Assembly: GCF_002865645.1 (NCBI RefSeq)
Contig: NW_020194685.1
Location: forward strand, 744,001 to 808,000
DNA: 64,000 nucleotides
DNA from: Hyaloscypha bicolor E
Lineage: Eukaryota > Ascomycota > Leotiomycetes > Helotiales > Hyaloscyphaceae
Reading direction: 5' to 3'
The notes under the pieces are model-generated. The model made no database searches. It worked only from the letters and a program-made list of their open reading frames with translations, and was not told where the DNA came from. The translations under genes were made by a program, and so were the position numbers. Positions 1 through 64,000 of the stretch are shown here, in pieces; within the stretch, counting starts at the first letter, position 1, and the number at the start of each line of letters is the position of its first letter.

Positions 1-1125
1 AGCTCTCTCCTCCTCCATATTCTTAGGGATATCAGCTTCGCCTAAAAAGGAGACCTCGACACCTTGAATGACGAGTTTATCCTTGGAGAGGTCTATGCAA
101 GCTTGGTGGCGCTTCAGCATATCCAGACCAAGCAGTAAATCGACATCTTTCCCCTCCATGACCGTAAAGCTGCAGGGTAAGAACAAGGTGCCAATCTTGA
201 TTTGAGCAGAATGCACTCGTCCAAGAATAGCCGCAGTGCCCACACCTCTAGCAATGCCTGCAAACCGCTTGTCTACCAGTCTCATGATACCACAGGCCTC
301 AGCGCATGCAGGAGACATGATTGTGGCTTGGGCGCCGGAATCGACGAACGCTTTGACTTTGTGACCATTGACTTCGACATCGATGTATAACATGTGGACT
401 CTACCGAAAACTAACATCCATCAGTCGTAATGTCTAGACATACCTGACTGGAAACTCACCCTCGGGGTTATGCTCAATAGCATTTTGTAGATTCTCCTGA
501 ACCCGCTCCTCCCGAATCATCTCAGCGATCCTCATCTGAGCATCAATATCAAACGGATCCGCATTCAGGTCTGCAATCTGCTGCCTCCGCCTCATCTGGT
601 CGTCCCTCTCCTGTTCCTGCATCTGCCTCAAAACTTGCGCGAATCTCTCTGGGCTATCAATCACAGCCGCCAACTCGGGTCTTTGGCTAATGGCTTGCTG
701 TCTCATCTCCGGATTTCCAAGCAACTGTAATCGAATGGTCTCGGGATCTGGGAAACCTTGCCCACCTCTCTGGCTTGGTTGCTGGCGAGCAGGCTGTGCT
801 TGTCGTGGGCCTGCTGGCTGGCTTCCTACCATATCTCGAACGTGTAATGCCAACATCTCCCCGTCCCCAATCTGCAGCTGCTCCATGGTTTTGGAGTCAT
901 CGTTCAGCAGTTGGCCGTTATGGTAGAGGTGTTGAGAGGTTTTAGGGATTCCAGCTTCGGATTGCACGGCTTCCTTCAGCGTGCTGACCGTCGTGTCCGG
1001 GGGGATCTCGAGGGAGAGGAGGTCGGCATCTTCGTGCGTGGGAGCGGTAATGTTGAGCGTGATGCGCCTTCGAAGATACGTCAGTCAAGTCAGCTCAAAG
1101 GAGGGGCCAAGGTTTGTACAAACAT
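1..1125 (-). CDS. DDI1: DNA damage-inducible protein 1 (ubiquitin-like / retroviral-type aspartyl protease shuttle protein), 5' part
   Basis: DDI1 is a ubiquitin-proteasome shuttle with a retropepsin-like protease domain. Exons read 1125-1124, 1067-444 and 400-1, and the gene runs off the left edge; 342 codons are visible. The N-terminus (from [17 protein letters not shown]) is a ubiquitin-like domain, followed by a Gln/Arg-rich middle (about residues 110-200). The retropepsin core then carries the catalytic DSGAQ motif (Asp about residue 229) and the second-lobe [11 protein letters not shown]. The C-terminal UBA domain expected in the family would lie outside the window. Intron 2 (443-401, GTATGT..TAG) joins FPV to RVHMLYIDV exactly. 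For the start, the only fitting model splits the ATG: AT at 1125-1124, intron 1123-1068 (GTTTGT..CGAAG), then G plus CGC ATC ACG. The family is clear; the split start is inference. Confidence 0.9.
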
Positions 1126-2371
1126 GATGCCGAAAATGAGGTCTTTGGAGGTGAACGGATGGTGGTGAGGATTTGTTGAGTTTCAGAGGTGGGGAGATTC
1201 AGAATCAGAAGACAGGCAAGAAGTTGTTACTGAGGAGATAACGCAGGCGGTGACATAATCCCGAGCAAACAGTCTGTGGGCTGGGCAGGGTTCTTTGTGA
1301 TCGGTGGATGGGGACGTGAGGGGGCGTGACGAGCGTGTGTTTTTGTTTTGGACTGTACGACAAGCTTTGGGAGAGGGGGCGGCGAGGGGGGAGGGGGTTC
1401 GAGTCGGCCAGCCTCGTCGAGTCGTCACGAAGCGGCGGTTGCCTGCCTTGCCTCGTCAATTCCAACAGCTTCTCAGCTATTCCTTGGCCCTCTTTGCCTC
1501 GCAACTGCAACTCGCGGCGAGGAAACGGGATGCAAGCTCGCAAGGCCATCATTCATCACAACTTCAAACAATGAAGTCTTTGCATGCGCCCGTCGTTTTC
1601 CTCTAGTAGCCGGTCCCTACGGAGCTTTTCTGGGCGCGGGGGGAGCTGAACGATGCAGAGACGGAATACAGGCCCATATCGAGAGCGTGCTCTTGCATCG
1701 CGCCAACAAGCATCGCGTGGAGGTGTGGGGGACGAGGCGTATTTACCTCGCGGGGGACCGAAAAAGCGGCACGCATTTCCAATGTCCCAAGTCAAGCCAG
1801 ACATTGCAAGTACTGCAGTACGTCTCTGGATGTACAGTACGCATGCGATATTGCACGTTGAAAGTCTGCTCCCTGTACACGTCTCGGAAATTCCAGAAAA
1901 TGGGTTTCCAGCTCCTCTCCACTCCACTCCACTCCGCTCCACTCAGTCCACTCCACTCACTCCACTCCACTCGCTCCGCTCCGCTCCAATCAAATGTCCC
2001 CATTTGACTGGGACATTCAAGATGAGCGCCGCTTTTGCTGTCCACCGGGAGGGACGCCGACGCCTTGGACGCGATCTGAGCCTGAGCCTGCCCAGAGCCC
2101 TCCACACATGACAAGGCTGCGATCTGGAGTGACAGCTCTCAGCTTTTTGAGAAGTGAAGTGTCGGCTGCTTCCAGGTCCTCGCCCCCATTGCTTCTTCCC
2201 TGAACACAGCCAACCCGCCCAATCCACTGCTCCATGCAACCAGTATTCTGATCGACTGTCACGTCAAGCCCGCCCGGCAAAACCCCACTCTTCCCCCCTT
2301 ACAGTACCCTACCCCAGACCAGAACAGACCAGACCAGGACAACTACTGTCCGAGGGTGCCAATTGTACAAG
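1126..2371. other. Divergent intergenic region between DDI1 and the GNAT gene; pentamer repeats
   Basis: No gene is supported here. It should hold the promoters of DDI1 (leftward) and the acetyltransferase (rightward). A stretch at about 1914-1987 is a degenerate pyrimidine-rich repeat of CACTC/CGCTC pentamers. Near 1811-1850 there are AGTACTGCAGTAC and GTACAGTAC palindrome-like words. The open frames crossing this region follow the low-complexity sequence and show no domain. Confidence 0.6.
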
Positions 2372-3398
2372 ATGCCTCTGGAGGAACAGAGGCCGGTACC
2401 GCCAGTGCCTCTTACAGAAAGTCCGAATAGCGTCATGACTGAGCGATCGGAGAGTCCCAATCAGCAGGAAGAAGCATCTCCAACCACGGACCGTCATCAA
2501 CGACAGTTCATAATCATCCCCGAAGAGCATCAGCGCAAGGCACCAAGTAACCTCAACCTCCACCCATACACGCGCCCACTCACCATCTCGGACCTTGAGT
2601 CCTGTGTTGTTCTCGAGAATGCCGCCTTCACTAATCCAGAAGAACGTGCCACGAGAGAAAAGGCAAGTGTTCCGGGGCAGGAATCGCCTGGTTGAGCACG
2701 TGACTACCTTCCGATTGCGGCAAGGTGTCTGTACAGCATTTACTGACGCCTCATATAGTTCAGATACCGTCTTTCGAGATGTGGTGAACTCTGTCTCGGC
2801 ATCTTCTGCACTGTTGTGCCTGGCTCCGGAATCAACGCAGAAACACTTGCAACCGGCAAGCCGGTAGAGACCAGTCGACACAATGGGGCAATTAGCGTCT
2901 TACTCGGCCATGTCGTTGCTGCCAAAACGAATGACCTCATAGCCTCTGACGAGTCTATGGGTGTGCCCGAAGACTGGGATTCCCCACATCCAAAGCCTTC
3001 CAATCTTGGCCATCAGGAAGCTGGACGGACGATTGTTATTCATTCTGTCGCTATATTGCCGGCTTTTCAGGGACGGGGTCTGGGGAGAGTTTTAGTGATG
3101 GCGTATATGCAGCAGATGAACGGAGCTGGCATTGCTGATAGGTTGGCGTTGATTGCTCATGATGTGAGTTTGAACTTCTGGCTCTCTTCCAAATAGGAGG
3201 TTAATGAAGATAACAGCCTAAGGTGGCTTGGTATGAGAAGCTTGGTTTTAGCAATAAGGGAAAGGGTAAGGCTCAATTTGGTGGTGGTGGCTGGTACGAT
3301 CTGGTGCGTTGCCTAACTCTAATCCCCTGTTACCCCAGCTGACTTTCCTCAAGGTCTTCGAGTTGAAAGCGTTGGAGCCAAGGGCAGCCTATGGCTAG
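2372..3398 (+). CDS. GNAT-family (arylalkylamine-like) N-acetyltransferase
   Basis: Acetyl-CoA-dependent N-acetyltransferase of about 275 aa, probably of the AANAT/polyamine type known in fungi. Exons are 2372-2662, 2759-3163, 3217-3303 and 3354-3398. A Pro/Ser-rich leader (residues 1-60) is followed by the AANAT-like ENAAFTNPEERATREK..FRYRLSRCGELCLGIF block. GNAT motif A is VIHSVAILPAFQGRGLG, whose Q-x-x-G-x-G loop binds the CoA pyrophosphate, and motif B is VAWYEKLGF. Intron 1 (2663-2758) has a GC donor (AAG|gcaagt) and a TACTGAC branch site; its junction K|FRYRL is exact. The last intron can end at 3338 or 3353, both in frame (5 residues difference). The substrate cannot be told from sequence. 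It is not clustered with related genes. Confidence 0.85.
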
Positions 3399-3553
3399 AG
3401 GGGGTAAACTTCTTTGCTGCATTCTATTTGTGATACCCACACTTCGGCTTTGACTCTAATTGCAGCAGCATGCATAATGAGCGAGAGAAATTTACACAGC
3501 AATCCACTCGATATAATACAGAAGAAGTCTTTCACTCAAACGGGTATCATTGC

Positions 3554-4264
3554 CTAGTCACTTGCCCTGTATTTGTCTTTGTACTCCTGCATCTGTCTAA
3601 TGTCCTCCTCCGAAATCTTTCCTTTCAAGCCCCCAATAATATCATTCAGCGTCAGTATCGACAGGACCGGGATGCCATATTCTTTTCTGATCTCTCCGAT
3701 TGCACTGGGCATAGGTGTACTTGGATTATCCCCGTTTGGCGCCGGCAGCTTCTCCATTCGATCCAACGCCACCAGAATACCGACAACGATACCGCCCTCT
3801 TTTCGGATCTTATCAATGGCTTCCCTCTTCGCCGTTCCAGCAGTCACAACATCATCCACAATCAGGACCCTCTTCCCCTTCAATGGCGCACCAACAATAT
3901 TGCCTCCTTCACCATGGTCCTTCGCCTCTTTCCTATCAAAGCTATAGCACACCTTCCCGTACTTTTCCGGCAGCAGATCCGCTAACTTGTCAACTGTAGC
4001 ACACGCCAATGGGATTCCCTTGTACGCGGGTCCAAACAGGATATCGAATTCGAGGGGGGTTGAGGACGTGCTGGCTTCGATAATCGTCTTTGCATATGCA
4101 GTAGAGATTGCGCGGAGGAGATTCGCGCTGTAGAAGTTTCCGGCGTTGAAGAAGTAGGGAGAAATGCGTTTGGATTTTAACTCGAAGCTTCCGAATTTGA
4201 GGATCCCGCCATCAATGGCTGCTTTGAGGAATTCGACCTTGTATGGGGCGAGAGTGGTGGACAT
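3554..4264 (-). CDS. URA5: Orotate phosphoribosyltransferase
   Basis: Cytosolic enzyme of de novo pyrimidine synthesis that converts orotate plus PRPP to OMP. It is a single 236-aa exon, the usual fungal length. The type I phosphoribosyltransferase PRPP-binding signature is [13 protein letters not shown] (residues 133-145). [15 protein letters not shown] (about 73-87) and the lysine-rich flexible loop near [10 protein letters not shown] (112-121) are also present. The start is the first ATG and gives the family-typical [17 protein letters not shown]. It is divergent to NOG1 with 355 bp between the two ATGs, so the promoters probably overlap. A poly-A tract lies at about 4458-4468 in that interval. 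Confidence 0.97.
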
Positions 4265-4619
4265 GGTGAAAGTGAGCGGAAGAGTGAGACCAAGAATTGC
4301 TTCGGCGTCTCAGGCCAAACAGTAAAGAGAGCTGTAGAGGATTCCCAGATGATGCGGCGCTGGCAAAGATGAAGGGGGGACGATCTTGATTTTCGGCTAT
4401 TGAATTAAATACTATCCCGTTTTTGAAGACTTTCACGTTGCCGGTCCCCTTCCATCCAAAAAAAAAAATCGATAACGTGATGAGGGGCTCGCTTAGACTT
4501 CGGCGATAAGATTGCACTATTGTAGCGCCTTGGCACGAATTTCTTCAACCTGAAAACTGAGATAAAAATTCAAGACTCCAGCCATCTTAGCCTCGACGTC
4601 GAACACCGCATTGCCCGCC
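4265..4619. promoter_or_regulatory. Shared divergent promoter interval URA5 / NOG1
   Basis: This 355-bp interval separates the start codons of two divergently transcribed housekeeping genes and must hold both core promoters. A homopolymeric A run (minus strand T run) lies at about 4458-4468. I see no clear TATA box or named operator. This is inferred from gene layout only. Confidence 0.5.
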
Positions 4620-6676
4620 ATGAAGACCACTTGGAAGGATATTCAGCCTGTTCCGACGTCTCAGGAATTCCTGGATATTGTGCTGAGTCGGACACAGCGA
4701 CGACTGCCGACCCAGATCCGCTCCGGATTTCAGATAAGCAGAATCAGAAGTACTAGGCAAAATTTCCTGAAGCTGCGTTCAGAACACTGATCTCTCACAG
4801 ACTTCTACACTAGAAAGGTGAAATTTACACAAGAAACTTTCACTGAGAAGCTTTCTCTCATCCTTGACGGATTCCCACGCTTACAAGATATCCACCCTTT
4901 CCACAAAGATCTCCTCAACACCCTCTATGATGCAGACCACTTCCGAATAGCCCTCGGCCAACTCTCGACCGCAAAACATCTGATTGAGATTGTTTCCCGC
5001 GATTATGTCCGACTTCTCAAATATGCGCAATCCCTCTTCCAGTGCAAGCAGCTCAAACGTGCTGCATTGGGTAGAATGGCCACGATTTGCCGAAGATTGA
5101 AAGACCCCCTCCTCTACCTCGATCAAGTTCGACAGCATCTTGGTCGACTCCCCTCAATCGACCCAAATACTAGAACCCTCCTTATCTGCGGGTATCCTAA
5201 TGTTGGAAAATCCAGTTTCTTGAAGAGTGTTACAAGAGCAGATGTTGATGTGCAGCCATATGCCTTCACAACGAAGAGTTTGTTCGTTGGACATTTCGAC
5301 TATAAGTACCTTCGATTCCAAGCGATTGATACCCCTGGTATTCTAGACCACCCTCTCGAGGAAATGAACACCATTGAAATGCAATCTATCACCGCAATCG
5401 CCCATCTCCGGTCGGCAATCCTCTATTTCATGGATCTCTCGGAGCAGTGCGGATATACAGTTCAAGCACAAGTGCAGCTATTCCAGAGCATTAAGCCTCT
5501 ATTTGCCAATAAGCTCGTCTTCATCGTCATCAACAAGATCGACGTTACTCGACCCGAAGATCTGGATGAGGAAACACAAGCACAGGTTCAAGGTCTGCTG
5601 AAAGCCGGAGATGTCGAGATGCTTCAACTCTCGTGCACCACAAGCGAAGGTGTTCAAGAAGTCAAGAACGCAGCATGCGAGCGTCTAATCGCAGACCGGG
5701 TAGCTCAAAAACTGAAGGCGGGAACGAGCAGCAGCGGTGCCGTTGGTGGCAGACTTGGAGACGTTCTCACTCGAATCCACGTCGCCAGACCAATGGATGG
5801 CATTGTTCGCGAACCCTTTATCCCCGAGGCTGTGAAAAACATGAAGAAATACGACAAGAACGACCCTAACCGCAAGAAGCTCGCCCGGGATGTCGAGGAA
5901 GAGGAAGGTGGAGCGGGTGTCTATAATGTTGACCTCAAAGATAAATACATTCTCGAGAACGACGAGTGGAAGCATGACAAGATCCCTGAAATCTTCGATG
6001 GCAAGAATGTTTATGATTTCATTGATAAAGATATCGAGGCTAAGCTTGCGGCGTTGGAGGAGGAAGAGGAGAAGTTGGAGGCGGAGGGTTATTACGATTC
6101 CGACGAGGAGCTAGAAGATGCCGAGGATGCGGATATCAGAATGAAGGCCGACATGATCCGCGAGAAGAGAATTCTGATCCGCAACGAGGCGAAGATGAAG
6201 AAGTCGCTCAAGAACCGGGCAATCATCCCCCGTACCGCCACTCGCAAGAAGTTGACGGATATGGAGGATCACCTTGATTCGCTGGGTCTCGACACTACTG
6301 CAATCGGAGTGCGAGCACGTTCGCAATCTAGAGGGAGAAGTCAACTACGCAGTCGAACCGGCACGGAAGATGTCATGGATGTCGATTCCCCTGATTATGA
6401 GGCGAAGATGCGTGCGAAGAGCAGAGCCAGAAGTCAGAGCAATAGACGGGATGACGGTGTTACGAACGAGACTGCTAGGACGAAAGCGGAGAGAGCACAG
6501 AAGTTGAGTCAGAGGAAGATGAACAGAATGGCGAGACAGGGTGAGGCGGATAGACATGTTGCTGCTGCTATGCCTAAGCATTTGGTATGTTCCCCCTTTA
6601 TCCTCTGGTTAGCAACATCTCTAACAAATTACAGTTCTCTGGCAAGAGAGGCATGGGGAAGACGAACAGTCGTTAG
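4620..6676 (+). CDS. NOG1: Nucleolar GTP-binding protein 1 (60S ribosome assembly GTPase)
   Basis: NOG1 is a nucleolar/nuclear OBG-family GTPase needed for 60S pre-ribosome maturation. Exons are 4620-4749, 4801-6584 and 6635-6676, giving 651 aa, close to yeast Nog1. The N-terminal helical domain ([20 protein letters not shown]) is joined across intron 1 to [11 protein letters not shown] motifs are GYPNVGKSS (G1, about 174-182), DTPG (G3, about 220-223) and NKID (G4, about 288-291). A basic and acidic C-terminal extension follows with [10 protein letters not shown] and RS-like stretches. The last exon encodes [13 protein letters not shown], matching the conserved NOG1 C-terminus. Reading through intron 2 would add about 100 non-conserved residues, so I end the gene at TAG 6674-6676. 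Confidence 0.96.
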
Positions 6677-8635
6677 TGTCTGTATATCTCAAATTACGAT
6701 GGTCGTCTCATGGCTCTGGCGTTTGGGAGTGCAGGTAAAATCAAAAAGGGACATGAAACTTTTCATCTTGAAGCATGTTTGGCGTGGCACTCTTCGTCTG
6801 AGGGCGAGAGAGGGCTTGCATCACGCTGTAGATTTCCAGAATCAAAAGAATCTAAAGACATCCATTGAAGAGCAAACGCAGGCATCATTCTTCTCGAGAT
6901 CCTTAACACTGTGGTCAAGGTTGCACTCACACATGTACACAGTTCCGACGGCCGCAAGAAAGTGTGCGTGAATGGTGGTGTTAGTGTGATTAAACAACCA
7001 TCCGGCGCCTTCCCCATCCCAGGAGCTGTACTCCCAACCATGTTGATTCTTCCCCTTTTGTATCGTATCAATCTCGAAGATCTCACTATTTCGTCGAAGC
7101 ACGACCACATGTCTCACACTGGCTTTCCTTCTCTCGTGCCTTCAATGCTACACTGCAACAGTAGAAATGAATCCTGGGCCTCACGGGGAGGGAGGAGGGA
7201 GGAGGAGAGACAACGATCCACCGAAAAAGGGGGAGAGAGACATCACATGATCTTCCCACCATGCGCCGGTTAAGTATTTCCCTTCCCCGGCCCAACCGAC
7301 CCAATTGAGGAGTCGTGAAAGCGCCTTGGACCTCCGAGGACGAGGTCATGGACCACAAGCTGCTGCACGGCCAGCGAAAACGGCGGTGGGGCGGAGAGGG
7401 CGAGCGTGAGAGGTGCCTTTTTGTCCGCGTCGCGGTGCGAGCTGCGGTTGGTGAGTGAGGTTGCACGCACAACAAGCCATCCAGCCAACGTTTGCTGGAC
7501 GGGACTAGAGGGACCTCGGGCAGGGACAGGGACAGAGACAGCTCCAGACTGCTTCCCCAAACACCTCTCCATCTTGGTCTTGGCTGTCAAATGAAAAGAC
7601 GTTCATTATTGCCCGAGTGCAGGTCCAAATTCTGACGAGTGGTGGCAAGGATACGTGCTTGCTCCCTTGCTGCCCCGATGACTTGGTACCGAACGGACCC
7701 ATAGCGGAGAATTTTCTCCTCTGCATCCCCCTCTCCTTTCCCTTCTCCCCAACTCCTCCCAATACCGTACTTCACAACCTCAGCACCATCCCGTCTTCAC
7801 GTCGTTCACAACGACTGTCGACGACGCCCCTCTTGCAGTGCAGTGCTGTGCCCTTTCCGGCCCTGGCCTGGTTCTTCCTCCATCGCTGTCGTCTCCCTCT
7901 TCAGCGGATATGGCTCGGAGCCTCCTCGATCATCCCCAACACCACTGGTGCTTCGGACCTCAGAAGGGAGTCTACAAGGGTCTTGGACCACCATTCGACA
8001 CGAACCTCCGACTTCCCCCCCCCGCCCCCCACTCCTCCCTCCAGAGAAGGCGAGGCCAACGAATCCCCAGACTGTCTCTCATCATGGTCAGAATTGCACA
8101 GAGCCACCCACCTTGTGGCCGAACGTGACTCCACGCGATGAGGACTCGTCGGTGTTGTCGCTACAGTATCTGCAAGGATACTAAACCTCCGCCCCAAGGC
8201 TTGGGCATTTCGGGAATAGTCTCATTTTTCACTAGTCTGGTATCGTGTAGCGTGTCAACTGAATACCAGAAAATATGAACTTCATTCAATAACGAAATAG
8301 CTAACAGACTAGCAGTGAAAAGAAGATGGTGCTATGTCCCCTCGGCAACAAAGAGGGATCTCCCTTTCCCAATTTCAGAAACACCCTCCGAAGAGGGCCG
8401 GGCGGGCGGGCGGGCGGACAGTCAGAGAAACACAACACAATGAAAGACAGCTGGAGGACAATTTCACCTCTATATCAAGGCCACTCCCCACTCTTGGCCA
8501 AGTCAGTCCGAAGGCGACATCGGATGGCATGAGAGCTCGCCGTTAGATTTCCTCTGAAAGTTCAAAGCATGAACCTGGAAAGCTAAGCTCAAAGCCACAG
8601 AGAAAACACGGCCCGCCCGTCCTTCACTCGCTGCC
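6677..8635. other. Intergenic, no gene supported; C- and G-runs
   Basis: About 2 kb between the convergent NOG1 and methyltransferase genes. It holds pyrimidine-rich low-complexity DNA, a C-run at about 8015-8030 and a GGGC tandem run at 8396-8417 with quadruplex potential. Several 60-170-residue open frames cross it, but none has a domain, a splice structure or a coding bias I trust. Confidence 0.6.
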
Positions 8636-10598
8636 TCATCGTCTGGAGCGGGACTTTCTACCGATACAGACGTAGAGGGGCAGGTACGCCTAAAGCTATA
8701 CTCAGCAAAGTCGTCAGGAGAAGCAATATGACGCATCACCTTGAAGGCGGGGTTATCAGCCTCAACTCGTGCTTGGGCTATCAAGAGGTGCACATCTTGA
8801 ATGGGCATACTGCAGCTGCATTAGATCTCGCAGGCATAAGGGCCGAGCTGGTTACTTGAGCCTCTCCGTGAAGGGGAAGATGGCTAGAGAATTGAGCATT
8901 CTTTGAATATTCTCTCTGTTTGTCGCCCCTATTTCATTGTCTCGTTGTTCTATGCCGTTTCTGCTTGTTAGTATTGCGCATTTGCTCGCTTGCTCGTGAC
9001 ATTGAGCATAAGAATATTTCATAGTTGATCAGTAAGTCTCAAGTGGGCAAGCTATTTACCTGTTCCCCAACCACACGTGGGTAATGGGATCATCCTACTC
9101 TCAACATCGACAAAGCCCGCGTCTCTCATCAAGTTCGGCAGGCGAGTAGCTTGGCGAAGGTCTTTCAAACCAGCCATGCTTTCAAGGTACCTGGCGCTCC
9201 ACTGGCTCAAGGCATGGTCTGGTGTGAGTGTTCCATTGTCAGACTGAAAATTATAGTACAGCTCAATCATCTGGCACCAGCCTCCTGGTCGTGTCTAAAT
9301 CTCCCATTAGTATTACCATAAAAGCTAGAACCGGGCGCTGAAGTGGTGTCTTGGTAGTAATCTACTATGAAGACAAACGACCTAGCGAGTAAATAGCTCA
9401 CAAGGCATACGAAGAGGGAAACGATGCTCTGAGAAATTGAGACTCACGACGCGGAGCATGTCTCGCATGTACTGTGCCCAGCGATTAGTGTGAACTGCTC
9501 CAGTCATCATGCGCGACTGGACCAGATCGAAGTGGTGCGCATTGAACGAGAACCTGTTCTCATATGGTCAGCCATGTTGAGTCAGTGTGATGCGAGTCAG
9601 TGACTCTCACGTCCGATTAACATCATCAACCTGCAAGCTAGAGCACCGAGAAATCAGCACTTCCGCAATTCAGCATGGTTCGGGAGCAAAGCCAATAACT
9701 CAAACCCTTTCGCGATGCGTTGGGGTTACGGGAGATGAAGTAAAATTGCTGGCAATCCGGGAGCAAAGGATCTAGAAATCCTATCGTTCTTACTAGAGAT
9801 TGGCTGGCATCTCCCGTGGCTGCATAGTCGGACATATATCGATACCTATGACCTATTGGTATACCCGCATCAGCACCTCTGCGAGCATGAACCCTATTCC
9901 ATACTCGTAGTCAAGCCTCTTGTAAACACATTCGTATATTTTTTATTGCGGATTGCCCTCCCATTTGCCCATAAGCAAGGCCTAGTCGCATTTTACGACG
10001 CCTCTCGAGGCGACCGAGGGGTAGATGTTGAGGAGTAGAAGAACGAATCTTTAAATCATACTTCGCATCGACTATGGAGTTCAGCAACTTCAAGAGCCCA
10101 GGATCCTGTGCCATGACCTAGATCCAAGACTCGTCTTTATATCATTGTTAGCTTCCTTGATCTTCCTTGAGCAGGCAAACGGGCTGGGTAAAGCCTTGCG
10201 GAATTGTGAAGTCGATGCCAAGCTAAGTAGCAAAAAACGGAGATATTTGATTCTGTAATACGTACCTAGGTCGGTTTATTGGCGCAAATATCAATCTCTG
10301 TTCGAAGATCATGCTAAAGACGTTGTGCATAATATGCAGTCGCTCTTCTTCCTCCTAGTAGAGCGTTTGAGACTCAGCGATTGGAATCATCGAAAGTACA
10401 TTGGCTTACTTCGTCTATAGGAACCAGGTACGCAAGGTTGTTGATCGCATAATTTTGGAACAGACGATTGTGATATATAGTCGTCTCGAGGAAAGACTGG
10501 TCAAGGGCCTGTGTGCCTTCTTCTGCGTGCCTATCACCAGCATCTGTTTAGCGGCGGGCCCTCCTGGGGGGGAAGGGGCTAACTACTTACGTTGTCAT
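8636..10598 (-). CDS. LaeA-like SAM-dependent methyltransferase (intron-rich; possibly decayed)
   Basis: Class I methyltransferase of the large fungal family related to LaeA/TAM-type enzymes; the substrate is unknown. About 319 aa from 12 short exons: 10598-10591, 10530-10410, 10354-10266, 10134-10062, 9852-9794, 9748-9730, 9630-9611, 9553-9448, 9294-9060, about 8960-8856, 8809-8740 and 8689-8636. Family blocks appear in order: ERLHIMHNVFSMI, motif I RRVLDLGHGTGSWALEVAE, VIGIDICPTM, VDDVNRT|FSFNAHHFDLV, MMTGAVHTNRW, RPGGWCQMIELYYNFQSDNG, CGWGTG, NRENIQRMLNSLAIFPFTERL, MPIQDVHLLIAQAR and the terminal YLPLYVCIGRK. All junctions keep frame with GT-AG ends except exon 9 to exon 10: exon 9 ends in phase 1 at 9060, while the natural acceptor at 8961 gives phase 2. 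Exons 5-7 are tentative. It could be a recent pseudogene. Confidence 0.75.
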
Positions 10599-13181
10599 AT
10601 TGATGTTCCGAGTGATACTCTCTTGATCCTGTCTCTTACCCGGGTGTAATAGTAACGAAAGCAAGCGGATAGTCTGGCAACCCAGGTCAGGCAGTACTTG
10701 TCGAAACGAAGCATGAAGCACAGGATCATCGGGCAGAAGGCATTCCATGCGGAGAAAGACCAAAGAAGTGGTTTGGCAGCCAGACCAACAGCGGGGCACA
10801 GCTTGAGTAATCGTTGGTCGAGTATCTGAGGTGTGGTCGCAGTCTGACTGGTTGGAGGTATCCCGACACTGCTGTTGGAGTCAAGCTTTCCAAACCTGCA
10901 ACGACTTCAAGGCAACCAGTTCGAGCACACAATTGGACCGGGATTCGTTCCGCCTCAGAAACTGTTTGCTGTGAAGGACTGAAGATCCTCAGCCACATTG
11001 TGTGCGATTCCGATGGAATTGAAGGGGAGACAGATCCTCCCAGCTCGTAAGCTCCCCCCATTGCTTGGAGCATCGACCAACGGGACTGTGAAGTTCACAG
11101 TTCAGTGGGCCAGACCATCCAGTTGCCATATCGTATTCTGCAAGACCTGGAAAGGATTATGGTTGGTTCGGACGTGTTGAAGCGACGATTCTTACGTTCA
11201 GTCACCAAATTGCACCCGACTCATGATATTTGAGACGCCCAATCAACGGAGGACGTTAGGACTATTCGCTGTCGTACAAACCAACAGGCTTAGTGCGCAG
11301 CCTGAGGTACATACACGCGGCAGCTGATGATAGAATTGGCCGCAGCCTTAGGATAGGTCTATCTTTCGAGCAGATATCAATACCCCATGGCAATACTCTC
11401 ACGTTACATAAGTCCTACAGTGGCGCGAGCCCAGGTACTTCCAACAAACTGGTCGTTGGGCCCACCTGGTTACACAGGTCTCCTGCATCACGGTACATCG
11501 ATACACAACATATCTCGGCATCCAGAAGAGAAATGGCGATACGTACACATCTCAAGCATATTCCGCGGCCGAAAGTGTTGATTTGGCTGTGTTAGATATT
11601 GCCCTGCTACTGTCGTTGGGCGACGATGCTGCATCATGCAGCTTCTCATGCAACAGGGCTCGCTAGTCGGGGCTGCGCTGTTCTTGCTTGGAAGTTTGGG
11701 TCGCATCACCAGATGAATTACTCCGAGTTCTAACATGTCGCCAGATTCGTGGGAAGGAAAAAAGATTGCTAGCTGCAGAACTTAAGTGAAGCTGATGCAA
11801 ATGACGAGACTTTACCGTACGCTTGACCACTCACTTCGGCTCGTCTCGTCCCGAATATGGATCTTGTCTCCGCGCTAAGTGTTAGGGGGTGGAGACTGGT
11901 GAGTTGTTCGTTGACAGGTAAGGCGGAGGCTAAGAAACTTGCTATCGGTGATCTTAAGGTGAGTGTCGTCACTCACTAAAAACGGCATACTAACCCCAAA
12001 TTGAATTGCCTCCGCCACAGTGCAGATAGCTTTATCAGCTAGAGGTAGGCACTGGCTGCTCAGTTTTAAGCAGGTGGCGAGTAACTGTTTGGCATTACCT
12101 GATTTTGAAAACAAGAGTTTGAGAACTCGGGAGACATTTAATAGAGGGCATGCGACTTGAATATTCAAGAGCACGTGGGTCACTCGTAAGGGAATCAACC
12201 TATGAGGCATTGCAAGGCATTCAAACAGGGAGAGAAAAGTTCGTGGAAACCACATTCTTCCATCTCTTCGGTAACAACATCATGTCTTCTTCTCCACCTG
12301 TCTGCCAGTATCGAGCGGAGGTTACATTCCAAGCGTGACCTACCAGCGGGAAAAGGTATCCTAGCCCTGGATTTAGGGAGTCTCCCATATTTTCCATTTC
12401 GAGGAATCTATACCCCACTGTTCGTCCCAAGTCTGCACATTCATGCATAAGTTACTCCGCCGAGCCGCCTGAAGAGGCCCCACTAAGCTCTACAAACCGT
12501 TGCTACCATTCAATAATCCGGTATCGGAGGGCTCTTTCAAATGTGATGAAAGCCGAAAGCCGAGTTTAACTAGGATTGGGGCGGAGTAGGATGGCAGGCG
12601 GTAGAAGTTGTATGAAAGGTCCTTCTTTTGCCACCGTTTCGTTCTACCGTTAACGGCTATGCTATTGAAACCCGAGCAGAAGGAAGCAAGCTAATGACAC
12701 ATATTTTAGCTATTATTCCATGAAGAGAGGGTGCGTTACTCAATGTAGGTTGCCTCGAATTCAATACTCTGGCGCGCATTGTCGAGGTAACACGGTCATT
12801 TTCAGGGCATCCGTGGCGTCGTCGCTGTTCTAGTATTACAGGTCGAGGGCGCTTTTAATGGGAGTTTGTAATGTACTCAACTTTGAGAGGGGGACGAGAC
12901 ACTCAATATTGAGCAGATCCAAGGTAAACGGTGTTCGGCTAAGTTCAGAGTACTACTCATTCCTGTCTATTGTAAGACTTACGAGTGTCAGGCATATAAC
13001 CAGAATGGAACCTTGCCACGCCTACACTTAAAGGAATTACTTCACTGCAGGCCACTTTAAGCAAATGGATAAAGATAGCGCAAAAGTTTACATTACCTTC
13101 AGCAGACTTGGGACCAACGCCTCGCCATGCATACTGAAATCTAATCTAGACTTGCCAAAAGGGTATCTATCATACAAGCCG
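10599..13181. other. Gene-poor intergenic region
   Basis: About 2.6 kb upstream of the methyltransferase and downstream of the TMEM184-like gene. The part next to 10598 is presumably the methyltransferase promoter and leader. Open frames of 60-126 codons occur (for example 11875-12255 on the minus strand) but I recognise no domain in any. It may contain remnants of a decayed gene, but I cannot support one. Confidence 0.5.
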
Positions 13182-15636
13182 TTAGGGATTCTCCTTAGGT
13201 GGTTCAGAAGGTTCACCCCCGCTCCAGACGTTTTCGAAAGCTTCTCCTTCGAGGCCGTACTTAGGCTTCAGCAGATGTTCTTCTGATTCTCTCGCCTGTT
13301 TCCAATGCTGCGATTCCTCCGGTTCCTCGTCTCCACCAACAATAAACTCGCCATCGGCTGCACCATCAACCGCTGCCAAGTGATCGGCTGGCTCATATCC
13401 TTCACGAATATCTTCGCCAGTATTCTTACCATACGTTCGACTAGACCATCAGTCAGTTCTCGTCTCAAAAACCGCCGAGTGTACGTACACGAATCGTTTA
13501 GGTTCTTCAGAATTCCAGCCTGCACTGCCCTCTTTTCGTGCTCTTACTCTCTCTGCATCCTCGGCTGTCTTGTCCTCCACAACTAAGTCAACTAACTGGC
13601 TGCGGTCTGACTTTGCCGAGCTAGAAGCGGAGGAGTGATGCCGCAGCATACCCTTGAGAGCTGGTGCTCGACCTTCTTCTCCATTCGAGGTATCCTGTTC
13701 TTTTTGCTTCCCTTTCGAGCTGCTACTCCTTGACTTCGAACTGTGTTTACGCTTGGATTTTTTGGTGACCTCTTCCACTGTGTTTTTGATGTTACTGGCT
13801 CTTCGGATCTCATTGTCCCTTAACCATCGAATTAGAATGGATGGTCCCAGAAATGCAGGAGGGAGCTTAGGAGCAAAGGAGGCATGCTCCAAATACACAT
13901 GCGCATGCTAGCTCCCGTGAAGCTTCCAGGCTCTGAGCTCTGAGCGCCCAAACAAGAATAAGCTTACCTAGTCGGCTGAAGTAGGTTTCTATTGGTTGAT
14001 GTTGTTAGCAAATCAGGGCTGGAGTTTAACCATCTTTCTCGAGATGCTTCGTACGCCGTAATCACGGGATACTTCCAAAAGATCAGCATGTATTTTTGAG
14101 CTTCGAGGAAAGGTAACCTACATTCCAGTCTCCATATTCAAGGGCCCTGGCGCGATCATAGAGTCTTTCTTCGTCCGGATCTAAGGCTAATTCATCAACA
14201 CTTCCGTTCCCATATCCGAGGTACTGAGCATCATTCTGCCTTGGTTTGGATGGAGACAAACTCCGGGGGCGGGCGTCGCTGGATAGTAATGGCGTCCTGG
14301 AATTGGCATCCCCTGGCTTCGGAATCCAATACTTCCCTTTTCCGCCTCGCTCATATCGCATGCCCTCCATCATCCTTGCAACTCGTGAAGATGAGCCTTC
14401 ATGGGCAAGAACGTTATCTCCTGAATCGAACAAACGATATTCGTATTTGTTCCCACTGAAGGTCTCTTTCGTGTCCTCAATGAGGTCCCTTATGCCAAAA
14501 GCATCTCTCAGAGCGTACTTGATCGGCATTCTCGCTGCTGAAATAGTAGCATCGGCATAGTCGTGCCAGGAAAATGCGTACCAATGGGCAACTGCGAACA
14601 CAGGCATTTCCATGCAGATCAACACATCTTGTATGGCAGCAGCCAAATTGTCGGGTGTATAGCCTTCCACATTGTCTGGAATGGCACCCAGCCATACCAG
14701 GATAGATAAAAAGAACCCTTGCCAATATGAGGCAAAAATAATGAGCTTGATGCATAAGAACTTTGGAACTGGACGAAATGGTTGTAAATCCTTGGACATG
14801 CAAACCCAAAACATGCCGAGGGAATAGAGACTGACAGTCACACTGATATTGTAGAGGATTCCACTCCATAGATATCCCGAGTCCAGGCCAAGGTAGCCCT
14901 CTTTATAGGTCCCAGTCGCTTTCATGACGATTGACGCGAGACCCAGTATTGGCTTCAACCAGGCATATTGCAATATCCCACGCTTTATCGCCAAGAATGT
15001 ATGTGGATCGGAGATGTCGACCGTAGGGAAGACGTGGTTCAGAGGCCACAAGTGGTGAACTGGTTCTCGACCATGCATCATAATTATGAGGGCGCGCTCC
15101 CCTCCCAGGAAGTTGATGAGAAGCTGGAAGAACGTGTAGATTGTGAAGGCCTAGGCAGCTTAGCAGTTTTCCCGGTTGCGGTAGATCAATCATCACCTCG
15201 TAAACATCACGGATCGGATCCACAAACATGGCAGCTCTCAACGATACGATACTGGACCATGAGGATAACGAATATATGGGCACCCTAGGCATGTCAACAA
15301 CGCTGCCACGATTCTGGGAGATGCAAACCAACATGAGCAATATCCGTATGACATATCTTTGGAGGAGAGGTTTTCGATAGTTCTTACTGAAATCTTATTA
15401 GTTGTGACAGGCACTGGGACACTGGGGATGGTTACGTTTGCAGCCAAACAGATCTGGCAGAGTAACGTTAGCTGAGGATAACAGAGATGATCATGGAATT
15501 CTGCTCACACAACGGACAACAAGGACGCAAGCAGCGCAGCAACTCCAGAAACAATGATAGTAGCTTGGGTCAACTTCTGCCCCGTCCCTCCAGAAAGGCC
15601 GCCAGCCATTGCTGCGGAGGGGGCCTGGGACTGCAT
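13182..15636 (-). CDS. Organic solute transporter Ost-alpha / TMEM184 (DUF300) family membrane protein
   Basis: Multi-pass membrane protein of the Ost-alpha/TMEM184 family; family members are linked to vacuole or endomembrane functions, and the substrate here is unknown. Exons are 15636-15509, 15453-15436, 15386-15333, 15284-15197, 15150-14122, 14071-13968, 13818-13485 and 13424-13182, giving 665 aa with every junction in frame. Hallmarks are NYRKPLLQRYVIRILLM, VPIYSLSSWSS, AAMFVDPIRDVYE, FLGGERALIIMMHGR, HLWPLNH, DPHTFLAIKRGILQYAW and HDYADATISAARMP. About seven hydrophobic segments lie in residues 20-300. The tail is hydrophilic: phosphosite-like Ser/Arg stretches, YPVITAYEASRERW, RDNEIRRASNIKNTVEEV and an acidic C-terminus. 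Exon 2 is only 18 nt. It is divergent to CSF1 with 442 bp between start codons. Confidence 0.9.
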
Positions 15637-16078
15637 GACGCGTGCAAGACCTCTGCGGAACACAATTCTACCGCGAAGGTGAAGGACTTCACGCGGCAGT
15701 ATATGGCATGAATAACATCTTCTGCCAGGTGCAGCTTTGCAACAAGAGTGAAGCGTGCGAATATGGTTGTAGTTGGGAGATGGGAGATTTTGGAGATGGC
15801 ATGGTCTTGTTTCCTTGATCCACGCGGCCGCGTCGTTTTTCTGGCGACGACATCGATCACGAGTCAGCAGGCAAGGCCTCCCCCGCTCCTCCTGCCTCTG
15901 CCTCTACCTACCGTAGCTTGACAATCCTTCTTGCGATCTCCTCAATGGACTCGCGGTCCTCTTGCTGAACCAGTGGTCCAAGGCATCTGCATTGCCGGTT
16001 CACGGCCCCAAAAGTCGTGGCATGGACATGCACCATGAACGCCGAGATCCCATTGCATCGGAGCTGTCTGGATAGAAG
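15637..16078. promoter_or_regulatory. Divergent promoter interval TMEM184-like / CSF1
   Basis: This 442-bp interval separates two divergent start codons and should hold both promoters and 5' leaders. I see no convincing TATA box or known operator. Confidence 0.45.
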
Positions 16079-19000
16079 ATGGCGAGCAGTGGAGGACTGA
16101 CCTCAACCCCCTTGGGTCAGAACCCGGGTTTCAATTGGTGAGGGTCTTTGAGCTTACAATCAGAATGTCTAAAACTTATTGATTGCAATCTAGGATCTTT
16201 TTGGTTGAGCTACTTCTCTGCGGCATCTTGTAAAAGCTGTTTTTCAGGAAGCTTATGTGCCACTTCGCTGACCTCTCGTAGAACTCTCTTCTTCCTGTTT
16301 TATTTCAATCGAGTCTTTGCGACCCTCGTCTCCTACGGTTTGCGAGCTTGGACGTGGCATAGATACCGCGTGTACATCGACATCAAAGCCCTCCAGATCT
16401 CCCTTCTGGGTGGAAGAATATTCTTTACGGGCTTCAGATATTATGGCAACAATGAGACTATTCTGATCCACAATGGATATATTACATGGTGCTATTGGCT
16501 CAGGAATGTCAGGGAGCTGGATCTTAGAAAGTCTCCAGTCGTGGGCACTAAGCGCGTTTCTTCGCCAGATTCCGAAGACGAGATTCGCAACAGGACAAAC
16601 AATAGCGCAGAAGAAGGTGGCCCGAAGAGCCCTGCGAAGCTTCCATGCCGTCTCAATGTCACGTTGAACGGTGTGGAGTGGTTCGTTTACAACAGAAGCG
16701 CTGCCTATGATGCTATTGTTGCCGGCCTGACAAGAGATGATAATGGAAGCATTGACAACGATCCAAAAGCTGCAGGAGATGCAGAGCTTGATGGGGTGTT
16801 GCGAAAGAGAGGCAAGCGGAAGGATCCGGAGAAAAGTGTAGAATCGTCCAAGGATACGTCCCTCGACCTGGAGAAGGACGATTCTCCGCTGACAAAAAAG
16901 ACAAGCCTGGGTGCCTATGACCGTGACCGCCAAGATTCATCTTCAGCGTCGCAGACTGAAGAAAGTGAAAGTTATGCACGGCCTCACACGAGTCCGGAGG
17001 GCGCCTTTATCCTCCGTTTCCTACCTGTGCATGTCGACTGTGAGAAGGCTGCCGTCGTCCTCGGAAACGAAAATACAAAGAGCGTACTCATCACAAAAGT
17101 CGACAGGGCCAGTGGGGAGATTGATGCAACGAAGTCTACAACATTGGACCAGTACAAACAGTTGATCAACTTCAAATTCCAGCATCCGGTAGTTCAGATG
17201 AAACCGAATGATGACTACAAAGAAGATCAAACTACAGCTGCCTCTCGCATTAAGCGTGGGGATGCGGAGCAGACCGATTGCAGAGGACGTCATATCCACA
17301 GCCATTCCTTCTTTTATCGGCAGCGTCGGAAAGCGTGGCACAGACTGCAAGATCTGGTGCCCGCTTTCCAAAGTTCCGTGGAATCGATATCATCCAGCGT
17401 ATTGGGCCGCCCTCAAACACCTACCGATGGCGGACCTGGCTCACATAACTGGCAAGGCCTTTCTAGATACCTTGATGAGAGCGAACAGGATGATAAAGAT
17501 CGCTGGTCTACCATAGAGTACGCCACAGTATCCACTATCGTCGATAGTCCCGAAGCCAGTATGAGCTTCTACTGGGATGTTGTCGGGGTAGTTCAAGTCC
17601 AAACATCCCAGGCCGAGGGCAAGAAAGGTAAAGAAGCCGCAAATATAAATGGCGACACTCCCCCAGAATGGGGAATCGATTTGTTCTTGAAAGGTGCTAT
17701 CATCAACTATGGGCCTTGGGCCGATAGACAACGTGCTGATATCCAGCGGGTTTTCTTTCCAAGCCTGTGCAAAGATTCAAGCCCAAGCAAGGACCTTGTT
17801 CCAGGACAGTTCAGGGTACCCACAGAATTCAAATTATATGTGGAGTTTGATGAAGAGACTACCCTCCGTGTCCCCGTCAGGGAAGAATCGAAGAATTGGA
17901 AGTGGGTAAAACAAGCAGATACCATGGGCGCTAAAGTTGGGGATCAGAAAAAGAACAGCAAAAGTAGCCGCAAAAGAAAAGCCGACAAAGGAAAGCCTGG
18001 TCCTGAGATTCGGCCCTTCGGGTGGCTCGATGTCAAAGTTGGGGCCAACGCAACTGTTAGATATTCCATGGACATGGTTGCAGGGCCTCCTGGATATTCA
18101 AACAAGCTCGAATTGGACCTCCCCAACACGGAAATCACCACAAGTGTCAATCACGGGCTACTTTGGAGATCTGTTGCCAATCGAATATCTTGTGATCTGT
18201 CAAATCCACTGTCATGGAACAGTCTTCGGACTTGGAAGTTTGATGTCAACAGCAATGGACTAGAACTCTTTATCTTACGAGAGCATGTATTCTTGCTCAT
18301 AGATCTTGTTGATGATTGGGCTAGTGGTCCTCCACCAGAGTATCTAACTTTTACCCCATTCAATTATCTGGTCAACCTCCACTTAGAAGGCTTCAGATTG
18401 TATCTGAATGTGAACGACTCGAACATCATCAACAATCCGTCTGATTTTGACGACAACACGTTTATCATCATTTTTGGTTCCGTTCTGGATGCTGATGTTT
18501 GCATCCCATTGAGCACTTACCGGCCATATCGAAACGATATAACATTCAATGTTGATGCAAAACAAGGCGGGCTTAATCTCCACATTCCTCCGTGGAACAC
18601 TCAAGCAACTTTTTTGAGTTCAACAGAATTGGCGACACTGAAAGAGCTTGCAATTCAAGGGAAGTACCAGTATTGCTCCACTACCACGACTAGCAACACC
18701 GATACCTTACTGCTGAATGTTCACGGGCATGCTACTTCTGCACAATTTTACGGCTTTGTCATTCGGTACTTTCTCAAGATCAAAGACAATTACTTTGGTG
18801 ATGACATAAGATTCAAGACGCTGGAGGAGTATCAGGATGTCCTCCGCGCAAAGCGTGACGGCAACGAGGAGATAGTCAACCCTCAACCTCCACATAAAAA
18901 GTCCAATGATTTGGATGTGATTCTGAGCGTTACTGCGGATGAATCTAGCGTCATTCTCCCATGCAACTTATACTCTGCTAAGAATCATACTCGAATTGAG

Positions 19001-22000
19001 ATTGCAAGCCTTGCTGCCGATCTGAGGTTTACAAACTACTACATGGACGTGGAATTCATACTGCAGACATTAGCCTTCTCCCAGGGCAGCGAAGAAGATG
19101 GAACTGCAACACCCTTAAGTGCGACATCCAGCACTCAGCTCTTTGTGGACGGGTTCAGTGTTACTGGCAACCGGCTATTTGGCTTGCCTCCAACAGAGCC
19201 AACTTATCTTTGCAACTGGGATTTCGCTGTGGGCTCCGTGACTGGTGAATGCACAACGGATTTCTTGGGTCGATTGGCAAACGGTGGGAGAGCATTTGCA
19301 TTTTCATTTGATGATGACGAGAATGCACTTCCTCCGCTTTTTGAAGCTGTCTTGCATGATATAACATTCCTCAGAGCATCCGTCGAATCACTTCGGGTAT
19401 GGCTGCATGTGGACGAGGCCGCGTTCCTTCTTTCAACGTCGACTATATCGGTGAACTTCAATGATTGGGCTGGTTCACACTATTCGAAGAAACTCAATCT
19501 TCAGATACCTGACCTATGCTTTGGCTGTGTTGACGCAGAATCCGCGTCAAGACACAGGTCAAGAACACAGCACCCAGTTGAAACCCATGCTTTCATCAAG
19601 ACAACACTGTCGCTTGGGATGATTCAGAGAAAACTCGGGTTTGAAACGGACCGCCAGCTTCAACAAGAGCACGTTAAACGTCATGATCAGCGGACGCATA
19701 GAACCGACTTCCTACTTCATTACGATCTCCTCGACGACTCCATGATTGTTCCAGTAGATCCACCTGCCATGAGCGTGCCGCCAATGCCCCTCCCAGTCGT
19801 TCAGGATGGCACAACCTGTGCCGAGAATCGCTCAATGAGCTCCAAGAAATCATCCCTGCGCCAGAAACGGAGTTCTGTGGCTCGGAAAAGCTCCTTCCTC
19901 TCCATTTCGAGTTCGAGCCAGAAAAGTGAGGGCAGTGTCGTTCGTCCACAGAGCTCCCTGAGAATGAGTGGCTCTCAGACTGCTGAATCCCGCTCGCGCA
20001 GTTTGCAAACTAGTGCTGGCCCCGGGCGCCGGATCCCTCTAAGGGACGTATCTGCTGCCTCAACGGGTCGACAGTCCTCTTTTTATAGTGCTGTTGGGGA
20101 GCATCGGGGATTGCCACCATCGACTGTTACATTTTCCAGCTCATACATTGCCCCCTATTTCCCCTTAGAGGCGGTGGAGCCCGACAGAAGAGATCTTCCG
20201 GACCTTCCCGCGGATCTGGGGGACGAAGGCTTTTCAAGAGAAAACCTGCTCAGTCTGGACGACATCCAGCGCGATAGAGACGACGAAAACGCCACTCACG
20301 TTAGCTTTATTCTCGAGTTGCCGACAGGTATCACGGGAGTTTTCAATCCAAAAGCTGCTCATGCAATTGCAGGATTGGTCTCAGCGCTGCAAGCAGTCGA
20401 TCCAAGTGACCTTCTCGACGAGCTTCAAATCAACTCTATGGGAGAAATATTTCGCTCGCAGAAGGAGAAGCTACTCGCGGGCAAAGTGATGGATTTCTGT
20501 GTCCGCGCACCCGCCATCAATCTACGCTTCTTAAACTCCACGAGCCCCGGAAGCCCAACAAGTGTCCATCCGAATACGCATGATCAGTATGACTTTGCTC
20601 TATCCAGGCTTGCGATCACGTCAAGGTCAGAAACGCTTGCGGTCGGGGATGGGGGAACTACGGAAGGAGTCCGAAATTCTGATGTGCTGCATTTATCACT
20701 CGGCTCGGCAAGTCTTGCAGCTAAGGAACGCTACAACGATATAGAAGACCCACAAGCGGCGATAAATGCAGTCCTTGAGGACGTTATCTTCTGGAATGCA
20801 GCAGGTGAACAAACCTTAGTCAACGCCTTCTTCAAAGGCCTCGAGGTTGCTACTGCAAGTAGCAAGGTTGAGTATCTTGCATCATTGTTACATCGTACAG
20901 AAGTCCTAGGAAGCGAACTTGCTGAGACGTTCTCTTCCCGGATAGAACAACAGCGTAACCGCATGCAACTTTTTACATACCTCGTTGCTACCGCCGGACA
21001 GGACGCTCCGGATCCCCAATTTTTAACCAGGCCTTCCTATGTCCTCCGATCAGCCAATGACCACTTGAGAACAAGTGACTCTTGGAAAATCATCACTCGG
21101 CTTCACCACATGTATGCCAGTCTCAGTCCCGCAATTCAACAAGATATAGCCTTGCGATGTTTGAGTAATTCGGAAATTGTCCCTGGAGATGCACGAGAAC
21201 GCGTTTATACTGGCTTTGCACAATGGAGAAGCTGGGATCTAAACAACATCCACGAATGTCTTGTGATGGCAAAGGTTTATGGATCAACCGCCGACAGTAA
21301 TCCATCGACACCGCTGGCGCAGCCCGTCAAATTGTCACTCGCAACCGAAGATATTCGACTAGTACTGGATCCAGGCCCAAAGCAGAACGAGATAGCACTG
21401 TCGGGCGTTAGTGTAACTTTAGAAACCCGGACATCAACGTCGATTGCAGATATTGACCCGCAAACACACGCACACACTGTTCAAACCACGATTCTGCAGA
21501 TCTTCTGTCATGATGTCTCAATCAACCTCAATTGGGAGTTGTGTGAATTGGCTGAGGATATCATGAAATTGTATAACCAAAGCGAGTTGCCGTCGGCTCC
21601 ACGAACTGCAAAACCCCAATTCCTTGCCAAGTCATTGTCTGCAGGACCCAAGCCTAGGAAATGCTTGCAAATTCTTGTGGCTACCGAGAAAGGCTCCATC
21701 ACAATCGACACCATCAACCTTAGAGCAACATCAATCAGCAAAGGACTAAAAGGATCTTTTGTCATGCTTGACCAAGAGACTGGCAATACGGAAAGAATGT
21801 CTACCTTGGTACTTGCCGCCGACGCTGCTACGTCAAAGGTCAAAAGCCACTCGCAAGAATTGACGCTGTACCAATTACGATACCCGAGTATTTGTGCTTC
21901 TCGCGAGTCCTACATTCTCAACGAGTCTCCAATGAACATCCTAAAATTTGCTGGCAATTGTCAACAGTTATCATTTGTTGTTCGACAAGACATCCTAGCT

Positions 22001-25000
22001 TTGATCGAAGTGCTGGACCTCGTTGTTGGGGATGAAGTTAACCAGCTCCATCGCCTCACGAAGAACGTTCCAACGGGGACGCAAAATCAACCGCAGACAG
22101 AAGTACATATCCAAAAGCCTAGCCCAGGAACCAAAGTCAACATTGCCCTCTTCCTAGATATGTATCACATCAGCCTGCCACTTCTACACTCTCTAACGTA
22201 TAATGTGTCGGGCGTTGTAGCCAGGGCATCGGTTGCGGCTCAGCTAGACTCAGAGATAGTGTTTGATTTCGATGTGAAGGAGCACTCCCATGATATTCAA
22301 ACTCGTGTTGCCAACCAGGCGAAAAGCATCTCGCTTCTTCAAATGCCACCAACTAATGGTCGGGTCTCCTACAATATGGCCGAGGATGAAGATGTAATCA
22401 CTGTCTTCGCTTCGGTTGAGCCGGTTGAGCTGGATGCTGCCGCTGTTCATAGCCTTCTCACGGCCCTCAACAGGCCCGAGATTTCTAGTGTGATAACTGA
22501 AGTACAAGAAGATCTCAAGGGTGTTCAAACCCACCTCGAAGGAATATTTGGTCCGAAAAAGAAACAATCATCGCCAACACCAGCATCCAAAGGAAAACCC
22601 TTCATATACGATGCCCATCTGACCCTGGCTGGCTTTGATGTCTTTGCCAACGCACAAGGGGCTCAAACAGATCAGAAGAGCGCAAGATTGGACTTCAACC
22701 TCGGATGTGTACAATTAGTAGCTGGTAATCGTCCAGAGCCCAATGGCCAAGTCCTAGGCTTCCCAGAATTACGAGTCAGCCTGCGCCATATCATGTTTGA
22801 GCTTTCTCGTTTGAACAATAACACGATGGAACCTTGCGGCAATCTCGCCTTTGCTGCATTTCTCACAGCCACTTCAAAACAAAATGAAAAGGGGGACGTG
22901 GTTAGATCCTTTCATCTCCAGAGCGATAGCCTCGAAATCAACCTCTTCGCAGACACCGCGTCATCAGTGGTTGATATTGTAGGTCACCTTCAAGAAAAGA
23001 TCAAAGATCTCGACCTCTCCAGAGAGAAGAAGTATTTGAGCAAGCTGCGGAAGTCGAAACCTCGCATAGCAATCAACGACGCCGACATGCAAGAGGGAAG
23101 TGATAATAGCGCACCCGGCTCAACCATAATATTTTCTTCCATGTACTCCTTAGAACTGGACAATATTCAAGTCAGCTGGCTTGTGGGCACATATGACATC
23201 AACCAATCCTCACAACAAGAAAGAGAGAATCTTGTCTTGTCTTTAAAGCGCATCCATCTGTCGACAAGAAAGGAGAATTCGGCCAGGTTGACAATTGAAG
23301 ATCTTCAATTACAGATGGTCCCGGCATCTCACGATAAGACTCAAAGATCACTCAACTCGGCTCTGCTTCCGGAAGTCATCTTTAATGTTGGTTATGTTTC
23401 TACTGCAGATGCACGGCGGCTGGCTTTCCAGGCGGCTGGAAAGTCCCTTGATTTGCGCTTGACCTCTCAATTTATAATACCTGCGGCAGAACTCAAAAGG
23501 TCAATTGCTTCTGCCGCTGACAAGGTTCAAGCAGCAGCAGCAACATGGAGCACCCGAGCACCTGGACCGCCAACAGAATCAAGCCGCCGTCAACCCTTCT
23601 TTGGCACAAAGCGAATGGAATCTCTGCTCGTCGATGCGGATTTTGCAGGTGCGGTTGTGTATCTCTCCGGGAAACGGGTGCCAGAAACCTCGAATACAAC
23701 TTCCGGAATCCAAAGCGGCAGAGCTTCGCAGGGAGGAAAATATGGCCAATTTACACACACAGATGCTAGCAGTAACACCGTCCTACGAGCACCAGGACTA
23801 GCTTGGAAAGTCGAATACAAAGACAACGGGCTCGATGATCCTTCCTTGAACGCCGAAGTCAAGGTGGATGCTTCATCAAACATCTTGTACCCATCGGTAG
23901 TGCCACTCATCATGGAAATTTCTTCAACAGTCAAAGAGATCGTCAGCGAGGACGATGTCAAGAAGCCTTTGCAACCAAAAGCGTCACCACAAAAGTTCAT
24001 GAGCGTAGACGAGGACAACATATTGACGACTGATCCTAGCACAGTGCTTGGTAGAACAAGACTTAATCTTGGCCTCCGTATTTGTCGTCAAGAATTCAGT
24101 CTAAGTTGCCAACCCATAGCTCGAGTTGCAGCAACAGCTCGGTTTGACGATATCTACATCACAATCAATACAGTCAGGTCAACCGAGCACGGCCATTTCT
24201 TCGCCATCTCAGCAGCGTTCACGAGTCTCCAGGCATCTGTTCAGCATGTTTACTCACGGGAATCAACTGGAAGCTTCGAGGTCGAAACGGTATTCCTCTC
24301 GTTGATGAACAGCAAGCATGTTAGCGGCACGAGTGGCGTTTCAGCAATCCTGAAGATAAGTCCAATGAAAGTCTTGGTGAACGCAAAGCAATTACAAGAT
24401 TTTCTGCTTTTCCGAGAGATATGGGTCCCACCGGAGATACGTCAGACTGCGTCGACTCCGGCACCACCAAGTTCAAGTTTACAATCACAGACTTACCTTG
24501 TTCAGAGGTATCAGCAAGTTGCAGCCACTGGGGCATTTCCTTGGAACGCGACGGTCTCAATCGCGGAACTAGATGTTCAGTTAGATCTGGGGCAAGCGAT
24601 TGGAAAGTCAGCTTTCATGATCTCAAATTTCTGGATTTCGTCGAAGAAGAATTCAGACTGGCAACAAAACCTTTGTTTAGGCTTCCAAAAAGTTGGTGTT
24701 GACAGCACCGGTCGGATGAGTGGATTCGTAGCTCTCCAAGACTTCAAGATGCGAACATCAATTCAATGGCCTGCACGTGAAATGGCCTTGAACCAGACAC
24801 CTCTCGTCCAAGGCTCCTTGGCATTCAGCCAATTGCGGATCAAAGCTGCTTTCGACTATCAGGCATTTTTGGTTGCCGATATAACATCATTCAGATTTAT
24901 GATGTATAACATCAGGAATAGTGCTCACGCGAAGGGCGATCAACTCGTTGCAATTCTTGATGGCGAAGCTGTACAAGTCTTCTGCACCACAACCACTGCA

Positions 25001-26014
25001 TCCCAAGCACTTGCATTATATCAAGCTTTCCAGCGACTGGTCCAGGAGAAGAGGACAAACTACGAGACTTCACTCACGGAAATCGAGAAGTTTATGAAGC
25101 GCAAATCTGTGGCCCATCCAGCCTCACCTCCAGCCCAGCGAACACTAGAAACCGTACATGAAGACAAGGTTGCAAAGTCTCCCATCTCCCTCCACACCGA
25201 TGTACTGGTCACCCTCAATGCGGTAAATATGGGGGTTTTCCCGAATACCTTCTCTGACCACCAGGTTTTCAAGCTTGAAGCTCTGAATGCGCAAGCTCGA
25301 TTTGCCGTGACCATGGACAACGGGAAGATTCACAGCATCTTAGGTCTCACGCTTGGGCAACTTCGAATTGGTCTTGCAGGAGTCAAGAAACCGGACCTAC
25401 CGAAATCCGTTGGCGACATGTCAGTTGAGGATGTTGTCGCCAGTGCCACCGGCTCGCGTGGTGGAACCATTCTCAAGGTGCCGAAGGTTGAAGCAACCAT
25501 GCAAACTTGGCAAGTTCCCGGTTCAAATCACATCGATTATATCTTCAAGAGCTCCTTTGAAGGCAAGGTGGAGGTTGGCTGGAATTATTCTCGGATCAGC
25601 TATATTCGCGGCATGTGGGCTTCGCACTCCAAGGCTTTGGCTCAAAGACTAGGAAAGCCTCTTCCTCCATCTGCAGTCAAGATTACAGGCGTCCCAGACG
25701 AGGAGAGCAGGAAAGAAGGCGAGCAGCAGAAAATTACTGCCGAGGTCAACGTGCCCCAGTCAAAGTATGATTATACGGCATTGGAACCACCTATCATTGA
25801 AACGCCTCAGCTGAGGGATATGGGTGAAGCTACGCCACCGTAAGTCTATTTTGTCTGCTTTCCAATAGCCTTAGCTGACCTCCTTAGATTGGAATGGATA
25901 GGACTTCATCGTGATAGACTACCTAACCTGACTCACCAGATTGTGATTGTGACTCTGCTGGAAGTGGCCAGCGAGGTGGAAGATGCTTATGGGAAGATCT
26001 TAGGATCCTCTTGA
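16079..26014 (+). CDS. CSF1: CSF1-type bridge-like lipid transfer protein (BLTP1/Tweek family)
   Basis: Giant protein of 3259 aa of the RBG/bridge-like lipid transfer group. Known members anchor in the ER by an N-terminal helix and form a long hydrophobic groove that carries phospholipids at membrane contact sites. Exons are 16079-16137, 16194-16229, 16282-25839 and 25888-26014. The two short 5' introns rebuild the first membrane segment, GFNWIFLVELLLCGILTLFF, running into LFYFNRVFATLVSYGLRAW. Family hallmarks follow at once: YRVYIDIKALQISLLGGRIFF, GFRYYGNNETILIHNGYITW and CRLNVTLNGVEWFVYNRSAAY. The C-terminus, LEWIGLHRDRLPNLTHQ, is supplied by the last exon and matches the conserved end of the family. 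A longer open frame entering at 16148 would put intron sequence into the N-terminus, so I reject it. One exon is 9558 nt long. Confidence 0.95.
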
Positions 26015-26836
26015 TTCATCTCTATTGTACATATGACGATTCGTGTATTTAGCAGAGCAGAGCAGAGCAGAGCATCGGAGTTGGGGATGGCAAAGCACAC
26101 GCCGGGTCATTGGTCGAGGCGTTTTCTTGCCTTTCCCCCGGGTAAAAGGAGTGTCCGTATACTTAATTCATAAGCACCTTCCATGGTCTTTTTTGTCTGA
26201 ACTCAATGATGTGCCTTTCGCCTGTCGGTCTACTGTGGTATCTGCCTGCCTGCCTGCATATGTGCTCGGCAAAGAGTCAAAGTCCAGGTGGCGTGGGCTT
26301 AGCGCAGCTAGGACGGAAGCAAATGGCAAACAATCATGCCAGAGTCACTGAAATGTCGAGGAGGACAGTCACATCTTCGCACCGAAACTGCAGCTCGCCT
26401 CTGCTTGCTCATCTATCGCCATTGCGATGACTCTTCTGCAGAATGGGCGGCCCAGTAGGTTAAAGCCCTCAAAGTCGTAGCCTGAGCTTGTCGAGCCGTG
26501 TGCCTATCGCCCGACCCCTCTATCTCAAATTTAGCGACCCAATCAGATCCTCCACACGAAACCCCACCAAGCCCACGCCGACAGTTCGACCGCTTCTCGA
26601 TTCCTTCAACACCATTGTTCCTCCTCCCTCCCTCCCACCTCTACCCTCCCCCATCGGACGTATCTCGACTTTCACTGCGAGCTCCGTCTCCTGTTGTGGT
26701 CCGTCCAAGTCAGTTCCAGATAGATCTGATACCCGGGCGCTTCTCGATTCCACCCTCGAGTCCCCCAAACCTTCACGCTCCGGCGTCATTGAAAAAAATC
26801 CTCAATTAATCAGCTTTTCGAAGCAACGCCGCCACC
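26015..26836. promoter_or_regulatory. eEF2 promoter and 5' leader with pyrimidine-rich tract
   Basis: The 822 bp upstream of eEF2. A C/T-rich tract at about 26570-26700 precedes the start, a common feature of strongly expressed fungal translation genes. The start codon context GCCGCCACCATGG is near-optimal for initiation. An AGCAG tandem repeat lies at about 26051-26073, close to the 3' end of CSF1. Promoter function is inferred from position and composition. Confidence 0.5.
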
Positions 26837-29622
26837 ATGGTCAAGTAAGTGCATTTCTGTCCTTCGATCTATCTAGTAATGCGCAGGCGATCTACTGCGG
26901 CCTCAAGATGTCGAAGATGAAGCAGAATGATAAAAATAATTGTCCATCGGAGTTAACACGATATCACATCTGCTAACATTTGTGTGTCATGCAGTTTCAC
27001 CATCGAAGAGGTCCGCGCCTTGATGGACAAGGCTACGAATGTTCGTAACATGTCCGTCATTGCCCACGTCGACCACGGAAAGTCTACCCTCACCGACTCC
27101 CTCCTCTCGAAGGCCGGTATTATCTCCGCTGCAAAGGCCGGTGATGCGCGCGCCACCGATACTCGCCAGGATGAACAGGAGCGCGGTATCACCATCAAGT
27201 CGACTGCCATCTCCCTGTACGGAAATCTGCAGGATGACGAGGATCTCAAGGACATTGTTGGCCAGAAGACCGACGGCCGTGATTTCTTGATCAACCTGAT
27301 CGATTCACCCGGCCACGTCGATTTCTCTTCCGAGGTCACAGCTGCTCTCCGTGTCACCGATGGTGCTCTCGTTGTTGTTGACACTATTGAAGGTGTTTGT
27401 GTGCAAACGGAGACTGTTCTCCGACAGGCTCTCGGTGAGCGTATCAAGCCCGTTGTTATCATTAACAAGGTTGATCGTGCTCTTCTCGAGCTGCAAGTCT
27501 CACAGGAGGATCTGTACCAATCTTTCTCAAGAACCATCGAGTCTGTTAACGTCGTGATATCCACCTACTTCGACAAGACCCTCGGTGATGTCCAAGTTTA
27601 CCCGTACAAGGGAACTGTTGCCTTCGGCTCTGGTCTCCACGGCTGGGCTTTCACAGTCAGACAATTCGCTCAGAGATATGCCAAGAAGTTTGGTGTTGAC
27701 AGAAATAAGATGATGGAGCGTCTCTGGGTAAGTCTCCGCAAAACTGTGAACATTACCTTACTGACAAATGCATAGGGTGACAACTACTTCAACCCACACA
27801 CCAAGAAGTGGACCAATAAGGCAAACCATGAGGGCAAGCCCTTGGATCGCGCTTTCAATCAGTTCATTCTCGACCCAATTTTCAGAATTTTTGCCGCTGT
27901 CATGAACTTCAAGAAGGACGAGATCCCAACGCTTCTTGAGAAGCTCAACATCAAGCTTACTCCCGAAGACAGGGAGAAGGAGGGCAAGCAACTCCTCAAA
28001 GTTGTCATGCGAACTTTCCTTCCCGCCGCTGACGCTCTCATGGAGATGATGATTCTTCACTTGCCATCCCCGGTCACCGCCCAGAAATACCGTGCCGAGA
28101 CTCTTTACGAAGGTCCCCCTGATGATGAGGCTTGCATCGGTATCCGTGACTGTGACCCCAAGGCTCCCCTCATGCTTTACGTCTCAAAGATGGTCCCAAC
28201 CTCCGACAAGGGTCGATTCTACGCTTTCGGTCGTGTCTTCGCCGGTACTGTGCGATCTGGCCTGAAAGTCCGCATCCAAGGCCCCAACTACACTCCTGGC
28301 AAGAAAGATGATCTCTTCATTAAGGCCATCCAGCGTACCGTTCTTATGATGGGAGGCAAGGTTGATCCTATTGATGATGTCCCGGCCGGTAACATTCTTG
28401 GTCTGGTGGGTATCGATCAGTTCTTGTTGAAGTCTGGTACTCTCACCACCAGTGACACTGCCCACAACTTGAAGGTTATGAAATTCTCCGTCTCCCCTGT
28501 CGTCCAACGCTCCGTTGAAGTCAAGAACGCCCAGGATCTTCCCAAGCTTGTTGAAGGGCTGAAACGTCTCTCGAAATCCGATCCTTGTGTTGTGTGCTCC
28601 ATCAACGAGTCCGGCGAGCACGTTGTTGCTGGTGCCGGTGAGCTGCACTTGGAGATTTGCCTGAAGGATCTCGAGGAAGACCACGCAGGTGTCCCACTCC
28701 GCATCTCCGACCCTGTCGTTCCCTTCCGTGAGACCGTCACTGGCAAGTCCAGCATGACCGCATTGTCAAAGTCGCCCAACAAGCACAACCGTCTTTACAT
28801 GATTGCTGAGCCTCTTGACGAGGAGGTATCAAAGGAGATCGAAGCCGGCAGAATCAGCCCCCGTGACGATTTCAAGGCTCGTGCTCGTATCTTGGCTGAC
28901 GACTTCGGCTGGGATGTCACTGATGCCCGTAAGATTTGGTGCTTCGGTCCTGATACCAACGGTGCCAACTTGTTGGTTGACCAGACCAAGGCCGTTCAAT
29001 ACTTGAACGAAATCAAGGATTCAGTTGTTTCTGGTTTCCAATGGGCTTCAAGAGAAGGACCTATTGCCGAAGAGCCAATGAGATCGTGCCGATTCAACAT
29101 CATGGATGTTACCCTGCACGCCGATGCCATCCATCGTGGTGGTGGACAACTTATCCCAACTGCTCGGCGCGTTCTCTACGCTGCTGCTCTCCTTGCTGAG
29201 CCTGCTCTTCTTGAGCCAGTGTTCTTGATTGAGATTCAAGTTCCCGAGAGCGCTATGGGTGGTGTTTACGGTGTTCTTACCCGACGACGTGGTCACGTTT
29301 TCAACGAGCAGCAACGTCCAGGAACACCTCTGTTCACCATCAAGGCCTATCTCCCCGTCATGGAGTCATTTGGATTCAATGCTGATCTCCGCTCGCATAC
29401 TTCTGGCCAAGCCTTCCCTCAATCCATTTTCGATCATTGGCAAATTCTCCCCGGTGGGTCGCCCCTCGATGCTACCTCGAAGGTTGGACAGGCCGTACAA
29501 GCTATGCGAAAGCGCAAGGGTATCAAGGTTGAGGTTCCGGGTGTCGAGAATGTAAGCTTTACTTTTGACTGCTTGGAGATGCACCTTATGCTAATATGTT
29601 ATAGTACTATGACAAGCTATAG
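26837..29622 (+). CDS. EFT2: Translation elongation factor 2
   Basis: eEF2 is the cytosolic GTPase that drives ribosomal translocation. Exons are 26837-26844, 26995-27727, 27776-29551 and 29605-29622, giving 844 aa, the usual length. It begins [18 protein letters not shown], with G1 AHVDHGKS (26-33), [12 protein letters not shown] (switch I), G3 DSPGHVDF and G4 NKVDR. The diphthamide loop [12 protein letters not shown] is intact, with the modified His at about residue 700. The last exon supplies only the terminal residues YYDKL, which are invariant in eEF2. Intron 1 (150 nt) directly follows the third codon, a typical position for a first intron in highly expressed fungal genes. Codon use is strongly biased to C-ending codons. 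Confidence 0.98.
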
Positions 29623-30178
29623 ATGCATCCTATCTTCATTGATAGACTCCTCAACCGCCGTTGTTACGCACCGATTCTCAAGAAAGATTGTCAGCCTCTC
29701 TGGCACGCATCACGAACTCCATGAAAAAAGCTCCGCCTCGATATCGATCGATCGGATTGGTGGTCAACTCAGGCACAAAAGCAAGCAGAACGCTTTCATG
29801 ATAAATCTCCATACACTTTTCTTCCTTTGTTGTCCCTCGTCGGCATTTCAACTTTTCATGTACGTAGCATGAGAAACGAAATACTTCTAGAATATGAAGT
29901 ACCCTTGAGTGACCGTGAAGCCAATTCCGTAAATCTGAAACGATGAGCGAAGTTGGCCACTAAGTCTGTACTTAGCCTCTATCGCGCTTTTCGGTGGGCA
30001 AAACTTGCTCGCAATGAATGAGGAGCTCGACATGCAAAGTTTCTACGTGCCACGATCGTGCAAGCTGACGGAACGTCTCCGTTCACGGAGGAGAGAATTT
30101 TAACTCCAACCCCATGCAGTATCTTGTACATTTTGATATCTCTTCCAACAGATCCCAGCCCTCCAACCCTTCCCCTCT
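29623..30178. other. Convergent intergenic region eEF2 / AIM41
   Basis: This 556-bp interval separates the 3' ends of two convergent genes and should contain both 3' UTRs. I see no further gene or element. Confidence 0.5.
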
Positions 30179-30777
30179 TTAAGGAGTCTCCGCCAAAAGC
30201 TGCCTCGCAATCTTCGCAACATCCCCCCTTTCCACCGGTTTCTCCCCCAACACCTCTGGCGCAAACACCTTCTTCAGCAAATCACCAACCTGAATCTTCG
30301 TTCCCTCCGCTTTCATCTTGGCCAGCACGCCCTGAACCGCCTCTCTAATTTGCTCCTCGCTCATCGTCTCGACCCCCCCAGCATACTCCTCCATAATCTT
30401 AACCTGCAAATCCTCCTTCTCAGCAAGATCCTCTCTCCCTGCGCCCTTGAACTCTTCAGCGGCAGCGCGAGACGCACTGGCGGATTTGCGGAGCAGGGCG
30501 AGCATTTGCATGTCTGTATTTATGGGTTGAGAGGTCTTGGAGGCGTTCAGGGTTTGTGTTAGGAGGGCGCGGAGCACGGAGAGCCGGTTTGAATCTTTGT
30601 TTTGCATGGCGGTTTTCATGTCTTTTCTGTTCAAAAGAAAGCAATCAGTGATTTGTAGGGAGTAGATGGCAGAGGAGCTTGCCTTATTTTGAGGAGCATT
30701 GGAGGTGTGGTTGTCGTGTTGGTTGCATAGCAGCGAGAGCAGAGCCGTGAAGCCCTGAAGAATGATCGGGGAATCAT
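30179..30777 (-). CDS. AIM41: Altered inheritance of mitochondria protein 41 (GatB/YqeY-domain, mitochondrial)
   Basis: Small YqeY-domain protein of 180 aa. Exons are 30777-30683 and 30626-30179. Exon 1 encodes a basic, Arg/Ser-rich start (MIPRSFFRASRLCSRCYATN) that looks like a mitochondrial targeting peptide. The YqeY domain follows: KDMKTAMQNKDSNRLSVLRA, QPINTDMQMLALLRKS, EFKGAGREDLAEKE and GDVAKIARQLLAE. In YqeY/GatB relatives this domain is found beside tRNA-dependent amidotransferase functions; the exact role of AIM41 is unknown. The intron uses a GC donor (ATAAG|gcaagc..gaacag), and splicing there restores the family-typical LLLKIRKDMKTAM. Confidence 0.9.
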
Positions 30778-31623
30778 TGTCGTGGATTATCGTGTTTTGG
30801 AGGGGCAGGATGATGAAGTGCAACTCAATTGAATGTTGTTGTGCTGTGCTGTGTTGCAGCTGGGGTGACACTGATCGGATCGGATCTTCGAAATATCTCC
30901 ATCCCACGCCTCGCCTCGCCTCGCTTCCTTTTTATCCATGCAACCTCATGTCTCAACAGGCTGCAAGGAACGAAGGATCATCCTACGTCAGCGGATGGTT
31001 GCTGTACAAGTCTGGCGACGTCGCTCTGTCCCCTTTCTCTGTACAGGCAGGACCGCTCTTGATGCTTCCCCTTTATTTATTCTTCTGAACTCCGCTGGAC
31101 GGCAAAGCCGGGTTGAATTGTAAGTTGGTCTCGTGCTCACCTGGCCGCTCGACTCCGCACCCCACATCTACCATCACCAAGCCTGAATGCTTGCGCACTT
31201 CGAGGCCACTGGGAAGTCTCAGTCACCACGCTATCATTGGAGTCAATCCTCGCAGCGAGCGTCCCGTTGTTCCCGTCCCTCGATCTATTTTACTTCTCTT
31301 CTCTCAGGGACGACCGAGACTGAGACTGGGCAGAACGCATGGCGGATCACGTTTTACTTGACGCCCAGCCAGCCAGCCTCGATGTTGGCCCATATGCCTC
31401 ATCCAATCCACAAATGGTCACCGGGACCTCCAACTCTGCTTTCTCATGTCATGCCTTCTCCCCAGCTTTCCGCCCGCATCACTTGTGGTGGCAAATGCTG
31501 ACCCTGATCCAGAGCCTGTTCAAAAAGAGTCACACACTCAAGTAACCTAACTGGACAACAAAACTCAATCACCACCCAAGAGCTCCACCTTTCTCTTCCC
31601 ACGTTCAATCTCACATTCCAAAC
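30778..31623. other. Divergent intergenic region AIM41 / small Arg-Ser-rich gene
   Basis: An 846-bp interval between two divergent start codons. It should hold both promoters. CGCCTCGCCTCGCCTCGC pentamer repeats lie at about 30906-30925. No additional gene is supported. Confidence 0.45.
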
Positions 31624-32121
31624 ATGGCCCCCGTTACTTCATCTCCCAGCAAGCCTCAATCCCACCTCCTGGACATCCCAACCGACGAAGAACTGCAACG
31701 GGGTCGCAAGCGACGCCGCAGCTCCGCGACCCCACCAGCTCATGTCACGTCCAACGGTTCTACGAACCTTCGCGGTCGCGGTCGTCACCGTTCAGCATCG
31801 CAATCCGGTTCCTTCACCCGCTCGTCACTCGAGGAGCGTGCTCGGTCCGCGTCTCGGGAAAGGAAGTCACCCGGCAAGAAGTATCAGAAAAAGTTGGCGG
31901 ATATGAGAAGTCGGTTTGAGAAGAAGAGGAGGAGCCAGTCTCCGAGTCGGAGTCGGAGCAATGGGGGAAAGGGTAAGGGAACACCGAAACCGAGACGGCG
32001 GCAGAGGACGAGAAGTAGGACCCGCAGTCATGGAACGAAGAATGAGGAGGCTCAGGATGCGGAGGCTGGGGGTGGAGAGAGTGGTGGGAAGGAGGTGTCT
32101 GAGTTGGCTCTGACGGATTGA
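31624..32121 (+). CDS. Small Arg/Ser-rich basic protein, function unknown
   Basis: Single-exon protein of 165 aa, start context CAAACATGGCC. It is highly basic and low in complexity: an N-terminal LLDIPTDEELQRGRKRRRSS patch, repeated RS/SR dipeptides, a short coiled-coil-like KKYQKKLADMRSRFEKKRR (about residues 83-101) and an acidic Gly/Glu-rich tail. RGRKRRR and KKRR patches suggest nuclear localisation. Similar small RS-rich proteins are common in Pezizomycotina and usually uncharacterised. I do not recognise an enzyme fold or a true RRM. It is probably a real gene, given the compact start, clean stop and compositional contrast to its flanks. Confidence 0.65.
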   Translation: MAPVTSSPSKPQSHLLDIPTDEELQRGRKRRRSSATPPAHVTSNGSTNLRGRGRHRSASQSGSFTRSSLEERARSASRERKSPGKKYQKKLADMRSRFEKKRRSQSPSRSRSNGGKGKGTPKPRRRQRTRSRTRSHGTKNEEAQDAEAGGGESGGKEVSELALTD

Positions 32122-34694
32122 GAATTTAGAATGCCCTGGTTGAATCGGCATCCCGATGCAGCGAGAACGAAATGAGAAGTTTTAGTTTTTCTTAAGTTTT
32201 TTTCTCCATTGGGCATGGAGTCTGGGCATAGGGATGGAAATGGCTATGGGGTCTGCTTTCTTGAGGAAAATGCTACGAAAAGCAGGAGTTCGGCGGGAGT
32301 TTCAATTATTTGCTGTCTGCATAACTTGCAAGGATTAACTGAGTCGCAAAAGATATATCTGCTAAAAAATTCAATTGAAGACGGCGATAAGTGTTGTGAA
32401 ATATGTACACACACGAGGGGGTTGTGATTCGAGGAGATCGGCAAGTTGTGTTAAAGCTTCGAGATGGAGAACTGATTTTGAACAGCTCAAAGAGAGAGAG
32501 AGGAAGGCAAGGGGGGGGGGGGAGAATGATTGGGGGACCATCTAATAACGTTTCAAGGGGTCTAGTTTGACGAACTTTGTAAAAGTTTCTACTCGAAAAT
32601 GGTTTATAGTCGCACAAGAACCCATCGGACTTCCATGGCCAGTCTCACAGCAAAGTCGCAATGTCCTAAAATTTTTGGAACATTGAAAAGATGTCCAATA
32701 AGCTCGCGCCAAAGTTCTATACACCTTGACCGAGTCTCCTTCACATTCGATATGCAAAAAACCTAGAGCTTCGACAACAGGAAATAGTAACAAGTTCTTA
32801 TTACTCGTCAGCAACATAAACTACAGAGTGCAACAGAACCTCTACTCCGAGATCCGCCACCACGATCTCAGTGTCCGAAGAACTCTTGAAACATTGAAAC
32901 GGCGTCCAGCAAACTCAATTTTGCATCCAATTCACTCACTCACTTGACACCAGACAAAAGTCACCGCTAGAATAGATATACAGACGGGAGAGAGACGTCT
33001 CACTGCATTAAAATCATTCCGAATACTGATATACCCACAGGGCGCAAAAGTTACACAAATATGCAAGGACAATGAGGCCAATGAGGCCTGGAGAGCAAAA
33101 GGCAGTAGGTGGGAACAAACCCCCTAGATTAATAATGTACTAAGAGAAGAGAGGTAATTGTTTTTTTTATAAAAACTAATGGGACCACTCTCGAACACCT
33201 GTTCTAGACAGTTCTTGCACATGTTCTTTTAGACCCATTAGCCACGAAGTATCTTGAGCCCCTTTACTGCAGGAAGCAGAAAGTCGAAAATGCCAAAGCA
33301 AATGCAAGCCTCACATGTCGCCCAGGAAATTTTGTCTCTCTTGAGAAAACCCACAGCGTTTGTTCAGGGATTTCCAATGTCACAATGTCACCGCTAGCCG
33401 TGCGTTGGTGAGATAAGATTGCACTTAACTCCTTTGCTGAAAATGACCATATACCTCTAACGCAACCTCCCCCAAATCATACGACGGGTCACAAGGGTTA
33501 GGGTTCCGCTTGAAGCCGAGGCAGGTTTGATATGAGATATCGGGGGAGGGGAGGGGAGGAGAGGGAAGCAGAGGTGAGCAGAGAGGCCCCAAAAGTCCAA
33601 TCACGAGATTGTGTCCCTGGGTCGGGACTAGTTTCATCCGGAACCCTGTGCCAATCCGGCCAAAGATAGACACAAGGAGCAAGTCATCCTTGCCTGTCGT
33701 GACATCGTGGCACGCATGGGCAGAGAGGGTGGTGGGAGAGTGGCTTTCCGGCTACGAGCACAGACGTAAAAGTTTAAGAGGCCGTCAATCAATCAGGAGC
33801 TGTCCCAATTGGGCAGATGCACTGATGGCGGATGCAGCAACCTCGCCGACCAAAACTCGGCTTGGGAGCGGGAAGCGGGAGATGCCCCTTGACGTACGTG
33901 GCAGGCAGACAAGCAGAGTACTACAGTACTCCGTAGAAATGAAGCATGCAGTGCAGCTGGCAAGTGGCCCAGCTTTGGAAATGGAATGGGAATAGGACTT
34001 GGTATTGAAGGAGAAATCCGCTCGAGTCGGGGATCCATGCAGGCTCTTATGCAGTGCAACGAAACGTCGAACCCCACGACGCCCGCCCGCAGGGGGAGAG
34101 TTAAAAATAACCTCGACCGCAGCCCAATGGCAGCAAGCCGGGTTGCGTTATTGACTTGTTGACAATTGGACGTCGACGTCTTGGGCCAGGTCAAGGCAGG
34201 TTGAACGACGAACTCGACTCAGCTGGAGCCACGGCGTTGAAGAATCTGAGTCTCTCGCTCTCGTGTGGTGGTGGTGATGGTGCAATGCATGCATGCATGC
34301 ATGTGTCAGGGGCGGGGAGAGCCGTACAGTATCCAGATTCGGTAGCAGTGGGGTGAGCATATTCGGCAATAATCGATCTTTGCGCGAGCAGCATTTTGTC
34401 TCGGCTTTGGAAGAAGCGTGGGCTTCACTATGTGCGTAAGGTAAAGATTGTGTAAGGGTTGTCTTTCAAAATAACCGCGAGCCGGACGATGAGATTGCCG
34501 GGGGGGCCATCATCATTTTACCCTTTTCGAGCCAGAGACGGCAGCGAACGAGGAGATCAAGACGCAAGACGTTCAGGGAAGATGCAGATCCTGCCCCCCA
34601 ACAGAGCAGTGGCACCGGCAACTGACAACGTTCCGGATTGATGCTGGCGGGGGAGCCAGTGAGGTCTTGACTCCGGTTTCGAAACATCTTGAGC

Positions 34695-34735
34695 TCTCTC
34701 TGCTCTCTGCTCTCTGCTCTCTGCTCTCTGCTCTC
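34695..34735. repeat. Seven-base tandem array (TCTCTGC)n
   Basis: About five to six head-to-tail copies of a CTCTCTG-type heptamer, followed by degenerate CTCTCC copies to about 34760. Simple-sequence repeat in intergenic DNA. Confidence 0.85.
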
Positions 34736-36887
34736 CACACTCCACTCTCCGCTCTCCGCCCCCAAACAAATGACAGCTTGGATCGAAGTGGCTTAGTGGA
34801 GAGAGAGAACCCTGCATGAAGTACTGTACGAAGTATCGTCCCATGAATTTATTGAAAGGCCAAAACCTGCTGCTCCTGGCATCATCCTGACAGCTCTGCA
34901 CAACAAGCCTGTTCCTTGGACGTGATACCGGGCACGCACAGACTTCCGGAAGGCACGTTGATTTATTGGTGCGGTATTGGACCAGGAACAGACGGAGTTT
35001 GAAGTGAAAGAAAGTCATTGAGGCTTGAGCGCATCGTGGACCTCACCTCCCCTCAGGAGTCAGCCTGTCTGTCAGAACTCAGGCGCGCCCACAAACGGTG
35101 CAGCAGCAGAGCAAGTCCCGCCCAGGCCAACCCATGCAGAGCAGCTCAGCAGCCACAGCAGCACCTTATTGCGTTTATTGCTTGATTGTATTGACACTAG
35201 ATTGAGCTGATCATTTCGCGGGACATGGTTCCAACCCCGGCTCCAGCCCCAGCCCTCTCCGCCGCCTCTTGCTGGCGACCATCGCCGGAGATACTGTAGA
35301 TGGGTGTCGTCCAATATGTCAGCTTGGCCCTCTCTCCTGTCCTGACCTGACCTGGCTTGACCTGACCTGTCCTGTTCCCTCCTCTCCCCTCCTCTCCTGT
35401 CCTACCTGTCCTGGGCCACCCTTCACCAACAACGCCTCAGCAGGTTCATCACGCATCCGCCGGGCCACCTCGATTCCAGCGCCCCGGGTCGGACATCCTC
35501 CATCCACTCGACTCCCTTCACGGTCGACGGGCAACCCGCAAGAGCGCCTCGCTGCTCGAAACGAGCCGGTGCCACACAACGCCAACGCCAACGCCAACGC
35601 CCATCCGTAGTGTCACTTGCGCTCCTGAGAACACCATTCGCCCACATTTCGCGCTTCAGGGTTGGCTTCACGATTTGGTCAGTCTAATCTCCAGATTTCC
35701 GCAGCCTGCAGTATCTGGAAACGGAGCGCGAGACATTTCTTTTTCTTCCCAGCTGTGCTGCGCTGTGCTGTACAGTAGAAAACCGCATTGCCGTTGCCCG
35801 TACGTCTAGTATCTCTCCTCATTCGCTGTCCAGGGGTATCTCAATTAGCTCCATCATATCCCTCAGCACATTAGTTGGAAGTGAACGGCTCAATGGTTCC
35901 AGGGATTGGCGCGTCCGTGTCCACATCCCAGAACGGATGAGATGAGAAAGAAGGTTACTTCGGGGCGATCGCCGATTCTTAAAGGGCTAGTCGAACAGTC
36001 GAAGGGTGACAACCCGGAAGATCTGTTGATCTGTTGATCTGCGCCTCTGTGCCTGCGAAGACCGCACTGCGGCATTGCCCTTGTCAAACCCTCCACCCCT
36101 CACCCCTCATACAGTACACGCCAACCAAAGGAAAACTGATGCTGAGGCTCTGAGACAAGTGTTATCAACCAAACCCAAGCCCAAGCCCAAGTTCAAGTTC
36201 TGTCCTGGATAGCGATCTCCACCCCCATCCGCTTCCGTCCCCCCTCTCCTCCTCCCCCTCCCCCTCCCCCCATCTGTATTCTCTAGCATTCTCAGCGTGT
36301 GAGCTGGGGGCGGGTCTGCAATATCCCACTAGTTTCTGGCCGCCACGGGCCAGCTCCGAGATCTTTGGCAGATTTTGCCTCTGGCTACGCAGAGAAACTA
36401 CCCGCCTGTTGCGTGTGCATTTCATTTGATACCACGAACTGATTATTGCCCTGTGAGCCAGTTCTTGCTCCACGCCGCCACCCCAGCACGAGCTATCGTC
36501 CTAGCTCAGCGCAGAGCAAAGCCCTCCAGAGTCTGCGGTAGAAGACGTCAAAGTCAAACCACCTGCTCGAATGCTTTGGGGCAAGCGGAAAACCTTGTGT
36601 GCGGACTAGTCCGGTCTTGCACCGCACTAACTCGGCCTCGCAACGTGTCTGGCGCCTTCATAGCCTCTTCCGGCAGCCGTCAGTGGACTCCTGCGGTGCC
36701 TCCCCAGCTTCCTGGCATCTGAGACCTCACTACTCCAACGGGCGGCTTGGACATTAAATCCCGCCAACTACTGTACAGTATCACTAGACCCGTACTGTAG
36801 CCCCCTCGCCCATCATCCCATCAGGTCCAGATCAGATCACAAAACCATTACCAATCTTCCGAACAACAGATCCTTACCACAACCGCA

Positions 36888-37084
36888 ATGCCTTGTCAGT
36901 CTGAGACCACGCGTGGCTTGTGATTCAACTTTCTCATTGACGCCTTACGCAACGGCCACTGTCACCTATATCAGTTGAGACATTCGGCCCGTCCCACAAG
37001 AGTCAAGATTCCACTCCGCTATTTTCCCTCCCGATGCCTCACGTGTCACCTCAGAACATGAAGCTTCGACCATCCATGTGGTGA
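36888..37084 (+). promoter_or_regulatory. Two candidate upstream ORFs in the leader of the Zn2Cys6 gene
   Basis: Upstream of the regulator start (37111) are two short ATG frames. One runs 36888-36923 (11 codons plus stop); the other runs 37034-37084 (16 codons plus stop) and ends 26 nt before the main ATG. If the transcript starts upstream of 36888, both would be scanned first and could lower translation of the regulator. The transcript start is unknown, so this is inference. Confidence 0.35.
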
Positions 37085-37110
37085 CCGGCCTAGAAAGAGT
37101 CTTTCCAAAT

Positions 37111-40100
37111 ATGGAGGACCCAGAAGTCTCCCAGGAGAGAGTTCAGCCCGACAGCAAGCCAAACGCCCACAACCTCGACGAAGAAGGAGGGGAACCACCT
37201 CCCAGGAAGCCCGGGTCGAAAGCACAAGGGAGAAAAAGGACTAAAACGGGATGCTTGAGTAAGCCTAGGACGCCTCGCTCTTCACTGACTCGCAGTAAGA
37301 AGTGTAGCTGACTCCAGTCTCCTGTTCAGCATGCCGCAAGCGACGTATAAAGTGCGGAGAAGAGAGACCCACTTGCCATAACTGCACGAAATCCAAACGT
37401 CATTGCGAAGGCTACAACCAAAGAGTTGTCTTTAAAGACCCTTTGAACGCTTATCGGCCTTCCTTCTCAGCTGCTTCTTCACATGCAGCAATTCCTAGGT
37501 CAAGTGCAGTCCAGCCAGGACTTCGCCATGGCGAGGGGTATCCACAGCCTACGCCTGGGCAAACCCCGTTGCTTCTTGCCCCAAAGCTCCAAGGAACCTT
37601 TGGGCCTTCCAGAGCTGTCGATGTGCCTCCTTTACCTGCTGCTACATCACCTGGTAGTGAGCGTCGGGTTTACACCTTCTCTGACATCAAGGGTCCTGCA
37701 ACAGAAAATAAAAACCCCCAGCCCAGAGGTTCACCCCCTTTTGGCACCCAGACCGACACCGTCGATCAGTCTCACATTCCTGATCCCCGACCTAAGCGCT
37801 CCCCACGAGATCAAGCGACTCACTACGACTTCAACGCTTTGGTTAAACAGGAGCACAGAGAACATCCACCCATTACTCCGGCGCAAATAGGTCCCTTGGA
37901 CTGGTCTGCTGCTGGCCCAAGTAGTGGGTCCCCTTCACATCCGCAGGAACTGTTCCGCGATTCTAACAGACAGTTCGCAGCCGCTGTACCCTTTCACCAA
38001 GCTTACCCGACCACATCTACTTGGGAGCCTATAACTACTCCAGCTGCGGTCAGCCAGTCTTTCCCTGCACTTGCTCAACATCAAACCACTTTCGTTGCGA
38101 AAGTCGATGGCCAACCACAACAACCCTTAGAAGGGTTAATTAGGGAACAGGGAACCCTCCCCCCAGGTTGGCAGGGAAATCAGCTTCAAAGCCATGAATA
38201 CCCGCCACTGGCAACGGAGTGGACGACTGTGCAATCAAGTCCACACGAAGAAAATACATCTGCTGTTGTCGAGGATGAGGATGATCCTTTCGATGTCTCC
38301 GATGACGATATCACCATGGAGGAGGAAGAGGAGAGTTCTGGTGCGTGGCGGGAAGATATTCAGGATGGTCATCTCAGGAACAATGATCTTGGCATTGCCG
38401 TTGCCCTTCAAGCTCAACAGGATAACCAAGACCTCAGTCTCCGTTCACTCACATCTTTCATTGACCGCCCAAATATGCTGGCAACCTACACACCATCTCC
38501 TCAATCGACGCCTCTAAAGGACTCCATGACTGCTAGAATATTCTGTCATTTCGTTAATGTCACTGGACCGTGCATATCTCTATTCGAAAGACACCCAGCT
38601 AACCCTTCGCTCATGTTCCAAGGAGTACCAGTGCCCAAATCCCAGCAGAATATATGGGCTTGTACGTTCTCACTATACATTCTTTTAAGTGCTGATGCTC
38701 ACTGTAATAGACACCCTTCCCACTCTCGCGCTCCAAAACCCTGCCCTGCTGCATGCAATGCTCGCTATCGGCAGCCTCCATATTGCGAAACTTCAGAATG
38801 GACCCATCGCTGCATCGTTGAAGCATTACGCAATCGGTCTCCGCAGAGTTGCAAAAAGTGTCAGCATCTACAGTCGACGACGACAGCCTGCAACATTGGC
38901 CGCTGCAATGCTGCTAGCGTTTTACGAGGTCTGGTCCGCAGATCATCAAAAATGGAGTAACCACCTCCTGGGAGCCAAGCAATTAGTGAGAGAAATTGAT
39001 TTTGCGGGCATGACTCGATATATAAAGAACAAAACGGCGCGACGACGTCAAGAAGAGCAACAGAGATATCAACAGACTCAGGTGCAGGGAGTCCCATACG
39101 GACTCGATGATAGAACCCGATTTCAACCAAATATTGACGAAGTCGACGAGAATATAGTCTCGATGTTGATGGGAAAAAAACTTTTCTATGACCAATACGG
39201 TCAAATAATTGACGACAGTGTTTGGGACGGCCCCCAGAGTAAAGAGTATAGTGAAAGAGATCTGGAAACATACGAGACTCAACGCGACCTCTTCTGGTGG
39301 TACTGCAAACAGGATGTGTACCAAAGTATTCTTGGCGGAGGCCGTCTCTTGTAAGGTCACTTTGGCGTGGGAAAGCTTCGTAGCTAATCGGACGCAGCAT
39401 GGACTACTCTCTTTGGAGTCATTGCCCACCAAGATCGTCACTGGGCCGCCTCACTGCCACGTAAGGAAGCCTTACATATCTTATATGCCCGCTGCTAACG
39501 AACAACAGCTATGGCACATTTGACCACCTCATACTTCTCATGGGTCGCCTCGCTGACTTTGCTGCCAAAGACTTGAAGAGAAAACGACTGGCCATCAAAG
39601 CCAATGGAGGTCATTGGAAACCGCCACCAGAATACATGCAGATGCAGGCTCAAGCAGCTCAGGCGTCCGGCTCGCAGGAATTTCCGCAGACTCCTCCAAA
39701 GCAGCCCCAGATGCCTGCGTTTAGCGGCATGGTTCCCGGAGTCCATGAGGCCCAGCTCCCCATGGGATTTGAGCCATCGAGAGAGGACTCCTCCCCCGGA
39801 AGCACGCAAAGTAACGATATAGACCTACAAGCACGTACCCAGGAGGCCGAAGAGGAATGGCAGGAAATCCGAAACGCTTTCGGTGTGCTCGAGGACTACT
39901 TCGGGGAAGATTTCCAGGCCCTTGGCCCGGAATTCTCTGAACCGATGGATACACCTTTTGGACCAGCTCTTAAGTATCGGACATATGCTATCGCTGGTAT
40001 CTGGATGAACTTTTATATGGGACTGATTGCTTGCCATCGGGCACATCCATCAATGCCTCCTGCGGCCATGATGGCTGCTGGGATCGCAGCCAGACAGACT

Positions 40101-40641
40101 GCTTCTTTTGCAACCGAACTTGGTCGCACAGCGGCGGGGATTGCTCCTGATTGCAGCTTGACAACTCAAGTTAACCCGACTGTTGGCGCAGCCTTGATCG
40201 AGTCGTCGATTTGTCTCTTCATTTCCGGAGTACAAGTATGTACAGGTTAAATATTTGACGCGCCGATGCTAACGATCAATTTAGTACCAAAACGCAGCCC
40301 AGCGCGAATGGACCGTTCGTAGACTTCGCGATATCGGTCGCCTAACTGGATGGCAAACAGCATACGCCGTTGCTGCAGGCTGCGAATCATCATGGGTCAA
40401 AACTTACGAGGCGGGCAAAGGCCCACCATATACCAAAACTTTTGAGGGAAAAGTGGTTCCCGATATTTTGATCAGTTCGAGGAGAATTGATAGAGCACTC
40501 TTGGGATTAAGTGCCGACGAGAGGAGATCGGTGATCGAAAGGTCGGATCGAGTGCACTATGCCTTGGGAGTACTTAGCATCCAGGAGGACTTCGAGAACT
40601 TGGACCTGGATGTTGATGAGAGCCAACCACGTCCAATGTAA
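37111..40641 (+). CDS. Zn2Cys6 fungal-specific transcription factor (Fungal_trans_2 type)
   Basis: Nuclear DNA-binding regulator of 1088 aa. Exons are 37111-37258, 37330-38661, 38711-39350, 39398-39460, 39509-40235 and 40285-40641; all junctions keep frame. The binuclear zinc cluster is complete once intron 1 is removed: C48-x2-C51-x6-C58-x6-C65-x2-C68-x6-C75, with basic residues RKRRIK inside. A long low-complexity Pro/Gln/Ser linker (about 90-330) contains an acidic patch, EDEDDPFDVSDDDITMEEEEE. The C-terminal half (from about 370) has the helical regulatory domain typical of these factors: HAMLAIGSLHIAKLQ, PATLAAAMLLAFYEVWSADH, HLLGAKQLVRE, YGTFDHLILLMGRLADF and SSICLFISGVQ. Its targets cannot be predicted. 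Exon 4 is 63 nt. It is convergent with PUP2, 202 bp away. Confidence 0.93.
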
Positions 40642-40843
40642 ATAATCTCAGAGGTGGCAAAAGTTGATGCATTTTGGCCGGTTGGCTGGGGCTATACTCA
40701 CAATCAAGTGGAATCTGGGACTTTGGTCATTAAGAGATCTTCCCAAGCTGTGCAATGCCAATTTTCGTCTCTAAGTTGACTTCATTTTTCCTCCTAACTC
40801 CGTAGGTTTACAAGCCTGTCTTTGCAATACAGGTATCATCCTC

Positions 40844-41760
40844 TCAGTTTGCCGGTAATCTCTCAACAACTGCGGCCATCTCCTCATCTGTGTAGATCCG
40901 GAAACCCTTCTCCTTGGTCACGCTCGCCAATTGGACGTTCTTCGAGTCGAGCTTCTCTTCCATCACTTGCTTCAAAGTCTTCAGAACCAGTGTCTCGGCT
41001 TCCTCGATGGTAAGAGACTAGCATAAAGTTAGGTAAGACACAGCCCGAGACCCATCACAATCATACCTTGTGAAACTCATTCTGCAATTCAGCCTGGGCG
41101 CCCTCCGAGCCTGATCCAATAGCCTTCGCATCATATCTGTAAAAGGTCCCACTTGGCTCTGCATGGTACAACTGTGGTCCATCCTCATCATAACCCGCAA
41201 TTAGCAGAGCAACACCAAATGGTCTACTCATAATGCTCTCCTCGCCGTCAGCACCCTCACCGAATCTCAGTGCCAGATCACAAATAGCCTGCGTACAGCT
41301 CTCAACTCTCAAAGGCTCATTGTAATGGAATGCGTGGTTTTGAGACTCTACCCGAGCGTGCTCTACCATCGATCGTGCATCAGCTTGGAGTCCGGACATG
41401 GCGCAACCGATGTGGCGGTCGATTTCGACAATCTTTTCGACGGATGAGGTTTCGAGAAGGGTAGACGTGACTCGCTTTTCGACGCCTAAGACCACACCTC
41501 CACCTGTAGCTACTCCGATTGCTGTTGATCCTAGTTTGATCGCCTCCAATGAATATTCAACCTGGAACAGACGTCCTTCCGGTGAGAAGGTGCTGTTTGA
41601 TATATCAGTGTCCTGCTAAGGCTATAAAGTTTGGAGAATCTCCACTGAGCAAGAGGCTAACATACTTGATACCCCGATCTGTTGCAGCGTCAGTGGCAAT
41701 TCTGAGAAGTGGTGGTAGAGCTCTGGGTCACTCACCGTATTCTGACCGAGCAATAAACAT
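40844..41760 (-). CDS. PUP2: 20S proteasome subunit alpha5
   Basis: Alpha-type subunit of the 20S proteasome outer ring, 245 aa. Exons are 41760-41736, 41678-41666, 41592-41067 and 41017-40844. The N-terminal alpha signature [20 protein letters not shown] (residues 8-27) is spread over three exons. The second exon is a 13-nt micro-exon encoding D-R-G-I-N across its ends. Then come [13 protein letters not shown], the [20 protein letters not shown] stretch and the [17 protein letters not shown] core. The C-terminus [16 protein letters not shown] fits alpha5. Without the micro-exon the frame and the alpha signature are lost. It is divergent to GCP2 with 363 bp between start codons. Confidence 0.97.
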
Positions 41761-42123
41761 TTTGACGAGTTTGGAGAGTCAGCTGGGGAAGTGTGGAGGA
41801 GTCGAAACCAAGCCAGTAAGCTGTAGAGAGACTCGTAGGATCTTAAACTGTGTCGTTGACTGGAGAAGAGCAGATAAGTTTAGGTGAGGCTGGAAATGTC
41901 AAGTCCTTGTCTAGGCAAGAAGGTCCACGAAAGCTCTCAGGTACAGCCGAGCACCCCCATTTTAGGTCTAGCTTCCTGGCGCGTTTGTCGCGCTCCAGGA
42001 TCGCGCGTCTCCCAGCCAGAAATCACGATCAACATCACCACAGAAAGTCAACAGCGTTAATATCTGCTTCTCGCGGCATGCTATGCTGGCGCGACTTGGC
42101 CATCAAACGCAAATGTGATTGCC
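41761..42123. promoter_or_regulatory. Divergent promoter interval PUP2 / GCP2
   Basis: This 363-bp interval must hold the promoters of the proteasome alpha5 and gamma-tubulin complex genes. I looked for a proteasome-associated control element (GGTGGCAAA) and did not see an exact copy. Confidence 0.45.
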
Positions 42124-45010
42124 ATGTCTTCTTCGTCCACAGCCAGAGTATCGTCACGTGTTGAACGGAGAACGACCAACGACAATGGAAGCGCACAACC
42201 CCGCGCTCCATCCGGGCAGACTGGAGGCAGAGGTGAGAGGCTGGATCCAAGAAGGATGCAATCACCACAACCCTCAGCATCAGGAACAAGTCATAAAAGG
42301 ACAGCTTCAGGCTCACAGCGCACGAACAGGGCGGTAGAAGAGAGGAGGACGGAAAGAGTGCAAGTAACAACAAGAGAGACTTTAACAACGAGAACAAGAA
42401 GCCCAGATAGACGTCCTGCTCCTTCAGCACAACCTTCGGAACGCCAGCGACCAGCTGAGCCAAGTAGAGCATATTCTGGGGACCCTCGACCGAAACCAGG
42501 CAGGCCAGAAACGCTTCCCCAAGGTAAGACTTATATCTGTGAAAACATTAGGGCCACAAAAGTCTAATAGTAATTTGTTAGCACCATGGAACCCAGAAGT
42601 CTCTTTAGTACCGCATACATCTGCCCCTTTAGCATCACGAATATCGATACCGGCACTCGCATCTCACGCCCCGCAATCGTTGCAGCCCAAACCGCTTCAC
42701 GAGTTGTCTTTGGAAGTGCAGGAGGCCACAATCCTGGAGGATCTTCTTATGGTTTTTATGGGCTACGAAGGACAGTATGTAAGATTTGCAAAGAACTACA
42801 ACCCCGCAGTGGAGAAGGACCGGCTCGCAGGACCTGGGTACAAGATTCTGCCCGGATTGGACCCTAGCCTACAAGACCTTACCACGACAATGTTGAAAAT
42901 GGCAACTCATTATGGTGCGGTTGAGGCTTTCGTGGAAGTTCAAAGCCGAGAGGAATTTGGAGCCGTCAACCACGCCCTTTGTGCTGCTATTCGGAAACTC
43001 CTACAGGATTACTTGATCATGATTGCTCAACTAGAGACCCAGTTTCTCACCAATCCGTCCTTTACTCTGCATGTACTCAACCTCCACACCCTTCCAACCA
43101 GCCATATGATGTTCCAGTTATACTCTTTAGCTCACGAGATACTGAAGAGAAATTCCATGCTGGAGGAGGACGAAGACTCTGACGATGGCTATGATGATAT
43201 CGAGAATATCCTGGAGAGTCTCAGGGAGGGCGGGGATCTTGGACCGGGAAATATACCTGGAAAGAAAATTTGCAAGGGTGGCAGTGTCCTTGGTCTCATC
43301 ACGAAGCGATTGGAAATGATGTCGGGTGACCCGGCTGCTCGGTCCCTGCTCACTTCATTATTGCGGGATGCCAGCCGCCCGTATATGATCATGTTGAACG
43401 AGTGGTTGCATCACGGAAGTATAAAGGATCCTCACGCTGAATTTTTGGTGAGAGAGCAGAAGAGCATCAAGCGTGAAAGGTTAGAAGAGGATTATACCGA
43501 TGAATACTGGGAGAGACGATACACCATCCGAGATCACGACGTGCCTCCACAGCTGGAAGGAGTCAAGGACAAAGTTTTGCTGGCAGGGAAATATCTCAAT
43601 GTGGTTCGGGAGTGTGGTGGTGTCGATGTCAGCAAAGCTGTTGCTGATGTCCCTCGATCATTTGACGACAATCGATTCTTGGACAACGTCAATAGCGCCT
43701 ATGCTCATGCCAACGAGTCGCTTCTCACACTCTTACTTACTACGCATGCCCTCCCTGCTCGCCTACGATCACTCAAACACTACTTTTTCCTCGATCGGTC
43801 AGACTTCTTCTCCTACTTCCTAGAGCTTGGTACATCTGAGCTTCGAAAGCCCGTCAAGAATGTCAATACAAGCAAATTACAGTCACTCCTGGATCTGGTC
43901 CTGCGGCAGCCTGGCAGTGTTGCGGCACAGGATCCGTTCAAGGAAGACATCAAAGTTGAGATGAATGAGGTCAGCTTGACAAACTCATTGACTCGGGTCG
44001 TCAATATTTCTGGTATAGAGCAAGGGGAAGCGCTTCAGGCTCCTGCTTCCCAGCCGACCAATGAAAGTGATAAGGCAGCTGTCGGCTTCACTTCTCTTCA
44101 ACTAGATTATTCCGTCCCATTCCCCGTCTCTCTAGTCATTAGCAGGAAAACTGTCTGGAGATACCAAGCCTTGTTTCGATACCTCCTCTCCCTGCGATAC
44201 CTGGAGCAACAACTTGTTTCATGTTGGCAAACTCACAATAGAGCTGCTAGCTGGTCACATAAGAGCTCAAATCGAGATGTGGAAATGTGGAAACGACGGG
44301 TGTTCACGCTGCGTGCTCGTATGCTTGTCTTCGTTCAACAACTTCTCTACTTTTGCACGGCTGAAGTCATTGAACCAAATTGGCAGGCACTGATGGCGAA
44401 GCTCAATGCAAAGGAGGATAGCAAGGGCGGTGCGTCTCCGGTTCGGACGGTTGATGAGCTTATGCAGGATCATGTGGATTTCCTCGATACGTGCCTGAAA
44501 GAATGCATGCTCACCAACAGCAGATTATTGAGGGTATGTTTCCAGGGCCTTGCAGGAGTGGCCTTACTAAATTATCTTTAGATTCATTCGAAGTTGATGC
44601 AGACATGTACATTTTTTGCAACATATACCCCTTGGTTGACGAGGGAACTAGAAAGAATGGATCCGGACCTTTCGGGCACAAACAGGCCTGCCCAGATGAA
44701 TAGGCAACAGTGGGATCGATTCAAGGAAACCCAAACTCAAAAACATGCCGATTCGACAGCTTCAAATTCCGCTGGCGGTGGTCTGACTGATGAGGCTCGA
44801 CTTGAAAAGATTGAAAAGATGTTTGAGACCATCCAGAAATATGAGATTAATTTCAGCAGACATTTGCAGATTCTTCTGGACGCCTTGAACCATTATGCAG
44901 CCACAGAAACGGTGGTGTTATTGGGACTTTGCGCACGGCTGAGCACTGCCAACCAGGGAACTCAGTTTAGCGGGCTACGGGCTGATGAGGATGGAGGAGC
45001 TCAGGCATGA
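42124..45010 (+). CDS. SPC97: Gamma-tubulin complex component 2 (Spc97/GCP2)
   Basis: GCP2 pairs with GCP3 and gamma-tubulin in the complex that nucleates microtubules at the spindle pole body. Exons are 42124-42523, 42582-44533 and 44582-45010, giving 926 aa. A disordered Ser/Arg/Pro-rich N-terminus (1-150) is followed by the conserved Spc97/98 (GRIP1) block: QEATILEDLLMVFMGYEGQY, LPGLDPSLQDLTTTMLKMA, GSVLGLITKRLEMMSGDP, RPYMIMLNEWLHHGSIKDP and YWERRYTIRD. The gamma-tubulin-binding GRIP2 half follows with LKHYFFLDRSDFFSYFLELG, LDYSVPFPVSLVISRKTVWRY restored as DYSVPFPVSLVI, and LMQDHVDFLDTCLKECML. Exon 3 supplies the last helices. I start at ATG 42124; an in-frame GTG nine bases upstream is not used. 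Confidence 0.93.
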
Positions 45011-45995
45011 CAAGAATGGAAAATGATGCTTTGCAGCGTATTTGTGTTTTCGGCGTCAATGATACCATCGTCGGTTTGGCCGATGTCTAGAAGTTTGGCG
45101 TTCCCATGGGTACCTATATGAAGGAGGTGTGTGTACAAATAATAGGCAATTCGTGCAAAGAGAGATGTAACACAACACGAACGAACGAACGAACGAAACT
45201 CGAAACTTCATATGACAAGACAAGGTCGTTGTTACAATTGGCTACCGCCTCCACTACTCCAGCTCCCTTCCCAAGTTCGCCCGCCGGTCACGTGTTTCGG
45301 CGGGGTACGCAGGTAGTCATCGGGGAGGATGGAGGGGCAACGGTACAGGGATGTGTACATAAGTTTGATTGCACAGAGTGCACTTTCACGATGACTGCGA
45401 GCAGTGTGCTGGCCATATTGAACATGATGGCTCTTCGATATAAGATTCGGCTTTACTCCCATTTACATCCAGCAATGGCGGGTTCTCTTTCATCCCTCGT
45501 TCCTACGCTGACTGCATTTTGTGGAGTCCGTGGAGCTAAACCCAATAAGAATATTTTTTCGACACCGCCTCGACTCGACCACCGCTTTCGGGCGTTGATT
45601 TCGAGGTGTGATACAAGTGAGTTCCCTCGCACTCGCACACTTTGAGTTTTGCCCGACCTACTCCACTCTCCTCTTCCACACGCGCATTGCCCACAGCTCT
45701 GTATGCAGCGAGAAGCAGCAGATCGTTGGGCTCGAAAACGGTACTTCGGTTAGCCTTGGCTGCTGTGAACAAAGGTGTCTTAGGTTCAGACTGCAAGGTA
45801 CGGTGTTTCTTCACCTCGAGAAATGGCCTCGAGACCTGGGAGGGCTGCGTGTCTGTTAATGGCCCTAGGTTTGAGTCTGGAAACAGAAACCTTTGAATCG
45901 GACGGCATCGTTTCGCTGCATGAACCATTGCTAATAGGTCACCAGCCCATCTTCAGAGCCGATATACTTGACGAGGCAACCTCTAGACTGCCAGA
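45011..45995. other. Intergenic region GCP2 / MTHFR
   Basis: Nearly 1 kb between two genes in the same direction. It contains an AACG microsatellite at about 45176-45197 and pyrimidine-rich DNA at about 45640-45700, consistent with a promoter. A frame of 84 codons at 45642-45896 has no recognisable domain and I do not call it. Confidence 0.5.
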
Positions 45996-47911
45996 ATGCA
46001 TATCAAAGACATGCTGGCTGAGGCCGAGAAGTCCGGGCGGCCGACTTTTTCCTTTGAATTCTTTCCTCCGAAGACGGCGCAGGGTGTGCAGAACTTGTAC
46101 GATCGAATGGACAAAATGCATGGACTTGGACCTAGCTTTATTGACATAACTTGGGGAGCTGGGGGCCAATTGGCCGATTTGACATGTGAGATGGTGAGCG
46201 TAGCTCAATCCCAATGCGGCTTGGAGACATGCATGCACCTGACCTGCACGGATATGGGGAAAGACGCCGTCAACAGTGCTCTCAAGAACGCTTACAGTGC
46301 CGGTTGCACCAATATCCTTGCACTTCGTGGCGACCCTCCTAGAGAAAAGGAGAAGTGGGAAGCTACGGAAGGGGGCTTTCTATACGCCAAAGAGCTCGTC
46401 ACACACATCCGCCAAACATATGGCAACCATTTCGATATTGGAGTTGCTGGGTACCCCGAGGGATGCGATGACCAGGATGACCCCGAGCTGCTGTTAGATC
46501 ATCTTAAGGAAAAGGTTGACGCCGGTGCTACTTTCATCGTCACTCAAATGTTCTACGATGTTGACAATTTCGTCGATTGGGTTTCAAAGGTCAGGGCCAA
46601 GGGAATCACTATCCCTATCGTTCCCGGAATTATGCCCATAAACACTTACGCCAGTTTCCTTCGCAGGTGCAACCACATGAATGCCACTATTCCACCTAAA
46701 TGGGCCACCGCGTTGGAACAAGTCAAAAACGATGATGCCGCTGTTCGAAGCCTAGGGACAGGTCTGGTTGCGGGGATGTGCCGCAAAATCCTGGCGTCGG
46801 GAATCCACCATCTACATTTCTACACCATGAATTTGGCCCAGGCAACCCGTATGGTTCTGGATGAATTGAGCCTAACGCCTTCGGATCAACGACCATTGAA
46901 GCAAGCATTGCCATGGAGACAGTCTCTCGGCCTGGGACGCAGGGAAGAAGATGTTCGCCCAATTTTCTGGAAGAACCGGAACAAGTCTTACGTTGCCCGA
47001 ACTCAAGACTGGGACGAATTCCCCAACGGCAGATGGGGTGATTCGAGATCCCCTGCTTTCGGGGAATTGGACACTTACGGCATCGGCTTGAAGGGTACGA
47101 ATGAGCAGAATCGCAAGCTTTGGGGCGAACCTAGATCGATTAAGGACATTGCCGACATTTTCGTGAAGTATCTTGAGAAAGGCGTAGACAGCCTTCCGTG
47201 GAGTGAAGCACCGATCACAAGTGAAGCGGACGCCATCAAGGAGGACCTCATTAGACTCAATAAACGGGGTTTTCTCACCATCAACTCTCAACCAGCAATT
47301 GATGGAGTGAAGTCTTCGGACCCGGTCTATGGATGGGGCCCAAACAACGGCTACGTCTACCAGAAAGCGTACCTTGAACTCTTGGTATCACCAACACTCA
47401 TTGATGAGCTGATTGCCAGGATTGAGCAGAATCCTGACTTGACTTATTATGCTGTTAAGAAGGTTGGCAATGTGAGGACCAACGCCCCAGGTGATGGACC
47501 AAACGCTGTCACGTGGGGTGTTTTCCCAGGAAAGGAGATCGTCCAGCCAACCATTGTTGAGACGATCAGTTTCTTAGCATGGAAGGACGAAGCATTCCGT
47601 CTTGGTATGGACTGGGCACACTGCTATTCTTCGTTGAGTCCAAGTCGTCAGTTGATCGAGAACATCATGGAAACGTGGCATCTTGTCAATATTGGTATGT
47701 TCCCATATCATTGCTGTTCTACAACTTCAGGCTAACGCAACTTCTAGTCCACAATGACTTCCATCAGGCTCGTGGATTGTTCCCGTTGTTTGACGATCTT
47801 GAGGTTGCGGACCTGGACAAGCCTGTCGAGGTAGGGGAGACCAATGGCGTCGGTGCTAAGCCCAATGGCGTTGAGAACATACCTTTGTCGAACGGGTCTG
47901 TCAAGCACTAA
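45996..47911 (+). CDS. MET13: Methylenetetrahydrofolate reductase
   Basis: Reduces 5,10-methylene-THF to 5-methyl-THF, the methyl donor for methionine synthesis. Exons are 45996-47694 and 47748-47911, giving 620 aa. The N-terminal FAD-binding catalytic barrel has FSFEFFPPKTAQGVQNLYDR, ITWGAGG, ETCMHLTCTDM, CTNILALRGDPPRE, GVAGYPEGC, FIVTQMFYDVDNF and PGIMPI. A linker (VRPIFWKNRNKSYVARTQDW, DEFPNGRWGDSRSPAFGE) leads to the C-terminal regulatory domain typical of eukaryotic MTHFR (LTINSQPAIDG, GWGPNNGYVYQKAY, NAVTWGVFPGKEI). The linker and GDPPRE region resemble yeast Met13 more than Met12; fungi usually keep two such genes, so the symbol is a best fit. The intron restores LVNIVHNDF. Confidence 0.95.
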
Positions 47912-49130
47912 TAATATTTCAACGATATTATGATTCAACATACAAGTGGATGATGATTGGGCTGTGGTTACTTTGCATCTAGCGTGGTGTTTTGGGAAAA
48001 CATTCAACAAGTTTAGGCGTTCAAAGCTGATGATCTCAACGATCTCGCTTGGTTGGTTGAAAAGCAATGGGTTTGTCTGCATGGCCTTACAGGCGTTGCT
48101 CAGTCAGTGGCCGGGGCATGATGCCTTCAACGGCGAGGCACAGTAGAGATTACGAGCGCGATTCTTATCCAATGCGATATACGCAACTCTATTTCAATTC
48201 AAGTATCCGTTCGGGCGGTTCAACGCGAGGCCTCCTGAACTCCAAGCTGGGAGACTCTCAATACACCGTTTGCCCAAAGACATTGCTCACAGCTCACAAA
48301 ATACCACGAGCAGGTCTTTCCTTTACTTGCCTTCTAATCTATAATTAGTATTAGTATTAGTGTGCTAACTGCCGGCTTTTAACTTTCTTTCTCCTGGCCC
48401 CTAATATACTAATTGCGATAATTATTATTAGCTATAAGAGCTTATTATTAGTAGCTACTTTAATAATAATAATTTATATTTAATATAAAGCTAAGTATAA
48501 CTTTTTTATAAGATATTTATTTGCTATATATAAAAGTTAAATAAAAGTATTATATTTTAAAGAAGTAATATTTGTTCTTTATATTTCAATTTTAGTTCAA
48601 TTTCACTTCAGTTCATTACTATTAGCTCACCAGTTCCCTAGCAGCATAATGACTGTCATCTTCATTATTGCTGTCAATCCCTCGTCTCGTCGGGTTTATT
48701 TACCGTATCACCGGTGCATCCGGCATTATATCAAAAAGGATTTAGCAGTCAAGATACTGCCATCCGAAAATAGCAGAGACAGAATAAGAATGACAACAAC
48801 GAAAAGATAAAGACTGCTGAGGAAGCCCGTCGTGAGAGAAGAGATGTCCTTCTCTTCTGCCGTGCTCATGACTGGAAGTTAGAGCCATGATAAGAGTGTT
48901 GGCAGTAGGTGTGTATGTTGCGTGGGGAATGGCTGTCATCCTCGTTGACATCTTTGTCTATTAATGTTATGTACGAGAACTTTGATTGAGTATCAGATCG
49001 ATCAACGCACGGATCACCTGGTGAAGAGCTTCTTCTTCCCCTATGTGAAGATCACTTGTTTTGACGAGTTGCCGAAGTGTTGACTGGCCTCACTGATTCA
49101 GAGCCGGTTGTCATCAGGTGATAATATTCA
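47912..49130. other. Intergenic region with an AT-rich island
   Basis: Convergent interval between MTHFR and the CorA-like gene. About 48335-48645 is sharply AT-rich (runs such as TTAGTATTAGTATTAG and long A/T strings) against normal flanks. I see no coding content, no matching terminal repeats and no duplication. It looks like a mutated remnant of a repeat but cannot be assigned. Confidence 0.5.
48335..48645. repeat. AT-rich island, possible RIP-mutated repeat remnant
   Basis: About 310 bp that is mostly A and T, with abrupt edges. Composition resembles the interior of the transposon at 56904-62436, including TACTAAT words, but I found no long shared string. Origin as a repeat fragment is inference. 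Confidence 0.4.
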
Positions 49131-51184
49131 TTACCCAACTAAAGTTCTCTCAGTGGAGGATCTTGTCACCCAACTCTTCCAAGTCCTACTCTTATCCCTC
49201 GACATCTTAGGCGTGACACTCTCCTCATCAGTTACATCGGTTACCCTTTCCTGGGCCCCGCCTTTCACTATTTCCTCCTTCTTTTTGACTAGAGCGTCAG
49301 GCATACTCCCATTGGTCTCCTCTCTCACACCTCTCTCAAGCCACGGCGTGACCATTTTCCACAGCCAAGGCTGTGCATGGATAACAAAAGACTGGATGAG
49401 AGCCACTAGACATATGAAGAAGACCGCCGTGATACCGAATGCCTTCGGTGTCTGTGGGAAAGGGATGGCAGCTTGCTGCATGCTGAAGACAGCAGCCGCT
49501 AGTCCAAATGGGTAGAGGAGCTGTGGATTCCCAGTTAGCAAGAGAAGAGTAATCTCCTCTTTGATTGGGAAATAGAAATACATACGTTGACGGTAAAGAC
49601 GTTGGTGAATTCATTCTTGTCAGCTGTCTGCTTTTGGCCAAGCAACAGGCTTAATTCCAGCTACATTCCAGTCGTCAGCAAAACTTCTTCTTGCCCTAAG
49701 CAACACTGGTTGCAAGTAGTCGTGTGGTGGCACTCACAGCTTTCTTGTAATCCGCACAACTCTTGTCGAGCGCAACTATCTCGCTAAGATATCCACGCAG
49801 CTCACGATACTTCGCTTTGATATTCTTCGTCGAACGGCAACGCGCAGCGGAGGCCTCGAATGCTTGACTTGTCTCTCTGGCAGCGGCATGAAGGTCGTCG
49901 GAGAAGTACTGCACATCTCCGTCTTCGGAGTCGAAAGCGCGCCATGCCTCGACTGTGGCCAAGAGCACATTGCGAGGCTTGGTCAAGACCCTCATCATTT
50001 GGAGAGTCCACTCGAAAGCTGCTTGTATCTCAGTAGTTTGGTGCCGTGAAGTGGTCCGTCGGGGGGACAAGCTAAATGGATGGTCTTTCATCTGTTCAAT
50101 AGGTCAGTATTCGAATACAATCTTTGATATTTAAAGGTGAGGGTTAAGCTCATACATATTGATCGAACGCAGAGTTCAGTTTATGTACCAGATTTTCATA
50201 GTGTCCCGTGACTTGGTCAATCCGGACCTCGAATACCTTGATCCACCAGTCGCGTGGTCTCCAGATCGGAAGGTTTGCCTCGACTTCGCCGTCGCCTGCT
50301 ATTTGATCGAAGCACATATCCGATTCCGGTGCTTCAGCCAGCTCACCGTCAACCTCAGCGTCAACGAAACCATATCCGGTCCATCTCCAGTCGTCCGTTC
50401 CAGTTACCACACACGATATCTGGGCTTCCTGCATACACCAAACCTCCTCTGGCTCTGAGGACCGGCTGTTGGAGTCACAGGCATCGAGCCTCAAGAAGGA
50501 AAGATCTGTCCAGCCTCTGTCGGGCTTCGTCTTGACAGTGCCCTGAGGGGTTTTGTCGGGTGGCGTGGATTTTCTCATAATAAAGAAAGGTAGGTGGAGT
50601 TCCAGCTGGAATCTAAGACAGCCCGCAGAGGGTATCTTGACCCCAACGGAGGGCCGGAATACGAGATGCCTGTAGATAGTACTTCGCAAGGCACGAGCAT
50701 GGAGCGATGATGCCGTAGCTGCCAGAGCATGAATACAGTCCGGATTCAAATCCGAAACGTAGATTAACCTTCTTGCCGCGTTACATAATTTCTCATGATT
50801 GAGTTGTTTCTCCGCCAAGGCCCGTAGTAATCCAGTCGCCGTCAATGGGTTCTCATGTACCCTCGTGTCTCCACTTCCCTCAAAGCCAGGACTGTTCCTG
50901 TCATCAAGCCAGACGGTCCTCAGGCTTCCTGCCGATCCTTTTCCTTTCTCGACGTACTCGAGATTCGTACCCCGACAGAAGCTTTCCACCACGTCGACCT
51001 CTAAAGGGGCGGTGGTGTCCCGAGAGTCGATAAAAAAGAGGCCCAGATCGTCTCCATCGGCGTCCTGAGCTTTCCTGGCTTCGACGAGTCGCTCTTCATC
51101 TGTTATCGAACGGGGAGAGGAGAATTCAGCCCACCAGCTGTTGCCAAAGCTGATGTGGCCGGCGGATACTGGTTTGGGATTCAT
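49131..51184 (-). CDS. CorA-like (Mg2+ transporter-type) fungal membrane protein, intact paralog
   Basis: Protein of 615 aa from exons 51184-50156, 50091-49738, 49660-49586 and 49520-49131; all junctions keep frame. A long cytosolic N-terminus contains the family blocks RRLIYVSDLNPDCIHALAAT, TIYRHLVF, LELHLPFF, MQEAQISCVVTG, WTGYGFVD and PRDWWIKVFEVRI. A coiled-coil-rich stretch (MMRVLTKPRNVLLATVEAW, ELRGYLSEIVAL) follows, then two hydrophobic helices near the end (LLYPFGLAAAVFSMQQ and FGITAVFFICLVALIQSFVI). This architecture is that of the divergent fungal CorA-like proteins. The GMN signature of true Mg2+ channels is not visible (YPFGL at its place), so transport of Mg2+ is unproven. The gene at 55737-63733 is its paralog in the same orientation. 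Confidence 0.78.
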
Positions 51185-53252
51185 GTCTCGTGACGCAGTG
51201 GCTTGGCAACTCTAGCGAGAGGTGAAGGATGAGAGTGTTGAATTTTCAAGAAGTTCATGAGAGTTCTCTGTATTAGATGCAGACTGATCTGAAAGTAGCT
51301 GGGATGGAGGCCAGTTTAGAGATTTGGTTCCTGGATTGCGGAGTTAAGATTCTGAAACTGATATTCCAAGGCATCCCGGCCAACGAGAGGCACGAGGAGC
51401 GGTCTGTACCTGAGGTAGAGGATGATGGTCGGGCAAGATTCTAACTGTCTTGCGGTGCTCGCACAAAAGGGAATCTGCATCATATAGTGTGCTTTAGCGT
51501 GTGACTCCATGCCAGCGGTCAAGCAGCCGTACTTGGGTATTTGACAGGAACACAGGATGCACCCCATGATACCTCCTTTGGACCGCCTGTCCACCACCCT
51601 CCAGACGCCGACTCGCCAGTAGTTGTACACCGCTTGAGTACTGATGGAGCGAGTGCTAACACCATTTTGCACCCTCACCGTTTGAATATCTGTCGGATTT
51701 CAGCTTGTGAAGGGTGTTTGAAGGATAGGGCTGGGCATCAAGGCTGCACTTCTAAGGCCTCGGGCGTTCATAGCAACTGAATTCTAAAGCATGTGAGCCT
51801 GGAGTAGAATTTATCCTCAATAACCACTCACAAATTAACACATTTCTGTCGTTCAGTCAAGTCACCCGGCCCTCCTCAGTGTGGTGTGCGAGTATTGGGC
51901 ACTGAAAATTTCGGGTAGCTTTAGGTTTCGTCTTTTGGCTGCTGAAGCGAGAAGCGAGAAGATGAGAGCGGGTAAGGCTGATCGATTTCTGGTCCAGGCG
52001 GTCACGCAGAATTGCGAATGTGAGGCTGTTGGGCACCAAAGCATCTCGGCAAATCCGTCGAGCTGACATTCTTGGTCGCGAAATACCACTGATTTGGACA
52101 GGGCGGCGGACGGGCCGTGCTGCTGCTGGAACTGTCGGCGATTGGTTCAGCGGCGCGAGGTGCATCCGAGAAAGCGGGGGCACGGGGGCACCTCGTTATC
52201 CAGAGCCTCAAACCCTGTCGAGTTGTGCAGCGGCAGGATTCCGAGCTTCGATGTCTCTTGGGCTCAAAGGTGCAGAAGTCGGGAGGCATAGATATCGAGA
52301 GTTGCGAGGAGAAGGATAGCTGGAGCTGGAGCTGCATTTTAGAGTGCCATGCCTGCTTCTCGACCAAGACCAAGTTTGCTCTTTCTTTGGGCTGCAACCC
52401 TTTGACAGCATCCATCATAGCCCGGTGGGTTGTCGTCGCAGGAGCAAACCAACACAGCCTAAAAGACTCCAAGCGTGTACCCGCCCAATTTAACCACTTC
52501 AGCATACAGTTTTCAGACGCCAAGGGCGTACTTTGTGATGGGTGGGTAACGGCAATGACATGAGGGGATTAGAAGGACGAACGTGTCTACCATCTCTAAA
52601 TAAATCTATTACATAGCAAAACGACTTTTTAAAAATCCAACTCCTAAAGGCAGGAAAACGCTTTGCGTTAAGCAAAACAGTTAACCACCACACCGCTGAA
52701 ATGAGCACAAAAGAAAACAAGCTTTTCCACACTGAATAAAAATACACTAAATAAGAGATGCCCACTGGTGGGATTATAACAATTCTCGCATAGACAAGAA
52801 AGGAGTGCAAAGCCACCGGCCAAGGAAACGCCGTGATTGAAACGCCGCACAGAATGCTCAGAGAACAAGGCCTGAAACCAATACAAGTGCGAAGATGATG
52901 AAATTAACGTATTTGGAAGATCAAAATGCTGGCAGGTCGATAGCAGCCGCTCGGGAGGTTCTTTCGAATACGAAGGGCCAGCCAGCCCTCTTAACAGTTG
53001 ATAACATCGAGTTTTCGATCCCAAGGAAAGTCAGTCTACACGTTGTAGGTAGGCCCATAATCTGGGTTCGCGTACGCAGGAAGGTCGACAGCAGTCCAGA
53101 GAGTTCTGTCGGTAGAGTCGCAGTGCTGAGATATCAACGCTGACCCTGCAATTCAATCCGTTAGTCTGTGAGTCTGAGCTCCCACGCTACTACGACTTAC
53201 GCAGTGACTATTCCTTCTACCAATCTTTTGTCTCATGCTTACTGCCAAACGG
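51185..53252. other. Intergenic, no gene supported
   Basis: About 2.1 kb upstream of the CorA-like gene. It contains open frames on both strands around 51860-52560, overlapping in antisense, none with a recognisable domain. The promoter of the CorA-like gene must lie just beyond 51184. Confidence 0.5.
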
Positions 53253-53965
53253 CTAGTGTCCTCGAACTTGTACTCTAGTCGTTTTACAGTAAGCACATCT
53301 GTATACACCGCAATCGGGGCATTGCTCGAGCTGGATATTGATATTTCCTCTCCCGCACTGGCAGCATTCCCATACGTGCATGGTCTTGCGCCTGGCAGGT
53401 GGCTGGTGGTATTAGCTTTCTTCCTTGATTGTATCTAGGGGCGGCAGGATACCTTGCGCTCTCGATACACATGGCTGATGTCAAAAGAGTCGTATGATGT
53501 AGCCCTTGTCAAAGCCCCTCCAGCCCCTCCACAGGAAGGAGCGGCACGGTTCCATGTCCATGTGCTAGCTCCGCAGGTATCGCAGGTATCGCAGGTATCG
53601 CAGCTTACATAGTTATCATGGCCGGAGGGCAATCCGTCGAGAAGGTAGGCCGAGGAAGGAGGGTCTGGGCCTGGCTAGTCTCGCACGTCAGTGGTTGCGG
53701 GGTTGAAGGCGGAATCTCAGGCACACAGTGAAAATAGAAGGGAGGAACTCACATCATCGATAGCGGGAAAAGCTTTGCCGTGAGTGGTTGATTCTCCCGA
53801 GAGCAGCCCGGATGGTTCATCGGTTGTCTGCGACGTCTCCCGATCGAGGGGGGCTAACAACGCGTCGAGCTGGCGTTGCTGCTGCCCTCCCAACGAAGAC
53901 AACAACCCTGGCACATGGCCGACTGACGGACCAGCAGCTCCAAGTCTTTCACTCCTACAACTCAT
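53253..53965 (-). CDS. Small cysteine-rich (CxxC zinc-ribbon-like) protein, function unknown
   Basis: Predicted protein of about 136 aa from exons 53965-53753, 53674-53609 and 53384-53253. The N-terminus is Ser/Gly/Gln-rich and disordered. The last exon encodes a compact cysteine module, WECCQCGRGNINIQLEQCPD running into CGVYRCAYCKTTRVQVRGH, that is four CxxC-like pairs (CCQC, CPDC, CAYC) suited to metal binding. Small proteins with this W-x-C-x2-C layout are frequent in Pezizomycotina and mostly uncharacterised. Intron 2 (53608-53385) is long at 224 nt and starts within a 9-bp tandem repeat; if retained, it adds CDTC repeats and then a stop. The start is the ATG nearest the conserved part; the frame is open upstream. 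Confidence 0.6.
53573..53603. repeat. Nine-base tandem repeat (GCAGGTATC)n
   Basis: Three full copies and a partial fourth of GCAGGTATC, lying just inside the proposed intron 2 of the small cysteine-rich gene. On the coding strand it reads as repeated Cys-Asp-Thr. Confidence 0.9.
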
Positions 53966-55736
53966 GATGTTGAAGGAATGAAATAAAAAATCTCGAGCCA
54001 AAATTGCCCTTGCGTTCCAATTCGCGTGTTTTCCCGGCCAATCGCAAGCCATCGCGGAGCAGCGCTGAATTGGCCAATGAATGGGGCAACAAGTGAATGT
54101 TAAGGGCCGAGCAGGATCGGCTCCCACTATTATAGATTTCTTCGAGTCAGGGAATACGATCTTGTACTACGTACAGGGTGCTTTAAATGTTAACTCTGTC
54201 TAACTGCATACAGCACGACAGGCTGGAATCAAGACAGGTGATTGGTCAGACCACCCTGCGATGCTAGCTATTTCGCTGATAAAACCCCTGTAAACAGGTG
54301 ATAATTAACAATTATTTCGACATGTAGGTTGTACAGCTGCGGAACTCTCCATACTGTCTCCCGTACCACGCCTGACCCTGCGGGTCTGCTGTCTTCCGCC
54401 CGGTCTGAGGTTGTTCGGGGAGATGCATTGTACACCGGCACATTTCTGCCCAGCTAGTTGGTCTGCCTCTTCTCCTGGTTGAGAAGATAGGTAGGGCATG
54501 TGGAGCCTCCTGCCACGGACCCAGGCACAAAATGCTGCACAACAGACATGCCCTCTCGAACCCAGCCTGCACTCTTCAACCTTAGCGTTTTCACTAGGGG
54601 CACTGGACTCAATACGAGTCAAACGGAAAGCGATCCGACGAGAGCATGGAATCAGAGGAAACGGGATGTTTGGCTTGTGCGCGTGACGGTTTAGGAAGGG
54701 AGGACTTGGGATTTCCGGATAGGAGCAGTACAGAGACGGGTGTCACGGGTCTCACCGTCCCGAACACCCATGATAGAATCCCCTAACGGAAAGTTTTCAT
54801 TTCTGAGTTTGAATGAAAAAGCTCTAGGAAATTAACGAATGTTACACGACACAACTGGACTTCGAGGCCTCCCCCACCAAGATCCAGCCTTCTTATGGAA
54901 TGTCATCGAACTATCATTTCTCCGCCTCTCAGTCCGGTGAAGGAGCGGCCAAAATTTCCCTCATCGAAGAAAGCTCTCTATGATCGGTCTTTTCCTCGGA
55001 CTTCTCCTATTCGAAAGAAGCGTCAGTCACGGTTGTATATAAAACTTGAGGTCTTCGACCATACCAACTATTCGCCTAATGGCAGATTCCTGGGGCAGTC
55101 ACAAGAGTGGCTCCGAAGATAGCAGCCCAACCGGGTTTGTGGTGAGGACTAAGCAGACGTGGCCCTTCTGGTGTTCCGCTGACTGAAGGTACAGTACGTA
55201 CCCCGTACCAAGGCAACGGTACCACCAGTGGCGCATTTATATTTCTTAGCTAAAAACTTAGTTTTTTAAAACTTTAGTTACTTTGCTTAGCGAAATTACT
55301 ATTTCTAATGAATAGAATATTATTAGTTTAAAGGCTAATAATATTAAAGAATTACTTGCTATAAAAGAGGCAAGAATTATAAGTTAAATGGAAAGATTAT
55401 AGTTTGAATTAGAGAACAGGTGAGTAAGGATTACTTACGTTTGTCCAATGTATTCGTTGTTTGTCAGCGGCGGGTTAAGAGTGAAGCCGTCTCTGCCATA
55501 CGTTGCTTATGGGTGCAAAGGCTTGAATATTGACATGTGCTATACAGGTGTACGTTCTCCAGAAAGTCGCGTCCCTGATATCGTTGACTGGATTCGTTTG
55601 AAAGCTGGACTAAGGTAGTCTTCGATCCACGTTGCATAGCTATGACCCCGTCCTCTAGGCTTTCGCTGAGTCTCGTCACTCGCTTGCCGGGGCGTGTTGA
55701 CCGGGAGATTCAAGTTCTCGGCCGGCGGAATGGTTG
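53966..55736. other. Intergenic region with a second AT-rich island
   Basis: About 1.8 kb without a supported gene. Positions about 55235-55430 form an AT-rich island (for example TTAGTTTTTTAAAAC and many TAA/TTA words) with normal composition on both sides. Short frames at 54305-54700 show no domain. Confidence 0.45.
55235..55430. repeat. AT-rich island, possible mutated repeat remnant
   Basis: About 195 bp of strongly AT-biased DNA with sharp edges, downstream of the broken CorA-like gene. No terminal repeats or coding content are visible. It may be a RIP-mutated fragment; this is inference from composition. Confidence 0.35.
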
Positions 55737-56895
55737 TCATTCAGCATTTGGACTTTCCAGGTTTAGAGGATGTTGTGTAGATGTCTCAACGTCGTTGTCG
55801 TCCACTCCACGTTCCACATCCCAGCTAGAGCGCTTTCGAGAACTGCGATTAATCCATAAGTTGACGAAAAGTCGGGTCCAGCCGTGCCAGCGGAATAAGG
55901 AAACGATTGACGCCGCTATAAGGAAGCCCAAGGCAAATAACGCAACTATAAATCTTCCAAAAGTCGGAGTAAAAGGCAGAACTCCTGGTGCGGTACTGAA
56001 CAGATTTGCCGCGAGGACTAGTGGTAGATATGCCTAAAGACTTCGTCAGCAAAAATCCATTAACCGATGAACCATTAAACTGTGGTCTCTGTAAGACAGC
56101 TTACAATCGTGATGACAACAAGAATTTGATTTTGCCGCGCACTCTTCATCTGTAGGAGTTTGGACTCATGATCTTCTTGGCTGAGGTGGACATTGACCTA
56201 GGTCAAGTATTATGCTTAGCAACTTGCAAGTCAAGGTTATGAAGTGCGTTCCTCAAGTTCTGACATCTGAGATGGCTTACCAGGAGTTCATTCTTGAGCC
56301 TTCGGAGTTTCTTCAGAATGTCCTTGAGATCTAAGAACACTGTGACAACCGCAGCAACACAAGTTCTCAGCTGTGTTGAGGTCGCCAAGTATTTATCATC
56401 CAAAAGAAAGTACCCGATTTCGTTCTGCTGGAATCTGTCCCACGCTTCTACAGTATCCCCAAGACGATTTGTCAGGGGCTTAACGAGCATTAACATCTGG
56501 CTTCTCCATGCCTGCTCTTCACGTATACCTTGACGCGGCTGTGGATGTCTAAAACCCTGGGGAAGCGTTGCGTTCCTTTCACAACTATTAAAAAGAGGAA
56601 TTAGTCTACGAAATCTGCTTTTGATAGGCAGAACGATGGAAAGAACTTGGAACGGAAAGTATTTGGAGGGGAAAAAGAGTCTTCTTCGTGATCGAGATGC
56701 TTGGTTTGAGTCGAAAAGCCAAGATAACAGAACATGGATCTAAGAGGAAGACCTACCGTGCTATGTCTTTCTCTACTGCATCAATTATGGCCCTCCATTC
56801 TCGCCGAACTTGTCTTATTCGAGTCTCGAATACTCTAAAGAAGTACTCCCTAGGTGTCGGAGGAAGTTCATTCCAAACGGTTCGATCAGCTGAAA

Positions 56896-56903
56896 GGGGA
56901 TCG
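56896..56903. repeat. Target-site duplication, left copy (ggggatcg)
   Basis: Eight bases immediately left of the transposon end are identical to 62437-62444. Eight base pairs is the hallmark duplication length of hAT elements. A 7-bp reading is possible if the right-end G is counted as part of the element. Confidence 0.85.
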
Positions 56904-56996
56904 CAGTGTGGGCTCCGATAAATTATCGATCGAAATTATCGATTAGTAATCGTTATCGGCTAAGCGATCGATAAACGATCAATATCGATAATTATC

Positions 56997-57480
56997 ATCA
57001 ATAAAAGTGGGCCCAGCCATTAAACGAGCCCCATTACGGCTTTCTAGTTCAATTATAAACCAATTAGTATTAAGATTAGTATAAAAGTATACTATTATTA
57101 CTATACTATTAGACTTTTTAACTTTTTATTTAATAGTCTATTATATAACATAGACTAGCTAGTATTTAATCCAGTTATTAATAATTCCATTAATAAAAGT
57201 GGGCCCAGCCAGCCCTTAAGCAAGCCCCATCGCCTCAATAATCATTAATAAAAGTGGGCCCAGCCAGCCCTTAAGCGAGCCCCATCGCCTCAATAATCAT
57301 TAATAAAAGTGGGCCCAGCCAGCTATTAAGCAAGTCCCATCACATAAACATCTCGCTTTCTAGTTCAATTATAAACCAATTAGTATAAAGATTAGTATAA
57401 AAGTAGACTATTATAAATATACTATTATACTTTCTATTTAATAGTCTATTATATAACATAGACTAGCCAGTATTTAATAC
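56997..57480. repeat. Subterminal direct repeats of the transposon (55-bp tandem units and a ~130-bp duplication)
   Basis: A unit containing AATAAAAGTGGGCCCAGCC occurs at about 56997, 57190, 57245 and 57300; the last three are tandem with a 55-bp period and also share TTAAGCAAGCCCCATC. Around them, a block of about 130 bp beginning CTTTCTAGTTCAATTATAAA occurs twice (about 57038-57180 and 57354-57480). Subterminal repeats of this kind bind transposase in other hAT elements; here that role is inference. Confidence 0.85.
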
Positions 57481-57590
57481 ATAATACTAAGATTTATACT
57501 ACTATTTCTTCCAAAAAAGATTAAAATTTTCATACTCTCTTTTATTCTCTCTTTAATATATAATAGTACTTTATCTTCCATTATTCAAAC

Positions 57591-59780
57591 ATGGCTTCTG
57601 AATCTGCCTTATTAATCTATTAAGCCTCTACTAATATAGACTCGACTTAATCCAAATCTAATTCCAAATAGGGAGAACTTGCAAGAGCTATTTGGGCTTA
57701 TACTCGTCTCGGGTATCTAGATACAGGAGAACTACCCAAATACTACTATTGTCTTCCTTATAAAAAGGAAAATCTACCGAATATTTATTTGACTTCAGTC
57801 TCTACTAATTAATGCAATTATCTTAAGTTAGTATATAATATTACTATTAAGAGCGGATCGGAAATCAGTCCATTTTAATTAAAAGTAATTAACTAGCTAT
57901 AATAGCTTTACTTATAAATAGAGTTATCTGGCCAAATAACTGAAATTAATATATATATCTTTTAATAATACCTTAATCGGGTAGTAATTTATAAAGCTTT
58001 AATTTCATTAATTATTATCTATAATCTACCTTTTCAAATAATTAAATAGCCCGAATTTCATACCTTTTATTAAGTACTTAATCCAGAATCTCAGCCCTTT
58101 CTTTCTATAACTTACTCTTATATAAGAAAAAAGCTTAGGGAGTACTAGATTAGCTTAAAGGATATTATATAACGAAAACTCTAGTCTGTAGTTTCAAGTA
58201 TTCATCTCGCTCTTAATATCTGGACTTCTCTGCAAGGATATCTTCTTTTAGATATTATTATATATTTTATTAAATAACAAGATAAGAATTATATAAAGGC
58301 CCTTCTAGCTCTTTATATAGTACCAGGTTATTTAGGAGAAAACCAATTTACGGTTTTATAACCTGTACTTTAAGACTATAGTATTACCAAATAACTTGGA
58401 GCTATTATTAGTAATAATACTAATATAAATAGTATATTATATCAAGCTATTCAGGCTTATTTACTAAGGGAAGAAGGATTAGAATAGAATACTTTGTAAT
58501 AGCGGGTTCATTATTTAGGACATATTATTAACCTTTCTATATAAGCCTTTTTATTTCATAATATTTTTATAAATAGAGAATTAGAGGCATTTAATAAGTA
58601 AGAGAACTTGGGAGATTTGGAAGCCCTATTAAGTAATAAGGAAAAACAAATAAAATTTCGACTTTTGGGACCATTAGGCCAGCTTTATAATATTATTATA
58701 TATATTCGTTACTCTCCTAGTTAGATTACCAGATTTAAAGCTCTTACTAGGAGAATAATTCCTCTTAATAATCGGATATAATAGAATAGCTAGTATATAA
58801 TACTTAATATTACTCTTTAGTAACATACTTATCTTAATACCTATTACAAGAAGTATCTTGCAAATCTGAAATCAGATTACCTCAGTCCGGAAGACTAGGA
58901 AAGGCTTCGGATAATTTCTACCTTTCTCAAACCATTCTATAAAGCTACTCTTGAGACTCAAGGAAATACTATAATTATTAATCGGGTACTTTTTATAATA
59001 GATATTTTAATTCGAGTATTTAATAGATTACTAGTAAATAATAATTTTTATACTAATTTTTATACTAATCTTTATACTAATCTTTATACTAATCTTTATT
59101 ACTTGAATTAATAATACTAACTATAGTATAATAGAATATATATATAAATAATAAAGACTTTTATACTCGAATCCGGAAAGAGTAGGAGGTCTTTAATACA
59201 TATTACCGCAAGTCCGATAATACGCCTCTTTATACTACTGCTCTTATACTTTATCCGAATCGCTATACAAAGTATATTAGGGCTAATTAGGAGAAAAGAT
59301 GGGTTTAGCCTACCTTAACTAAAGTCAAAAAGCTTTAGGAGAAATATCGAGATTAGATATCTACCCCTAATAGTTCGGTACTAGTCGAGGAAATTAAATA
59401 GCTAGTAGAAAAAGAACTAGATAATTTTAATGAGATTACTCAGATATTAGGGAAATATATACGGCCGGTAAGTTAAGATAAATATAAGGATTATTATTAG
59501 AAGGAGCTATATAATATTAGGGACTTGTCTATACTTTAATAGTAGTATTAAGATATATAAAGAAGGTACTGGCCAAAGCTCTCACTTATGGCAATTAATA
59601 TTCTCTTAATTCTAGTAATAAGTACTAAAGCAGAGCAAATCTTTTCAGGTACTCGCTATATAGTATTATGGGATAGAACCCAAATAATAGCTAAGACTTT
59701 AGAGATAATAGAATATTTAAAGTATTAGAAAAGAAATAGGATTTTGAGTATTTTTATTAATACTAGTAAAAGGTAGTAAG
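57591..59780 (+). pseudogene. hAT transposase relic with hATC dimerisation domain
   Basis: A reading frame can be followed from ATG 57591 for about 730 codons, interrupted by many TAA/TAG/TGA codons. Near the start it reads ELARAIWAYTRLGYLDTGEL and KYYYCLPYKKE, fitting a BED-type zinc finger. About 58195-58370 reads IHLALNIWTSLQGYLLLDII and then VPGYLGENQF, matching the hAT catalytic-region pattern (xDLWTS..GENxA). About 58520-58560 contains GHIINLS, also typical. The C-terminus (about 59570-59735) reads YWPKLSLMAINIL then AEQIFSGTRYIVLWDRTQII, the hATC dimerisation motif. No functional transposase can be made. Confidence 0.85.
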
Positions 59781-59899
59781 ATTAGTATAAAAATTAGTAT
59801 AATTGCAATTGTTTTCTTTATAATTTATAACTACTAGTATCTCAAAGACATAGTACCTAGCTAACTACCGCTTTTACTAAAGAAGTTTCTCAAATATTA

Positions 59900-60992
59900 T
59901 TAAGTAGCTATAGTATCTTTCATAACCCATAACTTAGAGTTAGATAGAAAGACATATTAGTACAAGCCATTCTTTGGCTTCTTTCTAGTATATACTAGTA
60001 ATATTACTATTTTGTAGCCTTTTCGAGATTTAGTAAAGAAGTGAAAGCTAGTAGTATTTAACTCAGCCTCGGATTCTGGCTACTAAGTAGTAGGACCAGG
60101 AAGGTTAACCCATTTATTATCTCCTCATACCTAACTAGCCAAGTTTCTCCAAATAGCCTTTTCGCCTGGTATAAAGAATTTAGTAGGACTAATAAGTATA
60201 ATATAATTACTATATAATAATTAGTAATTAATATAAAGATAAGTAAAATCTATACCTACTATATAATAATCTAATCTTATAAAACAAGGATCTCTTCTTC
60301 TTTTGCCAAGTTTCCTGCTATACTATAAACTCAATATACTTATATTTCTATTTTAGTTAGTTTTATACTAATCTTTATACTAATCCAAAAAGAGGTTATA
60401 TACCTTGGCCAAAGCTCTTTATATACCATTAGCCTTTTCTTTCATTTTATTCTCTGGAACTCGCTTAATCTCTTTCTCTTGATTAAGCTTTTCCTTAGTC
60501 TTCCATATCTCCTCAAACTATATATTATTCTCGGAATTATATTTAATATCTTCTTATACCGGATTACTATTATCCCAAACTATATATGAGCCACTATACT
60601 TACTATAGCTAAGTAATTATTCAACTGCTTTCTAATTCTTTCCTTATTATTCTCTAAAGCCAGATTAGTATAAAGATTAGTATAGGAATATTCTGAAAAT
60701 ATCTCCTTAATTTAATACTTATAATAGACTCCTATACCATTTCCTACTATCTTAATAGTAAAGTACTCTTATATACTACCGAGCTTACTACCTTGCGTTT
60801 TGCTACTATAATTATACCTTGATCTACTGCCTTCGCCTTCTTAATCTTAGTACGGATAGGGTCTTTTGCAAGAGCTTTATTATACTTGTATGCTTTTATA
60901 GTATTTGGGTTTTGAGACAGATCCGTTAGTACTTTTCTCTTGCGAGCAGTAGTACGGACAGATCTAATAGAAGAGGCTAGTTGAGATACCAT
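59900..60992 (-). pseudogene. Unidentified reverse-strand gene relic inside the transposon
   Basis: An 81-codon open frame (60992-60747) starts MVSQLASSIRSVRTTARKRK and is rich in Lys/Arg. Beyond its stop, coding-like text continues leftward with scattered stops, including a Lys/Glu-rich helical stretch (EEIWKTKEKLNQEKEIKRVP at about 60520-60450) and KFFIPGEKAIWRNLA and NTTSFHFFTKSRKGYK near 60190-60020. I do not recognise the family. Its start faces the histone-like relic (540 bp apart), and its 3' end faces the transposase. The basic composition would suit a nucleic-acid or chromatin contact, but this is speculation. Confidence 0.5.
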
Positions 60993-61534
60993 ATTAATAT
61001 GGCTACTATCCTATAATATTATAATTAGTATAAAGATTAATATAATATAAATATAGACTTACCTCAGGCTCTGGGAATAATTCAATAATAATCGGTAATA
61101 TTTTGTAATTACTAATACATTTGGTATACTAATTATAGTCCATTACTATAGAACATACTATAAGGACGATCTATATAGAGATTAGTAGATTAATTAGTAT
61201 ATTAGAATACCAACTTATAGGTTATAGTATAGAGTTATATAATAGTATAGTTGAGTTATTAAGAAGAAATCAAAAGGTAAGCAAGATAAGGTAAAATAAA
61301 ATTGACTTTATAATATAAAATAATTCACTTTTAAGGCATATGAAAATTTTTTTAAGCTATTACCTTACTCTTCCCTATTGCTTTACCTTAGCTAATACCT
61401 TTCCTTTAACTATACTACTTCAATCCCTTAATTAATCCCTCAATTAACCCCTTCTATAGTATATCTCTTAATTTATATTAATTACTATACTAATCAAGAT
61501 ATAGTAATCGCAATCTCTAGTCAATTATTTAACT

Positions 61535-62092
61535 ATGGTACGAACCAAGCAAACTAATGGCAAGCGTATTACTTCTAGGAAGGCTCTTACAGGCAAGGCT
61601 CCAAGAAAGACACTTGGCAGAAAAGGCCATATTCCTGCTATTATATAAAAGAGAAAATATAGGTTCAGACCTGGCAATTAGTTAATTAGTAAAAATATTA
61701 GTATATCTACTAACTGGATTTATAGCCAAGGCCCTTCAAGAAATCAGAAAATATTAGAGGAGTACTAATTTATTAATTCCAAAGGCACTATTTCATTGAT
61801 TAGTAAAGGAGATTTTAGCTCAGGAGAATAGACAAGATATATACATCCAAGCTTCGGCTTTATATACTTTACAAGAGTCTACGGAGGCGCTTCTTATTAC
61901 GGAGTTTGAGTATAAGTCATTTTTCTTAATTATACTAATTTTTATACTAATCTAATTCCAGTAATAAACCTTATAGCCATTTATATAAAGCGGGTTACTA
62001 TCCAGAAAAAGGATATAAAGCTAGTCCAATAAATGAGATTAGGAATAATGGGCATTAGTAAGGTTAGCGAACGCCTTATAACAGTACTATAG
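61535..62092 (+). pseudogene. Histone H3-like gene relic carried by the transposon
   Basis: ATG 61535 opens MVRTKQTNGKRITSRKA and GKAPRKTLGRKG, matching the H3 tail (ARTKQT, GKAPRK). RKYRFRPG follows. An intron with a perfect TACTAAC branch site and TAG acceptor (ending 61727-61728) lies where the frame breaks; its first bases read ATTAGT, as if a GT donor had mutated. Downstream the histone fold continues: KALQEIRKY, RSTNLLIPKALFH, LVKEILAQENRQD, IYIQASALYTLQESTEALL and, after a second break, NLIAIYIKRVTIQKKDIKLV (compare H3 NLCAIHAKRVTIQ and KDIQLA). At least four in-frame stops are present. Between EI and QASA it is one residue longer than canonical H3, a CenH3-like trait, yet the tail is H3-like. 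Confidence 0.87.
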
Positions 62093-62436
62093 GGTAGTTA
62101 GTTTACTTGGGTTACTGGCAAAGTAACCAGGTCAGGCATCAGGGAATTAACCTTTATATCTAAGGCAAAGCAGTTAGCTAGCCATTAGATTAATAAAGTA
62201 ATAACTCAAATCATTACTTTTTCAATATATCTCAAATTAGTTATATTCTTTAAAGAACTAGTATAAAGATTAATTAATTAATTAATTAATTAGAACAGAG
62301 AGCAGGAGGGGCAGATTCTGCCGGGCCCCTCACCGCCTAGAACGATAATTATCGCCAATTATCGATAATTATCGATTATCGACAAATTAGCGCGATTATC
62401 TAATCATCGCTTATCAAGCTTATCAGAGCCCACACT

Positions 62437-62444
62437 GGGGATCG
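62437..62444. repeat. Target-site duplication, right copy (ggggatcg)
   Basis: Eight bases just right of the transposon, identical to 56896-56903. Its position within an exon of the CorA-like paralog lets the pre-insertion sequence be inferred. Confidence 0.85.
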
Positions 62445-63733
62445 TTGATCTGATTTGTTCGTAACCTCCCAATAGGGTTGGAATCTGTAGTCTTGTTTGA
62501 TCCATAGTAAGTATCCAAGAAACCATAGGCAGTCCAAGTTCGGTGATCAATCCCAGTTACAGTGACCGAAATCTGAGCTTCATACAGGCACTGGTCCCCA
62601 ACATATGATCTTAGTGGGCTCTTACACGAGGACAAGAAAGGGAGACGCCAGGAACGCCGTAGATGCTTGCGACCATACCCCCCCCGAGTGTCTTCAATTA
62701 GATATCTACTTTGTTTCAAGACGTAAAACGGAAGGTGGAACTCCATTGTAAAATAACGAAATCCTCGAGACTGCCGTAGAAGCATTGTATTAGTGATGAC
62801 AGTTCGATCTACCAGCAGAATTCAACTTACAGGAATGGTGACTTCTATGGCTGCTTTGCCAGTCAAATACCTATACAAGCAGTTCTTGAGTGCTAAAGCA
62901 TGGGTTCGAGGTGCAGTTGCAAGAACGGCCTCCATGTTGGGTGGATCAAGATCGGTAATGAAGCTGGGCACGTTTGAGTTCTCATGACAATGGTGAAGAC
63001 ACATTCCTTGACTTACATGAGTCTCCTCTCGGCGGTGGACCCGCTATTGTCCACAGAAGTCTTCCGGGGGTCCACCACGTAACGCTGTGAGATGTGAGTC
63101 TCCGCGAGCTTGGAAAGGGAAAGCGGTTTGGAACAAACTTACCGGCTTGCTCAATTCTTCTCTGAGTTGCTTTGAGGACAACGGACCATGCCACGGCCGT
63201 GATTGTCTTGGGTTCCTTGAAATCTCATCATCACGAGTCCTATCGTCGAGTAGAATTGCCGCGTTTTTGTCGACATCATAGCCGACTGCTTGCTCATACC
63301 ATCCCGCCACGACATCGACTTGATCTTGATACGGTAGGTCCTCTTCGTCACCCACCATACCTTCCATGAAAAGCCTGACAATATTTCTCTGACCGAAAAC
63401 ATTGTTATCGTCATCTTTCGTACCCTGGCAAATCTTCTCTGGTGTCTCATCTTCAGTCTCCCTTGAGAGATCGAAACCGTTTCTTGGGAACTCAAATCCC
63501 TCTTCCGCTTCTTCCTCTTCAACCTCTCCAATCGCTCCCTCCTCTTCACCCCCCTCGTCATCATCACTAAGTGTGTCTTCAACAGTATCCCTCCTATACC
63601 AGTCTCTTAACCACTCAATGTAGGGTTGGTTCTCGGCCTTGCGATCAAAGTATCGTGGTGTCCCAAACAACTCCAGGGGCCACGAGCGGTACAAGGACTC
63701 GCGAGGGGACTCTTCGTTACTTACTCTCAACAT

Positions 63734-64000
63734 TTCTTTTCACCCACCGCGCTAGGTATATAGAAATAACAATACATTCGAGAGAAAGTTGACGACTTTA
63801 AGACGCGAAACAGTATGCTCATTTTCTCCAATGTGAAAGTAGATAGACACGCTTCACGCTGATGTTGCCAAAAGAACGCGATGCGAAGGTAGAAGTGGAA
63901 GTGGGGGGGAAAAGGAAAGAAAGGTGGGAAAGCCGAAGGAGGAGACAAAAGCGACAGCCGTTAGTGATTCTGCCTTGCAGAGTTGCCCACTGCTCCATTG
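63734..64000. promoter_or_regulatory. Upstream region of the disrupted CorA-like gene
   Basis: The last 267 bases lie directly upstream of the start codon at 63733 on the minus strand and should be its promoter and leader. I see no further gene before the window ends. Confidence 0.4.

Follow-up and report, generated by a model that had tools for sequence, protein, structure and literature searches.

A histone H3-like gene carried by RIP-damaged hAT-type transposons in Hyaloscypha bicolor

A histone H3-like gene, designated H3L, is cargo of a family of hAT-type transposons in the genome of Hyaloscypha bicolor (82.0 Mb, 76 contigs). The DNA examined comprised positions 744001–808000 of contig C71, a stretch of 64,000 nucleotides referred to below as the window; positions given without a contig name are counted from its first letter. 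The H3L segment was detected at 28 loci of the genome (29 matches, since one locus is split in two; all 28 candidates scored). The transposase segment was detected at no fewer than 30 loci of the element family (40 of 106 candidates scored), a count that excludes more diverged relatives and short motif matches. At 28 of the 30 loci found, the transposase has H3L next to it, and for this reason H3L is regarded as part of the element and not as a nested insertion. The distance between the two genes was 1690–1770 bp in 24 of the 28 loci, about 2.1–2.2 kb in two, and 8.7–9.5 kb in two more; the wide-spacing copies look as if something had inserted between transposase and H3L. An initial annotation of the window had proposed a histone H3 gene travelling as cargo in a hAT-type transposon, and this proposal was borne out by the inverted repeats, the 8-bp duplications, the hAT transposase, and the distribution of H3L over the loci. 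It had also named copies without the H3 segment as the observation that would speak against cargo. Such copies were looked for, and both loci found without H3L are fragmentary. The one on contig C46 (L042) loses homology at element position 3225 and is thus truncated, and the one on contig C25 is a 442-bp fragment; both were rejected as complete H3-free elements.

Structure and genomic setting of the element

The window contains a complete element of 5534 bp (positions 56904–62437, no strand assigned), delimited by the breaks of homology with sister copies together with inverted repeats and target duplications. The left terminal inverted repeat is CAGTGTGGGCTCCGATAA (56904–56921, plus strand). 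The right one (62420–62437, minus strand) is its reverse complement with a single difference of the type produced by RIP, the C-to-T mutation of repeats. The element end type is CAGTGTGGGCTC. The left target-site duplication, GGGGATCG, occupies positions 56896–56903; the right one (62437–62444) reads GGGATCG after the terminal G and lacks one G of the full 8 bp plus inverted repeat. The 18-bp right end was recovered in all 12 copies searched and the left end in four of them; the left end was not found in the stretch fetched around the other eight. The 8-bp duplication was present in all four copies with both ends in hand: it was perfect in L009 and L017, had one C/T difference in L010, and shared one G in the window copy. 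A 25-bp subterminal repeat, CATTAATAAAAGTGGGCCCAGCCAG, occurs four times on the plus strand at 56996–57322 (starts 56996, 57188, 57243, and 57298, with up to four mismatches allowed).

The transposase gene is RIP-damaged and lies at 57591–59742 on the plus strand, with a predicted intron at 59033–59126. In the window copy, its dimerisation piece matched Dimer_Tnp_hAT (PF05699) with an E-value of 9e-4, below the curated cut-off. A profile made from three damaged copies matched 56 proteins at E ≤ 0.001 (best E 3e-167) among 7994 candidates scored; these matches contained PF27041/PF27039, and the near-full-length ones also contained the hAT dimerisation domain PF05699. By its inverted repeats, 8-bp duplications, and hAT transposase, the element belongs to the hAT superfamily.

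A damaged central open frame, read in 12 copies and predicted to have two exons, is located on the minus strand at 60370–60992 (ATG at 60992–60990). It had no Pfam match, and its N-terminus is basic and lysine-rich. A second, related hAT family is represented by L043 and L044, with a transposase 38% identical to that of the present family; these copies are also AT-rich and damaged. Since neither H3L nor the central frame had a match in the 6–7 kb fetched around L043 and L044, H3L seems to belong to the present hAT lineage.

In steps of 1 kb, the G+C content was 0.27–0.30 inside the element vs. 0.44–0.57 in the steps clear of it, the sole low exception outside being 0.39 at 48–49 kb. The element interrupts what is probably a host exon, because the flanks joined without it read as one minus-strand open frame of 175 codons (125 + 50) across the 56904|62437 junction; this joined frame had no Pfam match. 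A motif near TATACTAATYTTTATACTAAT (up to two mismatches, either strand) was seen at ten places in the element, the predicted introns and the subterminal region among them (starts 57063, 57379, 59037, 59061, 59781, 60364, 60664, 61024, 61685, and 61931), and was not found on the same terms at positions 1–56900 of the window. Possible explanations are a binding site or an intron unit that spreads.

Gene structure and identity of H3L

H3L occupies positions 61535–62092 on the plus strand, with predicted exons at 61535–61676, 61726–61909, and approximately 61962–62092. The H3 tail, alpha-N, alpha-2, and C-terminal pieces listed by the initial annotation were all recovered there (MVRTKQT..., GKAPRKTLG, KALQEIRKY, LQESTEALL, and KRVTIQKKDIKL), followed by the terminator TAG at 62090–62092. 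The translation, read through with X at stops, matched Pfam Histone with an E-value of 3.9e-23, and the best PDB chain was nucleosomal H3 (E 4.4e-29), so the alignment to H3, on which the identification had been made to depend, is significant. The histone H3 fold is indicated by this profile match of the window row, and its helices by the predicted structure of one relative, P0041 (described below). H3L does not have the features of canonical H3, namely ARKS at K9 and K27 and the C-terminus RRLRGERS.

The gene probably has two introns. Intron 1 is predicted at 61677–61725 (plus strand) with a GTTAGT donor, a TACTAAC branch-like site, and a TATAG acceptor; 7 of the 28 copies keep its GT donor, which the window copy has lost to mutation. 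Intron 2 is predicted at approximately 61910–61961 (plus strand), from GTATAAGT to TTCCAG, with a junction that leaves a 1-base frame discrepancy. Of the single intron claimed earlier, the presence of an intron stands and the number is probably to be corrected. The host H3 and host CenH3 genes are uninterrupted at the intron-1 position of H3L. Outside the element, L013 (C21:1287924–1288094, minus strand) is a solitary H3-like gene or relic without the RIP signature; an intron is predicted in it at the same position and phase as intron 1 of H3L, and elsewhere its frames are broken.

RIP damage

The element family is a recent burst that was subsequently subjected to heavy RIP, since its copies differ almost only by transitions. 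In the alignment of 12 copies over 4.9 kb, transitions made up 1297 of the 1337 two-allele columns, and the copies differed pairwise by a mean of 9.0% in transitions and 0.17% in transversions. The TpA/ApT ratio was 1.31 in the element vs. 0.72 in the left flank. An excess of C-to-T and G-to-A changes was observed, with CpA sites hit hardest. The alignment of 24 H3L copies (L037, L039, L040, and L041 were omitted from the 28) had 80 CpA-context sites; each of these was mutated in one copy or more, and 50 were mutated in three quarters of the copies or more. All 28 H3L copies in the genome are damaged. The stop codons reported in the H3 frame are present, and they are consistent with RIP, both in the TpA/ApT ratio and in the state of the CpA sites. 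Stops common to several copies were considered as proof of a dead ancestor, and this was rejected because near-saturated CpA sites let the same stops arise copy by copy.

Relatives and phylogenetic position of H3L

Relatives of H3L without stop codons were found in other Helotiales by two protein searches, beside many ordinary H3s (in one search, among the best 120 of 2869 matches). These were P0020 and P0046 from Hyaloscypha sp. PMI_1271, which are 95% identical to each other over a 43-aa overlap, P0042 from H. finlandica, and P0041 from Tricladium varicosporioides. Unlike the element H3L they lack stop codons, and they were compared as protein sequences. The window H3L is 53–65% identical to them, the closest named proteins among the matches listed, and 50% identical to both host H3 and host CenH3. 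P0041 has a slightly higher identity with host H3 (55.8%) than with the element H3L (53.0%). No Pyrenophora protein was named among the matches listed, either in the H3L protein searches (best 120 of 2869 in one) or in the transposase profile search. The AlphaFold model of P0041 has helices at residues 61–73, 80–93, 104–131, and 139–152 (mean pLDDT 72, with low confidence in the tail), and nucleosome H3 chains were its best PDB matches.

The element and all three relatives having that part (P0046, P0042, and P0041) have a common C-terminal extension, LVQRMR(L/R)G(M/L)MG, which is absent from host H3 and CenH3; the C-terminus of host H3 is LARRLRGERS. In the window copy, the R codon of the extension has become a stop, and L015 and L020 read R. 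In a tree of 25 rows, built after one Kluyveromyces row was dropped, the element H3L grouped with P0046, P0042, and P0041 (80/83), and host H3 and CenH3 were placed on the opposite side (90/81). Three of the 22 inner branches of this tree are firm, a single host CenH3 served as yardstick, and L013 was too long to place.

The stop-free relatives, the tree placement, and the lack of an intron at the intron-1 position of the host genes together argue against a recent copying of host H3. The initial annotation's view that host H3 was not captured recently is supported by relatives with the same C-terminal extension in other fungi and, with moderate support, by the position of host H3 and CenH3 outside the H3L group. 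The alternative that host H3 was captured recently, or entered by nested retro-insertion, has H3 homology in its favor and nothing further. It was rejected, and we judge it extremely improbable given an identity to host H3 of 50%, the predicted introns, the intron-1 position that is absent from host H3 and CenH3 and present in the solitary relic L013, and the same place of H3L at 28 loci.

The extra residue before loop 1, in which a resemblance to CenH3 had been seen, is real in the window row, and P0046 has more extra residues there, as does host CenH3. This feature, together with identity to host CenH3 no lower than that to host H3, would agree with a CenH3-like variant by which the element biases its own segregation. 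H3L and host CenH3 were not grouped in the tree (moderate support), however, and the tail is of the H3 type with the RTKQT K4 motif, as had been noted; the H3L described in 2013 also matched neither class (PMC3538342). H3L therefore does not qualify as CenH3/CENP-A, and a CenH3-like role is very unlikely in our opinion.

Histone tail and possible function

Aligned to host H3, the tail of the window copy keeps RTKQT with K4 and requires an insertion of about six residues. Its sequence T-S-R-K-A-L-T-G-K-A-P-R-K stands against T-A-R-K-S-T-G-G-K-A-P-R-K in host H3, and ARKS around K27 is absent. At the positions of host R8-K-S-T-G12 the rows read R-K-A-L-T (window), G-K-T-gap-T (P0020), R-K-T-R-A (P0042), and K-R-P-V-A (P0041), S10, T11, and G12 being changed in all four rows that have a tail. 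The T of the window A-L-T is also A or I in sister copies. The Helotiales relatives differ considerably from one another in the tail, and the exact RTKQT was seen only in the window and P0020.

In Neurospora, an additional H3 gene that carried S10A or T11A is reported to have cut DNA methylation despite the wild-type H3, in five of five resistance-yielding transformations for each (PMC3248561). The in vitro activity of DIM-5 was greatly lowered by S10A and T11A, abolished by R8A and G12P, and unaffected by K4L, A7M, and +G13 (Adhvaryu et al., 2011; PMC3248561). K27L was without effect in vivo in the same organism (PMC3248561), so the loss of the K27 motif would add nothing in the Neurospora assay. 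The mutants described there resemble H3L in being changed at residues after K9 and differ from it in being engineered alleles of the host gene, not a transposon gene (PMC3248561). By analogy, a cargo H3 with changes at R8–G12 should interfere with H3K9 methylation in a semi-dominant way. The H. bicolor genome has one Pre-SET match and several DNA methylase matches, which makes the H3K9/DNA-methylation pathway a plausible target here.

We tentatively propose that the H3L product acted as a variant H3 that blunted H3K9-methylation silencing of the element, a reading, drawn from sequence comparison, to which we give somewhat less than an even chance. H3L would have been translated while the element family was active and, with its histone-fold helices kept, would have entered nucleosomes with host H4. 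Its tail, in which the K4 motif is kept and S-T-G after K9 is replaced, would be a poor substrate for an H3K9 methyltransferase of the DIM-5/Clr4 type. As one component of host chromatin, H3L could weaken H3K9me3, HP1 binding, and DNA methylation, and under weaker silencing the transposase gene might be expressed. At a guess, heterochromatin-linked RIP was perhaps weakened as well. Any protection from RIP was incomplete, because the element copies are heavily RIPped. RIP of genomic repeats without RID has been reported in a 2025 study on eu- and heterochromatic repeats (PMC11969663).

Selection on H3L was assessed against the old copy L045 (C33:1012200–1018000), the sole branch testable with non-RIP changes. 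Transversions in H3L were found at 22 of 279 codon positions 1+2 and at 7 of 138 positions 3; the transposase had 35 of 1315 and 15 of 657, respectively, with no bias either. Transversions by codon position thus gave no sign of purifying selection on H3L along the L045 branch, and L045 probably drifted after death, since its transposase is without codon-position bias as well. By transversions, H3L was approximately three times more diverged from L045 than the transposase, the introns included (8 of 104), and a second comparison was alike. This excess suggests exchange with another lineage, which fits, or fast evolution. When L045 was compared with window positions 61480–61930, the H3L excess was observed, and the central-frame stretch was raised too.

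The lack of codon-position bias, the divergence above that of the transposase, and the damage to every H3L copy in the genome could also be explained if H3L were a neutral passenger, an H3-type gene captured by chance (transduplication) and carried without function for the element; drift was thought possible by the authors of the 2013 study (PMC3538342). This explanation is a possible one, although we place it below an even chance and slightly behind the anti-silencing reading: it is less easily reconciled with the retention of H3L at nearly all loci found, with stop-free relatives sharing a C-terminal extension in other taxa, and with the recurrence of H3 genes in fungal hATs of separate orders. 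H3L might instead aid transposition or act on chromatin otherwise, by marking donor DNA, by disturbing host nucleosomes through dosage, or by working with the central protein. The layout of the Pyrenophora element also has a central frame beside H3L (PMC3538342), yet the central frame here had no Pfam match, and we consider such a role unlikely.

Comparison with known histone-carrying elements

The initial annotation was aware of no hAT family with histone cargo; such elements had in fact been described in 2013 and 2019 (PMC3538342, PMC6710886). Manning et al. (2013) reported a 5.6-kb hAT in Pyrenophora tritici-repentis consisting of inverted repeats, transposase, central ORF, and H3L; its 26 H3L copies belong to a long and a short form and are mostly intact, with ESTs (PMC3538342). 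According to the published description, the element of H. bicolor agrees with it in layout and length: about 5.6 kb, transposase with a dimerisation domain, central ORF, and H3L between inverted repeats, and tens of copies (PMC3538342). The H3L described for Pyrenophora likewise has tail insertions and is neither H3 nor CenH3 (PMC3538342). The copies there are very similar, mostly intact, and with ESTs, whereas those of H. bicolor are RIP-killed (PMC3538342). Moreover, the Pyrenophora gene is derived from a captured transcript according to Dhillon et al. (PMC6710886), while H3L of H. bicolor has predicted introns.

Dhillon et al. (2019) reported RIP-killed H3-carrying hATs in six Mycosphaerellaceae, including Pseudocercospora fijiensis, Cercospora, and Sphaerulina (PMC6710886). 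As described, these share with the present element 8-bp duplications, H3-like cargo, RIP damage, and AT-richness (PMC6710886). The P. fijiensis hAT is 9.5–9.9 kb long, and each element contains an H3-like gene in one or two copies, which are intronless and attributed to a captured transcript (PMC6710886). The element of H. bicolor, in contrast, is 5.5 kb long and has one H3L with two predicted introns. It does not represent an intronless H3 retrocopy of the kind found in the Cercospora/Pseudocercospora clade, intron 1 being GT-AG in 7 of 28 copies. Among the titles and abstract openings listed in searches of the open-licence literature, no third report of an H3-carrying hAT, nor any in Leotiomycetes, was found. 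New here are the stop-free Helotiales relatives with the C-terminal extension, the two predicted introns, and the tail that keeps K4 and is altered after K9.

A bolder possibility is that the H3L-hATs are one old three-gene transposon lineage, present in at least Leotiomycetes and Dothideomycetes, with its own anti-silencing histone that poisons heterochromatin from within the nucleosome. We regard this as rather unlikely; Dhillon et al. found their hAT consensus sequences to be without similarity to the Pyrenophora hAT and took the events as independent (PMC6710886). If it were true, H3L would take the active K4 mark and be unable to take or display H3K9 methylation, which would make it a counter-defence of the transposon against silencing by the fungus and against heterochromatin-linked RIP.

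Histone-carrying hATs were earlier treated as separate captures in Dothideomycetes (PMC3538342, PMC6710886). The Pyrenophora-like layout, together with the predicted introns and the stop-free Helotiales relatives, suggests an older, maintained association between hAT transposons and the histone. The question why a transposon carries a histone is now directly testable, since the H3-tail mutants of Neurospora already supply an assay for the role of H3L.
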